Below, piece by piece: positions 1 through 64,000 of a stretch of 64,000 nt of DNA; the stretch's first letter is position 1; each line of letters starts with the position of its first letter. The stretch is from Thalassovita mediterranea (lineage in GTDB: Bacteria > Pseudomonadota > Alphaproteobacteria > Caulobacterales > Hyphomonadaceae). The notes below the pieces were generated by a model that had not been told where the DNA came from, did not search any database, and saw only the letters and a program-made list of their open reading frames with translations. Made by a program: the position numbers and the translations under genes. The stretch covers positions 1,302,001 to 1,366,000 of the forward strand of contig CP080408.1 of NCBI GenBank assembly GCA_019448215.1, in the 5' to 3' direction.

Positions 1-623
1 TGCGCTGCGGTGCGCGTCTCGGCAGCCTGAAGGGCAAGGGTGGCAAGCTGACCCATGCGGTGCTGGCGTCCGGTGAAGAGATCGAAGCCGACATGGTGCT
101 GGCCGGGATCGGCATCATCCCGAATGTTGAACTCGCTGAAGAGGCGGGTCTGCCCTGCAAGAATGGCATTATCGTCGACGAAGACGCCCGCACCAGCGAC
201 CCGCGCATCTTTGCGGCCGGTGACTGTACGGTCCGCCCGCTGGCGCACTATGCGCGTACGGGCCGGCTTGAGAGCGTTCACAATGCGATCGAGCAGGGAA
301 AGCTCGCGGCGGCCGCCATTATGGGCAAGCCGCGCCCGGCGCTGGACTGCCCGTGGTTCTGGTCTGACCAGTACGACATCAAGCTTCAGATCGCCGGCCT
401 GTCGCAGGGCCATGACGAGGTCGTCGTGCGCGGCGACATCGACGCGAAAAAGTTTGCGGCCTTCTACAAGAAGAATGGACGCCTCATCGCAGTGGATGCC
501 ATTAACAGCCCGCCGGAATTCATTGCATCGAAACGACTGATCATGTCTGGTGCATCCGTTGCGTCTGAGACGCTTGCGGATACATCCATCAGCATGAAGG
601 AAATTGCGGCTGCGGCCGCCTGA
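1..623 (+). CDS. NAD(P)H:ferredoxin reductase, C-terminal part (5' end lies outside the window)
   Basis: The reading frame is open from position 3 and ends at TGA 621-623, so the start lies upstream of the window. The visible part has the end of the NAD-binding domain, then the FAD-contact motif [11 protein letters not shown], then a C-terminal domain with the segment [17 protein letters not shown]. These are typical of putidaredoxin- or rhodocoxin-type FAD reductases that pass electrons from NAD(P)H to a [2Fe-2S] ferredoxin. The ferredoxin gene begins 17 bases downstream, which supports this pairing. Such pairs often serve cytochrome P450s or Rieske oxygenases; none is visible here, so the final acceptor is unknown. 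Confidence 0.9.
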
Positions 624-640
624 GGAGACAGGGAATACAC

Positions 641-961
641 ATGCCGACCATTACCTATATCGACCACGACGGAACCGAGCGCCCAATCGAGGCCAAGAAC
701 GGCGAGACCGTGATGGAAACCGCCATCAAGAATTCGGTCCCCGGAATCGACGCCGACTGCGGTGGCGCCTGCGCTTGCGCGACCTGCCACGTCTATGTCG
801 ACGAAGCCTTTATGGACAAGGTCGGCCAGCCAGAAGAGATGGAACAGTCCATGCTCGACTTCGCAGAGAATGTTCAGGCCAATTCGCGCCTGTCCTGCCA
901 GATCCAAGTTTCCGATGATCTGGACGGCCTGCGCGTCACGACGCCGGAAAGCCAGCACTAG
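641..961 (+). CDS. [2Fe-2S] ferredoxin, adrenodoxin/putidaredoxin type
   Basis: This 106-residue protein has the cluster ligands C40, C46, C49 and C86, spaced C-x5-C-x2-C-x36-C as in the vertebrate-type ferredoxins (adrenodoxin, putidaredoxin, alphaproteobacterial FdxB types). The length is normal. AGGGA lies six bases before the ATG. It follows the ferredoxin reductase in the same direction, so the two very likely form one electron-transfer unit. The family can serve P450s, Fe-S biogenesis or ring hydroxylation; the reductase neighbour favours a monooxygenase-type chain, but the final acceptor cannot be read here. Confidence 0.95.
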
Positions 962-970
962 GCTGACACT

Positions 971-1756
971 GTGCAGTACAGTGAGCTGATTGCCGGGCTG
1001 CAACGCGGCCAGGCCGGGCGTATTGAAGCCGCGATCCCAGACGACTGGATGCAGGGCCGCACGACCTATGGCGGCCTGACGGCGGCGCTCTGCCTTGAGG
1101 CGGCGCTGGAGCTTGTACCGGACATGCCGGTTCGCGCTGCGCAGGTTGCCTTCGTCGGCCCTGTTGGCGGAAAGGTGGTTATCTCGCCGACGGTCCTGCG
1201 GCGCGGCAAGTCGTCTGCCTTCGTCAATGCCGACCTTGTCAGCGAAGACGGCGTCATGGCGCGCTGTATCTTCACTTTCGGGGCCAAGCGCCCGTCCCAG
1301 ATCAACAAGTCGTCGATCGTACAGCCTGAGGTGGACGGGCCAGAGGCCTACCCGTCCTTCTTCGGGTCTGGCAGGCGCCCCAACTTCGCGCACAATTTCA
1401 ATGTGCGTCTGGCCAAGGGGCAGCCGCCGGTGAGCGGCGCCGAGCGCGGCGACATAACCCTATGGCTGCGTCACAAGGATGAGGGTGCGCTCTATAATGC
1501 GACGACGCTGCTATCGCTTGCCGATGCACCGCCGCCAGCGGCCATGTCCATGATGGTGGAGCCGGGCCCGATCAGCTCCATGACATGGATGGCTGAATTC
1601 CTGACCGACGAGATCACGACGACCGAAGGCTGGTTCCTCGTCCACCATGAGGCGCAGGCGACGCGTGACGGCTATTCCAGCCAAGCGATGCGCCTCTGGA
1701 ACGCCGGGGGCGAGCCGCTCATGATCGGCCGCCAGACCATTGCGGTTTTTGCCTGA
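971..1756 (+). CDS. Acyl-CoA thioesterase-like protein (TesB/4HBT_3-type double hotdog)
   Basis: This 261-residue protein starts at GTG, nine bases after the ferredoxin stop. Its N-terminal half has the hotdog-fold signature of the TesB-like group: the segment WMQGRTTYGGLTAALCLEAA, followed by the strand VAFVGPVGGKVVISPTVLRRGKS. The C-terminal half (about residues 130-261) looks like a second hotdog repeat. The family hydrolyses acyl-CoA esters in the cytoplasm; the chain length preferred here cannot be inferred. The tight spacing suggests co-transcription with the ferredoxin genes, perhaps in fatty-acid or hydrocarbon metabolism (inference). Confidence 0.75.
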   Translation: MQYSELIAGLQRGQAGRIEAAIPDDWMQGRTTYGGLTAALCLEAALELVPDMPVRAAQVAFVGPVGGKVVISPTVLRRGKSSAFVNADLVSEDGVMARCIFTFGAKRPSQINKSSIVQPEVDGPEAYPSFFGSGRRPNFAHNFNVRLAKGQPPVSGAERGDITLWLRHKDEGALYNATTLLSLADAPPPAAMSMMVEPGPISSMTWMAEFLTDEITTTEGWFLVHHEAQATRDGYSSQAMRLWNAGGEPLMIGRQTIAVFA

Positions 1757-1768
1757 TTGAGATCCCGA

Positions 1769-1919
1769 CTAGACCAATTCCGCTTTCAGCGGGATCGGTC
1801 GTCGGTTTGTTTCCGCTCACGCGAGCCTGCTGAAGCGGGCGGCTCCGCGGGGGCAGCGCATTCGCGCCGGGCTCGCCTTGAACGCCTCCGCGTTTCCGTC
1901 GAAGTCGGAAACGCTCTAG
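1769..1919. repeat. Long (151-bp) form of a CTAG-ended palindromic repeat
   Basis: The left 24 bases (1769-1792) and the right 14 bases (1906-1919, CGGAAACGCTCTAG) are identical to the two ends of the 35-bp element at 38826-38860. Here about 113 extra bases lie between them. The right end contains a perfect 8-bp stem, CGTTTCCG (1891-1898) with CGGAAACG (1906-1913). The terminal CTAG supplies the stop codon of the minus-strand gene that ends at 1916. This appears to be an interspersed repeat between convergent genes, possibly also acting as a terminator. Confidence 0.75.
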
Positions 1920-2458
1920 GCGCCGGGCGTCACGATGGCGGTGACCTTGGTGTAGGTGCGGCCATCGGGTGTTTGGGCTTCTGTCGGTCCTGAGAACTCA
2001 ATCGCCGTGCCCTGGCCAGAGACGAGGCGCATGCCAGCTGTGCTCGCCGCGCTTTCCCTGAAGCCGTTGGCCTTTGCCGCGTTTGCAGCAACCTCCAGCG
2101 CCGTTTCTGCGGGGAGCCCGACGGCGATGACTTCGCAGCGGTCATACGGGTCGAGCTGCATCTGGACGAGGCCTTCAGCAAGCTGCCAGACAGGGAGGGT
2201 GTCGCTTGAGACGACCGGGATCTTGTTGTCATCGATGAGGCGAATGCGTGTTGCGCCCTTCACCTCGAATTCAGCAAAGCTCTGCTTGCCTTCAATAGCG
2301 GGCGCGCAATGGGCGGTCACCGCGTCGGCGAACGCCTTGAAGCCCGCGCTTTCATCGATGTAGGCGCCGTCCTTGTAGTAGGCGCGTTCGTCCTGCGAGA
2401 CGCAGGCCGTGGCCAGAAGGGTAGCGCCCGCGATAAGGGCGAGGTGTCTGGTTTTCAT
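1916..2458 (-). CDS. Predicted lipoprotein of unknown function
   Basis: I do not recognise this 180-residue protein. The start at ATG 2458 is chosen because GGGGAGA lies about eight bases upstream and the protein then begins MKTRHLALIAG, a lipoprotein signal ending LLATAC. The mature protein would be attached at this Cys and is mixed alpha/beta, with two further cysteines around residues 51 and 106 that could form a disulfide. It lies downstream of the atpC terminator, so it is probably transcribed separately. Its stop codon is formed by the CTAG end of the adjacent repeat. Confidence 0.7.
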   Translation of the reverse strand: MKTRHLALIAGATLLATACVSQDERAYYKDGAYIDESAGFKAFADAVTAHCAPAIEGKQSFAEFEVKGATRIRLIDDNKIPVVSSDTLPVWQLAEGLVQMQLDPYDRCEVIAVGLPAETALEVAANAAKANGFRESAASTAGMRLVSGQGTAIEFSGPTEAQTPDGRTYTKVTAIVTPGA

Positions 2459-2510
2459 TATCTTGTCTCCCCGTGAGTTGCGGGAGGATGACATAAGACC
2501 TGCAGATACA

Positions 2511-2534
2511 CAAAGACCGCCCGTTTCGGGGCGG
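2511..2534 (-). terminator. Rho-independent terminator after atpC
   Basis: On the minus strand the stem CCGCCC (2529-2534 side) pairs with GGGCGG (2517-2522 side) around a six-base loop, followed by TCTTTGTGT. It lies 31 bases after the atpC stop, at the end of the ATP synthase cluster. The U-tract is imperfect. Confidence 0.65.
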
Positions 2535-2564
2535 CCTTGTTGAGTCTGGATTGCCGAAACGTCT

Positions 2565-2972
2565 CTAGTGGACGATGGCTGATTTGAGGTCGCTCAGATA
2601 GTCGACCTGTGCCTTCAGCGTTGCGGCGTGCGGGCCTTCCTTGCCTTCGGCAGCCAGTTTGTTCTTGGCTTCTTCAAGCTCAGCATCGACCTTGGCTGTG
2701 TCGACGGTGGAGAGGTCCACAGCTTCTTCGGCGAGGATGGTGAGTCCAGCTGGCGTCACATCGGCAAAGCCGCCGCGCACGAACAGGCGCATCTTGGTCG
2801 TGTCGTTTTCAAGAACGCGGACGACGCCGTTTTTCAGCGTGGTCATGAAAGGCGCGTGATTGACGAGTACGCCAAACTCACCCTCGGTGCCGGGCGCGAT
2901 CACGTGATCGACCTCGCCAGAGAAAAGCTCCTTGGCGGGCGAAACGAGAGAGAAGTGCAGCTTGCTGGCCAT
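2565..2972 (-). CDS. atpC: F1Fo ATP synthase epsilon subunit
   Basis: This 135-residue protein begins MASKLHFSLVSPAKELFSGEVDHVIAPGTEGEFGVL in frame, the signature of the epsilon N-terminal beta-barrel, followed by NHAPFMTTLKNG. The C-terminal helical part (about residues 88-135) is normal in length. Epsilon couples the central stalk to the c-ring and can inhibit ATP hydrolysis. In most alphaproteobacteria atpC directly follows atpD; here two unrelated genes (3074-4828) lie between them, so epsilon may be made from read-through or from its own promoter in the 101-base gap upstream. Confidence 0.97.
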   Translation of the reverse strand: MASKLHFSLVSPAKELFSGEVDHVIAPGTEGEFGVLVNHAPFMTTLKNGVVRVLENDTTKMRLFVRGGFADVTPAGLTILAEEAVDLSTVDTAKVDAELEEAKNKLAAEGKEGPHAATLKAQVDYLSDLKSAIVH

Positions 2973-3073
2973 GAAAGTACGTCCGAGTTAATTGCTGCGG
3001 CCTGAATACAAGTCTGAGCGCCAATGTCTACCGGGACTTGCTGTCGCGGTGGGCTGGCAGGGCCTGTCGTCGT

Positions 3074-3856
3074 TCAATGCCTGAGCAGGAAGAGCGTGGA
3101 GTGGGGAGAGGCGCTATCGGTCTCGCTTGCGGCATAAGTTATGGAGTAGGTGTCCCCGCCAAACTCGAATGACTTCAACATGCCGTGTAGTGGGCTACAA
3201 CGTCCGGCTTCGCGAAGACGAAAGCCAGTGCGGAAGACCTCAAAATTCTGACCTTCATGTGCCCCACAGATAAATAGGCGGCTTGCGTCGAACGACCTGT
3301 CCTTATCCTCAAGCCAGTCATAGATCGCATTTTCCGGCACGGTTATCTGCGCACGATCGTTACCGTCGGCATAAAGAGACGCGCAGGACTGGTCACCGAA
3401 GGCGAACTGTACCGGAGCTGAGTCGGCCGAGGCCAATTGCTGCGCGGTGTCGCTGAAGTCCAGAACCTCCGGCTGGACCATTATTTCCTCAACATGCTGC
3501 GCAAAAGGCGTACTGCCGCCGATCACCGCCACACGCGTCGTGAGGGTGAACGCGTTGCGCAATTGCAACGTGTCGAACCCGGCCGGTTCAAGGTTGCTAT
3601 TGGCGGGGTCAGAAATGAAGCGATCAGGATTGTCGGCAGACAGATAGTTCAGACAGGTATCGAGGGATGATGCGATCCAGTCCTTATAGGCGCCCAGATC
3701 AGCCGCACGTTCCTGCATTACGGCGAATGGTTGGCTGTTTCTGGGGGCTGGCGCGGCGCTTCGCTGGCTACTTTCGCTATTGTCGCAAGCCCCCAGACTG
3801 ATGGCAGCAAGAAGACAGATAATGGAAACTCTAGCCTTGGCGTTTTTCCTCAACAT
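3074..3856 (-). CDS. Predicted lipoprotein of unknown function, between atpD and atpC
   Basis: I do not recognise this 260-residue protein. ATG 3856 is preferred over an upstream TTG (3928), because the upstream start lies inside a terminator hairpin and the ATG version starts with a clean lipoprotein signal (MLRKNAKARVSIICLLAAISLGAC). After a Ser/Ala/Pro-rich linker comes a globular region with Cys residues that could pair in the periplasm. It lies between two ATP synthase genes but shows no resemblance to any ATP synthase subunit or assembly factor known to me. A terminator-like hairpin lies just upstream, so it may be expressed only at read-through level. Confidence 0.65.
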   Translation of the reverse strand: MLRKNAKARVSIICLLAAISLGACDNSESSQRSAAPAPRNSQPFAVMQERAADLGAYKDWIASSLDTCLNYLSADNPDRFISDPANSNLEPAGFDTLQLRNAFTLTTRVAVIGGSTPFAQHVEEIMVQPEVLDFSDTAQQLASADSAPVQFAFGDQSCASLYADGNDRAQITVPENAIYDWLEDKDRSFDASRLFICGAHEGQNFEVFRTGFRLREAGRCSPLHGMLKSFEFGGDTYSITYAASETDSASPHSTLFLLRH

Positions 3857-3883
3857 GCCGCGATTGCTCACCGTTTCCCCCCC

Positions 3884-3918
3884 AAACGAAACCAGCCGCA
3901 TCATTTCTGATGCGGCTG
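3884..3918 (-). terminator. Rho-independent terminator, near-copy of the one at 4842-4876
   Basis: An 11-bp perfect stem, CAGCCGCATCA on the minus strand (3908-3918), loop GAAA (3904-3907) and return arm (3893-3903), is followed by GGTTTCGTTT. It differs from the hairpin after atpD by one base pair. It lies 55 bases after the stop of the upstream gene and only 37 bases before the next gene's ATG. Confidence 0.75.
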
Positions 3919-3973
3919 TAGACTTCAATTGAAAGTTGGAAAGGCCGTTATGACGTGTACAGCTTGGCCGTCG

Positions 3974-4828
3974 CTATTCCGGCTCACATCCGCCGACAAT
4001 ACCGTCGAGTATGGTCACGATTGAGCGTGCCATACCGGCGCTGCCCTGAAGGGTGATCTTCGCATCATTGCCGCCAAGAACAGTGAAGACGATGACCTCT
4101 AGCCGCGAGGAATGCGGAATGCCGTGAGCTTTCTCTGTCTCGCTTCCGAAGCCTGGCACGTCGACCGGTCCAGTCTCAAGCGATTCCAGCCTGGCGAGGG
4201 CCGGAGCGAAAGCGTCACAGGTGCGGCTCGTCCAGATGCGGGTCCGGAGCCCGCTTGTACGGAAGGCGTCACCGTTCTGGTAGCCGGACCAGTCCACATC
4301 GATCTTGTAGAGTTCGACGTCTGGCGAAACGCCTTGCGCGCGCAAATGTGCTGCGGCGCGGACAGGGTCGAAGGCGGCGCCCTGATAGGACAGGGCGGTC
4401 TGTTCTGACTGCGGCCCGTCAATAAGGCGAACCTGCCAGTAGCAATGCTCTGCAATCTCGGCGTGGGTGAGATGGTTCGAACCTACGACATTGATGTCAA
4501 AGTCGCGGGGATGGCTGGTGCAGAGGCGCTCCAGCCCACCGGCAACGTCCCGGAAGTACCAGTCAGCATGGATGCGAAGGGAGAGGAGCTGTGTGAAGGC
4601 GGGGCCTGTAAGTCTGGCGATGTCGCGCGCCTGACGCTCTGTGATCGCAGCATCGGCCTCGTCCTGGAGCCAGCCGACGAAATCGCTGTACATGGCGGGC
4701 GTGTAGAAACCGTCGACAGTCTCCGGCGTGCCTTCGGGCAGAGCAGGCGGCGGCGGGGGTGGGACGGCAGTAGCAGGCAGGGTGAAGGGCGCCAGCGCCA
4801 GAAGGCCCGCAACCAGAACACGTCTCAT
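3974..4828 (-). CDS. Exported protein of unknown function directly after atpD
   Basis: I do not recognise this 284-residue protein. It starts at ATG 4828 (an in-frame TTG at 4843 is possible, but neither has a strong ribosome site). Residues 1 to about 22 form a signal peptide ending in ATA, followed by a run of six prolines. The mature part contains four or more cysteines and a C-terminal segment, LEVIVFTVLGGND, that reads like a beta-strand pair. It begins 24 bases after a strong terminator hairpin, leaving no room for a separate promoter apart from the hairpin itself. Its link to ATP synthase is positional only. Confidence 0.65.
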   Translation of the reverse strand: MRRVLVAGLLALAPFTLPATAVPPPPPPALPEGTPETVDGFYTPAMYSDFVGWLQDEADAAITERQARDIARLTGPAFTQLLSLRIHADWYFRDVAGGLERLCTSHPRDFDINVVGSNHLTHAEIAEHCYWQVRLIDGPQSEQTALSYQGAAFDPVRAAAHLRAQGVSPDVELYKIDVDWSGYQNGDAFRTSGLRTRIWTSRTCDAFAPALARLESLETGPVDVPGFGSETEKAHGIPHSSRLEVIVFTVLGGNDAKITLQGSAGMARSIVTILDGIVGGCEPE

Positions 4829-4841
4829 TTTCGAGGATCCC

Positions 4842-4876
4842 AAAAGAAAACAGCCGCATCGTTTCCGATGCGGCTG
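4842..4876 (-). terminator. Strong rho-independent terminator after atpD
   Basis: On the minus strand CAGCCGCATCG (4866-4876) pairs perfectly with CGATGCGGCTG (4851-4861) around a GAAA tetraloop. TTTTCTTTT follows (4842-4850). It lies 29 bases after the atpD stop, within the cluster rather than at its end, so it probably sets the ratio of atpHAGD to the downstream genes and atpC. Confidence 0.85.
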
Positions 4877-4904
4877 CTTAAAGCAATAGAGATTCGATGG
4901 ACGC

Positions 4905-6713
<1,809 letters not shown>

Positions 6714-7598
6714 TTAGAGGGCCTCCGCACCGGAGATGATCTCGATCAGCTCCTTGGTGATCTGGGCCTGACGCGCCCGGTTATATTCCATCGACAGGTC
6801 GTCGATCATCTCACCGGCATTGCGGGTCGCATTGTCCATAGCGGTCATGCGGGCCGCCTGCTCACCTGCGCCGCTTTCCAGCATGGCGGAGATGATCTGC
6901 GTGTTGATGTAGCGCGGCAGGAGCGTCTCGAGGATCTCTTCCTGTGACGGCTCATAGATATAGGTCGCGCCCTTGAGATCGATTGTCTCGGCGTTTTCCG
7001 GGGCCTGTGCAGGAATGAGCTGCTGGGCGACGGGCACCTGGCTGAGCACATTCTTGAACTGGCTGTAGACGAGGGTGGCGACGTCGAACTCACCTGCCTC
7101 GAAACGGCCGGTGATTTCCTTGCCGAGGCCGATACCGGCTTCGGAATAGTCGTTGCCCTTGACGTCAGAGAGGTCGAGGTGGCCGACGAAAAGCTCGCTA
7201 TAGTCGCGCTTCAGCTGTTCGCGGCCCTTCTTGCCGACCGTCAGGATCTTGACGGTCTTGCCAGCACCGGCGAGCTCGGCGATCAGGCGGCGGGCTTCCT
7301 TCACCACATAGGTGTTGAAGCCGCCAGCGAGGCCGCGCTCAGAGGTGAGGACGACGACCAGATGGGTCTGGTCGCTGCCCGTGCCGGACAGAAGTTTCGG
7401 GCCGCTGGAGCCTTCGCCCATGGAGCCTGCAAGGTTTGCCACAACGCTGGCCATACGCTGGGCGTATGGACGCGAGGCGGCCGCAGCATCCTGGGCACGC
7501 TTCAGCTTGGCCGCTGCAACCATCTGCATGGCCTTGGTGATCTTCCGCGTGGATTTCACGCTGTTGATCCGGTTTTTCAGATCCTTGAGGCTGGGCAT
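6714..7598 (-). CDS. atpG: F1Fo ATP synthase gamma subunit
   Basis: This 294-residue protein has the N-terminal gamma signature ([20 protein letters not shown]) and the C-terminal signature ([33 protein letters not shown]), which form the coiled coil of the rotor inside the alpha/beta ring. Length is normal. It lies 26 bases after atpA and 12 bases before the extended atpD frame, so the genes are clearly one transcript. ATP synthesis at the inner membrane needs this subunit to transmit rotation. Confidence 0.98.
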
Positions 7599-7624
7599 CG
7601 CTCAGCTCCTGATAGCGTGGCGTC

Positions 7625-9776
<2,152 letters not shown>

Positions 9777-9897
9777 AAGGGTTTGGGCCGGCAGGCGATG
9801 CCCCGACCCAATGCTTGTGAGGGCGCTTAGCACTTCGTTTCGGCACTGACAACGTGGCTGCAGCGGTTGAATTGCGACCGATTGGCACGCGGGCTGC

Positions 9898-12066
9898 CTA
9901 CAGGAAGGAATACGGATCGATATCTGCAGAGATTCTCACAGGGTTCGGGAGCTTCAGCCCCTTTAACCATGCCGCCATATAAGCCGAGAGATCCACGTCG
10001 CGCGGGCTGGTGATGAGGAAGCGGATGCGGTGGCGCCCGCGCAGCAGGGAAATTGGCGCAGGGGCGGGGCCATAGACCGTGACGCCCTCACCGTTCGGCG
10101 CGGCGGCGCCCGTCAGGCGGCCTGCTTCTTCGATGAGTTGCGGTGTGGGTGCCGACAGGACGAGTGCTGCCATGCGTCCGAAAGGCGGTAGCATAAGCTC
10201 GGCGCGCACATCCCGCTCGATCTGCAGGAAGCCGTCACGGTCGCCTGCCGCTAGCGCGATCATGGCGGGGTTTTCTGGCCCATAGGTCTGGATGAGGGCG
10301 CGTCCCGGGCGCTCGGCCCGCCCAGCGCGGCCTGCGACCTGGCTCAGCAGCTGGTAGGTGCGCTCACCAGCGCGAAGGTCGCCGCCCTTCATGCCGCTAT
10401 CGGCATCGACCACGCCGACAAGGGTGAGGTTCGGGAAATTGTGACCCTTGGCGACGATCTGTGTGCCGATCAGCACGTCTATCTCTCCGCCAGCCATCCG
10501 GTCGACAATGCCGCGCGTCTCTTCGCCGGAACGCGCCGTGTCCGAGGAGAAAATTTCGACCCGCGCCTGTGGCAGCAGGACGCGGACTTCTTCTGCGACA
10601 CGCTCCACCCCGGGGCCGACGCCCATGAGCGAATCTTTTGCCCCGCACATCGGGCAGGCTTCGGGCTTTGGCATCGACCAGCCGGTCAGGTGGCAGACGA
10701 GGCGATTGGTGTAGCGGTGCTCGGTCAGCCAGCTTTCGGTGCCGGGGCTTTTGAGGCGTTCCCCGCAGGCCTTGCAGATGACGAGCGGGGCATAGCCGCG
10801 CCGGTTCAGGAAAAGCAGGCTTTGCTCACCCGCCTCAAATGTAGACACAAGCGCATTAGACAGCGTTGGCGAGAGCCAGTTGCCTTTTTCCGGCGGGTTG
10901 AGACGCAGGTCGACAAGTTCGATATCCGGCAGGCGGGCCGCACCAGGGCGGGCAGAGAGCCGGAGGCGTTTGTAGCGGCCAGCCTCGGCATTCACCATTG
11001 TCTCCAGCGCAGGCGTCGCGGAGGCGAGAACGATGGCAGCGTCTTCGAGCTTTGCGCGCATCACGCCCATGTCGCGGGCATGATAGGTGACGCCGTCTTC
11101 CTGTTTGAAAGATGTGTCGTGCTCCTCATCCACGATGATGAGTTTGAGATTGCGGAAAGGCAGGAAGAGCGCAGAGCGCGCGCCGATCACGATGCGGGCG
11201 CGGCCATGTGCGGTCTCACGCCAGGTGCGGCGGCGTTCAGCATCCGACAGGCCCGAATGCCAGGGGGCGGGCGGCGCGCCGAAGCGGGCTTCAAAGCGGG
11301 CGAGCACGGCCTGCGTCAGGGCGATTTCCGGCAGGAGGACGAGAACCTGCGCATCGTCGGCCTTCTGCAAAGCTTCGGCGATGGCTTCGAAATAGACTTC
11401 TGTCTTGCCGGACCCCGTGATACCGTCGAGGAGGAAGGGCTGGAAGCCGCCCTTTGCGATGGCGCGGCGTAGCTCATCGCCCGCCGTTTTTTGCTCGGCT
11501 GTCAGATGTTCGCCGCCCTCAAAGCGGGTGGGCTGCGGGTAAGGCAGGTCCGTTTCAACCTCGCGCGCTTCAAGCGAGCCGATATCGACGAGACCTTTCA
11601 CCACGCCGGGGGAGACGCCTGCCTGTCTTGCCAGTTCTGCCGCGCTGGTCGGGCCAGCTTCGCGGGCGGCGTCGAGCACTTTGACCCGCGCTTCGGTCAT
11701 CCGGTTCGAGCGATATCCCGTGGGCACATACACAGTTGCGGTGGGCGATGGCTTCAGACCGCCGCGCGCCCGCAGCACCATGGCGAGTACATGGCCGGGA
11801 TGGGCGACATTATAGCGGGCGGCAAAGCTCACGAATTTACGCATCGGCTCTGGCATGGCCGGGACGGGGTAGACGTCGATGACGGGTTTGAGGTCACGCG
11901 TGTCGTCCTCGGCGCGGGTCTTTACGGCCCACACCACGCCGGTGCGCTCAATCTTGCCCAGCGGCGCGCGCACATAGCTGCCGGGTTCGACATCCATGCC
12001 ATCGGGAATGGCATAGTCGAACGGCTCAGGCAGCGGCAGCGGAAAGAGGATGCTGGCGATCTTCAT
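9898..12066 (-). CDS. priA: Primosomal protein N' (replication restart helicase PriA)
   Basis: This 722-residue protein carries an N-terminal DNA-binding domain, a helicase core with Walker A GITGSGKT (about 215-222) and the Walker B box VDEEH near residue 306, and a zinc-binding insertion with CKAC and CPMC pairs. The conserved GTQIVAKGHNFPNLTLVGVVDAD stretch is helicase motif V. PriA reloads the replisome at stalled forks. ATG 12066 (MKIASIL) is preferred to an in-frame TTG two codons upstream. It lies next to the ATP synthase operon and divergent from the 1279-residue gene; xerC, a common PriA neighbour in alphaproteobacteria, follows that gene. Confidence 0.97.
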   Translation of the reverse strand: MKIASILFPLPLPEPFDYAIPDGMDVEPGSYVRAPLGKIERTGVVWAVKTRAEDDTRDLKPVIDVYPVPAMPEPMRKFVSFAARYNVAHPGHVLAMVLRARGGLKPSPTATVYVPTGYRSNRMTEARVKVLDAAREAGPTSAAELARQAGVSPGVVKGLVDIGSLEAREVETDLPYPQPTRFEGGEHLTAEQKTAGDELRRAIAKGGFQPFLLDGITGSGKTEVYFEAIAEALQKADDAQVLVLLPEIALTQAVLARFEARFGAPPAPWHSGLSDAERRRTWRETAHGRARIVIGARSALFLPFRNLKLIIVDEEHDTSFKQEDGVTYHARDMGVMRAKLEDAAIVLASATPALETMVNAEAGRYKRLRLSARPGAARLPDIELVDLRLNPPEKGNWLSPTLSNALVSTFEAGEQSLLFLNRRGYAPLVICKACGERLKSPGTESWLTEHRYTNRLVCHLTGWSMPKPEACPMCGAKDSLMGVGPGVERVAEEVRVLLPQARVEIFSSDTARSGEETRGIVDRMAGGEIDVLIGTQIVAKGHNFPNLTLVGVVDADSGMKGGDLRAGERTYQLLSQVAGRAGRAERPGRALIQTYGPENPAMIALAAGDRDGFLQIERDVRAELMLPPFGRMAALVLSAPTPQLIEEAGRLTGAAAPNGEGVTVYGPAPAPISLLRGRHRIRFLITSPRDVDLSAYMAAWLKGLKLPNPVRISADIDPYSFL

Positions 12067-12242
12067 CGCCAAGAGGTGTAGTCGCAGCCTCTCTTTTCGT
12101 CACCCGGCAGAAAGCGGCCAATCCTGCCCGGTGCGCAGCAGGCAGCGGCCGTGATTCCCGAACCAGGGGAAGGTTCTGGACTTGGGCCTGACCATCTCTA
12201 GGGTTGAGCGGGCTGGACCAGAATAATTGAGGGTGGGGTCTT

Positions 12243-15200
12243 ATGCTGCTGAATGATGGCCGCTGGAGTGAAGCGGACACCGATGAGATTGTGCGCGAAC
12301 TTCTGCACGATCTGGAGCGACCGGCTGACAGGAAGGCGCTGCAGGATTTCGCGGCCCGAAACCGGATCGTTCAGGCAGCTACCCATCCGTTGAGCTTCTA
12401 CGGAGATGGTCAAAGCTACAGGCTTGTCCGGCTTTCGCTGACGCCGGATGCGATCCGCGCAGGCGACCGTTATGCGCGGGCCTATCTCTGCTACATCAAG
12501 GGCCCGCAACTGGCGCGCTATCTGGACGGCTCAAGCACCGTCATGCACCAGACGAATTCGCTGAAGCTCGCTGGTAGCGGCAAGCCGCTGATCCAGCTCA
12601 CGACCGATGAAAAGGTCGTCGACTACCTCAAATTCTTTTGCACCTTCACGACGGGCGAGGCGGGCCCTTTCCTGATCCTCGACAGCGTCGATGACCTGGC
12701 GTTTGGCGTTGATGGTGAGCTTCGCCAGGGCAGCACGTTCGAGCAGATGTGCGCCGTGCGTGCCCGTGACACAGGCTGGCCAGAACCGCTGCTTGAACTG
12801 ACCGAAGCAGACCTCAAGGCGTGGCGCGAAGCCCCGCAGGACAAGGAACGCGAATTCAGGGAACGCGCAGCCCGCGAACACCAGCAGTCGATGGAGCCGG
12901 TTGATCTCACCCGCGTGAGCCTCGAGCAGCCGCGCGTGACCGAAAAAAGCTTCGACCCTGAAACCAAGCAGCGGAACGGCGATATTGCGGTTGCCTCGCT
13001 TTGGTATGGGCCGGCTATCTTCAATGCGCGCTTCCGGGTCTACGCTAATGGCTCGATCGAGATGCTGGAAGACCGCCCGATTGCGCCGCTCAACATCTCC
13101 AGCTGGCGGTTCCTGTCACCGTCCGGCATCCTGGTGCGTGAGGATCATGTCTCGCGGTCGGATCTGTCGGCCACCGATTTCGTTGAGCAATTCATTGCGG
13201 GGCGACAGCCGGAGCAGGCGCTTCATATCGCCAATCTTTCGATTGGTGGGGATGTCGATCTGAGCGGGCTCGAATTTGGTGGTCCCGTTACATTTGAGAA
13301 TGTCATGATCGACGGCGAGCTTGCCCTCAATGGCTGCCGTTTTGCCAAGGGGTTGAGGCTGGACAGGGTCGAGGTGACCGGGCGGCTGATGGCGAGCAAG
13401 CTCAATGCCCGCTTTGTCACGTCGAGGCGCCTTCGCATTGGCGGCCTGTTCGAGATCCGCGGATCTGTGGCCGATGACAGCGATGGCAATCCGCCTTTCG
13501 GCGCGGACTTTTCCCGCGCCCTCATCGAAGATGAATTCGTTCTGCCGGGCACCGAGGTGAATGGCGGCTTCAACCTGTCCGGCATCAAGGTGAAAGGCGT
13601 TGCAGACCTGTCGAATTTGAAGGTGGAGCCGCGTCTTGCCGCCTCGCTGACGGCCTATGAAGAGATGGGGCGGCTGACGGTGGCGGATAATGTTCGCGGC
13701 GCTTCAAGCTATGATGCGGGCCTGCATGCACGTGGGGCCGTCCTGAATGAAGGGCTGAGCCTGAGATATTCTCAGGACGGCGCAAGTGAACCAAAGTTCC
13801 AGATCAGGGGCGGCGTCGATCTCTACAATGCATCGATTGCCGGCGAGATCGATCTGGCTGGTCTTCAGACTGGTTTTGTGAACCTCGCCCTCGCGCCACT
13901 TGATCCAGGCAAGGCCGAGGAGAAGGACCAGGCAGCCGCCTTTGATCCAAAAACAAACAAGGTAACTTCCCGCATTCCGGAAGTTGCGTCCGCCAATTTC
14001 TGCTTCAACTCTGCCAGGATTTCTTCCAATGTGAACGCAGCGGGCGCCGCTCCGCGAACGCTCATCCGCGGCAGTATCGACGGCAAACACTCCGACATTG
14101 GGGGGCGGGTTGTTCTTGATGGAGCCCGGATTGGCTGCACCGAGCAAGAAATCAGGCCGTTGGCGCCAAACCTCGTGAGCCAGACCGGTGCTATCGAGTT
14201 TGCCGATGCCGCGATTGGCGAGTTCTCGTTGTTCTGGGCAGTAAAATCTGACGGAACGCAGATCAGGCCAAGCTGCCGCTCCTTGACCTTCCTGAATGCA
14301 AAGGTCGAGGGGGCCATGATCGTCATGGCGGCTGAGGTCGCAGGCGACGTTGAGGCGTCACACGCCAGTGTCGGAAATGGCATCCGCCTCTGCGGCTCAA
14401 CGATTGGTGGACGGCTTGATCTTGGCGGCGCCTATATCGGGCAAATGCTGGACGGCGACAGCCATGAGGACATCGGGCGCACGGTCGTGACCGGGCAGAT
14501 CACGCTGAGCGGTGCAACCGTCAAGTCAGATGCCCGCTTTTGCGGCGCGTCGATCAAGGGCGGCGTCACGGCAATCACAGGCGACTTCTCGCGGATGCAG
14601 TTTCGCGCGCTCTGCTGGGAAAAGGACGGCTCCGGGGAGATCATCCCCATGGAGAGCGGGCCGATCATGCTGAACCCGCTGAAAGCTCATTCCATCGACC
14701 TGTTCGGCTGTCAGATCGAGGGCGATCTTTCTCTTATCGGAGGTGAGTTCGAGGATGGTATCCTGATCTGCCGCCACGACCCGTCCGTCTACCTCTTCTA
14801 CGGTTTCGACGAGAAGCTCGCAGCAAAGGCGCAAGCGGATACGATCGAGAAGAACAGCCTCGTCACCAGAGTGTCAGGCAAGACACGGCTCGCCCATGCG
14901 ACGGTGGGTGGCGACATTGATCTCTCAGGTTTCGATTGCGGCAAGGAGCTGGAACTGAGCGCCGTGAGTGTCGGGCGTACGATAAGGGCCTGCTCCATAG
15001 ACGGGTTTGAGAATGGGGCGCCGAAAAAATTCCATGTGGTCTGCGACCGGTTCGAGGCAAACGATCTCGATGTGAAGGGGCATGCCAATCTGGGCGGCAT
15101 TGACGCCAAGGGCGGCCTGCAGGCGAGGTTTGGATCATTCGGTGCAGAGCTGACCATTCTGGACATGGCGCCGAGCGGGAAGATCAAGAAGAATGATCGG

Positions 15201-16082
15201 CCGAGCGTCGACCTCTTCGGGACCAAGGGGGATCGGCTCAAGATCGGGTGCGGGGCAACGGGCGTTGGCCGGATCGACCTTCAGGGCGCCGAGTTCACGC
15301 AGATCACTGTCTGCAATCCGGACAAGGTGAGCCTCAACCCCAAGGGGCTGCAGGTCGGGCGGTGGGCCTTTACTGACAAGGATGGACATTCGCTATCGAA
15401 TGAGGGCCAACGGCTCTTCCAGCTCCTGAAACGAAGCGAATTCGATCAGGGAGTATATGGCGAGGCGGAACGCTGGTTGCGCAGGCGCGGCAATGAGAAC
15501 GCGGCGGACAGGCTGCATATATCGGGGCGGGCGCAGGCGGCGCGGCGCAGGCGCAGCAATTATGCGCTCTGGTCGAAGCCCTTCCGGGTGCCGGTCGACG
15601 CGCTGGTCGATTTCTTTCACCGGAACATGACGGGATACTGGACGCGCAGCTGGCCGCTAATGGCGATCTGGACTGTTTTGTTCGTGCCTAGCGTGCTGCT
15701 GGCAAGCAATCCGGCGAATATCGCGCCGAGTGCCATTCAGTTAGGCGAGCAGGAGACGCGCGCTGTCCGGGACATCCGTCCTGAGGCTGAAGACTGGTCG
15801 CCGCTGGACGTCATTCGGGTGGTCGCGTCCAATCATGTGCCGATCATACCACTCGTCGCGGAGCCGCGCTGGGAGTATCATGATCAGGCACCAGCAGAAT
15901 TCAGAGTGCCGGAGATTGTTCAACCCTATTTTCCTGTAGATAGCGAGCCTGCCGAAATGCGGACGCCGCGTTTCCTGACGCCTGCTTTCTATGGATTCTG
16001 GGTGCGGGTGTTCAGCTGGATTGCGCTGCCAGTCTTCCTGATTTCGACGGCGGCGAGCATCCAGCGGCGCTATAACCTCTAG
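12243..16082 (+). CDS. Giant (1279-residue) beta-helix-like protein with two C-terminal membrane segments, function unknown
   Basis: I cannot assign a function. Residues 1 to about 240 form a globular, charged region. From about 330 to 1050 the sequence is built of irregular short repeats of the type GDVDLSGLEFGGPVTFENV and IGGRLDLGGAYIG, in which small/Leu/Asp patterns recur every 20-25 residues, as in right-handed beta-helices or pentapeptide-like solenoids. A helical, Arg-rich stretch follows (about 1056-1105, RRRGNE..., AARRRRSN), then hydrophobic segments at about 1136-1155 and 1248-1272 around a 90-residue loop. No signal peptide is visible. The layout recalls proteins that databases call membrane-associated oxidoreductase, but I see no cofactor motif to support that name. 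It separates priA from xerC. Confidence 0.75.
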   Translation: MLLNDGRWSEADTDEIVRELLHDLERPADRKALQDFAARNRIVQAATHPLSFYGDGQSYRLVRLSLTPDAIRAGDRYARAYLCYIKGPQLARYLDGSSTVMHQTNSLKLAGSGKPLIQLTTDEKVVDYLKFFCTFTTGEAGPFLILDSVDDLAFGVDGELRQGSTFEQMCAVRARDTGWPEPLLELTEADLKAWREAPQDKEREFRERAAREHQQSMEPVDLTRVSLEQPRVTEKSFDPETKQRNGDIAVASLWYGPAIFNARFRVYANGSIEMLEDRPIAPLNISSWRFLSPSGILVREDHVSRSDLSATDFVEQFIAGRQPEQALHIANLSIGGDVDLSGLEFGGPVTFENVMIDGELALNGCRFAKGLRLDRVEVTGRLMASKLNARFVTSRRLRIGGLFEIRGSVADDSDGNPPFGADFSRALIEDEFVLPGTEVNGGFNLSGIKVKGVADLSNLKVEPRLAASLTAYEEMGRLTVADNVRGASSYDAGLHARGAVLNEGLSLRYSQDGASEPKFQIRGGVDLYNASIAGEIDLAGLQTGFVNLALAPLDPGKAEEKDQAAAFDPKTNKVTSRIPEVASANFCFNSARISSNVNAAGAAPRTLIRGSIDGKHSDIGGRVVLDGARIGCTEQEIRPLAPNLVSQTGAIEFADAAIGEFSLFWAVKSDGTQIRPSCRSLTFLNAKVEGAMIVMAAEVAGDVEASHASVGNGIRLCGSTIGGRLDLGGAYIGQMLDGDSHEDIGRTVVTGQITLSGATVKSDARFCGASIKGGVTAITGDFSRMQFRALCWEKDGSGEIIPMESGPIMLNPLKAHSIDLFGCQIEGDLSLIGGEFEDGILICRHDPSVYLFYGFDEKLAAKAQADTIEKNSLVTRVSGKTRLAHATVGGDIDLSGFDCGKELELSAVSVGRTIRACSIDGFENGAPKKFHVVCDRFEANDLDVKGHANLGGIDAKGGLQARFGSFGAELTILDMAPSGKIKKNDRPSVDLFGTKGDRLKIGCGATGVGRIDLQGAEFTQITVCNPDKVSLNPKGLQVGRWAFTDKDGHSLSNEGQRLFQLLKRSEFDQGVYGEAERWLRRRGNENAADRLHISGRAQAARRRRSNYALWSKPFRVPVDALVDFFHRNMTGYWTRSWPLMAIWTVLFVPSVLLASNPANIAPSAIQLGEQETRAVRDIRPEAEDWSPLDVIRVVASNHVPIIPLVAEPRWEYHDQAPAEFRVPEIVQPYFPVDSEPAEMRTPRFLTPAFYGFWVRVFSWIALPVFLISTAASIQRRYNL

Positions 16083-16127
16083 CGGTCTCAATACCCCCTT
16101 AACCCTGCGCGCTGACACTCCACCCTC

Positions 16128-17024
16128 ATGGAAATCCTGTCGGCCTTTCTGGACCATATTGCGCGTGAGCGCCGCCTCGCGGCGAATACGGTTGAGGCGT
16201 ATGGCCATGACCTTCGCAGTTTCTTTGACTTCCTTGAGGACCATCTGGGCGAGCCGGTCGCGATCAAGGCGTTCAGGCACCTTCATGCCAGCGACATTCG
16301 CGCCTTCCTTGCCAAGCGCAGACGTGAAGGGCTGTCGGATACGTCGGTGGCGCGGGTGCTGTCGGCGATAAAGACCTTCTATCACTGGCTCGATGATCAT
16401 CACGGTATGGAAAATCCGGAGATTGCCTTCCTGAAAGGGCCAAAGCGCCAGTCGCGTCTGCCGCGTCCGGTCTCTGTCGCCGCGGCGCGGGACATGATCG
16501 AGACGGTGGAAGCGAGCGGGGTGGAGCCGTGGGTGGCGGCGCGGGACGCCGCCGTGCTGACGCTGCTTTACGGGTCGGGGCTTCGCATCTCTGAAGCACT
16601 TGATCTCAATGGCGACATGGTGCCTGCGCCAGAACGCCTGCGGATTGTGGGCAAGGGAGGCAAGGTGCGGCTGGTGCCACTTATCCCGGCAGTGCGGCGC
16701 GCGATTGATGAATATGCGCGGCTTTGCCCGTACAGGCTGACGGGCGAGACTCCGCTTTTCTATGGTGTACGCGGCAAGCGGCTGCAGCCCGCCATCGTGC
16801 AGCGCGGCGTTCAGGTGTTGCGCGGTGCGCTGGGCCTGCCGGAAACGGCAACGCCACACGCCCTGCGCCATGCATTCGCGACCCACCTTCTTTCAGCGGG
16901 CGCGGATCTGCGCGCGATCCAGACGCTGCTTGGCCATGCGAGCCTGTCGACGACGCAAGTCTATACCGGCGTTGATTCGGAGCGTTTGCGGGCCGTTCAC
17001 GCCGGTGCGCACCCTCGCGGCTGA
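16128..17024 (+). CDS. xerC: Tyrosine recombinase, XerC type
   Basis: This 298-residue protein has an N-terminal SAM-like core-binding domain (1-100) and a catalytic domain with the full active set: R153, K176 or K179, H244, R247, H270 and the nucleophile Y279. XerC and XerD resolve chromosome dimers at dif near cell division. XerC and XerD are hard to separate by eye; the location near priA, seen in many alphaproteobacteria, favours XerC. No dif-like site is visible nearby. The gene follows the giant gene by 45 bases. Confidence 0.92.
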   Translation: MEILSAFLDHIARERRLAANTVEAYGHDLRSFFDFLEDHLGEPVAIKAFRHLHASDIRAFLAKRRREGLSDTSVARVLSAIKTFYHWLDDHHGMENPEIAFLKGPKRQSRLPRPVSVAAARDMIETVEASGVEPWVAARDAAVLTLLYGSGLRISEALDLNGDMVPAPERLRIVGKGGKVRLVPLIPAVRRAIDEYARLCPYRLTGETPLFYGVRGKRLQPAIVQRGVQVLRGALGLPETATPHALRHAFATHLLSAGADLRAIQTLLGHASLSTTQVYTGVDSERLRAVHAGAHPRG

Positions 17025-17055
17025 AACCATCGGGGCGCAGGGCGGTTAGGTTTAC

Positions 17056-17418
17056 ATGCCCAGCAAGCAGGAACTCGCTGAAGAACGCACTGACTACGCC
17101 GAAGACCGCACAATCCTCGCCAATGAGCGGACGTTCGCGGGCTGGATGCGCACAGGCGTTGCCTCGGCTGCGCTTGGCCTTGGTTTTCAGGCGATCTTTC
17201 GCGCCGTGGAGCCGACCTGGGTCGCCAAGCTGGGCGCCAGCGTCTTCATCCTGATCGCGGTCGTCGTCTTTTACCTTGCCTGGCGAAAATCCTGCAGCCT
17301 TGCCCGGCGCATGGATGCGCACACGGCAGAGCCGCTTTCCCATATCGAGTATGGGACGATCACGCTTCTGTTCGGAACGGGGACGATTCTGCTCGGCGTT
17401 CTGCTCTGGATCATCTAG
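17056..17418 (+). CDS. DUF202 family membrane protein
   Basis: This 120-residue protein has the DUF202/YidH signature ILANERTFAGWMRTGVASAALGLGFQ at residues 22-47, followed by three predicted transmembrane helices (about 37-54, 62-79 and 100-120). The function of the family is unknown. AGG lies six bases before the ATG. It follows xerC by 31 bases on the same strand and meets the enoyl-CoA hydratase gene tail to tail, with an eight-base gap and no visible terminator. Confidence 0.85.
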   Translation: MPSKQELAEERTDYAEDRTILANERTFAGWMRTGVASAALGLGFQAIFRAVEPTWVAKLGASVFILIAVVVFYLAWRKSCSLARRMDAHTAEPLSHIEYGTITLLFGTGTILLGVLLWII

Positions 17419-17426
17419 GCGATGGG

Positions 17427-18164
17427 CTACTTTTTCATGAAGGCACCTATACGCGCCTGCATGTCAGGGCCGACACCTTCATTCTCCAGGATTTCCCATT
17501 GCAGGCCAGCATCCATCTTGTCAGCGTCAGTCGCCTCAAGAAGGCGCTTGTTGGCGGCATGGCTGAAGGGCGAGTTTGCGAGGATCTGACGCGCGAAGGT
17601 TTCCAGGTCCGCCTCAAAGCTCTCATCGGCAAAGATGGCTTCGCAGAGGCCCATACGCATGGCTTCGTCAGCCTTCACCGTCTCTGCGGTGAACATCAGG
17701 CGCTTGGCGGTGGCGATACCGACGCGGCGCGGCAGGCGCTGGCTCATGCCCCAAATCGGGGTGAGCGCCCATTTGGCATGCGTATCCGCGAATTTGGCAG
17801 ACTGGGCCGCAAGGATGAAGTCTGCGGCGAGGGCAACCTCGAGTGCGCCGGTATAGCAGTGGCCGTGCACGCCCGCGATGACCGGCTTGGGCAGCTTTTC
17901 CATCAGGCGCAGCGTTTCAGAATGCCAGCCTCGCGATGGCACAGCTTCGCCTTCGGCGATGTCGCCAAGGTCGTGGCCCGCAGAGAAGCATTTGCCCGCG
18001 CCCTTCAGGATGACACAGCCGACGCTGTCATCCTTGTAGAGATCGCCGACATGGGCGCGCAGTTCCCTGAACATGTCGACGGTCAGCGCATTCAGCTTGT
18101 CCGGCCGGTTCAGCGTAAGCCAGCAAAGCCCATTATCATCCTTGCGCGTGACGAGGTCGCCCAT
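17427..18164 (-). CDS. Enoyl-CoA hydratase/isomerase family protein (crotonase fold)
   Basis: This 245-residue protein has the crotonase signature: LTLNRPDKLNALTVDM, the first oxyanion-hole region FSAGHDLGDI, and the second oxyanion glycine in HCYTGALEVALAADFILA. The position that is a catalytic Glu in true hydratases is occupied by T-G-A-L-E, so at least one acidic residue is nearby. It probably acts on an acyl-CoA, but hydratase, isomerase and other crotonase reactions cannot be told apart here. GGAG lies nine bases before the ATG. Confidence 0.85.
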   Translation of the reverse strand: MGDLVTRKDDNGLCWLTLNRPDKLNALTVDMFRELRAHVGDLYKDDSVGCVILKGAGKCFSAGHDLGDIAEGEAVPSRGWHSETLRLMEKLPKPVIAGVHGHCYTGALEVALAADFILAAQSAKFADTHAKWALTPIWGMSQRLPRRVGIATAKRLMFTAETVKADEAMRMGLCEAIFADESFEADLETFARQILANSPFSHAANKRLLEATDADKMDAGLQWEILENEGVGPDMQARIGAFMKK

Positions 18165-18252
18165 ATCCGTTTCTCCTGGTCTGTTGTTTCGGGAGAGCCT
18201 AGAACGGGCGGGCGGCGCTTGGAATGCTGACGCGCGGTCAGGCCTTCTCGCG

Positions 18253-19107
18253 TCAGTCGGGCTTCTTCATGCCGAAACGATTGGCAAAGATGCTGTCGAG
18301 CCAGCGTTTCGGGATGTGGGTCGGGATTGTCCAGTTTGTGAACTTGTTCGGGACGGGGGCGTAGCGCGCCTTGGGGCTGGAATCGGTCAGCGCGGTCTCG
18401 ATGACTTTTGCGATCTTTTCTGGCGGCAGGCCTTCGCGCCCACCCTTCAGCATCGTGTCGGAGAATCTGGAGATCGGCTCTGCCCATGCCGAATTGGCGT
18501 AGGGCTGGCCTTCATTCTTGTCTTCGGCCTTGTCCCAGATCGGCGTCTTCACAGAGCCCGGGCCGATGGCGATGGCGTCGATGCCATAGATGATCAGCTC
18601 CCGCCGGAAGCTGTCTGTCATGCTCTCAACCGCGTGCTTGGTGGCAGTGTAGGCGCCAAGGAATGGGGCTGCGATGCGTCCGCCGAGCGAAGTGATGTTG
18701 ACGATACGGCCCGGCTCTCCGGTCCGGTTACGGTCCATGCCGAGCAGCGGCAGGAAGCCCTGCGTGGCGTTCAGCGTGCCGAAGACGTTCACCTCGAAAT
18801 GGGCCTTGAACTCATCGGCTGGCTGCAGCGCGAGTGGGCCCATATTGGCGATACCAGCATTGTTGACGAGGCCTGCCAGTTTTGCCCCGCCCAGCGCTTC
18901 GGCGACCTTCGCGGCGGCCTTTTCGACCTCTTCAGGCTTTGTGACATCCAGCATGAGCGGTTCGATGGCGGGGTTCGCCTTGGTCAGGGCGTCGGCATCT
19001 TCCTGCTTGCGCACGCCTGCAAAGACTTTCCAGCCCTGAGCGGCGAGGTGTTCGGCGGCTGCGCGGCCAATGCCGGTTGAGGCGCCTGTGATGACGACGG
19101 TTTTCAT
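18253..19107 (-). CDS. Short-chain dehydrogenase/reductase (classical SDR)
   Basis: This 284-residue protein has the Rossmann motif TGASTGIG at residues 7-14, the NNAG motif, a catalytic Ser in IVNITSLGG, and the Y-x3-K pair in AYTATKHAVE. It uses NAD(P)(H) to oxidise or reduce a hydroxyl/keto group; the substrate is not predictable. GGAG lies seven bases before the ATG. It is transcribed in the same direction as the enoyl-CoA hydratase 88 bases downstream, so the two may be functionally linked. Confidence 0.88.
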   Translation of the reverse strand: MKTVVITGASTGIGRAAAEHLAAQGWKVFAGVRKQEDADALTKANPAIEPLMLDVTKPEEVEKAAAKVAEALGGAKLAGLVNNAGIANMGPLALQPADEFKAHFEVNVFGTLNATQGFLPLLGMDRNRTGEPGRIVNITSLGGRIAAPFLGAYTATKHAVESMTDSFRRELIIYGIDAIAIGPGSVKTPIWDKAEDKNEGQPYANSAWAEPISRFSDTMLKGGREGLPPEKIAKVIETALTDSSPKARYAPVPNKFTNWTIPTHIPKRWLDSIFANRFGMKKPD

Positions 19108-19142
19108 TCCTGTGCTCCATCAGAAGGCCAGTGGTCGGCCTG

Positions 19143-19607
19143 CTATTGCTTTTCAGGAGTCCAGATAAGCCGGAAGCGTTCGAAGACGATGGGTTCGTCC
19201 GGTGAGAAGAAACTGCCCTCGCGGGCGCATTCGCGGTGGAAGTATGAAAGGTGGGCCGACTGCCAGTAGGCAAGCGAGCGGTCGCCTTCGCCTTCTACAT
19301 AGGCGAACTCTTCCGTGGCGGCGCTGAACGGCGCGATATCGACCTGCGTCGTCTCTATCACGCAGGCGGGGCGACCCGCGCCGTCGAGCACGAGGGAAAG
19401 GTCGCCGGGTGCGGGTGGGCGCAGGCCCATCGTCTTGTAGAGGTTGAGGCGCGACGCGGTTGCCTGTTTGGTCCCCGCAAGCACCAGCGCCAAAAGCTCG
19501 CCCGCGAGTTCTGGTCCGTCCCCGAAGGCAAAGATGTCATAGGGCTGGCGCGCATCTGCCGTGTCAGCCTGAAAGCGGTCCCATGCCGCCTGCTGGTCAG
19601 GCGTCAT
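19143..19607 (-). CDS. ASCH domain protein
   Basis: This 154-residue protein (start ATG 19607) shows the ASCH pattern: GTKQATASRLNLY, then a strand pair GDLSLVLDG, then the conserved TTQVDIAPFSAATEEFAYVEGEGDRSLAYW. ASCH proteins have a PUA-like beta-barrel thought to bind RNA; some hydrolyse N4-acetylcytidine. The family term is sure, the activity is not. The gene overlaps the end of the upstream gene by 11 bases, so the two are translationally coupled. Confidence 0.85.
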   Translation of the reverse strand: MTPDQQAAWDRFQADTADARQPYDIFAFGDGPELAGELLALVLAGTKQATASRLNLYKTMGLRPPAPGDLSLVLDGAGRPACVIETTQVDIAPFSAATEEFAYVEGEGDRSLAYWQSAHLSYFHRECAREGSFFSPDEPIVFERFRLIWTPEKQ

Positions 19608-20175
19608 CCTTGCCGCCCTGAATGACGCGGAAGGCAGGCCGTTTCGGGGCGGGCTCCGGCTTGGCCTCACGCTCCGGCTTTCTGGACTGGGCGGCAGGCT
19701 TTGCAGGCGGTGTCTTGCGCGGGGTGCGCTTGGGGCGCGGTTCGCCGAGTTCGCTGCCGCGGATCACGCTGAACGGTGTGGGTGCCGGCTTTGTCTCAGG
19801 CGGCGGCGCTGGCTCTTCGGCGATGTCATCGTCGAGCTGGCGAACGCGGGGTGTGAAGTCCTGCTTCTTCTTCCAGCCAAGCGGTTTGCGCGTCTTGAAG
19901 CCGGTGTCCTTGCCGCGCGCCTTCTTATCGATTTCCTTCAGCTTGCGGGTCTGGAGAGCCGACATCGGCTCCTCGAGATTGCCTTTTTCAGGGTCCGCGA
20001 AGGCAGAACCGAAGGTCTCAATACGCTGCTCGACTTCTTCCAGGAATTCACGTTCCCAATCAGAAAGGGGCGGGCCCTCGCCGCGTTCGGCAAGCTCTGC
20101 CGCCTTGCGCAGTTTGCGCAGCGCCTTGCGCTTCTTTCTCTCATCGATTTCGCGTGACATCAGTAGCTGAGACAT
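19597..20175 (-). CDS. Basic, Pro-rich protein of unknown function with a twice-used VI(R/Q)G motif
   Basis: I do not recognise this 192-residue protein. Residues 1-70 are strongly charged and helical (ERKKRKALRKLRKAAELAER). Residues about 95-192 are Pro/Lys/Arg-rich and probably disordered. Two near-copies of one short motif stand out: PFSVIRG at about 134-140 and AFRVIQGG near the C-terminus. The composition suggests a nucleic-acid- or ribosome-associated protein (inference only). It overlaps the ASCH gene downstream. Confidence 0.6.
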   Translation of the reverse strand: MSQLLMSREIDERKKRKALRKLRKAAELAERGEGPPLSDWEREFLEEVEQRIETFGSAFADPEKGNLEEPMSALQTRKLKEIDKKARGKDTGFKTRKPLGWKKKQDFTPRVRQLDDDIAEEPAPPPETKPAPTPFSVIRGSELGEPRPKRTPRKTPPAKPAAQSRKPEREAKPEPAPKRPAFRVIQGGKDDA

Positions 20176-20217
20176 TAGGTCGGTTCAGGTGAAACGCCAA
20201 GATCAGGGCGATGGCAC

Positions 20218-21447
20218 ATGCAGGTGATTGAAACGGAATGCTGTATTGCTGGCGGCGGGCCTGCCGGCATCATGCTGGGCTATCTGCTCGCCCGGCAGGG
20301 TGTCGACGTGGTCGTCGTTGAGAAGCATAAGGATTTCCTGCGCGATTTTCGCGGTGATACGGTCCATCCCTCCACCATGCAGGTGCTGCATGAACTTGGC
20401 CTGCTCGAGGCTTTCCTGAAGCGGGACTTCCAGAAGACAGAGCAGATCGGCCTCAATGCGGGCGGACGGCACTACCAGGTGGTCGATTTTAGCCATCTAC
20501 CGACGGCGGCGAAGTTCGTCGCCTTCATGCCCCAATGGGACTTCCTCGACTTTCTGGCCAGTGAGGCGCGCAAGCTGCCTGGCTTCACGCTGATGATGGA
20601 GACGCGGGCCGAGCGGCTCACAGGGCGCGATGGCAAGGTGACGGGCATCTGCGCCAGCAAGGATGGCGAGGAGTTCAAGATCCGCGCGAAGCTGACGGTC
20701 GCCTGCGACGGGCGAGATTCCACACTGCGCGAGGCTGGCCGCCTGAAACAGGTCCAGCAGGGCGCACCGATTGACGTCTTGTGGTTTCGCCTGCCGCGCG
20801 ATGAGAGCGAGGCGCCAGCTGAATCGCTGGGCCACATTGCGAAGGGCGGCTTTCTGGTGAGCCTTAATCGCGGCAGCTACTGGCAGGTTGCGCTGGTCAT
20901 CGAGAAGGACGGGTTTGGGCGCGTCCGCGAGCAGGGGATAGACGCGTTCCGCGATAAGGTGGCGGCCATCGCGCCGGACCTTGCCAGTGCGGCGAAAGCC
21001 ATCGAGAGCTTTGAGGATGTAAAGCTGCTGCGCGTCGAGGTGAGCCGCCTGCGCAAATGGTGGCGCGACGGGCTGCTGGCGATCGGGGATGCGGCGCATG
21101 CCATGTCGCCTGTCGGCGGGGTGGGCATCAATCTCGCGCTGCAGGATGCGGTGGCGACCGCGCGGATTATCGGTCCGGCGCTGAAGGATGGCAGCCTGTC
21201 CTGGTCCACGCTGGCAAAGGTGCAAAAGCGGCGCGAATGGCCTGCAGAGATTACGCAGGCCGTACAGGTGTTTGCGCATGAGCGCGTGATCATGCCCGCC
21301 ATCAGCGGCAAATCATCCGGCAAGGCGCCGCTGATTGTCCGGTTGCTGGACAAGGTGCCCATTCTGAGGCGCTTGCCTGCGAGGGCCATAGGGCTGGGCC
21401 CTCGGCCTGAACACTGGCCGAAAAGTCTCAACCAGACGGGTCGTTAG
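20218..21447 (+). CDS. FAD-dependent monooxygenase (UbiH/PHBH family)
   Basis: This 409-residue protein has the FAD motif GGGPAG at 12-17, the conserved DG motif ([12 protein letters not shown]), and the second FAD motif [22 protein letters not shown] near 290. The set is typical of class A flavin monooxygenases, which hydroxylate aromatic compounds with NAD(P)H. It does not match a specific ubiquinone hydroxylase well enough for a name. It is divergent from the 19597 gene and ends tail to tail with gapR, sharing overlapping stop codons at 21444-21447. Confidence 0.87.
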
Positions 21448-21695
21448 ACCTCGCCGAGCGCGATCAGATAGGTTTCGAGAACGGCTTCGGCCTCTTCACG
21501 CTCCTGGCGGTCCTGCTTGCGCAGGCGCACGACCTGGCGGAGCGCCTTGGTGTCATAGCCCATGGCCTTTGCCTCAGCGTAGACATCCTTGATCTGGTCA
21601 GCGACTTCTTTTTTCTCTTCTTCGAGGCGCTCTATACGCTCGACCGTGAGGCGCAGCTTTTCGCGCGCTGCGTCTGTCAGCTTTCCGTCGTCCAT
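21444..21695 (-). CDS. gapR: GapR-family nucleoid protein (DUF2312)
   Basis: The core [50 protein letters not shown] matches GapR of Caulobacter (formerly DUF2312) along its whole length when split into its conserved pieces. GapR forms a DNA-encircling dimer of dimers that binds overtwisted, AT-rich DNA ahead of forks and polymerases and assists topoisomerases. I place the start at ATG 21695 (83 residues), with GGAG six bases upstream; the open frame extends another 52 codons, but that part is not family-like. Confidence 0.9.
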
Positions 21696-21853
21696 GACCT
21701 GCTCCGGCACGTTGAGGTTAATTTGAAGGCGGACTTCTAAAGGCTGTGGATGCCGAAAGCGACCCTTCGTTGCAGGCATTTTTTGCGCAGCTCTCACCTT
21801 TTCCACACGCATTTGTGAGTGGTCGCGGGGCTGTTCAGCGCCATATCGCAATC

Positions 21854-22384
21854 ATGAAACACGTCTTCGCAAACATGTCGCGCCGCCGTCTGCTGCTGAG
21901 TAGCGTTGCCGGTGGCCTCCTCGCCGCGTGCACCAATGCGCGCAGCTCTGCCGAAAATCCGAGCGCCGCCGAGGCGCAGTATGCCGATACCGACTGGCGC
22001 AACCTTACCGAAGCTGAATGGCGCGAGCGCCTGCCGCGCGATGCGTTCAATGTGCTCCGCAAGGAAGATACAGAGCGCGCCGGCTCATCACCGCTGGATG
22101 ATGAGAAGCGCGAAGGCACGTTCCACTGCAAGGGCTGCGACCTGCCGCTGTTCAAGTCGGAATGGAAGTATGACAGCGGCACCGGCTGGCCGAGCTTCTG
22201 GAGCTATATTGAGGGTAGCCTCGGCTTCAAGGACGACAACAAGCTGTTCTATACGCGGACCGAGTATCACTGCGCCCGCTGCCTCGGCCATCAGGGGCAT
22301 GTCTTCGAGGACGGGCCACAGCCAACGGGGCTTCGCTATTGCAACAATGGCGTCGCGCTGACCTTCAAGCCAGCAAGCGCCTGA
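21854..22384 (+). CDS. msrB: Peptide-methionine (R)-S-oxide reductase with Tat lipoprotein signal
   Basis: From ATG 21854 the protein has 176 residues. Residues 9-12 are SRRR followed by a hydrophobic stretch and LLAAC (lipid Cys 26), so it looks like a Tat-exported lipoprotein. The MsrB domain follows, with zinc pairs C92/C95 and C140/C143, the SGTGWPSFW motif and the catalytic C163 in RYCNNGVAL. MsrB repairs methionine-R-sulfoxide; here it would act in the periplasm. A start at ATG 21875 would keep the signal. The gene overlaps no neighbour and diverges from gapR. Confidence 0.9.
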   Translation: MKHVFANMSRRRLLLSSVAGGLLAACTNARSSAENPSAAEAQYADTDWRNLTEAEWRERLPRDAFNVLRKEDTERAGSSPLDDEKREGTFHCKGCDLPLFKSEWKYDSGTGWPSFWSYIEGSLGFKDDNKLFYTRTEYHCARCLGHQGHVFEDGPQPTGLRYCNNGVALTFKPASA

Positions 22385-22447
22385 TCACCCGCAAAAAAGG
22401 TACACTTTGGCCTTTCGGCCCTGAGGTTCGCCTGCTAGGCGGGCGCC

Positions 22448-22597
22448 ATGGAAAAGCATGACAGTTTCAGGTCGTGGTGGGCCGGTGTGCCGAGCCGCGA
22501 GAAGCCGGGCCTCAGAATGCTCGGCATCGTCTTCTTTGTCGTGATGGCGGTTTCTGCGCTGGCGGCCATGATCACGCAGCTGGTGTTTGGCGGCTAA
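22448..22597 (+). CDS. Small single-pass membrane protein (49 residues)
   Basis: The frame starts at ATG 22448 and codes for a charged N-terminus (MEKHDSFRSWWAGVPSREK) followed by one hydrophobic helix (about residues 24-45) and ends with TAA. Its codon use matches its neighbours, and its stop overlaps the stop of the opposite gene (CTAA at 22594-22597). The family is unknown to me, but a Trp-Trp/charged head with a single helix resembles small inner-membrane proteins found beside msrB-like genes. It is a plausible but unproven gene. Confidence 0.55.
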   Translation: MEKHDSFRSWWAGVPSREKPGLRMLGIVFFVVMAVSALAAMITQLVFGG

Positions 22598-23151
22598 CCC
22601 CCGAAAGTGGTGCCGTCGCCTTCCTCATCGGTCAGCATCGTATTTGGATTGTTTGGATCCTTGTGTTCGTAGCCGCGCTGGTCGGGGCTGACGAAAAGGT
22701 CCATCTGGCGCGGGTCGGCAGGTTTGCTCTTGCGGGCCCGTTTGCTGCGCGCATGCCGGAAGTAGAGGTCATCGGTGTGGTCGATTTCCGTCGCCTGTTT
22801 CTTCGGTTTCGGCGGCGGCGGTGGACTTTCGGGCTCTGGCTCTGATGGCTTCGAGGCTGAGGCAGCAGCCTCGCCGGTGCGCTCATGTTTCAGCTTCCAG
22901 TAGGTGACGGCAAGGACCGGCTTGCCGTCGGCATCCTCATAAATCTGGATGAAGCCCTTTGCCTCGCCGGATTCCGCTTCTTTGATCAGGCCCTGCACAT
23001 CAGCCGCATCCGGTTTCAGCCACTCTGTCTCCAGCGACAGGATTGGCGTGTCACCGGCAAGGCTTTCGGCCTCATAGCGCGTGCGTGCGGCGTCCCCGCC
23101 TGCCTTCAGGGCGGCGTCTGCAGAGGTGGCGAGGGGATAGGCAAGGCTCAT
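22594..23151 (-). CDS. Conserved-looking hypothetical protein (185 residues)
   Basis: I do not recognise this protein. Residues 1-92 are a globular alpha/beta region (LATSADAALKAGGDAARTRY, GFIQIYEDADGKPVLAVTYWKL). Residues 100-185 are Pro/Lys-rich and low in complexity, with a conserved-looking block EIDHTDDLYFRHAR and a tail PRQMDLFVSPDQRGYEHKDP. No signal peptide or membrane segment is present, so it is probably cytoplasmic. It shares the opposite strand's stop with the small membrane protein and lies 50 bases after mmcB, so the two could be co-transcribed. Confidence 0.6.
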   Translation of the reverse strand: MSLAYPLATSADAALKAGGDAARTRYEAESLAGDTPILSLETEWLKPDAADVQGLIKEAESGEAKGFIQIYEDADGKPVLAVTYWKLKHERTGEAAASASKPSEPEPESPPPPPKPKKQATEIDHTDDLYFRHARSKRARKSKPADPRQMDLFVSPDQRGYEHKDPNNPNTMLTDEEGDGTTFGG

Positions 23152-23201
23152 AACGTGTCAGCTAGGGAGTCTGTGTTCGGGCGTCCAGCCTCGCCTGCCA
23201 C

Positions 23202-23702
23202 CTATTTGGCGGCTTCCGGGGTGAAGGGTTGATGGACATATTGCGTGGCGCGAAGGGCTGCGAGGCGTGCAAAGCGTAGCGTCATCGCCTTGCGCCGGGC
23301 GGCTGCAAGCGGCGTTGGCTCTGGTTCTCGCAGGACCGCGCCGCCAAACCCGTCGGCCACGATAAGGCCAGTCTCGTCCGGGATCAGATCCTTTGGAAAG
23401 CCATGGCTGACCGCGAAATAGAAACGGTCGCAGAAGGGGCGGTAGTCGGGCCACTTGCCGTCCGCGCGAAAGTCGGCGACGGAGCTCTTGATCTCGACGA
23501 TCACGATCTCGCCTTTGGGGCCAATGGCGGCCACGTCGGCACGCCTGCCATTGGCGAGGGTCATCTCCGTTACGCCAGCGAGGTTCATCGCCCCGAAAAG
23601 ACGAAGGACGCCGCGGCAGATATCGCTCGCGCAAGGGTTATGTGGGTCATAGGCCATCGCCGCGCCCGCTTCCGGCTGGTTCATGATCTGTTCTGAGATC
23701 AT
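23202..23702 (-). CDS. mmcB: MmcB-family DNA repair nuclease-like protein
   Basis: This 166-residue protein has the MmcB pattern: RADVAAIGPKGEIVIVEIKSSVADFRADGKWPDYRPFCDRFYFAV, in which D and E-x-K (VEIKSS) form a PD-(D/E)XK-like nuclease core. MmcB is known in Caulobacter as a DNA-damage-induced repair factor. Two starts are possible: ATG 23702 and ATG 23684. The second lies inside a LexA-like box (23679-23693). It lies downstream of the BAX inhibitor-1 gene but is separated from it by a strong terminator, so it likely has its own SOS-type promoter. Confidence 0.88.
   Translation of the reverse strand: MISEQIMNQPEAGAAMAYDPHNPCASDICRGVLRLFGAMNLAGVTEMTLANGRRADVAAIGPKGEIVIVEIKSSVADFRADGKWPDYRPFCDRFYFAVSHGFPKDLIPDETGLIVADGFGGAVLREPEPTPLAAARRKAMTLRFARLAALRATQYVHQPFTPEAAK
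23679..23693 (-). promoter_or_regulatory. Probable LexA (SOS) box at the start of mmcB
   Basis: Plus-strand GTTC (23679-23682), seven bases, GTTC (23690-23693) matches the alphaproteobacterial LexA site GTTC-N7-GTTC exactly. It overlaps the second possible start codon of mmcB, so bound LexA would block the promoter or early transcription. About two such matches are expected by chance in 64 kb on both strands, so the position next to a known SOS-type gene carries the weight. Confidence 0.6.
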
Positions 23703-23756
23703 ACCAGGCGCGGTTCAGAGTCAAGGCGAGGGTGGAGCCGCTGTCAGCCCCCTTAC

Positions 23757-23790
23757 ATGAAAAAGCCCCGAAGCGGTGGCTTCGGGGCTT
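23757..23790 (-). terminator. Rho-independent terminator after the BAX inhibitor-1 gene
   Basis: A 12-bp perfect stem (23763-23774 with 23779-23790) with a four-base loop is followed on the minus strand by a T run at 23760-23764. It lies 27 bases after the stop at 23817 and separates that gene from mmcB. Confidence 0.9.
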
Positions 23791-23816
23791 TCGTCAGTTG
23801 GGTTTGACGTGATGCT

Positions 23817-24599
23817 CTATTCGCGTGAAGAGAGGAACATCAACACAAAGCGGAACATGTTCACGAACATGATGAAGAAGTTGAGGGCGCCCCAGTTCGT
23901 CATCACGGCCAGGCTGCGGCCATCATGCGAAAGCTGGTAATAGCCTTCCTTCAGTTCCTGTGTCTGCCAGGCGACCAGAACAGCCGAGAGCAGGGCGAAG
24001 CCGCCCGAAATCAGCCACTCCATGCCGGAAGACGCTTCCATGATGCCGAGCATCGGAAGGAACATGTAGACCACGGAGACCGCGAACAGGGCCCAGAGAG
24101 CCATGATCGCAAAGCTGCCAATGGCCGACAGGTCACGCTTGGTCGTGTAGCCCCAGAGCGTCAGCGCGCCAAAGGCCGACGCCGTGATCATGAAGGCTTT
24201 CGCGATCGTCATGTAGTTGAGCGATTGCGAGATACCGCCAGCGGTCTGCGTCGAGATGTTCGACTCAGCCATGTAGAAGTAAACGCCGAGGCCAAGACCA
24301 ATGAAGGTCACGATTGCCCAGTACAGAATGGCCGATCCGGTTGGCGACGGATTCTTCATGAAGAACATGGAGCCGAAGATCAGGGCGATCGGGGCAAAAG
24401 CCACCACGTAGTAGAATGGCGTGCCAAAGATCAGCGCGGTGAGCGGGTCCCAGGTGCCGGCCGCGAAGGCGAGCACGCCGGAAAGCGCGATGCCGAGCGT
24501 CAGTTTCTGATAGACACCGAGCATGAAGGTGCGAAGCCCTTGGTCAATGCTGGCATCCATAGTCCTGCCGCGGGCGACAGATGAGTTAAAGTCGTTCAT
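23817..24599 (-). CDS. BAX inhibitor-1 / YccA family membrane protein
   Basis: This 260-residue protein has about seven hydrophobic helices and the family's loop pattern, with ALTLWGYTTKRDLSAIGSF in the middle and an acidic, polar C-terminal stretch. The YccA/BI-1 family sits in the inner membrane; in E. coli YccA modulates FtsH, and others act as pH-sensitive Ca2+ channels. GAGGG lies five bases before the ATG. A 252-base gap separates it from the divergent DUF2853 gene and holds both promoters, but I cannot see clear -35/-10 elements. Confidence 0.93.
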   Translation of the reverse strand: MNDFNSSVARGRTMDASIDQGLRTFMLGVYQKLTLGIALSGVLAFAAGTWDPLTALIFGTPFYYVVAFAPIALIFGSMFFMKNPSPTGSAILYWAIVTFIGLGLGVYFYMAESNISTQTAGGISQSLNYMTIAKAFMITASAFGALTLWGYTTKRDLSAIGSFAIMALWALFAVSVVYMFLPMLGIMEASSGMEWLISGGFALLSAVLVAWQTQELKEGYYQLSHDGRSLAVMTNWGALNFFIMFVNMFRFVLMFLSSRE

Positions 24600-24851
24600 T
24601 TATCCCTCTTTCGAAAGGCCGGCATACTCTCATGCCGATTACCGATAATATGTGGGAAACACGCCCTGAGTTCAAGGCAAACCGGATGCGCTGACACACT
24701 CGTGATCGGCCTCGACTGTTGCCTTGATTTTACGCCTCTCCGGGGAAAATGGCTCAAGTCTAGTTTGACTTTCGGCATGTCTAGCGGCAGCATACGGCAA
24801 CTGTCGGGGAGACAGTGGGGATACACCTAAATATTCATCGGGGGACATCTG

Positions 24852-25184
24852 ATGGCTGACGCATCGGCGTATGCTGACAACATCAAGAAATATGCAAAAG
24901 GCTACAACCAGAAGGCCGCAGAGAAAATTGTCGGCCATCTTGGTATCGCCCTGCGCAATCGGGACTCTTCGCTGGTTTCATGCTCTGACGAGAATGAGCT
25001 GCAGCGGGTGCGCGACAAGTATTGCCGCACCAAGCTGGGCCTCAAGGAAAAGAATGCCGAAATCGACGCTGCCATCGGCAAGGTCTGCGAGACGCTGAAG
25101 CCGGAAGGCGGAAACAAGTCGCGTGTGACCTTCTACTATCTTCTGGCAGAGCATTTCGGGAAGCTGGACGAGCTCGCCGGTTAG
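24852..25184 (+). CDS. DUF2853 family protein
   Basis: This 110-residue soluble protein matches DUF2853: IVGHLGIALRNRDSSLVSCSDENELQRVRDKYCRTKLGL, then SRVTFYYLLAEHFGKLDEL at the C-terminus. The family is small, helical, and of unknown function. The ribosome site GGGGGA lies six bases before the ATG. It stands alone between the BAX inhibitor-1 gene (divergent) and thpR. Confidence 0.85.
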   Translation: MADASAYADNIKKYAKGYNQKAAEKIVGHLGIALRNRDSSLVSCSDENELQRVRDKYCRTKLGLKEKNAEIDAAIGKVCETLKPEGGNKSRVTFYYLLAEHFGKLDELAG

Positions 25185-25237
25185 TCCCGCGCCCCTCTGC
25201 TCTTGCTGAGGGCGGCGATTAGCTGTCAGCTGGAGCG

Positions 25238-25777
25238 ATGATCAGACTGTTTGCGGGCTTGCCCGTCCCTGACGATATCGCCGATCGCCTCGAGCCCCTG
25301 CAGAAGGGCGTCGATGGCGCGCGCTGGCGTGATCGCAGCCACTTTCACGTCACGCTCGGTTTCTTCGGAGAGATGTCCGAACCACTTGCCGAAGAGCTCG
25401 ACGCCGAGATTGGCGAGCTGTCACCGCCGCAATTTGAGCTAAAGATCGAGGGGGTTGGCTGGTTTGGCCGCAAGGAGCCGTCCTCGCTGTTCGCAACTGT
25501 GAAACGAAGCCCGGTCCTTGACCAGCTTGCCAGCGACTGCCGCAAGGCGGCGGCGCGGATCGGGCTTTCGCCCGATGCCAAACCATTCAAGCCGCACATC
25601 ACGCTCGCCTATCTCAACAATGTATCGCTTGAGGCGGCCATGGCCTGGTCAGAACGCTGGCAGGTACTTCGCGCAGGGCCCTGGACGGCCGACCGCTTCC
25701 ATCTCTTCGAAAGCATCCCGCGCGAAGGGAAGAAGAGCATCTACGAACCGGTCGCCGACTATCCGCTCGGCGGGTGA
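25238..25777 (+). CDS. thpR: RNA 2',3'-cyclic phosphodiesterase (2H family)
   Basis: This 179-residue protein has the two catalytic 2H motifs, HVT at residues 37-39 and HIT at 120-122, with about 80 residues between them, as in the ThpR/LigT family. Members open 2',3'-cyclic phosphate RNA ends to 2'-phosphates. The start at ATG 25238 is tentative because GGAG is only two bases upstream. It meets the membrane gene at 25781 tail to tail. Confidence 0.9.
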   Translation: MIRLFAGLPVPDDIADRLEPLQKGVDGARWRDRSHFHVTLGFFGEMSEPLAEELDAEIGELSPPQFELKIEGVGWFGRKEPSSLFATVKRSPVLDQLASDCRKAAARIGLSPDAKPFKPHITLAYLNNVSLEAAMAWSERWQVLRAGPWTADRFHLFESIPREGKKSIYEPVADYPLGG

Positions 25778-25780
25778 AGC

Positions 25781-27580
25781 CTAGCCCGCCTGGCTGGCTG
25801 TTTCGCAGGCGCTCCTGGCGCGGTTGTCGATCACGCGGAAGAACGGTGCTTGCGGGTTATCGCCGAAGAAGGTCTTTGGCGCGTCTTCGAGTTTCGTCGC
25901 AATGCGGTTCATCACGTCAGCACCATTGCTCTGCAGATAGACGGCCCGGCCCTCGAGCCGATAATTGTCCAGATCTGCAAAGGTGAGGATATAGTCAGCG
26001 CGGCAGAGAACAGCTTCCTCCATGGCAGCTTCGAAGCCGGCATTCATGGCCGGATCTTCAGGACCCGCCACGGCAAAGTCGTGCCACCGCCCGTCAAATT
26101 GATAGAACAGCCGCTCCGGTGGCTTTGCGCCATTCTGCACGGCATAGAGCTGGACGGCGGGCATGCGGAAGTCGTTCGCCATTTCGGCAACGATATATGG
26201 TTCGCCGGTCGTGTCGGAGAGCATCTGCCCGACCTCCTCGTGGGCCGTCACGAACCAGTCCGGATAGTTAGGTTTACGGGTTTGAGAGCGCGTATGCATG
26301 CCAACGACCACGAGGGTAAGGGCAAGCAGGGCGCTAGCGACCTGGATGCGGATGCGTTGGGTTTTTGGCAGGAAGGTCAGCACGAGCAGTCCACCGACAA
26401 GGAAGGCCGCCATTGACGGGTAATAAGGCGCTGCGACCTCAAGGATCGAGCGGGTCTTCACCGACATCCAGCCAACAACGAAGGCCAGGAATATATTCAC
26501 GTAGAGGACGATGAAGATCGAGATTGATACCAGCGTCACCGTTCTCGATTTCACAGACAGCTGCGGCGGCAACGGCCTGACGTCAGTTTGCGGCGTTTTC
26601 CGGGACAGAAAATAGATGCCGGCCAAGAGAGCGGCGAAACCGACCATGATCTTGAAGGTCTCCAGTTTGGAGCTCACCCAATAGTATGAGTGCCCAAGGT
26701 CGGTAATCAGGAAGAAAGTGATGGCTGCATTGTCAACCAGGGTGGTTTGACCGTCATTTCCCGCGCCATAGAAAAGGTAGGGGTTCAGCACCCGGTTCAG
26801 CATGGAGTCGACGAACAGTCCCCAGATGAACACGAAAGGGATAAAGCTCGCGAAGACCGGGACTAGGTCGATAAAGTTTTCGCGGACAGGCTTCCTGCGA
26901 AAATTCGCGAGCCACATCCCGATTGCGGGCAGCACGATCACACCGAATATAAAGCCGAAAGCAGAGTCGCGCGACAGGAGGCAGAGGCCGGTCGTGGCAC
27001 CAGCGCAGACACCATAGGCAACACGCCGCCGCTTTGTGGGCGCCTCTCCAGCGAAATAGGCGATGGTGAAGAAGAGCGCGCCGATCAGCAGGAAATAGGT
27101 GCCGGGGTCACGGCGAAGATCGAAGACGCCCAGATCCCAGTAGTACAAACCGCCCGGCACCAGGAGCAAGCAGACGAAAAGCAAAGACGTGCCCGCCGAA
27201 CAGCGATACGAGCGCGCGGCGGCATACATCCCGAACACTGCCGGAATGAAGCATAGCGTGTTGTAGAGGTGGAAGGACGACATCGACTTGCTGAGGAAGG
27301 GGCTGAAGGCAAGCGTGAAGATGGATTGAAGCGGAGAGAGGGCGTCAGCAAAGGCGTATGGAATGGCCGGTATTAGCCCGTACTGGTGCACAGCATCCAG
27401 AACGGTGAAGTATCTCAGATAGGCGCCGACAGAATCGTAGTGAGGGATGGCTGCGTCATAATAGTTCGCGATGGCCCAGCGCCCGTAGGCGTAGAAAGCG
27501 AGAATAAGCAGGATCAGGAAAAAGACCGGCGCCCTGCGTGATCGCGGGTCGCTTGCTAATCTTTCAGCGTATGAACTCAC
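25781..27580 (-). CDS. Multispan membrane protein, possible GT-C type glycosyltransferase
   Basis: This 599-residue protein (GTG start, GGGGAG six bases upstream) has about ten hydrophobic helices up to residue 420, then a soluble C-terminal domain of about 170 residues. An early loop after the first helix contains acidic residues (PHYDSVGAYLRYF), the place where GT-C enzymes have a catalytic Asp. That layout, together with a sugar aminotransferase, a polyprenyl-phosphate-type GT2 and GtrA next door, suggests sugar transfer in the envelope. No family motif is decisive. Confidence 0.55.
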   Translation of the reverse strand: MSSYAERLASDPRSRRAPVFFLILLILAFYAYGRWAIANYYDAAIPHYDSVGAYLRYFTVLDAVHQYGLIPAIPYAFADALSPLQSIFTLAFSPFLSKSMSSFHLYNTLCFIPAVFGMYAAARSYRCSAGTSLLFVCLLLVPGGLYYWDLGVFDLRRDPGTYFLLIGALFFTIAYFAGEAPTKRRRVAYGVCAGATTGLCLLSRDSAFGFIFGVIVLPAIGMWLANFRRKPVRENFIDLVPVFASFIPFVFIWGLFVDSMLNRVLNPYLFYGAGNDGQTTLVDNAAITFFLITDLGHSYYWVSSKLETFKIMVGFAALLAGIYFLSRKTPQTDVRPLPPQLSVKSRTVTLVSISIFIVLYVNIFLAFVVGWMSVKTRSILEVAAPYYPSMAAFLVGGLLVLTFLPKTQRIRIQVASALLALTLVVVGMHTRSQTRKPNYPDWFVTAHEEVGQMLSDTTGEPYIVAEMANDFRMPAVQLYAVQNGAKPPERLFYQFDGRWHDFAVAGPEDPAMNAGFEAAMEEAVLCRADYILTFADLDNYRLEGRAVYLQSNGADVMNRIATKLEDAPKTFFGDNPQAPFFRVIDNRARSACETASQAG

Positions 27581-27695
27581 CTGCTGCTCCCCTCTGAACG
27601 CTATCTAAAGTAACAGATTTCACCCTTGCTGCCCCATCAGGCAATCTGCAAGAGTTTGGCTGTTAGCGCCGTACCGGGCTCGATGCAACTTAGCC

Positions 27696-27731
27696 GGCTC
27701 GGGGAATTTTGTCGCTTGCAGCCCCCGAGCC
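27696..27731. other. Inverted repeat in the leader of the glycan locus
   Basis: GGCTCGGGG (27696-27704) and CCCCGAGCC (27723-27731) form a perfect 9-bp stem around an 18-base loop in the 251-base gap between divergent glycan genes. It could be an operator or a leader RNA structure; no T tract follows, so it is not a typical terminator. Confidence 0.5.
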
Positions 27732-27831
27732 TTACACATTGCGCGACGCATCGATCATCTATTTATTTGAACGCAGGATTCGCGCGTACTAAGAGGCTCG
27801 CGTACAGGGATTTGAGGATAAGCCGGGGATC

Positions 27832-28965
27832 ATGGCGATAGTACCTTTCAACAAGCCGAAAGTTCAGGGACGGGAGATCGACTATATCCGCGAGGCCATC
27901 GAACTTGGCCAGATTTCAGGCGACGGCACATTCACCAAACGCTGCCACACCCTGATCGAGCAAATGCTCGGTGTAAAGAAGGCCCTGCTGACCCATTCGT
28001 GCACCGCGGCGCTGGAAATGGCGGCCATCCTTCTCGACCTCGCTGCAGGCGATGAAGTGATCATGCCGTCCTTCACCTTTGTTTCGACGGCGAACGCGGT
28101 TTGCCTGCGCGGGGCGACGCCTGTCTTCGTGGATATCGACCCTGACACACTGAACGTCTCTCCCGAAGCGATCGAGGCGGCCATCACAGAGAAGACGGTG
28201 GCCATCTTCGTCGTGCACTATGCGGGCGTTGTCTGTGACATGGATGCGATCAACGCGATTGCTGACCGGCACGGCCTCAAGGTTGTTGAGGATGCCGCGC
28301 AGGCGCTCGGCTCAACCTATAAGGGGCGCAATGCTGGCACGCTTGGCCTGATGTCGGCTTTCAGCTTCCATGAGACCAAGAACATCATCAGCGGCGAAGG
28401 CGGCGCGCTCTGTATTAACGACACGAGCTATTGCGACCGCGCCGAGATCCTGCGCGAGAAGGGCACCAACCGCTCGCTCTTTTTCCGCGGGGCCGTCGAC
28501 AAGTATACCTGGGTGGATATCGGCTCATCCTACCTGCCCGGCGAGATTATCTCGGCCTTTCTCTACGGCCAGCTTGAAGTTGCTGACGCGGTGAGGGAAG
28601 GGCGCCTTGCTGTCTGGCATCGCTACAATGACGCGTTCAAGGCCTGCGTCCCGGCAGAGAAGGTGCGCCTGCCCTTCATTCCTGACGAGTGTGAGCACAA
28701 TGCCCACATGTACTACCTGCTCTTTCCCGAGCTCGAAGACCGTGAGGCTTTCCGGGAGTATCTGAAGTCGAAAGACATCATGGCGCCGTTCCACTATGTG
28801 CCGCTTCATTCTTCCATTGCGGGCAAGAAGTTCGGCCGCACAGCCGGCGACCTCAAGGTAACGGATGCTGTATCCGATGGCCTTGTGCGCCTTCCGATGT
28901 ACACGATGGAGAGCGCCGAGTGCGACAAGGTAATTGAAGCGGTCGAGAACTACTTCAAGAACTGA
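27832..28965 (+). CDS. DegT/DnrJ/EryC1 sugar aminotransferase, WecE (RffA)-like
   Basis: This 377-residue protein has the PLP-type sugar aminotransferase pattern, with the internal aldimine Lys183 in SFHETKNIISGEGG and the pyridine-binding Asp154 in VVEDAAQALGS. The N-terminus (IPFNKP-like, LGQISGDGTFTKRCH) most resembles WecE/RffA, which makes dTDP-4-amino-4,6-dideoxygalactose. No other step of that pathway is in view, so the sugar nucleotide is inferred. It starts the plus-strand glycan run and is followed by GT2 at 57 bases. Confidence 0.87.
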   Translation: MAIVPFNKPKVQGREIDYIREAIELGQISGDGTFTKRCHTLIEQMLGVKKALLTHSCTAALEMAAILLDLAAGDEVIMPSFTFVSTANAVCLRGATPVFVDIDPDTLNVSPEAIEAAITEKTVAIFVVHYAGVVCDMDAINAIADRHGLKVVEDAAQALGSTYKGRNAGTLGLMSAFSFHETKNIISGEGGALCINDTSYCDRAEILREKGTNRSLFFRGAVDKYTWVDIGSSYLPGEIISAFLYGQLEVADAVREGRLAVWHRYNDAFKACVPAEKVRLPFIPDECEHNAHMYYLLFPELEDREAFREYLKSKDIMAPFHYVPLHSSIAGKKFGRTAGDLKVTDAVSDGLVRLPMYTMESAECDKVIEAVENYFKN

Positions 28966-29022
28966 CTGGCTTGAGCTGCGGGCACGCTGATGTCGCGCGC
29001 TACACAGGAAGAATAAAACGTC

Positions 29023-29985
29023 ATGACCGCACCGACACTCTCAGTTGTCTCCCCCGTCTATGGTAGCCCGACATCGCTGGAGCCGCTCTGCCAGCGCGTT
29101 GCCGATGTCTGCAACAAGATGGGCATCAGCTATGAGATCATCCTGGTGGATGATCGCTGCCCGCGTGGATCATGGGAAGTCGTGAAGCAAATCTGCGCGG
29201 CGAACCCGTTCGTGAAGGGCATGCGGTTCTCGCGAAACTTCGGTCAGCATTCCGCGATCGAGGCAGGTCTTAAACATTCGACGGGTGAGTGGGTCGTCGT
29301 CATGGACTGCGACCTGCAGGACCAGCCGGAGGAAATCCCGAACCTGTTCGAGGCGGCGGAAAAAGAGGATGCGAAAATCGTCCTTGCCCGCCGCGCTGAG
29401 CGTAATGACAGCCTCTATAGGCGCGCTATTTCTGCGGGCTATTATGGCCTGCTGAGCTTCATGACTGGAAAGCCGCTTGATGCGAGCGTCGCCAATTTCG
29501 GCCTCTACCATCGCACCGTCGTCGATGCCTATTGCAGCTGGGAAGAGGAACAGAAATACTTCCCGGTCATGATCCAGTGGATGGGATTTGAGCCTGTCTA
29601 CCTCGACGTGGCGCATAGCAAGCGCAGCGAGGGCAAGTCATCCTACACGCTCGGCAAGCTGCTGAAGCTTGCATCGGATGTGGTCTTCTCATTCTCCGAC
29701 AGGCCGCTCTGGATCATTGTCACAATCGGTCTGATCATCGCGGCGATAACATTCGTGCTGTCGATCGTCACTTTCATCCAGGCGCTGATGGGTGAGTTTG
29801 ATGTCTCCGGCTATCCATCGCTTATCCTGTCGATCTGGTTCATGGGCGGGGTGCTCATCTGCAGCGTCGGCCTGACGGGCATCTATGTCGGTCGGACATT
29901 GCGAGAGGCGAAGGCCCGCCCGTCCTATATCGTCGCGGACTATCTCAATGATGTTCCCGGGTCGGACAAACCAAACCCGCGATGA
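29023..29985 (+). CDS. GT2 polyprenyl-phosphate glycosyltransferase (DPM/ArnC/GtrB-like)
   Basis: This 320-residue protein has a GT-A domain (about 1-220) with the donor-binding DDRC region, the MDCDLQDQPEEI acceptor/metal motif and a Lys/Arg-rich loop AHSKRSEGKSSY, followed by two C-terminal membrane helices. This is the pattern of dolichol-phosphate-mannose synthase-like enzymes, which move a sugar from a nucleotide sugar onto undecaprenyl phosphate at the inner membrane. GtrA overlaps it by four bases, as in GtrA-GtrB pairs, so the two likely act together. Confidence 0.9.
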   Translation: MTAPTLSVVSPVYGSPTSLEPLCQRVADVCNKMGISYEIILVDDRCPRGSWEVVKQICAANPFVKGMRFSRNFGQHSAIEAGLKHSTGEWVVVMDCDLQDQPEEIPNLFEAAEKEDAKIVLARRAERNDSLYRRAISAGYYGLLSFMTGKPLDASVANFGLYHRTVVDAYCSWEEEQKYFPVMIQWMGFEPVYLDVAHSKRSEGKSSYTLGKLLKLASDVVFSFSDRPLWIIVTIGLIIAAITFVLSIVTFIQALMGEFDVSGYPSLILSIWFMGGVLICSVGLTGIYVGRTLREAKARPSYIVADYLNDVPGSDKPNPR

Positions 29986-30404
29986 TCGCCGCGTTATTCC
30001 AGAAACTGAAATCATCGCCGACGAGCGGCGCGCTGATCCGGTACATCGTGGTCGGCGCGTCGATGAACCTGCTCGCGGCGGCCATCGTGTATTTCCAGAG
30101 GATACTGGGCGTCCCGCATGAAATCGCCTTCGCGGTGACGACGGTCGGCAGCCTTCTACTAAACTTCTATCTGCAACGTTCCTTCGTCTTCAGGAGCAAC
30201 GCGGCAATCGTGCGATCGCTGATCCTCTACACGCTGCTTTATGTGTCGAGCTATCTTCTGCAGATCTCAATCTATCCCGTGTTCGCGACCATCCTCGGAT
30301 GGCCGGAAATCCTCTCAGTGTTGTTCACTGTAGGCATTGCGGCAGTCTACTCGTTCGCCGTGCTGTCGCTGGTCGTCTTCAAGCCGTCCAAGGAGACGGA
30401 CTGA
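29982..30404 (+). CDS. GtrA family membrane protein
   Basis: This 140-residue protein has four hydrophobic helices and the family start (LIRYIVVGASMNLLAAAIVYF). Its ATG overlaps the GT2 stop as ATGA, showing translational coupling. GtrA-like proteins are thought to flip lipid-linked sugars made by their GT2 partner across the inner membrane. A terminator at 30475 ends the locus. Confidence 0.9.
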   Translation: MIAALFQKLKSSPTSGALIRYIVVGASMNLLAAAIVYFQRILGVPHEIAFAVTTVGSLLLNFYLQRSFVFRSNAAIVRSLILYTLLYVSSYLLQISIYPVFATILGWPEILSVLFTVGIAAVYSFAVLSLVVFKPSKETD

Positions 30405-30474
30405 GCGGGTTTGGGAGCAGCCGTGAAAGCGATTCATACATGGGTGCAGCCACGAAACCGTATCAGACCCGGAA

Positions 30475-30494
30475 GCCCCTCCCGGGGCATTTTT
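30475..30494 (+). terminator. Rho-independent terminator of the glycan run
   Basis: GCCCC (30475-30479), four-base loop, GGGGC (30484-30488), then ATTTTT (30489-30494). It lies 71 bases after the gtrA-like stop. The stem is short but G-C only. Confidence 0.75.
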
Positions 30495-30544
30495 CACCGA
30501 ATTTTGGTCCCCCGCATGGCGGCTACCGCCGCATTCATTTCCTA

Positions 30545-30567
30545 TTTTTGGTCCACTGGACCAAAAA
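30545..30567. other. Perfect inverted repeat beside the tRNA
   Basis: TTTTTGGTCC (30545-30554), ACT loop, GGACCAAAAA (30558-30567), followed on the plus strand by TTTT. It lies 27 bases from the 3' end of tRNA-Thr and may be a second, plus-strand terminator; a related TTTTGGTCC copy lies near 30502. Confidence 0.5.
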
Positions 30568-30593
30568 TTTTGCGGAGCAAACCGAGAAATGAA

Positions 30594-30669
30594 TGGTGCC
30601 GCCTAGGTGACTTGAACACCTGACCCCCGCATTACGAATGCGATGCTCTACCAGCTGAGCTAAGGCGGC
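30594..30669 (-). tRNA. tRNA-Thr (anticodon CGT)
   Basis: On the minus strand a full 76-base cloverleaf is readable: acceptor GCCGCC pairs with GGCGGC, the D-arm contains TAGCTCAGCTGGTAGAGCA, the anticodon arm has loop TTCGTAA with anticodon CGT, the T-arm has GTTCAAGTC, and the encoded tail CCA ends at 30594. Anticodon CGT reads ACG (Thr). It stands alone between the glycan locus and the haem operon. Confidence 0.97.
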
Positions 30670-30757
30670 TATCCGTTGGAAGGCGCCTCAATACCGTCAA
30701 GCGTGCCTTTGGGCAAGTGGACAATTCAGGGCGGCGCAGCGCGTCTCTATTGCGGCG

Positions 30758-32227
30758 TCAGGCCTCGTCCTGCTCACCGTCGCGGACATAGTCGACTGGC
30801 GGCTCTGTCATCGTGCGGCCTGGCTCGCTGGCAGGCGGCAAGGCCTTTTGCGGTTCGGTCTGGCGGGTGCGCACCGCAGCGACGGGGGCAGGCAGAGCGA
30901 TATAGCGGCCCGCCTCAAGCTCACGGCCATAGGATTCATAGCGCGGATGGATCAGCGTGCCCGCATCGCCGAAGGCATAGACAAGACGCGCCCAGTCGCG
31001 GCGCGAATAGTCAAAGGCCTGCCCGTTGGGGTCGATATCCGACCACTCAGCCTCTCTTGAGGCCGTGATGGCCATTCGGCCCCAGCGGTCGGCTTCGGAA
31101 TTGTCGCCATAGCCGCGAAGGGCCTGTTCCAGCAGCAGGCAGAGGCGCGCTGTTGGCTGTTCTTCGACCAGCGGGGCGAGTTCCTTGATGGCGGCGATCC
31201 AGTCGCGCTCTGCCATCGCGATCTCTGCCTTCAGGATGCGGCTCTCGCGTGCATCGGGATTGGTGTCGATCAGGGCGCGGAGGCGCGCCGACTGCGTCTT
31301 TGGCGTGTCTTCGGGGTCGAGCCTGCGGCTGAGATGGGCGAGCGCGGGATGCGGGCTGGAACGCCAGCCGAGTTCGAGAACACCCTGCGCCGCTTTCACC
31401 TTGCCTTCCAGCTTGAGCTGGCGCGCGCCATGATAGGCGGCAGGCGCAAAAGCTGGGGAGGCGCGCAGCGCATCGGCAAGCAGCTTCTGGGCATCGCGGC
31501 GTTCTGCATTCGGCATGCTGGTCGCGTGCGCTGTGTAGAGCACTGAGCGCCTGCGGCGGAGGCTGTCGCCAGAGATCAGTCCGCGGCGCTCTCCGATGGC
31601 CAGCGTTTCAACGGCGTCCTGCCAGTGGCCGCGTGCGACCTGACTGTCGAAGAGCGAGGTGAAGGGCCAGTCCGCAGCCGTTTTCAATTCGAGCGCTTCA
31701 CGGGCTCGTGCTTCGGCGGCGGCGGTATCACCGCGCTCTGTGGCGGCGATGGCTGCGCCGCGAAGGCCTGCAAGTTCGCCGCCCGGCAGGCGGGAAAGCT
31801 GGCCCCAGGCGCGTTCGGCGCTTGGCCAGTCTTGCGCGATCTCGGCTGTACGTGCCTCGAGCAGGAGCTTCAGCCGCTCATCGTCTGCGTGCTGGGCCGC
31901 CCGGCTCGCATATTTGCGCGACAGGCTGATATCGCCAGCTTCGGCTGCGAGAATGCCGTCAGCGAGCGACCGGTTGGCGCTGCGCTTCTTCGAGTTGCGG
32001 CGGGCCTGTCCAAAGCGTTTCGGCAGCTTGATCAGCCCTGCGAGCGCGGCCCAGACGAGCGCCATCACCGCGCCGAGCAGGATGACGCCAAGGATCGCGA
32101 CAACAAGCTCGATGCTGATCGTGTCGGCGCCGAGCGTGATGACGACATTGCCAGACAGGCCGGACGCCCAGAGGACGATCAGGCCAGCGACGACGATGAG
32201 ACAGACGATGAGGAAGAGAGCTATCAT
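30758..32227 (-). CDS. hemY: HemY family haem-biosynthesis-associated TPR protein
   Basis: This 489-residue protein has two N-terminal membrane helices (about 1-24 and 41-66) followed by alpha-helical TPR-like repeats, the HemY_N architecture, and a Pro-rich tail. It is the last gene of hemC-hemD-mitofilin-hemY. Its role in haem synthesis is unclear: HemY of this type is a membrane protein, distinct from the Bacillus oxidase of the same name. It starts 12 bases after the upstream gene. No ribosome site is obvious. Confidence 0.85.
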   Translation of the reverse strand: MIALFLIVCLIVVAGLIVLWASGLSGNVVITLGADTISIELVVAILGVILLGAVMALVWAALAGLIKLPKRFGQARRNSKKRSANRSLADGILAAEAGDISLSRKYASRAAQHADDERLKLLLEARTAEIAQDWPSAERAWGQLSRLPGGELAGLRGAAIAATERGDTAAAEARAREALELKTAADWPFTSLFDSQVARGHWQDAVETLAIGERRGLISGDSLRRRRSVLYTAHATSMPNAERRDAQKLLADALRASPAFAPAAYHGARQLKLEGKVKAAQGVLELGWRSSPHPALAHLSRRLDPEDTPKTQSARLRALIDTNPDARESRILKAEIAMAERDWIAAIKELAPLVEEQPTARLCLLLEQALRGYGDNSEADRWGRMAITASREAEWSDIDPNGQAFDYSRRDWARLVYAFGDAGTLIHPRYESYGRELEAGRYIALPAPVAAVRTRQTEPQKALPPASEPGRTMTEPPVDYVRDGEQDEA

Positions 32228-32238
32228 TGGAAACTTAT

Positions 32239-33429
32239 CTAGGGGTTTTGCGCGGCAAATTCGAGGTGAAGCGTATCAATTGCTTCGCGCGCTTCGATCC
32301 GGTTGCGCGCGTCAGTGAGCCAGCCTGTATAAACCGCGAGGCTTTCAGTTGGCAGGCCTTCGAGTGCGGTGACGGCTTGCTGCAAGTCACCACCCTCGAG
32401 CGCGTCTTCGGCTTCGAAGAGGATGGCGGGAACGACGCTATTGCCGCCGCCGCGGCGGATAGACACCATGTCACCGAAGAAGGTATCAACCCAGCCCGGC
32501 TCACCCGCCGCTTCGCTGTCCCGGTCGAGCGCGTCATCCTTCAGGGCCTCGAAACGCGTCTGCAGCGTACCCATGCTTGGGACGGGGCTGCCAGACAGGC
32601 GTGCCAGCGTGGCAGCGGCCTCGCTTGAAGGCTGCAGCTCCTGAAGGCGTTGGGCGGATGTTCTGAAATCCGCCCCGGTTGTGATGGCGTTTTCAATCGA
32701 GGCGATGGCGAGCGCGCTCTGTGCGGCTGTCGTCGCAGAGCGGCGCGCGGCGTCTGCCTGGGTGGCTGTCTGAGCGCAGGTTTCCTCCAGCGCGGACTGC
32801 GCCGAGGCGAGCTGCTGGATACGCGAGCGCAGGCTGGAGACTTCCTGGCGAAGGGAGGCGAGCTCTGCCGATGTCGGGGCGCTCTCACTGTCGAGGGTCT
32901 GCAGGGCCGCTTCCAGATTGGCGATCCGCTGCGGGTCGATTGAGGAAGCTGTCTCCGGCTGGTTCGCCATTTCCTCTTCGACCGCATCGATGCGGGCGGA
33001 AAGGTCAGCGATCGCGTCTTCATCCGCCGCGCTGCTTTGAGCAGGTGCGTCGCTTTGCGGGGGCGTTGAGCGTAGCGCGTCGACAGTGCCGCTCAGGCCG
33101 TCGATTTGCGCGGTCACATCAGACAGCCGCTCTTCGAGTGCGTCGATACGGTTGGCGAGGTCGGTCTGCTGGTCGGTCAGCGCGGCAATACCGGTGGCTG
33201 TGTCGTCTGGCTGCAGGCCTTTCTGCAGGAGGCCGGATGACCAGAGGGAGAGGCCAAGCGCGCCAAAGGCGATCAGCATCACGAACAGGAGAGAGAGCCA
33301 GCCCGGGCCGCTGCTGGACGTCTTACGGGCAGGCGTGTCTTCGGTGCGGCCCTCCTGCGCAGCCTCATGCTCTGCCGGTTCGAACTCGGCATCGATCGGG
33401 TCTGTGGTCGGGGTCTGCGGATCACTCAT
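32239..33429 (-). CDS. Mitofilin-like inner-membrane protein (HemX/COG4223 type)
   Basis: This 396-residue protein has an acidic N-terminal tail, one transmembrane helix (about 45-68), a long coiled coil with heptads (about 80-230, e.g. IDALEERLSDVTAQIDGL), and a globular C-terminal domain. This is the layout of alphaproteobacterial mitofilin homologues, linked to envelope contact sites and often placed with hem genes. It follows hemD by 61 bases and precedes hemY by 12. Confidence 0.85.
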   Translation of the reverse strand: MSDPQTPTTDPIDAEFEPAEHEAAQEGRTEDTPARKTSSSGPGWLSLLFVMLIAFGALGLSLWSSGLLQKGLQPDDTATGIAALTDQQTDLANRIDALEERLSDVTAQIDGLSGTVDALRSTPPQSDAPAQSSAADEDAIADLSARIDAVEEEMANQPETASSIDPQRIANLEAALQTLDSESAPTSAELASLRQEVSSLRSRIQQLASAQSALEETCAQTATQADAARRSATTAAQSALAIASIENAITTGADFRTSAQRLQELQPSSEAAATLARLSGSPVPSMGTLQTRFEALKDDALDRDSEAAGEPGWVDTFFGDMVSIRRGGGNSVVPAILFEAEDALEGGDLQQAVTALEGLPTESLAVYTGWLTDARNRIEAREAIDTLHLEFAAQNP

Positions 33430-33489
33430 TCGGGTTCATCCTGTCGGCTCCGGGCCAATCGGTCCAGATGCCCTTCAATGTATTGCCGC

Positions 33490-34206
33490 TCAGCGCGCGG
33501 CAAGCAAACGGTCCAGCGCTTCCAGAAGGTGCGCTTCGTCTGGATGGTCAGCAATTTCAATCTGGTCCTTACCGCCCTCACGCAGGGGTCCGGCCGCCTG
33601 CTCTGAGATCGCAACGTACGAGACGCGCTGAAGGTCCAAGCCCACGCTGAGATCCATGAAAGCCCGCGCACCTTTTGCAGAATGGAGGAGGACGATAGAG
33701 GGGCCGCCCGCGATTGCCGAAACCGCGTCCGGGTGCAGCGCTGGCGCGTTGGTCGCCTCATAAAGGGCGAGGAAATCAACCTCGAAACCTTCATGTTCAA
33801 GCGCGGCTTTGACGATGCCTTTTGCCGCAGAATTGGCGACGTGCAGGAGGCGCTTTGACTGACCTGCGGGCCAGTGATGGGCAATGTAATGGGCAAGGTC
33901 TTCGGCATTGCCGGATGACTGGTGCACGGGGCTGTAGCCCTCAAGCAGGGCTTCTGAAGCCGTTGCAGGGCCGACGCACCATGCAGGCAGGTCACGCGCT
34001 TCGGTTTCCGCCGACAGGAAACGCACCCCGTTGGCGCTGGTAAAGATGAGCCCGCCATAGACTGAGAGGTCCGGCAGTGAGGCTTCACTGCGAGACAGCT
34101 TGATCGCCGGCGTCACGATGGCGGTCAGGCCACGTTCTTTCAGGGCCTGCGCGGTCTGGTCTGCGCCCGGCTGGCTGCGGGTGACGATGATGGGCGTGCT
34201 AGTCAT
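33490..34206 (-). CDS. hemD: Uroporphyrinogen-III synthase
   Basis: The 238-residue protein (start ATG 34206) begins [17 protein letters not shown] and has the family's two-domain layout, with [13 protein letters not shown] in the first and [15 protein letters not shown] in the second. It closes hydroxymethylbilane into uroporphyrinogen III in haem synthesis. It overlaps the end of hemC by eight bases, so translation is coupled. Sequence conservation in HemD is low, so the genomic position carries much of the certainty. Confidence 0.93.
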
Positions 34207-35161
34207 CTTCAAAGGCTGGCAGGTCACCGCCAGCCGCTTCGCGGATGCGCTGGCCGATGCTGCGGCCAAGGCCTGCCAGTGCCTCGTCGGTCACCTCGCC
34301 TGACAGCGCGTCCGCCTGCATCCAGCGGCGCGAACCATCAGGCTCCAGCACCTCGCCATCGAACAGCCACTTGCCGTCTTCCAGCCGGGCATGGCCGCCC
34401 ATGGCCGTGCGACAGGAGCCGTCGAGCTCAACAAGGAAGGCCCGCTCTGCCAAGGCGGCGAGGCGGCTCTGCTCATGGTTCAGCGATTTTATGAGGTCGA
34501 CGACGGCGGGGTCGAGATCATCCGGACGTGCGGCGACCGTGATGATGCCCTGGCCTGCAGCCGGGATCATGTCGGTGATCGGGACCGGCACAGCCACATG
34601 TGTCATCTCGAGACGCTCAAGACCCGACATGGCGAGATAGGTTGCGTCAGCGAGGCCGTCCTCGAGCTTTTTCATCCGGGTCTGCACATTGCCCCGAAAG
34701 GTGACGATCTTGAGGTCGGGCCGCATGGCCAGCGTCTGGGACTCGCGGCGCAGGCTCGCCGTGCCGACGGTGGCGCCCTCTGGAAGGTCGCGCGCGCTTT
34801 TGACGCCGTTCAGAGAGATGAAGCCGTCGCGCGGGTCTTCGCGCTTTGGAAAGGCGAGCAGGGCCTGACCATCTGGCAGAGCGCCTGGCACGTCTTTCAG
34901 GCTATGCACGGCAAGATCGCACCTGCCTTCGTCAACGGCCTTGTCGATTTCCCGCGTGAAGAGGCCCTTGCCGCCTGCATTGATGAGGCGCTGGGTCGTC
35001 AGCTTGTCGCCGCCCGTCGTGAAGGTCACGATCTCGCAGGTCACCTCACCATTGCTGAGGCGTTCAAGGTCTGCGCCCACCTGTCTTGCCTGCACCAGGG
35101 CCAGCGGAGACCCTCTGGTGCCGATTTTCAGTTTTAGCTTGGGGGCAAGACCTGCGGGCAT
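34199..35161 (-). CDS. hemC: Hydroxymethylbilane synthase (porphobilinogen deaminase)
   Basis: This 320-residue protein shows [15 protein letters not shown] at the N-terminus, HSLKDVP for substrate binding, [11 protein letters not shown], and the cofactor-attaching C250 in [11 protein letters not shown]. It polymerises four porphobilinogen units into hydroxymethylbilane on its dipyrromethane cofactor. GGAG lies five bases before the ATG. It heads the haem operon hemC-hemD-mitofilin-hemY and diverges from the GH5 gene. Confidence 0.98.
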
Positions 35162-35293
35162 GACATCTCCAGATTGTGATCGATTGCCTGCTACAGATTA
35201 AGGCGATGGCAGGCAAGACAGGGCTAAGCAGTGAAAGCTGGCACGATGTGTGCGCCAGTTGATATCAGGAATACCCTGTAGAGGAGACGGCCC

Positions 35294-36304
35294 ATGTTGG
35301 TCCGCTTTGCCAGTTCCGCTCTCGTTTTGACGCTAATGGCGTGTACGGAGCCGTCTTCATCAGCAGCCCCGCGCGATGAAATGCGCGTGCCAACATCTCC
35401 TGTGCAGCGCTGCATGAACCTCGGCGGAGCCCTGGAAGCGCCGAACGAAGGCGACTGGGGCTATACGATCCGGGCAGAGGACCTTCAGGCCATCAAGGCG
35501 GCTGGCTTCGATACGGTGCGCCTGCCCGTGCGCTGGGACGTCCATGCGATGCAGCGAGAGCCCTATACGATCCGCCAGGGCCAGATTGACCGCGTGAAGG
35601 AAGTCATTGCGCAGGCAGATGCCGCAGGCCTCCAGATCATCGTCGACCTGCACCATTATAACGACCTCATGTCGCGCCCTGATGCGCACTATGAGCGGCT
35701 CTTTGCGATGTGGCGCCAGATTGCCGAGGCGCTTCAGGATGCCCCGGAAAGCGTCATCCTCGAGCTTCTGAACGAGCCGAATGACAAGATGACGGTCGAG
35801 CGCACCGATGCGGTGAATGCAGAGCTTCTCTCCATTGTGCGCGAATACCATCCTGATCGCTGGGTCGTGGTGGGCAGTGCTGGCTGGGGCTCACTCTCGG
35901 CCCTGCTGGAAAGCAATCCGCCAGAGGATGACCGGATCATCCTGACCTTTCACAGCTATGAACCCTATGATTTTACCCACCAAGGCGCCTTCTTTGCCGA
36001 CCCGCCGCCGCCAACGGGCACACGCTGGGGCACGGTGGCGGAGTATAGCGAGATCAATGCAGGCGCCGAAGCGGCGGCCCGGTTCGCAAGCGAGCAGGGC
36101 CATCCCATGCTGCTGGGTGAGTTTGGCGTCTATGAAGAGGTGCCACTGGAGCAGCGCGCCGTCTGGACGCGGGCCATGCGCAAGGCGGCAGAGGACCGCG
36201 GCATAGGCTGGTGCTACTGGGACTTCGCGACCACCTTCAAGGCCTACAATCTTGAGCGGGATGAGTGGATCTACTCAATCAAGAGCGCGCTCCTCGACAA
36301 CTGA
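35294..36304 (+). CDS. GH5 family glycoside hydrolase, predicted lipoprotein
   Basis: This 336-residue protein begins with a lipoprotein signal (lipid Cys17 in VLTLMAC). The mature part has the GH5 barrel: FDTVRLPVRWD, VDLHHYND, the acid/base E161 in LLNEPN, HSYEPYDFTHQG and the nucleophile E276 in LLGEFGVY. It hydrolyses beta-linked glycans, probably at the outer membrane surface or in the periplasm; substrate (cellulose, mannan, glucan) cannot be read. GAGGAG lies eight bases before the ATG. It sits between hemC and tsaD. Confidence 0.9.
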   Translation: MLVRFASSALVLTLMACTEPSSSAAPRDEMRVPTSPVQRCMNLGGALEAPNEGDWGYTIRAEDLQAIKAAGFDTVRLPVRWDVHAMQREPYTIRQGQIDRVKEVIAQADAAGLQIIVDLHHYNDLMSRPDAHYERLFAMWRQIAEALQDAPESVILELLNEPNDKMTVERTDAVNAELLSIVREYHPDRWVVVGSAGWGSLSALLESNPPEDDRIILTFHSYEPYDFTHQGAFFADPPPPTGTRWGTVAEYSEINAGAEAAARFASEQGHPMLLGEFGVYEEVPLEQRAVWTRAMRKAAEDRGIGWCYWDFATTFKAYNLERDEWIYSIKSALLDN

Positions 36305-36349
36305 AGCGCCAAGCTTCCGATTTCAGGCTGTGCGTCTTAAGTGAGGGCC

Positions 36350-37438
36350 ATGACCTCTCACACGGTTCTTGGAATTGAAACGAGCTGCGATGAGACCGCA
36401 GCAGCTGTCGTGCGCCTGAAGAAAGGGCGCGCCATGGTCCTGTCCGAGGTCGTACGCTCTCAAGTCGAGGCGCATGCGCCCTATGGCGGTGTGGTGCCTG
36501 AGATCGCGGCACGCGCGCATGCTGACATTACCGACCAGATCGTTGAGAAGGCGCTGTTCGAAAGCGGGCTGAAGCTGTCGCAGCTGGACGGCATCGCGGC
36601 TACGTCGGGCCCGGGGCTTATCGGCGGGGTCATGGTGGGAATGATGACGGGCAAGGCGCTGGCCCTCGCGTCCGGCAAGCCATTCCTGCCTGTAAACCAT
36701 CTCGAAGGGCATGCGCTCTCGCCGCGCCTCGCTGAAGACTGCCCATTCCCGTATCTCCTGCTACTCGTGTCCGGTGGGCATTGTCAGCTCATCGAAGTGA
36801 ATGGGCTTGGCGACTATAAGCGCCTCGGGACAACAATCGACGACGCAGCCGGTGAAGCATTCGACAAGCTTGCGAAAATTCTCGATCTCGGTTTTCCCGG
36901 CGGGCCGGCGGTGGAGAAAGCGGCCAAAGATGGCGATCCAGAGCGTTACAAATTGCCGAGACCGCTTTTGAACAAGCCCGGACTGGATTTCAGTTTTGCG
37001 GGTTTGAAGACGGCAGCTGCGCGCATCGCTGAGCAGGATGATTTCTCAAGCTGGGACATTCCGGATTTGTGCGCGAGCTATCAGGCCGCGATAGCCGCTT
37101 GCCTGGGATCTCGAACTTTCCATGCCCTGTCGGTATTTCGCAATGGCGCACCGGAAAGCCGTCTGGTCGTCGCCGGAGGCGTTGCCGCCAATCAGGCCAT
37201 CAGGCAAACGCTCGAACGCACGGCGCATGCAAAATGGGCGACACTTATTGCGCCGCCGCTTCGTCATTGCACGGACAATGCAGCCATGATCGCGCTTGCG
37301 GGCGCAGAACATCTGGCCGCTGGCAAGGTGGATCCAGATGCGATGAGTTTTTCGGCACGTCCGCGCTGGCCGCTTGATGAGGCAAGTGCGCTGGCCGACC
37401 CGGCCTATGGCGGCGGGAAGCGCGGCGCGAAGGCCTGA
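36350..37438 (+). CDS. tsaD: tRNA N6-adenosine threonylcarbamoyltransferase
   Basis: The 362-residue protein starts at ATG 36350 (an in-frame GTG lies three codons upstream). It carries [15 protein letters not shown], the metal-binding [18 protein letters not shown], and [26 protein letters not shown], which are invariant in TsaD/Kae1. With TsaB and TsaE it installs t6A37 on ANN-decoding tRNAs. In many alphaproteobacteria it lies next to and divergent from hemC; here the GH5 gene lies in between. Confidence 0.98.
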
Positions 37439-37443
37439 GACCT

Positions 37444-38055
37444 TTAAGGCTTCAGCAGCTGAATGAGATGGGCCGCCTGGTCGCGGGAGAAGCCCTCTTT
37501 CAAAGGCGCGCGCATGACAATCAGATTGTGCCAGGCCGGTGAGATGAGCAGGTTCACCGCTTCATCTATATCGTAATCTCGCCGGATCAGCTGTTTTGCC
37601 GCCACCTCCGCCAGGATGAGCCTGAGCGGCGCGCGGATATTCGCCTTCATCCAGTTGCGCCAGCTTTCGCCAGCCGCCTTTTCGTCGGCGGCTGCGATCA
37701 GCGCGCCGCGTAGCACAGCATGACCATTGCCGGCGCGTGTCAGTGTCTCGATCGGCAGGATAAGCGCTGCGATACGCTCGACTGGATCGGTTTCAACGGC
37801 CTGTGAGACAGCAGGCAAGAGGCTGATTGCGGCCTCAACGCACATGCTGCCAGTGGCCGGCCACCAGCGATAGATTGTCTGTTTGGAGGCATGCGCCGTG
37901 CGCGCTACGCTATCGACACTGAATTTGCGCCATCCAGAGCGCACCAGTTCCTCGCGCGTGGCTTCAAGGATGGCGACCCTTGAGGCTTCGCTCCGCCGAG
38001 GCCCCTGGCGACGGCGGGCAGGTTTTGGCTTTTTCGCAGGTGTTTCTTCAGTCAT
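37444..38055 (-). CDS. TetR/AcrR family regulator
   Basis: This 203-residue protein has a basic, Pro/Arg-rich tail (1-25) and a TetR DNA-binding domain (about 26-72), with the recognition helix ASKQTIYRWWP. The C-terminal ligand domain is of the type found in TetR_C_11-like members. It diverges from the carbonic anhydrase gene over a 150-base gap, so one of its targets could be that gene, or itself. The inducer is unknown. Confidence 0.88.
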   Translation of the reverse strand: MTEETPAKKPKPARRRQGPRRSEASRVAILEATREELVRSGWRKFSVDSVARTAHASKQTIYRWWPATGSMCVEAAISLLPAVSQAVETDPVERIAALILPIETLTRAGNGHAVLRGALIAAADEKAAGESWRNWMKANIRAPLRLILAEVAAKQLIRRDYDIDEAVNLLISPAWHNLIVMRAPLKEGFSRDQAAHLIQLLKP

Positions 38056-38205
38056 CCACCCATTCCCAGGACCCGAGCCGTGAAGCCTATCTCAATCAAT
38101 AGAGTTTTCAAAAGGATTGATCGCAAGTTTAAATTTTGCCGCATTGGAAGTTGCCGATAGTGGCAGTTCTGACTAGGTGCGGATCAGACAGAGTGAGTAA
38201 TCAAC

Positions 38206-38829
38206 ATGCGTTCACCAGAAGAATTGATTGACGGGTACCGGTCATTCCGGCGCGGAACTTACAAAGAGCAGGCAAAGCTCTATGAGACGCTGGGCCAGGG
38301 TCAGAACCCGAACATCATGCTGATTGGCTGCGCCGATAGCCGGGCTGAACCAGCCGACATTTTCAGCGCCGCGCCGGGCCAGCTTTTCGTGGTGCGCAAT
38401 GTCGCAAACCTTGTCCCGCCTTATGAGACCGGTGGTGGCCAGCACGGTGTCAGTGCTGCGCTGGAGTTTGCGGTCACGGCGCTGGAAGTCGAGCATATCG
38501 TGATCATGGGGCATGGCGGCTGCGGCGGCGTGCAGGCTTCGCTCTCTGCGGCCAAGGACAAGCCTGTTGGACAGTTCATCGCGCCCTGGGTGCGACTGCT
38601 GGACGAGGCACGTGACAAGGTGCTGAATGCAAACCCGGAAGACCCTCAGCGCGCTCTGGAGTTTGCGGGCGTTGAACAGTCTCTCAAGAACCTCATGACG
38701 TTTCCTTTCGTCGAGGAGCGCGTGAAGACGGGCAAGCTGACACTGCATGGTTCGTGGTTCGCTATTGCGCTCGGCCAGCTCTACTGGCGCAGCTCGACCA
38801 CGGGCGAATTCGAGCTGGTTGACGCCTAG
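38206..38829 (+). CDS. Beta-class carbonic anhydrase
   Basis: This 207-residue protein has the zinc ligands C42 (in GCADSRAEP, with the D44/R46 dyad), H103 and C106 in MGHGGCGG. It interconverts CO2 and bicarbonate in the cytoplasm. The plant-type active site and length are normal. Its stop TAG is formed by the CTAG end of the 35-bp repeat at 38826, which also ends the opposite gene. It has no operon partner. Confidence 0.95.
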   Translation: MRSPEELIDGYRSFRRGTYKEQAKLYETLGQGQNPNIMLIGCADSRAEPADIFSAAPGQLFVVRNVANLVPPYETGGGQHGVSAALEFAVTALEVEHIVIMGHGGCGGVQASLSAAKDKPVGQFIAPWVRLLDEARDKVLNANPEDPQRALEFAGVEQSLKNLMTFPFVEERVKTGKLTLHGSWFAIALGQLYWRSSTTGEFELVDA

Positions 38830-38860
38830 ACCAATTCCGCTTTCAGCGGAAACGCTCTAG
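38826..38860. repeat. Short (35-bp) form of the CTAG-ended palindromic repeat
   Basis: An imperfect palindrome: CTAGACC... at the left, TCCGCTTTCAGCGGA in the centre, ...CGCTCTAG at the right. Both ends match the 151-bp copy at 1769-1919. The left CTAG gives the stop codon of the carbonic anhydrase gene and the right CTAG the stop codon of the LysE gene, so the whole intergenic region is one repeat copy. The central stem could end transcription in both directions. Confidence 0.8.
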
Positions 38861-39480
38861 GGCTTGCTGGTCGCCCAGACAGCGAAGGCAGCCGAACCGA
38901 CCATGAGGGTCGCGGCCCCGATATTGAACCAGCGCGCAAAGGCCGGGTCGCTGAAACTCTTGGCCATTCGGTCAGCCGCAAAGGCATAGACGAACAGCCC
39001 CGTCATCTCGCTGACCGTGATCGTGGCGACCATGATGGCGATTTGCGGGGCAAGCGGCCTCGAGGCGTCGAAGAAACCCGGCAGAAGCGCGCCGAAAAAG
39101 ACCAGCGCATTCGGGTTTGCGAGTTGTAGCCCAAAGCCCCTGCCGAACAGGGCCGCACGCTTGGGCATGGCTTCGCGGGAGAGGCGCAGATCCCGCGCCG
39201 CTCCGCGAACCAGACCATAGGCCAGCCAGATAATGAAACCGAGGCCCGCGAGCTTCAGCGCCAGAAAGGCGAGCGGGAACTGCGAGGCAATCGCCGCTGC
39301 GCCAGCGGCGGCAAGGCCGATCCAGACAAGGTTTGCTGTCGACACACCGATTGCAGGCAGCATGGCTGGCCGCACGCCGTATCTCAGCGATGAGGAGACG
39401 ACCAGCATGACTGCTGGTCCGGGCGTCAGCCCGCCGGCGAAGAAGAGGCCGACCAGTGCCAGCCAGACCGAAAGTTCCAA
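38857..39480 (-). CDS. LysE/RhtB family amino-acid exporter
   Basis: This 207-residue protein has about six hydrophobic helices and the family signature GGLTPGPAVMLVVSSSLRYG near the N-terminus and GFGLQLANPNALVFFGALLPGF in the middle. It would export an amino acid or similar metabolite. The start is TTG, with GGAG six bases upstream, which is unusual but well placed. It ends within the palindromic repeat. Confidence 0.9.
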   Translation of the reverse strand: MELSVWLALVGLFFAGGLTPGPAVMLVVSSSLRYGVRPAMLPAIGVSTANLVWIGLAAAGAAAIASQFPLAFLALKLAGLGFIIWLAYGLVRGAARDLRLSREAMPKRAALFGRGFGLQLANPNALVFFGALLPGFFDASRPLAPQIAIMVATITVSEMTGLFVYAFAADRMAKSFSDPAFARWFNIGAATLMVGSAAFAVWATSKP

Positions 39481-39495
39481 ACCGGCTCCTGATGT

Positions 39496-40026
39496 CTAGC
39501 TGGATTTTGCCCGTTCGATCGACTCCCGGATGAGCTCGCGCGCCTTGTCGACGCCTTCCCAGCCGCGCACCTTCACCCACTTGTTGGGCTCAAGGTCCTT
39601 GTAGTGCTGGAAGAAGTGGGTGGTCCGGTCGATCAGCGTGTCGGGCAGATCGGTATAGTTCTGCACCTTCTCATAGAAGCGGGTGAGCTTCTGGTGTGGC
39701 ACGGCAAGGATCTTCTCGTCTTCGCCGCCATCGTCTTCCATCAGGAGCACGCCAATCGGACGGGCACGGACAACAGCGCCCGGCACCAGCGCGCGCTGAC
39801 CAACCACCATGACGTCGATCGGGTCGCCGTCGAGGCTGAGCGTGTGCGGCACGAAGCCGTAATTACACGGATAGCGCATGGACGTGTAGAGATAGCGGTC
39901 GACGAACATCGCGCCGGATGCCTTGTCGATTTCATACTTGATCGGCTCGCCGCCCAGCGGGACTTCGATAATGACGTTGAGATCGTCTGGCGGGTTCTGG
40001 CCAACGGCGATTTTGGTAATGTCCAT
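39496..40026 (-). CDS. ppa: Inorganic pyrophosphatase (family I)
   Basis: From ATG 40026 (GGAG six bases upstream) this 176-residue protein has the family I signatures: [40 protein letters not shown] with the metal-binding Asp residues, and KKW-like VKVRGWEG at the C-terminus. It hydrolyses PPi released by biosynthesis, driving these reactions forward. It lies 15 bases after the LysE gene's start and is divergent from the exported protein at 40173. Confidence 0.97.
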
Positions 40027-40172
40027 GGAGGGCTCCGAAGGGCTCTGATAAATTTGAATGTTGCACTGCACAGACTGGTTCGGCGCGTCAAGTTTTTGCT
40101 ACCTGTACATGCAGTTTGGCAGGTCAGGGATTTGGTCTTAAGACTTGCCAGAGAGGATCGGGAGGCCCGCAC

Positions 40173-40751
40173 ATGACTTATCGCCGTTTCACCGTATTGA
40201 TCGCGAGCGCAGCAATTTGCGCCGGCGCAGCGAGCGCACAGAATGTGAACCGCGCCGCTGAGCAGACGGCCGCCTGTCTTGAGATCGAAGATGCTGCTGC
40301 GCGGCTAAGCTGTTTCGAGACGGCTGCCCGGGAACTCTCCAATGCGCTGGAAAGCGATGAGGCGGCAACGCCTGCGCCTCAAGCCCAGACGAATGAGCCT
40401 TCGGTTCCGTCCTGGGCCCAGGCGCCAGAGCCGGAGCCAGAACCAGCGCCAAAAGCTGAAGATGATGATCGCAGACCTGTCTGGGCGCGTCTCATGCCGC
40501 GCCCTGACCCGGAGCAACTGGACGATTCAATATCTGTTTCGGTGACACGCATCCTGCGTAATGCGACCGGGCGCCACTTCTTCATCATGTCGGATGGGTC
40601 TGAGTGGGAGCAGGTCGCGCCAGGTGGCGTGAAGCCGCCTTCGTCCCTGCCAGCCGCCGCGACGATCAGCGACTCGCTGGTGGGCAATAATCCAGGCCTG
40701 ACCTTTGATGATGGCCCGAATGGCCGCTACCGGGTGCGCCGGGTAAAATAG
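40173..40751 (+). CDS. Secreted protein of unknown function
   Basis: I do not recognise this 192-residue protein. ATG 40173 has GGGAGG seven bases upstream. A signal peptide (MTYRRFTVLIASAAICAGAASA) is followed by a Cys-containing helical segment (ACLEIEDAAARLSCFETAAREL; two Cys spaced for a disulfide), a Pro/Glu-rich linker (about 65-105) and a C-terminal beta-rich domain with VTRILRNATGRHFFIMSDGSEWEQV. It diverges from ppa and meets the 2OG oxygenase-like gene tail to tail. Confidence 0.65.
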   Translation: MTYRRFTVLIASAAICAGAASAQNVNRAAEQTAACLEIEDAAARLSCFETAARELSNALESDEAATPAPQAQTNEPSVPSWAQAPEPEPEPAPKAEDDDRRPVWARLMPRPDPEQLDDSISVSVTRILRNATGRHFFIMSDGSEWEQVAPGGVKPPSSLPAAATISDSLVGNNPGLTFDDGPNGRYRVRRVK

Positions 40752-40767
40752 GCCGGGCGAGACCGCC

Positions 40768-41376
40768 TCAGCGCTTGCCGAAATTGAAGCTGATGGAAAT
40801 GCGGGCCTCTTCCGTGCGGCTCGCCATGACTTCATGGCGCAGCCAGCTCTCCCACATCAGGAGCGTACCGGGCTGCGGGTCAATGTAGACAAACCTGCTC
40901 TGGTCCTCGGCGACGTCATCGCGCAGCGGCGGGGCGGCCATCATATTGGCGAGCCTTGGATCCTCGAAACGGATTGCGCCAGCGCCTTCAGGTACTGCGA
41001 TATAAAGCGTTCCGGAAAGTATGCTGCCCGGATGGATATGGCCGGAATGATGTCCGCCTTCCCCCAGAATATTGATCCAGAGCGCATCCAGACGGATGTC
41101 GCGGCGCTCTATTTCCCAGCCAAGTTCTTCTGCGAATGACCCTGCCTGTTTGAGAAGCTGCTTCTCAAGCGCCGCAAAGGCTGGCGCGCGCTTCGGCAGA
41201 TCGTTGAGGGATGCGTAAGACGTGTAGCCGGGATATCCCTTCTCCTCGCACCAGCGATGGCCGGCCTCATCGCCGTCCTCCAGCATCCAGCAGGCCTCCT
41301 CCAGCTCACTGAGTTGCTCGGTATCGTCGATTGCGGCCTCGTAGAGGCGCGTCGGGAAAAGGTGTCGCGTTGGCAT
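40768..41376 (-). CDS. Putative 2OG-Fe(II) oxygenase (TIGR02466-like)
   Basis: This 202-residue protein has ALWINILGEGGHHSGHIHPGSILSGTLYIAVPEGAGAIRFEDPR, which fits the TIGR02466 group, with HIHP as likely metal ligands, and LLMWESWLRHEV for the second His. Function of the group is not known; it is predicted to be a 2-oxoglutarate- and iron-dependent hydroxylase in the cytoplasm. No ribosome site is clear. It meets the exported protein at 40751 tail to tail. Confidence 0.8.
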   Translation of the reverse strand: MPTRHLFPTRLYEAAIDDTEQLSELEEACWMLEDGDEAGHRWCEEKGYPGYTSYASLNDLPKRAPAFAALEKQLLKQAGSFAEELGWEIERRDIRLDALWINILGEGGHHSGHIHPGSILSGTLYIAVPEGAGAIRFEDPRLANMMAAPPLRDDVAEDQSRFVYIDPQPGTLLMWESWLRHEVMASRTEEARISISFNFGKR

Positions 41377-41393
41377 TGGGGTTCGCAGGGAAG

Positions 41394-42056
41394 CTAGGTC
41401 GTGAAGTCGTCGGAAACGGGCGGCTTGGAAAAGGCGAGGGTGCCCCCCGAACGGCAGTCTTTTCGCCGCGGCTCCACTTTCATCAGAGTTACATTACTGG
41501 CGAGGGTTTCCCGGCCGCCATCGGGCTTCTCCAGGATGACTTCAGTGCCTGGCTGGAGGCTGAAGCCGATTCCTTTCATCTTGGGAGCAGCAAAAGACAT
41601 GAGCCCGGCCTGTTTGCGGATTGCGGCATTTGCCTGTGACAGGGCCGTGCAGACATCTTCCATGGCAATCTCGTCGCCGAGTTCCAGCGTCGGCAGCAGT
41701 TTCATCGAAACATTGCCGCGTCCCGCCGGAAGGTCGGTCATGATCATGGGGTTGCCGGGAAGAAGGCCGACGATCTGGTCCATATCGACGAGGCCGTCAT
41801 CTGTGCGCGTGATTTCGACATTGCCGCTCTCTCGCTCAACCCACAGACGGAAATCGTTATCGGCTTCGTCGGATGCGTTGAGCGCATAGGTCAATTCAAA
41901 GTGAGAGCGCTTGTCCTGATCGAGCGCGAGATAGTCTTCAAACATCGGGAAGAGCCGCGAAAGGGGGGCGGCCTCTCTCGGTGGGCCAAGCTCTGCCAGA
42001 GCGGGCAGGCAGAAGGTCGTCGCAAGGGCGGCGGCGAGCGCGGTTGACCGGAACAT
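41394..42056 (-). CDS. Secreted protein of unknown function
   Basis: I do not recognise this 220-residue protein. ATG 42056 has GGAGG nine bases upstream and starts a signal peptide (MFRSTALAAALATTFCLPALA). The mature protein has a beta-rich N-terminal half (HFELTYALNASDEADNDFRLWVE) and a helical segment with one Cys near the middle (VCTALSQANAAIRKQ). It follows the lipoprotein methyltransferase by 73 bases and lies 18 bases before the 2OG gene, so these may be one transcript. Confidence 0.65.
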   Translation of the reverse strand: MFRSTALAAALATTFCLPALAELGPPREAAPLSRLFPMFEDYLALDQDKRSHFELTYALNASDEADNDFRLWVERESGNVEITRTDDGLVDMDQIVGLLPGNPMIMTDLPAGRGNVSMKLLPTLELGDEIAMEDVCTALSQANAAIRKQAGLMSFAAPKMKGIGFSLQPGTEVILEKPDGGRETLASNVTLMKVEPRRKDCRSGGTLAFSKPPVSDDFTT

Positions 42057-42128
42057 ATAAGAAGACCTCCCTGCAGTCCCCGCCACTATCAGGTTGGGGT
42101 GCAGAGAGGTCAATCTAGACTGTGCGGC

Positions 42129-43085
42129 CTATTCTTCGGTCGCTTCTTCTTCCATCATTTCAGGCTCTGCCGGCGTGTCGCCTGCGGCAGGCTTCACGAA
42201 ACGCAGGGTCATGCGGTCGGACTCGCCGATTTCCTGATACTTCGCGGCATCGAAGCCTTCTGGCGTGTTGCCGTCACGGTCAGTCGTGCGCGAGACCGGT
42301 GGCAGCGTCCACACACCGAACGGGTGGTCTGCGGTGTCAGCCGGGTTGGCATTGATTTCGCTGGCTTCCTCAAGAACGAAACCTGCTTCTTCTGCAAGGC
42401 GGGTGACATAGTCTTGATGGACATAGCCAGACGGGGCCGACGGGTCCTGGTTGAGGGCCGATGGCAGGCGGTGCTCGACGACACCAAGGACGCCGCCCGG
42501 CTTCAGCACGGCGAAGGCATCATTGAAGAATTTGTCGGCATGATCGCCAGACATCCAGTTATGGATGTTGCGGAAGGTCAGCACAGCGTCGACGCTTTCA
42601 GGCTCACCAAGCGGGCCCGACTGGGAGTCGTAATAGGTGTACTGAAGCTCGCCGAACAGGTCCGGGTATGGGCTGTAGTTTGCCTGATAGGCTTCGAGGG
42701 CCTGCGCAGCGCGCTCTGAGCGCTCCGGCGAGGTGACTGCAGCGATGAAGGTGCCGCCATTCGCGTGCAGCCATGGGGCGAGAATGTTGGTGTACCAGCC
42801 GCCGCCCGGCCAGACTTCAATCACCGTATCATCGCCCTCGATGCCGAAGAATTCCAGTGTCTCAGCCGGGTTGCGGGCGTCATCGCGCTCGATCTCGTTC
42901 GGGTTGCGCCAGGTGCCTTCCATGGCGTCCGCGATCGTGAATGAGGTTGGGGTGGCTTCAGCACCCATCTCGGCATTGGCTTCGCCACTTTCAGGCGGGG
43001 TTGCGACCTCTGGTGTCGCATCGTCGCTGCCACCGCAGGCGGCAAGGGTCAGTGCCAGAAGGCTGGTTGCGATAATCCGGTTCAT
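42129..43085 (-). CDS. Lipoprotein with a class I methyltransferase-like domain (COG4798-like)
   Basis: This 318-residue protein starts at ATG 43085 (GGAG six bases upstream) and opens with a lipoprotein signal ending LAAC. The mature domain carries VIEVWPGGGWYTNILAPWLHANG, a Rossmann SAM-binding-like motif with P in place of the first Gly, then AVLTFRNIHNWM and LKPGGVLGVVEHR, the post-motif II region of methyltransferases. Databases call such proteins predicted methyltransferases; an enzyme outside the cytoplasm would lack SAM, so this domain may have another role. Confidence 0.75.
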   Translation of the reverse strand: MNRIIATSLLALTLAACGGSDDATPEVATPPESGEANAEMGAEATPTSFTIADAMEGTWRNPNEIERDDARNPAETLEFFGIEGDDTVIEVWPGGGWYTNILAPWLHANGGTFIAAVTSPERSERAAQALEAYQANYSPYPDLFGELQYTYYDSQSGPLGEPESVDAVLTFRNIHNWMSGDHADKFFNDAFAVLKPGGVLGVVEHRLPSALNQDPSAPSGYVHQDYVTRLAEEAGFVLEEASEINANPADTADHPFGVWTLPPVSRTTDRDGNTPEGFDAAKYQEIGESDRMTLRFVKPAAGDTPAEPEMMEEEATEE

Positions 43086-43105
43086 TTTCATCTCCTCATT
43101 TTCCC

Positions 43106-43134
43106 CTTGAACGCGGGGCCGTGTTTCCCAAATA
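43106..43134 (+). promoter_or_regulatory. RpoH (sigma-32)-type promoter of hsp20
   Basis: CTTGAA (43106-43111) and CCCAAATA (43127-43134), 15 bases apart, fit the heat-shock pattern CTTGAA with a C-rich -10. The start would lie near 43140, about 130 bases upstream of the hsp20 ATG, which leaves room for the leader thermometer. Confidence 0.65.
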
Positions 43135-43224
43135 CACCATGACCGGGCGCTGCCAAGCGGGCCCGGTCCGGTAATCTGCCGGCGCCGATGGACGGGCCGG
43201 AGCGACAGATAAGCCGAAATGATG

Positions 43225-43268
43225 ATCCGGCTCGTCCGGATACAGTTGCTTAGAGAGGACTGTTTGTC
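43225..43268 (+). promoter_or_regulatory. ROSE-like RNA thermometer in the hsp20 leader
   Basis: CAG-TTGCT (43243-43250), loop TAGAG, AGGA-CTG (43256-43262) pairs with one bulged G, exactly the core of ROSE elements, where U(U/C)GCU masks the AGGA ribosome site. An upstream hairpin, ATCCGG (43226-43231) with CCGGAT (43236-43241), adds the expected second stem. Heat would open the site and allow hsp20 translation; ATG follows at 43269. Confidence 0.8.
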
Positions 43269-43745
43269 ATGAGCACAATTGATCTCACCCCCCTTTACCG
43301 CACCATGGTTGGCTTTGACCGTATGGCCAACCTGATCGATTCAGCCAGCCGCCTCGATGGCGCGCAGGGCTATCCCCCTTACAATATCGAGCGCGTCGCA
43401 GACGATGCCTTCGCCATCGAAATCGCCGTGGCCGGTTTCGCTGAGAATGAACTCGACATTGAAACCAATGAAAACCTGCTGACCGTTGCTGGCAAGAAAA
43501 CCGCCAGTGAAGACGGCGAAGAGCGCCAGTATCTGCATCGCGGCATTGCCGAGCGCGGTTTCCTGCGCCGGTTCCAGCTCGCCGACCACGTCATCGTGAC
43601 CGGCGCATCGCTGCAGAATGGCCTGCTTCGCATCGAACTCCTGCGTGAGCTTCCAGAAGCCAAGAAGCCCCGCAAGATCGAGATCGGATCGTCCGGCCAG
43701 CCAAAGTCGAAGCCGAAACTGATCGGCAAGCAGTCTGCCGCGTAA
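43269..43745 (+). CDS. Small heat shock protein, Hsp20/IbpA family
   Basis: This 158-residue protein has the alpha-crystallin domain (about 35-130): YNIERVADDAFAIEIAVAGFAENELDIETNENLLTVAGKK, then RGIAERGFLRRFQLADHVIVTGASLQNGLLRIEL, with the C-terminal tail KKPRKIEIG that holds the I-x-I assembly motif. It binds unfolding proteins as an ATP-independent holdase. Its promoter and leader fit heat-shock control at both transcription and translation, and a strong terminator follows. Confidence 0.95.
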   Translation: MSTIDLTPLYRTMVGFDRMANLIDSASRLDGAQGYPPYNIERVADDAFAIEIAVAGFAENELDIETNENLLTVAGKKTASEDGEERQYLHRGIAERGFLRRFQLADHVIVTGASLQNGLLRIELLRELPEAKKPRKIEIGSSGQPKSKPKLIGKQSAA

Positions 43746-43775
43746 CTCCAGACGCGTAGACCCCTGACACGAGAA

Positions 43776-43805
43776 AGCCCCGGACGCGACGTCCGGGGCT
43801 TTTTT
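43776..43805 (+). terminator. Rho-independent terminator after hsp20
   Basis: AGCCCCGGAC (43776-43785) pairs with GTCCGGGGCT (43791-43800) around a five-base loop, followed by TTTTT. It lies 31 bases after the stop and could also serve the opposite gene (43829) in the other direction. Confidence 0.92.
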
Positions 43806-43828
43806 GTTTTCTGTGCTTTTGAGGCCGC

Positions 43829-44833
43829 CTACTTGTTCGGGTTCTGGAAGTAGACGTCGGCACCGGCGGCTTTCAGGAAAGCCGTCAGGCTCTCATTGTC
43901 GCTCAGGCGGCGCACGGCTTTCTGGACAGACTTGAACGAGGTCGCGGCATAGCGCTGGGTGACCTGTTCGAACGCCTTGCCCTCGATCTTGACGCTGACG
44001 CGGTCCTGCTTGGCGATGTCGGCTTCGAGCGTTTCTTTCGCCCATGGCAGATAGGTCTGCGACAGTTCTTCGGTGAAGATGGCCAGCAGCGTCGGCTCCA
44101 GCTCGGACAGCGGCTTGAAGCTGTCGCCCGCCTTTGGCGCATCCATGAACTCACACCAGGCGGTCACGAAAGGCGCGTTCTCACGCAGCCACGCACCCGG
44201 CGTCGGGTCCATCAGCATCTGCGACAGCTGCGCAGCAATCGAGAAATCGGCCACGGACGGGCGGTTGCCGAAGATGAAAAGGTTGTTTTCGAGGTGTGCG
44301 TTGAGCAGCGGAATGAAGCGCTCGAACGAGGTTTTCAGCGCCTTCTCATTCTTGCGCTCGATGCCGATCAGCTCGAGGCTGTCGCGCATCCGCTTCACGA
44401 TCTGGTCACGGGTCTTCTTCTTGGCGCGCGGCAGCTTGCCGTCGAAGAGCTGCTCCATCGTGCGGTCAGCTGCTTCGTCGCGGTCAGGCTTCTGGCCCCA
44501 GCGTTCGCGGAACATGACCTTGCTCAGCCACTCATCTCCATAGTCCTCAAGGATGAGGGCCAGCACGGCGCAGGCTGGATCGTCCGGCACGGAGGACGGC
44601 TCTGCATGGTCGTTCTCGATGGCAGACAGGATATCGGTCGAATCCTGGTTCGGTGCGCGCCCCGGCGACACCAGAAGCGGGACCGTCGGCGCCTTCGCAT
44701 AGGACTGGAACTCTTCTTCCTTTTCCGACGAACGGCCGATCCAGTCGAAGTCCACGCCCTTGTATTTCAGGAAGGCACGGACTTTCATGGAATAGGGAGA
44801 GGTCTCAGCGCCGAAGAGGCGGTAATCTGACAT
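43829..44833 (-). CDS. Glutathione S-transferase-like protein (334 residues)
   Basis: From ATG 44833 (GGA seven bases upstream) the protein begins DYRLFGAETSPYSMKVRAFLKYKGVDFDWIGR, the thioredoxin-fold GST_N part, with a SerPro/Tyr in place of a catalytic Cys. A long helical C-terminal domain follows, with FIFGNRPSVADFSIAAQLSQM near residue 188. At 334 residues it is longer than a normal GST (about 210), so it may be a fused or specialised member. The substrate is unknown. It diverges from the GT4 gene. Confidence 0.8.
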   Translation of the reverse strand: MSDYRLFGAETSPYSMKVRAFLKYKGVDFDWIGRSSEKEEEFQSYAKAPTVPLLVSPGRAPNQDSTDILSAIENDHAEPSSVPDDPACAVLALILEDYGDEWLSKVMFRERWGQKPDRDEAADRTMEQLFDGKLPRAKKKTRDQIVKRMRDSLELIGIERKNEKALKTSFERFIPLLNAHLENNLFIFGNRPSVADFSIAAQLSQMLMDPTPGAWLRENAPFVTAWCEFMDAPKAGDSFKPLSELEPTLLAIFTEELSQTYLPWAKETLEADIAKQDRVSVKIEGKAFEQVTQRYAATSFKSVQKAVRRLSDNESLTAFLKAAGADVYFQNPNK

Positions 44834-44960
44834 GTCTGGTCCTTTGGGGCTGCAGCCTTCGGGTCTTATGCGATGGGGCGGTGACTGCCAAGACATGTTT
44901 GACGGTTCAGGGGGCGTGCCATACTGAAGCCGCGCGCCAGTCAGAAAGAGGGTGACCCGT

Positions 44961-46100
44961 ATGAGCACGCAGAGACGGTTTCTCGCCTATTGCGACAAGC
45001 TCTTCACCCCGTCGGAAAGCTTCATTCCGCGTGGCTATTCTGCATTCAGCAAGCTGAAGCCGGTCTATATCGGCCATGAGCTGAAAGGCCCGGTTCCAGA
45101 GGGCGCTGAAGTTATCGAGCTCGGCCCGCTGCACGGGGCAGGCGGTGAGGCGGCTTACAAGCAGCTCGGTACCATCTCTGCGAAGCTCCAGAATGCGATG
45201 GAAGCGGTTGAGCCCGTTGCCATCCATGCCAGCTTCGGCAAGTCCGGCGCCTATGCGCTGCCGCTGGCAGAGCGGCTGAACCTGCCGCTGGCGGTGACCT
45301 ATTATGGCGGCGACGCGACCAAGACGACCAATACCAAGGACAGCTTTGTTCGCGTCTATAACCGGCGCCGGGCCAAGCTCTGGCGCGAAGCTGACCTTAT
45401 CCTGCCCTGCTCGCAATTCATCCATGATGAGCTTGCTGGCAATGGCGCGCCGGCCGACAAGATGGTGGTCCACCACAATACGGCAGACCCTTCGCGCTTT
45501 GAGCCCGGTGAAAAGAAAGACCTTCTCGTCTTTGCTGGCCGCTGGACCGAGAAGAAGGGCATCGACACGTTGATCGCCGCACTGGCACGCCTTGGAGAAG
45601 AGCTGAACGGCTGGACGATCAGGCTGATCGGTGATGGCGACCTCAAGGAAGAGCTTGTCGCGAAGCTGCAGGAAGCTGGCGTCAAAGCAGAGCTTCCGGG
45701 CTGGGTGCCTGCCGATGAGATGCCGAAGCATTGGGCCGAAGCGCGGATCGCCGTCGTGCCATCGAAACGCGCCAAATCAGGCGACGCAGAAGGCCTGCCG
45801 CTGGTCTGTATTGAAGCGATGTTGTCTGGCTGCGCGCTGGCGGCGACGCGCCATGCCGGTATTCCGGAATGTGTGAAGGACGGCGAGACCGGCTATCTTG
45901 TCGATGAGGGTGACGATGCAGCGCTTGCAGACCGGCTCGCCCGGATGCTGAGCGACCGTGAGCGGACTGCCCGTATGGGTGAGGCTGGCCGTGCCTTCGC
46001 CATGGAGAGCTTCAACCTGCAGACGCAGAGCCGGAAGCTGGAATCCTACCTCATCGATCTCGCCGTAAAGGCAGGCACGATGCAGGCTTCAGACGTCTGA
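44961..46100 (+). CDS. Glycosyltransferase family 4 (GT-B fold)
   Basis: From ATG 44961 this 379-residue protein has the GT4 C-terminal half with FAGRWTEKKGIDTLIAALARL and the nucleotide-sugar motif KSGDAEGLPLVCIEAMLSGCALAATRHAG, in which the E-x7-E pair is intact. N-terminal conservation is weaker, as expected for the acceptor domain. It transfers a hexose-type sugar to an unknown acceptor, probably in envelope glycan synthesis. It overlaps the end of rimM by 12 bases in convergent direction. Confidence 0.9.
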   Translation: MSTQRRFLAYCDKLFTPSESFIPRGYSAFSKLKPVYIGHELKGPVPEGAEVIELGPLHGAGGEAAYKQLGTISAKLQNAMEAVEPVAIHASFGKSGAYALPLAERLNLPLAVTYYGGDATKTTNTKDSFVRVYNRRRAKLWREADLILPCSQFIHDELAGNGAPADKMVVHHNTADPSRFEPGEKKDLLVFAGRWTEKKGIDTLIAALARLGEELNGWTIRLIGDGDLKEELVAKLQEAGVKAELPGWVPADEMPKHWAEARIAVVPSKRAKSGDAEGLPLVCIEAMLSGCALAATRHAGIPECVKDGETGYLVDEGDDAALADRLARMLSDRERTARMGEAGRAFAMESFNLQTQSRKLESYLIDLAVKAGTMQASDV

Positions 46101-46643
46101 TTTCTTGCGTGGGTCTGACTGGTCGGCCCAGACCTGCGCCTCTGCTATCGTGACGGTGCGTGCGGTGAAGTCGATGTCCGGCACGTCCTTGAGCGTGAAG
46201 GGCACGAAATAGGCAGGCTCTCCGGCGGCATCCGGTGCGACTTCGAGCAGGTCGCCCGCGCCGAAATTCTGGACCGACTTCACATGGCCAAAGAGGGTGC
46301 CGTCCGGGTGGCAGGTCTTCAGGCCGACAAGATCCTCGACATAGAACTCGTCTTCATCGGCGCTTGGCAGGTCCGCGCGGCTGACATGCAGCTTCAGGCC
46401 TTTCATCGCGTCCCATTCCTCTTTCTGGCGGGACGTTTTCGGCGTGACGATGAAGTGATCGCTGGCGGGCTTGAATGATTTGACGCTGAGAACGGGCTTT
46501 CCCTTGTCGTCCAAAAGCTGGTCGAAATCGAAGATGGCTTCCGGGTCAGCGGTAAAGCTGCGCACGCGCACATCGCCGCGAACGCCGTGCGCGCCGGACA
46601 GCGCGCCGACGACGATAAGCCTGTCAGGATTGGATCGGTCGGA
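46089..46643 (-). CDS. rimM: Ribosome maturation factor RimM
   Basis: This 184-residue protein (start ATG 46643, with GGAA upstream) has VVGALSGAHGVRGDVRVRSFTADPEAIFDF, the RimM N-domain, and VEDLVGLKTCHPDGTLFGHVKSVQNFGAGDLLEV, the PRC-barrel domain. It binds ribosomal protein S19 and is needed for 30S maturation. It usually lies in rpsP-rimM-trmD-rplS; here none of those genes is adjacent, so the cluster is broken at least on this side. Confidence 0.93.
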   Translation of the reverse strand, partial: SDRSNPDRLIVVGALSGAHGVRGDVRVRSFTADPEAIFDFDQLLDDKGKPVLSVKSFKPASDHFIVTPKTSRQKEEWDAMKGLKLHVSRADLPSADEDEFYVEDLVGLKTCHPDGTLFGHVKSVQNFGAGDLLEVAPDAAGEPAYFVPFTLKDVPDIDFTARTVTIAEAQVWADQSDPRKKSDV

Positions 46644-46697
46644 CATGAAGGGCTTCCTACTTCCCAATCGGAAAAGCGGGAAGCCCCTCGCGCAGCC

Positions 46698-47450
46698 CTA
46701 GAATGGGCGGTTGTAGCCGGGGCGGCGGTTATAGCCTGCCGGGCGGACCGAGGTGATGTTGTCGTTCAGCCGATAATAGCCGGTTTCGTCCACCGACCGG
46801 TCGATGATCTCGCAGCGGCCGCGATAGTTCGGGTCAGTACAGACTTCCCAGACGCCGCGATTGACGACGATGGACGAGACCTTGTCGTTGAACCGCAGCT
46901 CATTGAGGTGCGGGATGGCACCATTCACTGGCAGGGCGCTGCCGCGGAACTGCGGGTCGGCGAACAGGATCAGCGGTGCATCACCGCGGCCGGGGCGGCC
47001 ACGGTCATAGCCGGGACGTCCACGATCATAACGATCATCACGGTTATAACGGCCCCCGCGATCATAGCGGCGGTCATTGCGGCCCCAGCGGTCTGCGACA
47101 GGGCGGATCGAGGTGATCTTGTCGTTCAGGCGGTAGTCGTTGAGCTCGCCCTCGCGGTAGCTGAGGATCTCACAGCGGCCACGGAAATTCGGGTCAACGC
47201 AGACTTCCCAGCTGCCGCCATGGATGCGGATGGAGGAGGCCTTGTCGTTGAAGCGATACTGGTTGAGGTGCGCGATCGGGCCGGTCACACGCAGCGATTG
47301 GCCGCGAAAGTCAGGGTGCTGATAGATGATGGCAACGCCGTCGCCGCCTCTGTTATAGCCATGCCCGCTTGGGCCATATTGCGCCATTGCAGGCAGGGTG
47401 AAGGCTGTCAGCGCAGCAAAACCAAGGGCGATTTTCTTCAGAGGGATCAT
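46698..47450 (-). CDS. Beta/gamma-crystallin-like secreted protein with Arg/Asp-rich linker
   Basis: This 250-residue protein (ATG 47450, GGAG eight bases upstream) has a signal peptide (MIPLKKIALGFAALTAFTLPAMA), two Greek-key double repeats and an Arg/Asp/Gly/Tyr-rich linker of about 45 residues between them. Each half follows the crystallin pattern of a Tyr/Trp-rich strand, then C..PNFRGRCEI or C..PNYRGRCEI, then DYRLNDKITSIRP or YYRLNDNITSVRP. These proteins bind Ca2+ or build stable extracellular structures. It is probably periplasmic or surface-exposed. Confidence 0.88.
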   Translation of the reverse strand: MIPLKKIALGFAALTAFTLPAMAQYGPSGHGYNRGGDGVAIIYQHPDFRGQSLRVTGPIAHLNQYRFNDKASSIRIHGGSWEVCVDPNFRGRCEILSYREGELNDYRLNDKITSIRPVADRWGRNDRRYDRGGRYNRDDRYDRGRPGYDRGRPGRGDAPLILFADPQFRGSALPVNGAIPHLNELRFNDKVSSIVVNRGVWEVCTDPNYRGRCEIIDRSVDETGYYRLNDNITSVRPAGYNRRPGYNRPF

Positions 47451-47564
47451 AGTCCGGTCTCCAGATCTGTCTTTCCAGCCTAAACTAGCAAGACCCGGCT
47501 GAACCTCTGACAACCGGGTCTTCAGACAAATGCTGAGCGATGCGGACCGTTCCAGATCGCGGGT

Positions 47565-47876
47565 CTATTCGGCCGCGTCCATCAGGCCGCGCATCTGGTC
47601 GATCCAGTGGAGCCAGGCCTTGCGGCCGGGCTCTGTCAGGAAGATGCGCGTCTGGGGCTTCTTGCCGACGAACCGCTTTTCCTGACGCACATAGCCCGCC
47701 TCCTCAAGCTTCTTCAGATGGGTCGAGAGGTTGCCATCAGTGGCGCCGACCTTGTCGCGCAGCTCGCCGAAGATGGCGGGGCTGGCCGAGGAGAGATAGG
47801 CCATCACACCGAGCCGCAGGCGGCCATGTATGACGTCATCTATCTGGCTGTGATCAAAAGGGTTTTCGTTCTCCAT
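47565..47876 (-). CDS. Winged-helix transcriptional regulator (HTH_34/ArsR-MarR-like)
   Basis: This 103-residue protein has one winged-helix domain: IFGELRDKVGATDGNLSTHLKKLEEAGYVRQEKRFVGKKPQTRIFLTEPGR, with the recognition helix GNLSTHLKKLEE. It contains no obvious ligand domain. It starts 11 bases after the upstream membrane gene and is therefore co-transcribed with it. The operator-like repeats at 48523-48577 are a likely target (inference). Confidence 0.88.
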   Translation of the reverse strand: MENENPFDHSQIDDVIHGRLRLGVMAYLSSASPAIFGELRDKVGATDGNLSTHLKKLEEAGYVRQEKRFVGKKPQTRIFLTEPGRKAWLHWIDQMRGLMDAAE

Positions 47877-47887
47877 GACGGTCTGCC

Positions 47888-48508
47888 TTACACGACGCCC
47901 GACGGTTCGTCGCGCAGCATCAGGAGGCCTGGCAGCAGGACACTACATGCAGCGGCAAAGGCAGCGGCGAGATAGAGCTCAGCTGTGTCGATGATGAGGA
48001 TGGTCAGACCGACAAAGGCAATGGCGAGGTAGCCTGCGAGCTTTAGCCAGCCGACCTTTGCGATTTCGCCGCTGACGAGCTGCGAGATGCCATAGACGCC
48101 CAGCACGAGCGGAATGGACCAGGTGAAGCCGTAGGAGGCTGCGCCGTCGAGGAATGACTTGATCGTGACGCCGGCAAAGAAACTGCCGAGCACGAAGCCG
48201 GATGCCATCCAGACGGTTTCGGACACGCGGTTTCCCTCGGAAGATTGGCCGGGCTTGTCATGCGGAAAGGCCTTGGCGAGCAGGAAATAGCCGCCCAGTC
48301 CCAGAACGATGAAACCAGTCCACATGATGCCAAGCGCTTCGGGACCGAAGCCGAGCATGCCGGTCGCAATGAGATAATGGCCGATATAGGCCGCCGTCAC
48401 GAGGCCGCCCCACCAGACAAGGAAGCGCCCGCCCAGCAGCGGTGCATTTGCGCCCGCTTCAGCAAGCGAGCGGACATAGGCAAGATCGTCAGTAGCAGTT
48501 TTAGACAT
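47888..48508 (-). CDS. Six-helix membrane protein of unknown function, partner of the regulator
   Basis: This 206-residue protein (ATG 48508, GGAGGA four to five bases upstream) has a short cytoplasmic N-terminus and about six hydrophobic helices (for example LLGGRFLVWWGGLVTAAYIGHYLI and GLTILIIDTAELYLAAAFAAACSVLLPGLLML). I do not recognise the family. Its promoter carries repeats that look like regulator binding sites, so the two-gene unit is probably self-regulated. Confidence 0.7.
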   Translation of the reverse strand: MSKTATDDLAYVRSLAEAGANAPLLGGRFLVWWGGLVTAAYIGHYLIATGMLGFGPEALGIMWTGFIVLGLGGYFLLAKAFPHDKPGQSSEGNRVSETVWMASGFVLGSFFAGVTIKSFLDGAASYGFTWSIPLVLGVYGISQLVSGEIAKVGWLKLAGYLAIAFVGLTILIIDTAELYLAAAFAAACSVLLPGLLMLRDEPSGVV

Positions 48509-48522
48509 TTCGTCCTCCAATA

Positions 48523-48577
48523 ACTTTGAAATACAAAGTAGGCATAGAAATGAACTTTGTCAAGCAGAGTGCTTTGT
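48523..48577 (-). promoter_or_regulatory. Promoter with overlapping operator repeats of the membrane protein-regulator unit
   Basis: On the minus strand a perfect -35 TTGACA (48558-48563) lies 17 bases from the possible -10 TACTTT (48535-48540). Overlapping them is a perfect palindrome, ACTTTG-N5-CAAAGT (48523-48539), and another ACTTTG at 48554-48559 and a GCTTTGT at 48571-48577. The repeats cover the polymerase contact sites, so a bound regulator would block transcription. Confidence 0.6.
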
Positions 48578-48750
48578 GAGGTCGCCTAAAGGGAGGCGGA
48601 GGGAGCTGGAGACGGTTGGCGGGAACCAGAGAGGGTCCAAGGGGAGGATTAGGCCGTATGGAAAGTGCAGGGGAAACTCAGCCCTGAAACCGGTGTTTTC
48701 ACGGTGCAGTGACGGTTTACTGGCGGTGTTTCTGCCGGTACCGGCGAAAA

Positions 48751-49593
48751 TCAGGCAGCGACAGTGAGGTCGCCCGCGTCGACATTCCGGTTATAGCCGC
48801 CCCGGAAGGCGCGCGAAGGCTCAAGGCCTGCGATGAGACCCGCTGCCGATTCCCCTTCGCCGAGAACGAGCAGGCCGCGCTCCGAAAGCTGGCGACCAGC
48901 ATTCAGGAGCGCCTTGATGCGGGCCTCCTTGGTCATGTCGGTAATGACATTGCGGCACAGGATGACATCGAACATGCCGAGGCCCTCTGCCGACTGCATG
49001 AGGTTATGTGTGCGCACGCCGATCTGGCTGGCGAGGGCGTGAGAGACCTGCCACTCGCTTGTGTCGAGGCGCGTGAAGTGTGCCAGCATCCGGCGGGCCG
49101 AAAGGCCTTTCTGGATTTCGAAATGGCCGAAGATGCCAGACCGGGCAGATGCGCTGGTGCGCTCACAGATATCGGTCGTGACGATTTCGATCTGGACGTC
49201 TTCGAATGCCTTCTTGCCCATTTCCTGGATCAGGATGGCAAGCGAGAGCGCTTCCTGTCCGGTCGAGCCACCGGCGCACCAGATCCGGATGCGGCCGTCA
49301 TGCGCCCGCTTGGCCAGTTCTGGCAGGACGAGTTTCACAACCCGCTCCAGCGTGCCGCGATCGGAGAAGAAGCGCGTGCGCTTGGAGGTCAGGGCCGCAG
49401 CGATTTCGGTGCTGAGCTTGCTGTCGGGCCGGGCAGTCAGGATGGCGACAAGGTCTTCTACGCTGGAGAGGCCTTCACGGCGCAGGATTGAGGACAGGCG
49501 GGCATCGACCAGATAGGACTTCGTCGGCGGGATGTGCTGACCCGACCCTTTACGGGCGAGCTCTGCAATTTCGCGAAAGACGGTCTCTTCCAT
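48751..49593 (-). CDS. CheR-family protein methyltransferase
   Basis: This 280-residue protein has a CheR N-terminal helical domain (1-70) and a SAM-binding core with IWCAGGSTGQEALSLAI, EIVTTDICERTSASARSGIFGHFEIQKGL, and FDVILCRNVITDMTKEARIKALLN. The usual NVLIYF motif reads NVITDM, which is divergent. CheR methylates Glu residues of chemoreceptors. It lies with a CheY and chpT, not with a chemoreceptor cluster, so it may have a different target. Confidence 0.88.
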   Translation of the reverse strand: MEETVFREIAELARKGSGQHIPPTKSYLVDARLSSILRREGLSSVEDLVAILTARPDSKLSTEIAAALTSKRTRFFSDRGTLERVVKLVLPELAKRAHDGRIRIWCAGGSTGQEALSLAILIQEMGKKAFEDVQIEIVTTDICERTSASARSGIFGHFEIQKGLSARRMLAHFTRLDTSEWQVSHALASQIGVRTHNLMQSAEGLGMFDVILCRNVITDMTKEARIKALLNAGRQLSERGLLVLGEGESAAGLIAGLEPSRAFRGGYNRNVDAGDLTVAA

Positions 49594-49667
49594 ATCCAGT
49601 CCAGTCCGGTCCGATCTCGTCCAGGTGAGCTATTGATCCTGCCGGGCGCGGTTGCGCCCCATCAGCA

Positions 49668-50033
49668 TCAGATGAGGCCCACCTCTGCAAATTTGCTTTC
49701 GATGATGTCGGCATCGAAAGGCTTCATGATGAATTCGTTTGCGCCAGAGCGCAGGGCTTCGCCGATATGTTCGGCGTCATTTTCGGTCGAGCAGAAGACG
49801 ACGACAGGCTTGCGGCCTTCATGTTCGCGGCGAAGGGCGCGCACGAAGTCCAGCCCGTTCATGATCGGCATGCTCCAGTCGAGCAGGATCGCATCAGGCA
49901 TGTCACGGCGGCAGGCATCGAGGGCTTCGGCGCCATCGCTGGCTTCGCGGGTCTCGAATTTGAGGTCCTGAATGATACGGCCAGCGACCTTGCGCACGAC
50001 CCGGGAGTCATCGACGATCAGGCAGGTTTTCAT
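49668..50033 (-). CDS. CheY-like response regulator
   Basis: This 121-residue protein is a lone receiver domain: acid pair D8/D9, phosphorylation site D52, T83 and K104 in IMKPFD. There is no output domain, so it signals through protein contacts. It lies between cheR and chpT; in Caulobacter, as I recall, the genes next to chpT also include a CheY-like and a CheR-like protein. Its kinase is unknown. Confidence 0.93.
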   Translation of the reverse strand: MKTCLIVDDSRVVRKVAGRIIQDLKFETREASDGAEALDACRRDMPDAILLDWSMPIMNGLDFVRALRREHEGRKPVVVFCSTENDAEHIGEALRSGANEFIMKPFDADIIESKFAEVGLI

Positions 50034-50101
50034 GTCGCGAGCCCCCTAGCTAAATGCGCGCAGAACAACCCAGCATGGACACACTCCGGTTAACGAGCAG
50101 T

Positions 50102-50758
50102 TTAGCCTTCGGCATTGAGGCTGGTTGCCTTGAGCGTGATCTGCTCTTCCTCGGTCTCCACGCTGAGGTCGCCGCCAAGGCCTTCTGCGATGATGCGCGT
50201 GAAAAGCGGCTGCACGGTGCGGGCCGACCAGCCCTCCTCTGGCACGTCGCCTGCGATGGCAGACGCGGTGTCATCACGCAGCTTGCAGCGCTTGCCGGCA
50301 GCGCGGACGACGATGCCAAGGCCTTCGACTTCGTTGCGGACCTTTACGACGATCGAGCCACCGCGCGGCAGACAGTCCATGGCGAGCATGACCATGTTCA
50401 TGATCAGGCGGGCATGAGAGAAGCTGAGATGCTCTGTCTCAATGTCCCATTCGAGTTCGGGCTGCTTGTTGTGGTGGGAGACGAAACTTTCAGTGATCTG
50501 CTTGGCTTCGTGAATGTCTGCGGCGCCGTTCGAGAGGCCGACAGAGCCAAAGGCGTAGCGCAGGAACTTCAGCTTGCAGGCCGCGCTTTCAGCGCCGTCA
50601 TAAAGGAGCTTTTCGGCCTGGACCCGCATCTCGGAGTCCTGCGGCTCGTTCATGAAGTCGAGCGCGTTCGTGATCGAGGAGACCGACGAAACGAGGTCAT
50701 GGCAGATACGCGAGGCGATGTAGGCCGATAGGTGCGCCGGATCGATGGTAGCTTGCAT
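50102..50758 (-). CDS. chpT: Histidine phosphotransferase ChpT
   Basis: This 218-residue protein has the dimerisation/phospho-helix ASRICHDLVSSVSSITNALDFM with H20 as phosphorylated His, and a degenerate ATPase-like domain with DCLPRGGSIVVKVRNEVEGLGI. In Caulobacter ChpT passes phosphate from CckA to CtrA and CpdR, linking cell-cycle timing to DNA replication. GAGG lies five bases before the ATG. Its presence is strong evidence for the CckA-ChpT-CtrA phosphorelay in this organism. Confidence 0.93.
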   Translation of the reverse strand: MQATIDPAHLSAYIASRICHDLVSSVSSITNALDFMNEPQDSEMRVQAEKLLYDGAESAACKLKFLRYAFGSVGLSNGAADIHEAKQITESFVSHHNKQPELEWDIETEHLSFSHARLIMNMVMLAMDCLPRGGSIVVKVRNEVEGLGIVVRAAGKRCKLRDDTASAIAGDVPEEGWSARTVQPLFTRIIAEGLGGDLSVETEEEQITLKATSLNAEG

Positions 50759-50838
50759 GATGGCCTCTTGAGTGTCCGCAAAGAGAACGAATCTAGCTGA
50801 TTCGGGCCATTATGACGCCCCAAGTGGCAGCGTTGCGG

Positions 50839-51078
50839 TCAGCTATCGAGGTCTTCCGGGCGCTCTATGTCGTCATGCCCGCTGCGCGCGCTGTGAAAGG
50901 TGAGCCAGAAGAGGCCGACCGAAAGGGCGATACTGGCGAGTGCGCCAAGGCCGTAGGCGATCCAGCCATGCATGCTCATCGTCACGCCAAGCTGCGCCCA
51001 CATCATGCCGACGCCGATGCCGGCCAGAATGAGCACGCCAATCGCGCCGATGATGAAAATGATCGTCAGTCGGGTCAT
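50839..51078 (-). CDS. Small two-helix membrane protein (79 residues)
   Basis: This protein has two hydrophobic helices (about 4-28 and 38-60) and an acidic tail (GHDDIERPEDLDS). No family is recognised. It lies 23 bases after the ydbL stop on the same strand, so it probably belongs to the ydbH-ynbE-ydbL transcript and follows chpT only by position. Confidence 0.65.
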   Translation of the reverse strand: MTRLTIIFIIGAIGVLILAGIGVGMMWAQLGVTMSMHGWIAYGLGALASIALSVGLFWLTFHSARSGHDDIERPEDLDS

Positions 51079-51101
51079 GAACCAAGAGGTAGGGCAGAAA
51101 T

Positions 51102-51455
51102 CTATTTCTGCGACCAGGTCCCGCTGTCATCCATGATGTATTCGCCCGGCTCTGCCTTCGCGATCAGGGTTTCGCCGGTGACGCGGGCGACCTGTTGCGG
51201 CGTGGCGCCCGTGCGCTCAGCCGTTTCGCCATAGGCGGCGCGGCGACGATTGTTGATATCCTGCACGAGGCGGACAACCGAAGCGTCTGCGCTGCCATCG
51301 ACAATACCCAGATAGCCATCGATGCGCTCACCCACGATACCCTGATCCTTGGCCGCTTCCAGTTCTGGATTGGCCGCAGCGGCGGGCGCTGAGAGGGTGA
51401 GGGCTGAGCTGGCAATGAAGAGCGCGGAGAGGGCGATGCGGAGAATATTGGCCAT
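51102..51455 (-). CDS. ydbL: YdbL family (DUF1318) periplasmic protein
   Basis: This 117-residue protein has a signal peptide (to AAAA at about residue 28) and the DUF1318 pattern LEAAKDQGIVGERIDGYLGIVDG, NNRRRAAYGETAERTGATPQQVARVTGETLIAKAEPGEYIM. In E. coli YdbL acts as a chaperone for the YdbH-YnbE bridge. It follows ynbE by 23 bases, the same order as in E. coli, which confirms the assignment. Confidence 0.92.
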   Translation of the reverse strand: MANILRIALSALFIASSALTLSAPAAAANPELEAAKDQGIVGERIDGYLGIVDGSADASVVRLVQDINNRRRAAYGETAERTGATPQQVARVTGETLIAKAEPGEYIMDDSGTWSQK

Positions 51456-51478
51456 ATCTGAATCCTTGGTCCTTTGAC

Positions 51479-51667
51479 CTAGAAGATGTCCGGGTTGGAG
51501 GCGATCAGGTCCTCGACTTCTCTTTCGAGCTTTACGCGGATCTCCTGTTCAACCTTTACATTGAGATTGATGGTGATGGGCTCTGTCGGCGCCTGCACGC
51601 GTACGGTCGGCGTGCACGCAGCAATAATAGCGACAAGGCATGGGGCCAGAATGGCGGCTTTTTTCAT
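51479..51667 (-). CDS. ynbE: YnbE family outer-membrane lipoprotein
   Basis: This 62-residue protein (ATG 51667) has a lipoprotein signal ending IIAAC and the YnbE core CTPTVRVQAPTEPITINLNVKVEQEIRVKLE. In E. coli YnbE forms the outer-membrane end of a beta-stacked bridge with YdbH that moves phospholipids through the periplasm. Length and motif are normal. Confidence 0.93.
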   Translation of the reverse strand: MKKAAILAPCLVAIIAACTPTVRVQAPTEPITINLNVKVEQEIRVKLEREVEDLIASNPDIF

Positions 51668-51734
51668 GTTCACAGCTCTCATGGGCATTCACTCTACAGC
51701 ATAGTGCCTGAACCTGATTTGAACAGATGCTTGC

Positions 51735-54700
51735 TCATGGCTCAGACGGGTTGTCACCTGCGGGGGCGTCTTCACTTTCCTCTTCATCCGGTGCGTCATC
51801 GCCCGTAAGCGAGCCATTACGGACCTCTGCGAGCCAGTCGGTCCCGGTTATGCTCTGGCTGCTGCGGATCAGTTTGGAAAGCTCTGAATCGACGCCGATA
51901 TTGAAGGCGAATGGCGCGCCGCCAAGCACGTCCGGCGACTTTCCGACCAGCTCCAGCGTGATCATCATACTGCCGGTGAGGTTGCCGTCCGCGCCGACCT
52001 CCAGCACCGAGAACTCAAAGTTTCGGAGCGCGCGGAAGGCCATGTCGACACGTTCATCTGCTTGCGAGGCCGCGTCTGCAACGCTGCCCGTATAGGCGAT
52101 CGTACCGCCTTCCTCGTCGGCGCGAAGCACGGCGTTGCGAATGAAAACATTGGCGCCGCGAAGCTCTACCGGGAAGGTACCGGAAACTGTGCCGTTTGCG
52201 TTGATGTCCGGCAGGCTGAAAACCTCGATGAGGCGCGAAAGCTCAATCTCGCGGGCGGTGATCTCGACGATGTCGCTCGTGCCCGCGATCGTCCATTGCG
52301 ACTGGTTTAGCAGCAGTGTGCCGCCTGCAAATGGCCAGGAAGCACGCTCGATGATCGCCGCGTCTGCCCCGAGAATCTGGAAGTCGATTTCACCGTCCCG
52401 AAGAGGAAGGCCAGGATTGATTTCTCCGACGGTCACCTTCTGGCCGGGCGGCGTGTGGAGCTCGAGCAGCTCGTCAAAATCAATGCGGCCATTGATATTG
52501 TTCACCGCGCCCACACGCAGCGTGTCGAAGCCGAAATCCCGCACCTCGACAAATCCAGTACCGCTGAGGTCGCCGCCATCGATGAGGAGGGACGCGGCGG
52601 CATTCAGGCGCCCACGTGCGTTCGACAGGAGGCCGCGCACACGTTCACTGAGGGCCGTTGGTTGGAAACCGCCCGGCTGGAAAACAAGGTCGCGGGAGCG
52701 CAGCGATGCTTCGCCATCAAGCTCTACCAGGTTGAGCGTCATCTGCAGGTCGGCGATCTCGCGCTGGCTCCGACTTGTCCGTAGCGGCCCGCTCAGCTGC
52801 ATGATGCCGTTTGCGAACTCGGCGCTGAGGTCGGTCTGCAGGGGCTGGTAGATGGGGTCTTCATTCTTGTCGCGGATGATGACCGTGCTTGCACTGCCAG
52901 AGCCTGCAATGCCGGTTTCAGGCAGCGTAGCATCCAGCGTCAGTGACTCGATATCGATGAGCGCGGGCACGAGCGAGCCGGTCAGCTCTGTGCGCCGGGT
53001 GCGCGCCGAGAAGGAGAGCGGGCGGCCCGTTTTAAAGCCAAGCTCTGGCCGCGCGGCGGCGATCACAAGCGTGTTCTCGCCGATCTTCAGGTCTGCGGTC
53101 ATCTGGCGGCCGGTGAGGCTGAGGCTTGCTGTGCTGGCCGCGCGCCAGTCCAGAACGCCATCATTGAGGGCGATGGTGCCGGATGTGCTCTCACTCTCGA
53201 ACGGTAGCTCAAGCGAGGCGACGCCAAGCTGTCCTGAAATCGCGCCATTTGCCCGCCGCAGCAGGCGGCCGTCCTGCGGGCAGAGCTCTGTCAGGAAGGC
53301 GCCAACGCGGAGCGTATCGGGCGAGGTGAAACCGTCGGATTTAAGGCCGATGCAGCGTGTACTGAAGGATTGGACGCGCAGCGGGTCTGAGAGGCGCGCG
53401 TCGACACCGCCAAATATGCTGGTGTCGGCAAAGTCGAGGCCAAACATGCGACCATTGATGCTGGCCGTGCCCACAGCCTGGAGGCCGGGCTCAGCGGCTT
53501 GTGTGTTCAGGGTGAGCTGGTCGAGATTGACGGACAGGGTGAGCCCGTCGGCGCGCCATGGGGCAATGCGTAGCCTGCCTGTTTCAAGCAGGACGCCTTC
53601 TGAGGTGACGCCAGCCTGTTTCACATAGGCATTGAGGGAGGGGAGCGACGGGCCATTGAGGGCGGCGACGCCGCTCAGTTCTGTGCGCCCGTTCGAAATG
53701 GTCAGCACACGCTCACTACCGGTGGGGGCGAGCGAGAATTGCGCGCCGTTGGCGGCAGTCGCGTTGATCTTGTCGCTTGTCTCCAGCGTCCAGCCGGTGC
53801 CGCGCTCAAATCCGAAACGGTAGGAAGCGCCAAGCCTGAATTCATTCAGGGCAGCTGTGAGGCCGCTGCGCAGCGCATTGCCATGCGCGGTGAAGGGGGG
53901 ACCTGACCGCAGCGGTGAGAGGAGGTCGCGGCTCGTCTCCCGCGGGACGGACGCCTCTGCGATAGTGAGGTCGCCTGCGAGCGCGGCTTCGTTCAGCTGG
54001 TCGTCCACCTCGCCTTCGCCCGTCAGGGTGGTGCGGCCAAGCGATATCCCGGCAAGCGTGGCGGCCTCTGTGCCAATGGCCAGCGTGCCTTCCAGCGGAC
54101 CGGAGCGCGAACGGGCAGCATCCAGCGTCAGCGTCGGCGAGGTCATTACGTTTTCTTTGTAGCGCAGCGTTGATGCTTCGCCCGAGACTGCGAGCGAACG
54201 CAGGAAGCCTATGGGGCCATGCTCCGCGGTGTCGAGCTTACCGGGGTTGATGCCGGCGGTGCCGGTCAGGCGGAGGTTCTCAGCGGCGATGTCCTGCGCG
54301 GCGCTCTCTTCGGCCTCGAGCGTGAACTCCAGCGTCGGGCGAAGGGATGGGGTCAGGCTGGCATCGAGAAGGATGTTGCGGCCACGATAGGCGTCAAAGC
54401 GCGCATCGCTCAGCTGGAAGCGGGCGCTGCCCTGTACGGCGGCCCCGATGATGGAGAGGTCCAAGCGGCCTTCCTCTATCTTCAGCCGCCCCTGTTCTGT
54501 TCGAAGGTCGGCTGGTTCTGCACGGGCATGGATTTCGGCCTGCAGTGGCAACTGTGCATTCACATCGCCATACATCTGGATATCGCCTGCGGGCGTCGCG
54601 ATCTCGACGCGGGCATTGCGCATGCGGATGGCGGGAATGTTGAGCTGGGTCTCGTCTGAGCTGTCGCTGGCAGCGATGTCTTCGAGGCCGCCAAGCGTGA

Positions 54701-55055
54701 CACTTCCGTCGGAATTATATTCGAGCCGGATGACCGGATCATCGACACTGACGAGGCGGACGCTGGGTGAGAAGAAGCCCGGCCAGTCGAGGTCGACCTC
54801 CAGCTTGCCAGCTTCGAGAGGCCTGCGGTCCGTCTGGTTGGCGACGGAGATTTCGCTCAGCGAGACGCCGGAGAGGCCGAGCCGGTCGATATCGAAGCTG
54901 CAGGTCAGGTCGTTGGCGGCGCACCAGCGTTCTGTGTAGTGGCGCGCGATCGACTGGCGCATGAGCCAAATCGAGACCAGCGCCAGTAGAATAAATCCCA
55001 CGACAGCACAGCTGATGGTCATCCATGGACGATTTTTAATCAAACGCCTGATCAT
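51735..55055 (-). CDS. ydbH: YdbH family AsmA-like intermembrane phospholipid transport protein
   Basis: This 1106-residue protein (ATG 55055) has one N-terminal membrane helix (about 12-33) and then about 1050 residues of beta-rich, repetitive sequence of the AsmA/TamB/YdbH kind. Recognisable pieces include GKLEVDLDWPGFFSPSVRLVSVDDPVIRL near the start and GEINPGLPLRDGEIDFQILGADAAIIERASWPFAGGTLLLN in the conserved C-terminal region, which is the YdbH-type 'dicarboxylate transport' domain. Together with YnbE and YdbL it forms the bridge that moves lipids to the outer membrane. Confidence 0.9.
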   Translation of the reverse strand: MIRRLIKNRPWMTISCAVVGFILLALVSIWLMRQSIARHYTERWCAANDLTCSFDIDRLGLSGVSLSEISVANQTDRRPLEAGKLEVDLDWPGFFSPSVRLVSVDDPVIRLEYNSDGSVTLGGLEDIAASDSSDETQLNIPAIRMRNARVEIATPAGDIQMYGDVNAQLPLQAEIHARAEPADLRTEQGRLKIEEGRLDLSIIGAAVQGSARFQLSDARFDAYRGRNILLDASLTPSLRPTLEFTLEAEESAAQDIAAENLRLTGTAGINPGKLDTAEHGPIGFLRSLAVSGEASTLRYKENVMTSPTLTLDAARSRSGPLEGTLAIGTEAATLAGISLGRTTLTGEGEVDDQLNEAALAGDLTIAEASVPRETSRDLLSPLRSGPPFTAHGNALRSGLTAALNEFRLGASYRFGFERGTGWTLETSDKINATAANGAQFSLAPTGSERVLTISNGRTELSGVAALNGPSLPSLNAYVKQAGVTSEGVLLETGRLRIAPWRADGLTLSVNLDQLTLNTQAAEPGLQAVGTASINGRMFGLDFADTSIFGGVDARLSDPLRVQSFSTRCIGLKSDGFTSPDTLRVGAFLTELCPQDGRLLRRANGAISGQLGVASLELPFESESTSGTIALNDGVLDWRAASTASLSLTGRQMTADLKIGENTLVIAAARPELGFKTGRPLSFSARTRRTELTGSLVPALIDIESLTLDATLPETGIAGSGSASTVIIRDKNEDPIYQPLQTDLSAEFANGIMQLSGPLRTSRSQREIADLQMTLNLVELDGEASLRSRDLVFQPGGFQPTALSERVRGLLSNARGRLNAAASLLIDGGDLSGTGFVEVRDFGFDTLRVGAVNNINGRIDFDELLELHTPPGQKVTVGEINPGLPLRDGEIDFQILGADAAIIERASWPFAGGTLLLNQSQWTIAGTSDIVEITAREIELSRLIEVFSLPDINANGTVSGTFPVELRGANVFIRNAVLRADEEGGTIAYTGSVADAASQADERVDMAFRALRNFEFSVLEVGADGNLTGSMMITLELVGKSPDVLGGAPFAFNIGVDSELSKLIRSSQSITGTDWLAEVRNGSLTGDDAPDEEESEDAPAGDNPSEP

Positions 55056-55154
55056 TCCGTATCCAGATGCTGCATCGCAGCGACTAATGCAGATGTAATG
55101 GAACACCTGCTTGCAGAAGCCCCCGTCCCTGCGATAGCTACAGTAGCGGGGCTA

Positions 55155-55197
55155 GTTGAAAAACCGTTTACCTTAATTGCGAGGTAAGGAATTCAAC
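55155..55197. other. Nested inverted repeat between ydbH and the M23 peptidase gene
   Basis: GTTGAA (55155-55160) with TTCAAC (55192-55197) encloses TTACC (55168-55172) with GGTAA (55183-55187). Inside lies TTAA-N7-GTAA (55173-55187), one base from the CtrA site TTAA-N7-TTAA. Position and symmetry suggest an operator or leader structure serving one or both divergent genes. Confidence 0.45.
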
Positions 55198-55268
55198 TCA
55201 CAGGGGCATAGACTTGAACCGTCTGCACGCGTCTTGCACGCTGGGACCAGGGAGGCCCGTTTCACGAC

Positions 55269-56618
55269 ATGAACCTATCGCGTAGTACAGTTACCCTTTC
55301 CATGCTCGGCATCGCCGCCGTTGGTACATCTCTTGGTGTTTTCCACTCGCTCGGCCAGTCACGCACCGCTGAGGCCCAGGTCCCAGCCACCGTGCAACTT
55401 GCCATGCCGCTTGCTTCAACGCTCCTGACAGCGGACGGGTTCGATCCCGAAACCGAAGTCATCACCCGCGACGGCACGCTTCAGCCGCGCGAGACGCTGA
55501 TCGAATTGGTAACTGAACTTGGCGTCGGTGGTTCCGATGCGTCGCGTTCGCTCCAGGCGATCTATGATGCTGAGCTTGTCGATCCACGCCGTGTGCGCCC
55601 GGGTCTCAATGTGACGGCACAATTCCGCGGCGATACGCCAGACACTGCTGAGCTCGTCTCCCTGTCGCTCAGCCGGGACAATGGCGGCCAGATCCTCTCC
55701 AAGCGCATGAGCGACGGCGAGTTCATGCCGATGGTGCTCCAGCCACATACCCAGCCGGTTGAGCGCCGGGTTGCTGGCACGATTGATGGCAGCATCTACC
55801 AGACCGCGCTTTCACAGGGCGCACATGACCAGCAGGTCGTCGATTTCGCCAAGATCTTTGGCTATGACCTCGACTTCCAGCGCGACGTCCAGCCAGGCGA
55901 TGAGTTTGAAATCGTCTATGAAGAGATGGTCGATGAGCGCGGCAATCGCGTCAGCTCCGGCAATGTTCTCTATGCGGCTTTCAACGGCCACCGTGTCGAC
56001 AAGTCCTATTACCGTTTCACGCCGGAAGATGATGGCGCGACGGACTACTTCAATTTCGACGGCGAGAGCGCCACGAAGTTCCTGATGAAGACGCCGATCA
56101 ATGGCGCGCGTCTTTCCTCGAACTTCGGTTATCGCCGCCACCCGATCTCGGGCTATAACAAGCTGCACAAGGGCACCGACTTCGCTGCTCCGACCGGTAC
56201 GCCGATCTATGCGGCTGGCCACGGCACGATCGAGCGCGCCAACCGCTATGGCGGCTATGGCAACTATATCCGCATCAAGCACGCTAACGGCTTCCAGACC
56301 GCTTATGCCCACATGTCCCGCTTTGCGAGCGGCATGCGCGCTGGCGCACGCGTCCAGCAGGGCGACGTGATCGGTTATGTCGGCTCCACCGGCGCGTCGA
56401 CCGGCCCGCACCTTCACTATGAAGTCCTGCGCAATGGGTCGCACATCAATGCAATGACGCTGGACATGCCGACCGGCCGCAAGCTGGCTGACAGCCCGGC
56501 CATGTTCGAAGAGTTCGTCGCACGCCGCGATGAGATCGACCAGATGCGCCAGACGGCCCCGACCCCGAATGGTGGCGGCGTCCTGATGGCCAGCCATGAG
56601 GCCCCACCAGCGCCATAA
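55269..56618 (+). CDS. M23 family (LytM) metallopeptidase, exported
   Basis: This 449-residue protein has an N-terminal hydrophobic export or anchor segment (about 7-25), a helical/beta middle region with OapA/LysM-like sequence (about 60-210) and a LytM domain (about 275-400). The zinc ligands are H300 and D304 (HKGTDF) and H383 in HLHYEV, with H381 as the general base. It cleaves peptide cross-links in peptidoglycan or activates an amidase. AGGGAGG lies 13 bases before the ATG, more distant than usual. A strong terminator follows. Confidence 0.92.
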   Translation: MNLSRSTVTLSMLGIAAVGTSLGVFHSLGQSRTAEAQVPATVQLAMPLASTLLTADGFDPETEVITRDGTLQPRETLIELVTELGVGGSDASRSLQAIYDAELVDPRRVRPGLNVTAQFRGDTPDTAELVSLSLSRDNGGQILSKRMSDGEFMPMVLQPHTQPVERRVAGTIDGSIYQTALSQGAHDQQVVDFAKIFGYDLDFQRDVQPGDEFEIVYEEMVDERGNRVSSGNVLYAAFNGHRVDKSYYRFTPEDDGATDYFNFDGESATKFLMKTPINGARLSSNFGYRRHPISGYNKLHKGTDFAAPTGTPIYAAGHGTIERANRYGGYGNYIRIKHANGFQTAYAHMSRFASGMRAGARVQQGDVIGYVGSTGASTGPHLHYEVLRNGSHINAMTLDMPTGRKLADSPAMFEEFVARRDEIDQMRQTAPTPNGGGVLMASHEAPPAP

Positions 56619-56653
56619 GCGGCGCTGCTGCAAATACGGTTCAAGTCATAGAA

Positions 56654-56686
56654 AGCCCGCGTTCAGATGATGAGCGCGGGCTTTTT
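56654..56686 (+). terminator. Rho-independent terminator after the M23 peptidase gene
   Basis: AGCCCGCG (56654-56661) pairs with CGCGGGCT (56675-56682), loop 13 bases, then a TTTTT tail to 56686. It lies 35 bases after the stop. Confidence 0.85.
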
Positions 56687-56761
56687 CTTTGGCCTGGTGG
56701 AAGGGCGACAGATGCGCCGAGGGTAGGCTGAGCGATGTCCCGTCCCGGAACGTCAGGCATG

Positions 56762-56795
56762 AAAAAACCCCGGCCGGAAGATCCGTGCCGGGGTT
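56762..56795 (-). terminator. Rho-independent terminator of the UrcA-like gene
   Basis: On the minus strand AACCCCGGC (56787-56795) pairs with GCCGGGGTT (56766-56774), followed by TTTTTT (56762-56767 in part). It lies 49 bases after the stop at 56845. Confidence 0.88.
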
Positions 56796-56844
56796 CTTTA
56801 AAGTCGGCTTGCTTCTCGAAAGTGAGAGGCGAAGCTTTGTCCGC

Positions 56845-57195
56845 TTAGCGTGCTGCGAGCTGGATGCGCTCGGACGGTGCTACGGTGAAGTAGGTCGAGT
56901 CTGCATACTGCATGGACAGGTTGCGGTGGCCGATCGTGTCGACGGCCTGGTACATCAGGTCTTCTGCGCAGACTTCATCAACCGAGAGGCCGATGGTGAC
57001 GAGCGAAACCTTGCGGCAAGCGCGCTCTGCCTGCAGTTCGAGGTCTGCGAGCACTTCAGCGGCGCCGGCTTCGGTCGCGAGTGCGGCTTCGTCATAGGTC
57101 AGCGTCGCGGAAACGGCCTTGTAGTCGGTTTCAGCGTGCGCAACGCCGCCAAAGATGGACATTGCGAAGAGGAAGGAGGAAATACGCTTTTTCAT
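56845..57195 (-). CDS. UrcA-like family secreted protein
   Basis: This 116-residue protein (ATG 57195, AAGGG eight bases upstream) has a signal peptide (MKKRISSFLFAMSIFGGVAHA) and the UrcA-like pattern of paired Cys residues (RACRK and VCAEDLMYQAVDTIGHRNL), with AVSATLTYDEAALATEAGAAEVLADLELQAERAC in the first half. UrcA proteins are small periplasmic proteins of unknown role found in Caulobacter relatives. The assignment is by pattern only. Confidence 0.75.
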   Translation of the reverse strand: MKKRISSFLFAMSIFGGVAHAETDYKAVSATLTYDEAALATEAGAAEVLADLELQAERACRKVSLVTIGLSVDEVCAEDLMYQAVDTIGHRNLSMQYADSTYFTVAPSERIQLAAR

Positions 57196-57457
57196 AATCG
57201 AGCCCTTTTCGATTTGAATTGCTGGGTCGTTGCCCTTGGTCCGGCCCTGCTTTTTCGCAGGTGCACAACAACAACTTCGCGCCCGCAGCATAAATTTGAA
57301 GGCATATTTGTGCAGCGCACCCATGCATTTTTGCGGAGATCCGGGTCGTCCGGGGGCGCGTAATCAAAGACTCGACGTAAATCCTCAGCGCAAAGCTGTT
57401 GGACAGTTGCGCGCGTCAGAGCGCCTCTCTAGCCTTGAGGTTGAGAGGGAGCTTTTC

Positions 57458-59413
57458 ATGAAAAAACTGATTGCGGCGCTGTGTGTAGTGTTCACTGCAG
57501 GATTGCCGTCCTTCGCCGACACGGCGGACCTGTATGGGCGCGCCGACGGCGTGAAGTGGCCGAGCCTGTCTCCGACAGGTGATCTGCTTGCCGTGCACTG
57601 CTCACCGCAGGGGCAGCCATCGGTCTGCATTTTCGACATCACGAAGGGCGAGGACGTCGCATTCATCCCGCTTGGCGGGGAAGTCCGCCTCCAAGGCTTC
57701 TACTGGCCGTCTGACGACTACCTCATCATTAATGTCTCGACCTTCAAGTCGCTGCAGACCGTGGACGGGCAGCGGGACTATAATTTCCTGCAGGCGCTCT
57801 CCTATGACATCGATGACAATGAGCTCAACGTGCTGCTCAATGATGAGGGAATGATCCTCAACGGTCAGTCGGTCGTTTCCGTTCTGCCAGATGATGACCG
57901 GCACATCATGATGGCGGCTGTGACCGCCAATACGGGGCAGAGCGAGCATTCATTAGGAAGCATCAGCCCGGACCGGGGCGGTACGGCCTGGTCCATCGCA
58001 ACGTTCAAGACGCGGCTTGACAATGGTAAGTCGCGCCGTGAACGCACCCTACTGAAGTCGACCCTCGGCGCCTGGTTCGACGCTGAGGGTGATGTTGTCG
58101 CCGAAATCGTCAGTCCGGATCGCTCCACAAGGCGCGAGCTTCGCAGCAACAATCGCACGCTGTTCACGTATGATAGCGCCAGCGCCAATGATTTCGCGGT
58201 TCTGGGCCTCGATCAGGCGAGCGGCAAGCTGATCATCTTCCGCGATGTTGGCGACGAGGATGGGCTTTACTTCATGTCGCTAGACGATGGCTCGATGGAG
58301 CCGGTCCGGATTGCAGGCGTCGATGTCGGTCGGGCGAGCCCGGTGCGCGATACATATACGCGCGGCATTGTAGGGTTCGAGTATTTCGACGGCATGACGC
58401 GTCAGGTGTTCACCGATCCAGTCCTCAGCGACGTGCTCAGCCAGTTGAGCGGCGCCCTTGCCGGCAAGCGCGTGAACATTGAATCCTGGAACCGCGACCG
58501 GTCAAAGATTGCAATCTCTGCCGCAGAGCCCGGCAGGCCTGCGGACTATTATGTGTTCGACCGGGGGGCAGGGGCGCTGGGGCCAATTGGTTCGGCCGCG
58601 TCGCATCTTGCAGAGGCAGCGACCGGCCAGGTCGTGACACGCGAGATCCGGGCGCGTGACGGGCTTCAGGTGGAGACCTTCCTGACACTGCCGCCCGGGC
58701 GCACGCTGGAGGACGGTCCATTCCCGACCGTGTTCATGCCGCATGGCGGCCCTGAGGCGCGCGATGGCCTCGGTTATGACTGGTGGGCGCAGGCTCTGGC
58801 GGCCGAAGGGTATCTGGTCATCCAGCCGAACTTCCGCGGCTCCAGCGGTTACGGACAGGATTTTCGCAATGCAGGCTTTGGTGAGTTCGGCGGCAAGATG
58901 ATCGACGATATCGCTGACGTAGGTGCGTGGGCGGTGAGCCAGGGCCTTGTCGCAGAAGACGCCTACTGTGTCGCCGGAGCGAGCTATGGCGGCTATGCCG
59001 CGCTGATGATGGGGCTGAAGGACAAGGCGCGCTCGCGCTGCCTCATCTCTGTGAACGGTGTCACCCAGCCCTTCGCCCATGTCGGCGCGTTCGCGCTGGA
59101 CTCCGAGACCGGCCAATACTGGGAGCGCTATCTCGGGCTCAACCGGTTCGATTCAGAGGCCGAGCGCGCGGTGATTTCTCCTGTGGCGCGGGCCGGCGAG
59201 TATGACCAGCCGATCCTGATTCTCCATGCCGAGAATGACCTTGTGGTGCGCACGGGGCAGGCGCGTCTGATTGCGAGTGAGCTTGATGGGAAGCCCGGCT
59301 TCAGATCCGTCAGTCTGGGTGAAGCCGACCACTATATTGGCGGCTCGGAAGTGCGGGCGCAGGTGCTGCGTGAGACGTTCGCCTTCCTCAATGAAAATCA
59401 CCCGGCCCGCTAA
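57458..59413 (+). CDS. S9 family serine peptidase (prolyl oligopeptidase-like), exported
   Basis: This 651-residue protein (ATG 57458, GGGAG seven bases upstream) has a signal peptide ending FAD, a beta-propeller N-terminal domain (about 22-390) and a peptidase domain with S509 in GASYGGYA, D594 in HAENDL and H625 in ADHYIGG. It degrades peptides, likely in the periplasm. Its stop TAA lies in the loop of the terminator at 59401-59422. It meets clpB tail to tail. Confidence 0.93.
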   Translation: MKKLIAALCVVFTAGLPSFADTADLYGRADGVKWPSLSPTGDLLAVHCSPQGQPSVCIFDITKGEDVAFIPLGGEVRLQGFYWPSDDYLIINVSTFKSLQTVDGQRDYNFLQALSYDIDDNELNVLLNDEGMILNGQSVVSVLPDDDRHIMMAAVTANTGQSEHSLGSISPDRGGTAWSIATFKTRLDNGKSRRERTLLKSTLGAWFDAEGDVVAEIVSPDRSTRRELRSNNRTLFTYDSASANDFAVLGLDQASGKLIIFRDVGDEDGLYFMSLDDGSMEPVRIAGVDVGRASPVRDTYTRGIVGFEYFDGMTRQVFTDPVLSDVLSQLSGALAGKRVNIESWNRDRSKIAISAAEPGRPADYYVFDRGAGALGPIGSAASHLAEAATGQVVTREIRARDGLQVETFLTLPPGRTLEDGPFPTVFMPHGGPEARDGLGYDWWAQALAAEGYLVIQPNFRGSSGYGQDFRNAGFGEFGGKMIDDIADVGAWAVSQGLVAEDAYCVAGASYGGYAALMMGLKDKARSRCLISVNGVTQPFAHVGAFALDSETGQYWERYLGLNRFDSEAERAVISPVARAGEYDQPILILHAENDLVVRTGQARLIASELDGKPGFRSVSLGEADHYIGGSEVRAQVLRETFAFLNENHPAR

Positions 59414-59422
59414 GGGGCCGGG
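59401..59422. terminator. Terminator that contains the stop codon of the S9 peptidase
   Basis: CCCGGCCC (59401-59408) pairs with GGGCCGGG (59415-59422) around a six-base loop that holds TAA, the stop of the plus-strand gene. It lies between convergent genes and may act in both directions. The T tract is weak (TGAGGCTTT). Confidence 0.65.
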
Positions 59423-59450
59423 TGAGGCTTTCAGGTCTGGCGATTCCTGA

Positions 59451-62075
59451 TCAGTTCAGGGCCGCAGCGCCTTTGGCAAAGTCGTTCGGCACGCCATTGA
59501 TCGAGAGGGCATCACCTTCGACATCGACTTTCACGGTCGAATTGTCGGCGACCTTGCCTTCGAGAACGAGCCTGGCCAGCGGGTCCTGAAGCTCTTTCTG
59601 GATCACGCGCTTGAGAGGGCGCGCGCCATAGACCGGGTCATAGCCCCGATCAGCGAGCCAGGTGCGGGCCGTTTCGGTGAGGTCGACCTTGATCTTGCGG
59701 TCGGCCAGCAGCTTCGAAAGGCGAGCCATCTGGATATCGACGACATGGTCGATTTCTGCCCGGCCGAGCCGTTTGAAGAAGACGATCTCATCGATCCGGT
59801 TGATGAATTCCGGCCGGAAGTGCGCCCGGACCGCCATCATCACCGCTTCACGCTGGGCGTTATTGATCTCGCCGGCGTCACCGCTGGCAAGCGCATCTGC
59901 GCCGAGGTTCGAGGTCATGATGATGATGGTGTTGCGGAAGTCCACCGTGCGGCCGTGGCCATCAGTGAGGCGTCCATCATCAAGCACCTGAAGCAGCGTG
60001 TTGAAGAGGTCCGGATGGGCCTTCTCCACCTCGTCGAACAGGACGACCTGATAGGGCCTGCGCCGGACAGCTTCGGTCAGCACGCCGCCTTCCTCATAGC
60101 CGACATAGCCGGGAGGGGCGCCAATCAGCCTTGCGACTGAATGCTTCTCCTGAAACTCGGACATATCGAGGCGCAGCACCGCGGAGTCGTCGTCGAACAT
60201 GAATTCGGCGAGCGCCTTGGTGAGCTCCGTCTTGCCGACACCGGTCGGGCCGATGAAGAGGAAGGAGCCGATAGGCCGGTTGGGATCCTGCAGGCCAGCA
60301 CGGGCACGCCGGACGGCGTTGGAGACTGCTGCAAGCGCCTCTTCCTGACCGACGACGCGCTTCATGAGCGCCTCTTCCATGCGAAGCAGCTTCTCGCGCT
60401 CACCCTCCATCATCTTGTCGACGGGGATGCCGGTCCACTTGGAGACGACGGCGGCGATATGCTCTGGCCGAACGACCTCGGAGACGAGACCGCCATCTTC
60501 CTTGTCCTCGGCCTCGGCGCGTTCGACCGCTGCGATACGCGCCTCAAGTTCGGGAATAACGGCGTATTTCAGCTCTGACGCGCGGGAGAGGTCACCCCGG
60601 CGCTGGGCTTCGGCCATGTCGGCATTTGCCCGGTCGAGTTCTTCCTTGGCAGAGGCCGCGCCTTTCAGCTTGTCCTTCTCGGCGGCCCAGGCCGTGGTCA
60701 GCTCATCGGATTCAGACTGCAGTTCTGCAATCTGATCCTCGATGGCTTCCAGCCTGTCCTTCGAGGCCTGATCCTTCTCCTTCTTGAGGGCTTCAGCCTC
60801 AATCTTGAGCTGGAGCAGGCGCCGGTCGATCTCATCGAGCGCTTCAGGCTTGGAGTCGACCTGCATGCGAAGACGCGATGCGGCCTCGTCCATCAAGTCG
60901 ATGGCCTTGTCCGGCAGGAAGCGGTCTGTGATGTAGCGGTTCGACAGGCTGGCTGCCGAAACGATCGCCGCATCGGAGACGCGCACGCCGTGGTGGGCTT
61001 CGTACCGGCCCTTGAGGCCGCGAAGGATGGAGACCGTGTCCTCGACCGTCGGCTCATTCACGTAGACGGCCATGAAGCGGCGGGCGAGGGCGGCGTCGCC
61101 TTCGACATATTTGCGGTACTCATCCAGCGTCGTGGCACCAACGCAGTGAAGCTCACCGCGTGCCAGCGCAGGCTTGAGCAGGTTGGAGGCGTCCATCGCG
61201 CCGTCCGTTTTGCCCGCGCCAACGAGGGTGTGCATCTCATCAATGAAGAGGATCACGCCGCCTTCGGCCTGTTCGATCTCCTTGATGACGGCTTTCAGCC
61301 GCTCTTCGAACTCACCGCGGAATTTCGCGCCAGCGATGAGCGCGCCCATGTCGAGGGCGAGCAGGCGTTTGTCCTTAAGGCTTTCAGGCACGTCGCCATT
61401 GATGATGCGAAGCGCGAGACCTTCAGCGATGGCGGTCTTACCGACGCCAGGCTCACCGATCAGGACCGGATTGTTCTTGGAGCGGCGTGAAAGCACCTGG
61501 ATTGTGCGGCGGATTTCCTCGTCGCGGCCGATGACCGGGTCGAGCTTGCCGGACCGCGCATCAGCGGTGAGGTCGCGCGTATATTTCTTCAGCGCTTCAT
61601 AGCCCTGCTCTGCGTTTTCGGTGTCAGCCGTGCGGCCCTGGCGGAGTTTGGCAACGGCAGCTTCGAGCGCGCCGGGCTTTACGCCGCCCGCTTCAATCGC
61701 TGCGGCAGCCTTGGAGCCTGAGAGGCCTGCAAGCGCGATCAAAAGGCGCTCAACGGTGACATAGCTGTCGCCCGCCTTTTTGGCGCCCGCATCAGCGTCA
61801 GCGAAGAGTTTGGCCGTCTTCTGGTCGAGGCGAAGACCTGCATCGCCGCCAGACACGCTCGGCTGGGCGCGCAGGGCCTCATCGGTTTTCTGCTGGACGA
61901 TTTCAGGATTACCGCCAGCCGCGCGAATGAGATTCACGGCGAGCCGGTCACGGTCTTCCAGCATGGTTTTCAGGATATGCTCTGGCAGGAAAAGCTGGTG
62001 TCCTGCAGCAAGCGCGGCCGTCTGGGCCGACTGGATTACACTTCGCGCACGCTCTGTGTACGTATCGAAATTCAT
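59451..62075 (-). CDS. clpB: ATP-dependent disaggregase ClpB
   Basis: This 874-residue protein has the two AAA+ modules of ClpB: Walker A GEPGVGKT near 205 and GPTGVGKT near 605, with a long middle coiled-coil region (about 400-530) that ClpA lacks. It works with DnaK to solubilise aggregates. GGGGA lies six bases before the ATG. It is the downstream neighbour of rpoH and has its own RpoH-type promoter at 62200-62228. Confidence 0.98.
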
Positions 62076-62199
62076 ATCTATCCCCTTTCAAAGGCAGAAT
62101 TTTAAAGGCGGCCTGACTGGATCAGCATCGTGCTGCATCCGGCGTAACCGCGGGTCGGCTTCCGGCCCCGCTCAGCGGCGACCATCGGCTTCAAAAGGG

Positions 62200-62228
62200 A
62201 TATGGGGAGCAAAGAAATAGGCCGCAAG
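62200..62228 (-). promoter_or_regulatory. RpoH (sigma-32)-type promoter of clpB
   Basis: On the minus strand CTTGCGG (62222-62228) and CCCCATAT (62200-62207) are 14 bases apart, a close fit to the sigma-32 consensus (-35 CTTGAAA, -10 CCCCAT-T). The predicted start near 62193 leaves a 118-base leader. The -35 is inside the stem of the rpoH terminator. Confidence 0.75.
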
Positions 62229-62244
62229 CGGGAGCCTGCGGCCT
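62211..62244 (-). terminator. Rho-independent terminator after rpoH
   Basis: AGGCCGCA (62219-62226 and its mirror 62237-62244) forms an eight-bp stem with a ten-base loop, then ATTTCTTTG on the minus strand. It lies 29 bases after the rpoH stop at 62273. The T tract is moderate. Confidence 0.75.
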
Positions 62245-62272
62245 TTCAAGTTTTTAGGGGAAGAGGAGTAAT

Positions 62273-63154
62273 CTACCGGGTCGGAATGAGGCCGGTTTCT
62301 TCTGGGTCACCGACCATGGAAACCAAGGCCTTGCGGAGTTTGCCTAGCGCCTGATGTTCGATCTGGCGCACGCGTTCTTTCGAGATGCCGAGGCGTTTGC
62401 CGAGCACTTCGAGCGTGACGGTGTCATCGGTGAAGCGGCGTTCGCGGATGATCAGGTTCTCGCGCTCGGTCAGCGTCTTGAGGGCTTCAAGGATCCAGCG
62501 ACGGCGGCGCTCGCTGTCATGCATTTCCATGACGCGCGTTTCAGTGACTTCATTCTCGTCTTCGAGAAGGTCCTGCCACTGGGCTTCGCTGTCGGTCGCG
62601 AGCGGCGCGTTGAGCGAGCGGTCGGACGCGGAGAGGCGGGAGGCCATGTTCTCGACGTCGCGCTCTGGCACGCCGAGATGGGTCGCGATCCATGTCTTGT
62701 TTTGCGGCGTCATGATGCCGTCGCCTGTATCGTCGATCTTCGCGCGCAGGCGCTTCAGATTGAAGAAGAGCGATTTCTGCGCGGCGGTCGTACCGGTGCG
62801 GACGATCGACCAGTTGCGCAGGACGAAATCCTGAATGGAAGAGCGGATCCACCACGAGGCGTAGGTCGAGAAGCGAACTTCACGCTCCGGGTCAAAGCGT
62901 GCGGCGGCCAGCATCAGGCCGACATTGCCCTCCTGGACAAGATCGGACAGCGGCAGCCCGTAATGGCGGAATTTGGAGGCCATGGAGATGACGAGGCGCA
63001 TATAGGCGCTGGTCAGCTCATGAAGGGCGTCTTCGTCCTGATGATCGCGCCAGCGTACAGCAAGGTCCACCTCGTGTTCCTGGCTGAGCATCGGTTTGTT
63101 CATGGCGGTTCTGACAAAACGGCGATCTGCTGTATCTGTTGTCGAACGAACTGC
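62273..63154 (-). CDS. rpoH: Heat-shock sigma factor RpoH (sigma-32)
   Basis: The 293-residue protein (ATG 63154, GAGGAG eight bases upstream; longer starts are open but lack support) has region 2 with the RpoH-specific RFSTYASWWIRSSIQDFVLRNWSIVRTGTTAAQKSLFFNLKR box, and a region 4 with ISKERVRQIEHQALGKLRKAL. It directs polymerase to heat-shock promoters. Two candidate targets, clpB and hsp20, are in this window, with matching promoter sequences. Confidence 0.97.
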   Translation of the reverse strand, partial: AVRSTTDTADRRFVRTAMNKPMLSQEHEVDLAVRWRDHQDEDALHELTSAYMRLVISMASKFRHYGLPLSDLVQEGNVGLMLAAARFDPEREVRFSTYASWWIRSSIQDFVLRNWSIVRTGTTAAQKSLFFNLKRLRAKIDDTGDGIMTPQNKTWIATHLGVPERDVENMASRLSASDRSLNAPLATDSEAQWQDLLEDENEVTETRVMEMHDSERRRRWILEALKTLTERENLIIRERRFTDDTVTLEVLGKRLGISKERVRQIEHQALGKLRKALVSMVGDPEETGLIPTR

Positions 63155-63272
63155 CATGGCGCGGCTCCTCATCTGTTTTTTACGGACGGTCCCTGCATGT
63201 GCATACGCGTATGACGAGTATTGGTTCACTCTGGGGGATAAAAAATTTCAGCTTTTGTTCATCTGTGTAAAC

Positions 63273-63300
63273 AAAAAGCCCTGCCGGTAAGGGCAGGGCT
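63273..63300 (-). terminator. Rho-independent terminator after carD
   Basis: On the minus strand AGCCCTGCC (63292-63300) pairs with GGCAGGGCT (63277-63285), followed by TTTTTG. It lies 31 bases after the carD stop and separates carD from the rpoH promoter region. Confidence 0.92.
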
Positions 63301-63331
63301 TTGAAATTCTGACCAAAAAAGAATGGGCCGG

Positions 63332-63859
63332 TCAGGCGGCTTTCTTTTTGGCGAGCGACTTTGCGAGGCGATCCATCGCGGTGTCATGGTCGGTGTTTTC
63401 GACCGCTGCAAGCTCGCGGGCCATGCGGTCGAGCGCGTTCTCATAGAGCTGGCGCTCGGAGTAGGACTGCTCTGGCTGGTCTTCGCCGCGGTGCAGGTCG
63501 CGCACAACTTCCGCGATTGAGATCAGGTCGCCGGAATTGATCTTGGCTTCGTATTCCTGTGCCCGGCGCGACCACATGGTACGCTTGATGCGGGCCTTGC
63601 CGCCGAGGGTCTTGAGGGCGTCATCAACCAGCTTGGAGCCAGCGAGGGCACGCATGCCCGAGGCTTCAGCGCGGTTGGTCGGCACGCGCAGGATCATCTT
63701 GTCCTGATCGAACGACACCACATACACTTCGAGTGACATGCCAGCGACGGTCTGCTTTTCGATCTTTGTGATCTGACCGACACCGTGTGCCGGATAGACG
63801 ACCGACTGGCCGACCGCGAAAGCGAGTTCCTGGACATCACCCTGTGTTTCTTTGGACAT
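63332..63859 (-). CDS. carD: CarD family transcriptional regulator
   Basis: This 175-residue protein has the CarD/CdnL N-terminal beta-barrel (AFAVGQSVVYPAHGVGQITKIEKQ...VVSFDQDKMILRVPTNRAEASGMR) that contacts the RNA polymerase beta subunit, and the helical C-terminal part that binds the upstream edge of promoter DNA (about 95-170). CdnL-type CarD stabilises open complexes, notably at rRNA promoters, and is needed for normal growth in Caulobacter. The start ATG 63859 has no strong ribosome site. The 141 bases upstream to the window end hold no other gene. Confidence 0.95.
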   Translation of the reverse strand: MSKETQGDVQELAFAVGQSVVYPAHGVGQITKIEKQTVAGMSLEVYVVSFDQDKMILRVPTNRAEASGMRALAGSKLVDDALKTLGGKARIKRTMWSRRAQEYEAKINSGDLISIAEVVRDLHRGEDQPEQSYSERQLYENALDRMARELAAVENTDHDTAMDRLAKSLAKKKAA

Positions 63860-64000
63860 GTGCTGATAGCCTTTCTACGCAACATGAGCCTTTGTCCCCC
63901 GGTGACGATTTCACAGTCAGACCGGAGATTGACAGAGGCTCCCTGAAATTAAGCTGCTATTTATATATCAGAAAAAAGACTATTTCACAACTGTGAGTAT

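Follow-up and report, generated by a model that had tools for sequence, protein, structure and literature searches.

A large gene between priA and xerC

In the window, the whole stretch of 64,000 nucleotides analysed here, a single large open reading frame lies between priA and a gene for a XerC-type tyrosine recombinase. Its three parts are an N-terminal domain (hereafter N-domain), a beta-solenoid-like repeat rod and a C-terminal module with two transmembrane (TM) segments, arranged as follows.

9898..12072, minus strand: priA, left neighbour, divergent (Pfam)
12107..16081, plus strand: extra stretch relative to the empty site (comparison by eye)
12243..16082, plus strand: large ORF, ATG start, 1279 aa
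12243..13112, plus strand: N-domain, residues 1-290, unnamed alpha+beta family (profile searches, alignment, model)
13158..13202, plus strand: fusion joint, from residue 306
13203..15392, plus strand: repeat rod, about residues 321-1050 (11/22-residue periodicity, Pentapeptide_3-like)
15432..15938, plus strand: C-terminal module, aligned residues 1064-1232
15528..15557, plus strand: Arg-rich stretch RAQAARRRRS before TM1, about residues 1096-1105 (by eye)
15651..15707, plus strand: hydrophobic segment 1, residues 1137-1155
15987..16043, plus strand: hydrophobic segment 2, residues 1249-1267 (both by hydrophobicity)
16128..17024, plus strand: xerC-type tyrosine recombinase, right neighbour (Pfam)

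The initial annotation had described a 1279-residue frame between priA and xerC, which the ORF call and the Pfam matches of both neighbours bear out. Homology at both ends indicates that it is a real gene, since the N-terminus has homologues at E-values per genome down to 5.5e-10 and the C-terminal module scores 27.0 bits, above all shuffled sequences (best of 1000, 13.9 bits). This score comes from an iterated model built without the window protein, with the G088 relative described below included.

Pfam searches of the protein gave no NTPase match at E ≤ 1, no oxidoreductase domain and no pore domain, and no STAND-type P-loop was found. Its two neighbours being priA and xerC, no MoxR or vWA gene adjoins it, nor was a candidate conflict partner found beside it. 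No Peptidase_C14 (caspase) or DUF6782 match was detected in its own genome at E ≤ 0.001.

A recent gain at the priA-xerC site

The two flanking genes had been said to lie usually close together, and in 21 of the 23 xerC loci from the same genus the PriA start, taken as the first matched PriA residue (1-5), indeed precedes xerC by about 68-1352 bp (≤234 bp in 16). In some relatives, the spacer holds genes that we take to encode an enoyl-CoA hydratase and a GNAT protein. In G004, whose XerC is listed at 100% identity, the spacer is 98 bp long and free of the large ORF. Compared by eye with the sites of G004 (L129) and G020 (L130), the extra stretch measures about 3975 bp, against 18 bp in G004; no other gene lies in it, and on the right it ends within the stop codon. 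Given this short spacer and the absence of the gene from all 28 other same-genus genomes searched (one carrier in 29), the gene is, judged by these comparisons, a recent single-gene gain.

No full-length relative was found in genome contigs by exact peptide patterns, which reach close relatives only, nor in plasmids, phages and viral contigs. A match in G036 (E 3.8e-4, residues 582-690, two in-frame stops) was discarded as chance.

The repeat rod and the membrane module

A solenoid-like region of about 700 residues had been proposed, and a repeat rod was recovered over about residues 321-1050. Its aliphatic autocorrelation peaks at 11 and 22 residues, then at 5, and the pattern [IVLF]xGx[ILVM]x[LFIM] occurs 10 times, compared with 1.2 times on average and at most 6 times in 1000 shuffled sequences. 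Pfam Pentapeptide_3 matches residues 335-376 only (34 bits, cut-off 27). Since the single-sequence model of residues 291-1279 is of low confidence (mean pLDDT 39.6) and was left unused, the repeat pattern and the Pfam match are the basis for the term solenoid.

The two C-terminal hydrophobic segments expected around a loop of about 90 residues are separated by 93 residues, the expected Arg-rich segment was read by eye before the first of them, and the reported lack of a signal peptide agrees with an N-terminus that is not hydrophobic. The loop between the segments is net acidic (residues 1186-1253, 5 K/R and 9 D/E), and the tail from residue 1254 has 3 K/R and no D/E. Under the positive-inside rule, positively charged flanks tend to stay on the cytoplasmic side, and this charge pattern fits an N-in/C-in topology. 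The best reading is thus a rod linked to the membrane and lying on its cytoplasmic face, given the Arg-rich stretch before the first segment, the acidic loop, the K/R tail and the lack of a signal-like N-terminus. This part of the earlier proposal, a membrane-linked cytoplasmic scaffold, still stands; what does not is that the protein is simply an unknown scaffold, since its N-domain belongs to a separate family and its remainder to a wider one.

Residues 306-1279 belong to a scattered rod-plus-two-TM family, whose C-terminal module has a hairpin, a TM segment, a motif and a second TM segment in that order. The family includes Streptomyces proteins L166 and L167 (annotated as 'oxidoreductase' or 'membrane-associated oxidoreductase') and the rhizobial L046 and L047, the latter two sharing the Pentapeptide_3-like rod with the window protein. 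Profile comparison over the whole region gave 95% probability, while the C-terminal module alone, as a single-sequence profile, gave 2.4%, and the protein's own genome gave no match to the six-row A6 profile at E ≤ 1e-3. The N-domain was not found in these relatives, which span 480-807 aa in the six aligned. In L010, L046 and L047, the N-terminus is hydrophobic and signal-like (by eye and by hydrophobicity), which would place the rod outside the cytoplasm in those relatives. NCBIfam returned no match for L166 or L167, which suggests that, in the proteins tested, no domain backs the product name 'membrane-associated oxidoreductase'.

The module could also be an effector in its own right, in which the TM segments, together with the intervening L-D-x-L-L-P-I-type motif, would open a pore once the N-domain or rod is triggered or cleaved. 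The six relatives in the alignment share a conserved form of the motif, and two family members have peptidase genes in their vicinity (caspase and C1 types in S. meliloti psymA, a trypsin-like one in Mesorhizobium). However, the motif is degenerate in the window protein (HVPIIPLV), which also lacks a pore-domain match, and no peptidase recurs at the 14 other loci, so that we consider a pore-forming role very unlikely. In that neighbour survey (14 loci in 13 genomes, E ≤ 1e-5), no Pfam family occurred in more than 2 of 93 ORFs; it covered the best 25 of 102 families, singletons falling mostly outside, with ORFs chosen by length, some of them spurious, and with G095 and G088 set aside. A general partnership of the family with peptidases, which had two plasmid cases, was likewise dropped.

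A two-gene form in G088

In G088 (L160), the two halves occur in the same order as adjacent minus-strand genes (10008-8224 and 8227-5540) that overlap by ATGA. The first encodes about 594 aa with the N-domain and, unlike the window protein, seems on visual inspection to contain a further, degenerate copy of it; the other encodes 896 aa with the rod and TM module and is 28% identical to the second half of the window protein in alignment (22-23% by blastp). Its start is collinear with the joint at residue 306, so the window gene is, on this alignment, the fused form of a two-gene unit, and the overlapping pair is the strongest indication that the two halves function together.

It is also conceivable that a recently acquired gene has no selected function in its host, as a single-gene insertion in one of 29 genus genomes searched might suggest. 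Nevertheless, 1279 codons have stayed open and stop-free, and the same halves are kept together in G088 despite their divergence, which leaves us with little belief in a functionless gene.

The N-domain and its gene contexts

No Pfam or NCBIfam family matched residues 1-290, the most informative part of the protein, which the initial annotation had passed over. A query made from the window alone nevertheless retrieved relatives at E 5.5e-10 and 2.5e-8, and the protein scores E 8.2e-59 with family profile A2, which itself contains it, with the DYL[KR]FFC and GPF motifs present. The model of residues 1-301, from a 68-row alignment, has a mean pLDDT of 74.5 and a pTM of 0.70; a charged insertion of low model confidence interrupts the domain at about residues 154-245. 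Foldseek searches of PDB and BFVD had no hit at E ≤ 0.001. When the matches of residues 121-283 were re-examined, all Z-scores were below 5, a range that the tool calls unspecific, the highest (4.6) belonging to another protein, annotated as a putative nuclease; monellins reached at most 4.4 and cystatins at most 3.3, with NTF2-like and VirB8 chains comparable. No description of the domain was recognised at the level of titles and abstract openings in the literature searched, or in parts of PMC7159879.

Stand-alone N-domain proteins, mostly of about 205 aa (L048-L127), are found in many alphaproteobacteria, Micavibrio appearing in 16 of 80 titles. They share the N-domain with the window protein at 28-34% identity in alignment but, unlike it, have neither rod nor C-terminal module. 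In 43 of 63 tabulated genome-contig loci, housekeeping-like genes that we presume by eye to be rnpA-, yidC- or yidD-like occur no more than three ORFs away from the N-domain gene, which argues against the family being purely a conflict module. The neighbours of a Tistrella copy are metabolic.

Other copies are joined to larger architectures. The domain ends an nSTAND1-ankyrin fusion (L043) and an AAA_16-TPR fusion (L044, TPR below its cut-off), and an ankyrin-N-domain protein (L108) sits in a cluster with AAA, AAA_5 and VWA_CoxE-like genes (VWA_CoxE below its cut-off), of which we take the AAA_5 ORF to be MoxR. In L072, the N-domain ORF overlaps a frame of 1380 residues that matches AAA_16 and nSTAND5, in each case below the cut-off. 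PADLOC matched ankyrin-type models in L043 and L108, and nothing in the window protein, the second G088 gene, L072 or L044. A link to type IV secretion was dropped for having too few cases (L043, 3 bp before a coupling-protein gene, and one nearby in L108). The contexts in L043, L108 and L072 resemble the MoxR-vWA and STAND conflict systems, in which repeat scaffolds, including pentapeptide repeats, form superstructures (Kaur et al. 2020, PMC7159879). The passages of that article consulted do not describe the N-domain and, unlike such systems, the window protein has no NTPase and no MoxR, vWA or STAND neighbour.

DUF6782 genes scored above the cut-off in at least 12 of 25 N-domain genomes and at least 7 of 360 others in the same sample (Fisher p 1e-11, overstated, as several counted genomes are related). 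No fewer than 9 of the 42 N-domain places, spread over 6 genomes, have a DUF6782 match within 1.5 kb on the same strand, with a tenth case in L162. With up to seven candidates scored per genome, these counts are lower bounds. Of G075, G102 and G159, the Pfam scan of N-domain neighbours took in one ORF of G075. HExxH is present in two of the three DUF6782 neighbours inspected, and in G160 a DUF6782 gene is flanked on both sides by N-domain genes. Taken together, homology and context indicate that the N-domain is an independent domain, a separate family with its own gene contexts.

Adjacent same-strand genes of this kind, the flanking pair in G160, the HExxH motifs and the monellin and cystatin look-alikes would suit an immunity protein or inhibitor, in which the N-domain would block a putative metallopeptidase effector of the DUF6782 type while the rod keeps the N-domain at the membrane, where the effector enters. 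Yet the look-alikes score in the unspecific range, as do NTF2-like proteins and VirB8, the STAND and ankyrin fusions do not require an inhibitor, the toxicity of DUF6782 is an assumption, and the protein's own genome has no such gene; we regard this reading as improbable.

Proposed role

Support for the architecture is good, and the function is inferred. Tentatively, and at somewhat less than even confidence, we propose that the protein is an adaptor or receptor of conflict type, tethered to the membrane and facing the cytoplasm. The C-terminal TM segments would form an inner-membrane hairpin. From there the rod would extend into the cytoplasm, serving as a spacer and as a surface for assembly, and the N-domain at the distal tip would recognize a protein partner. 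This partner may belong to a defence or effector pathway, given that STAND-type and repeat-scaffold proteins carry the N-domain as a fused part and that it adjoins putative metallopeptidases, and binding might recruit or neutralize it at the membrane.

The size, rod and membrane anchor, together with a rod-plus-two-TM family that has no recurrent neighbour, would also suit a purely structural scaffold of the envelope that plays no part in conflict, as the initial annotation had it. However, a gene absent from all 28 same-genus genomes searched is not a conserved structural part of the genus, and the gene contexts of the N-domain point elsewhere. A purely structural scaffold is rated below a receptor or adaptor, because the N-domain family has its own contexts and the rod belongs to a wider family with some signal-like relatives, and we find it unlikely.

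A bolder version of the adaptor or receptor reading, doubtful at present, is that the N-domain is an undescribed recognition domain common to STAND-type proteins, MoxR/vWA-linked repeat proteins, metallopeptidase operons and a membrane rod, and that the window protein is a bacterial immune receptor or decoy, encoded by one gene and anchored in the membrane, which displays this domain on a cytoplasmic solenoid stalk and has no NTPase of its own.

The present analysis gives an unnamed domain contexts among STAND-type ATPases, an AAA/vWA-like cluster, putative metallopeptidases and a membrane rod. The occurrence of two genes in one genome and a single fused gene in another offers a natural experiment. 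If the N-domain is a recognition module, its ligand would connect these systems.

Architecture of the protein

The large gene reported in the initial annotation to split priA from xerC was found there:

12243-16082, + strand: ORF of 1279 residues, flanked by priA and xerC

The N-terminus of its product is not hydrophobic, in agreement with the claimed lack of a signal peptide, and the proposed repeat region of about 700 residues corresponds, by repeat pattern, to a rod at approximately residues 321 to 1050. The Arg-rich element was recovered as an Arg-rich stretch, and the two C-terminal hydrophobic segments lie at residues 1137-1155 and 1249-1267, separated by 93 residues, close to the loop of about 90 described earlier. 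The sole Pfam match was Pentapeptide_3 (residues 335-376); NCBIfam, PADLOC and PDB sequences gave no match at E <= 1, and PHROGs gave a single one (E 0.047). The architecture of the protein is real, well defined and new, and it includes an unnamed domain at residues 1-290 (N-domain).

Elsewhere in the window, the atpD ORF (4905-6701, - strand) continues for about 120 residues upstream of where the protein usually starts. A His/Cys-containing stretch there is followed by an Ala/Lys/Pro-rich linker, and either the start is misassigned or the protein has a long N-terminal extension.

A split counterpart and the rod-2TM family

The protein query matched 9 of 385 genomes of the class, its own included. 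Seven of the eight other matches were confined to residues 65-157, in proteins of about 204-351 aa, while the eighth was an 807-residue protein (L010) through which 23 plasmid records were found, Streptomyces accounting for 16 and some being annotated as 'oxidoreductase' or 'membrane-associated oxidoreductase'. Two Streptomyces proteins with these annotations (L166 and L167) belong to the rod-2TM family, the relatives of residues 306-1279, and neither had an NCBIfam match.

In genome G088, the two halves are encoded by adjacent genes with an ATGA overlap, the first (about 594 aa) carrying the N-domain and the second (896 aa) the rod and the C-terminal module. By blastp, the first aligned with window protein residues 94-280 (E 2e-8) and the second with residues 428-1266 (E 2e-10) and 306-928 (E 3e-10). 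Since the second gene begins, in the alignment, at about residue 306 of the window protein, the window gene is the fused form of this two-gene unit. Searching 337 class genomes with the second half returned two matches (the genome of the window and G088) and no third example.

A profile of the C-terminal module matched 14 of the 385 class genomes, leaving the genome of the window unmatched at E <= 1e-3. Against an iterated model built from the relatives and G088 with the window left out (32 rows, some being the same gene twice), the window C-terminus scored 27.0 bits; none of 1000 shuffles scored above 13.9. Profile comparison gave a probability of 95% for the whole rod plus module. Because the module alone gave only 2.4%, its probable homology to the rod-2TM family rests on the iterated model and G088.

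The N-domain family and its contexts

The N-domain profile (9 rows) matched 25 of the 385 class genomes, its own included, at 42 places, and a scan of genome_contigs yielded 128 confirmed loci. Among the best 80 of these 128, nearly all titles were alphaproteobacterial or proteobacterial MAGs, Micavibrio being named in 16, and two were gammaproteobacterial by name (L072 and L108); the N-domain ORF was shorter than 300 residues in 78. ORFs that we take, by eye, to be rnpA-, yidC- or yidD-like lay within three places of the N-domain gene in 43 of the 63 loci from this set that could be tabulated. In the N-domain proteins that were examined, no Pfam or NCBIfam model covered the domain. The stand-alone genes (L048-L127) make up an undescribed family whose genomic location is stable in some of the alphaproteobacteria. 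Residues 1-301, modelled with AlphaFold (68 rows; mean pLDDT 74.5, pTM 0.70), had a well-predicted core, with residues 154-186 and 236-242 under 50, and fold comparison gave no significant match.

The domain also ends larger proteins. One, on a Sinorhizobium meliloti plasmid, is a 1695-residue frame that contains nSTAND1 and ankyrin repeats; another, in Thiodictyon, is an AAA_16 protein in which TPR matched below the cut-off; a third, in Ketobacter, is an ankyrin protein whose gene is clustered with ORFs matching AAA, AAA_5 and, below the cut-off, VWA_CoxE. In an Ectothiorhodospiraceae MAG, there is an overlap between an N-domain ORF and a frame of 1380 residues that has AAA_16 and nSTAND5 matches, both sub-cut-off. 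The neighbours of the Tistrella copy are metabolic. On the S. meliloti plasmid (L043, at 6858-9173, - strand), a T4SS coupling-protein gene lies 3 bp downstream of an N-domain gene.

At three loci that were inspected, the ORF next to the N-domain gene encodes a DUF6782 putative metallopeptidase, with HExxH in two of them. In the 385-genome class sample, DUF6782 exceeded the cut-off in at least 12 of the 25 N-domain genomes versus at least 19 of 385 overall, counts that are lower bounds (at most seven candidates scored per genome) and include several related genomes; on the same basis, no fewer than 9 of the 42 places, in 6 genomes, had a same-strand DUF6782 match at most 1.5 kb away. Seven genomes (G062, G110, G132, G248, G276, G342 and G419) each carry at least seven DUF6782 copies, some in tandem in G062 contig 249 and G110 contig 70; in G110, an N-domain gene sits among them.

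Gain of the gene at the priA-xerC spacer

In 61 genomes, the protein query found its own genome and one chance-like match, and the gene was absent from all 28 other same-genus genomes. XerC was searched in 24 same-genus genomes and the locus obtained in 23; the expected proximity held in 21 of these, where PriA starts about 68-1352 bp upstream of xerC, PriA not being seen within the stretch covered in the other two. In G004 (XerC listed at 100% identity; PriA 98.3% identical over 467 residues), the spacer measures 98 bp, as in G020. Compared by eye, about 3975 bp in the window (12107-16081) stand against 18 bp in G004, the right end falling inside the stop codon. Together, these comparisons show that the gene was acquired recently and on its own. 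Another single gene occupies the spacer in 5 of the 21 loci (L132, L136, L137, L138 and L140), presumably, as named by eye, one GNAT-like and four enoyl-CoA-hydratase-like, so that the spacer seems to be a recurrent landing site. The window counterpart of these gene-bearing spacers is 12073-16127, which holds the window gene.

Possible role

The domain make-up, the relation between fused and split forms and the recent gain are established by these comparisons, and any function is at the stage of a candidate. Against a role as adaptor or receptor, no partner adjoins the window gene, its own genome has no caspase or DUF6782 matches, many stand-alone N-domain genes occupy a housekeeping-like location and the neighbours of the rod-2TM family show no recurrence. 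It is conceivable, if somewhat short of an even chance, that the protein is such a membrane-tethered adaptor or receptor. The two TM segments would then form an N-in/C-in hairpin that leaves the rod in the cytoplasm, the N-domain may serve as a partner-recognition module, and the protein would act in conflict.
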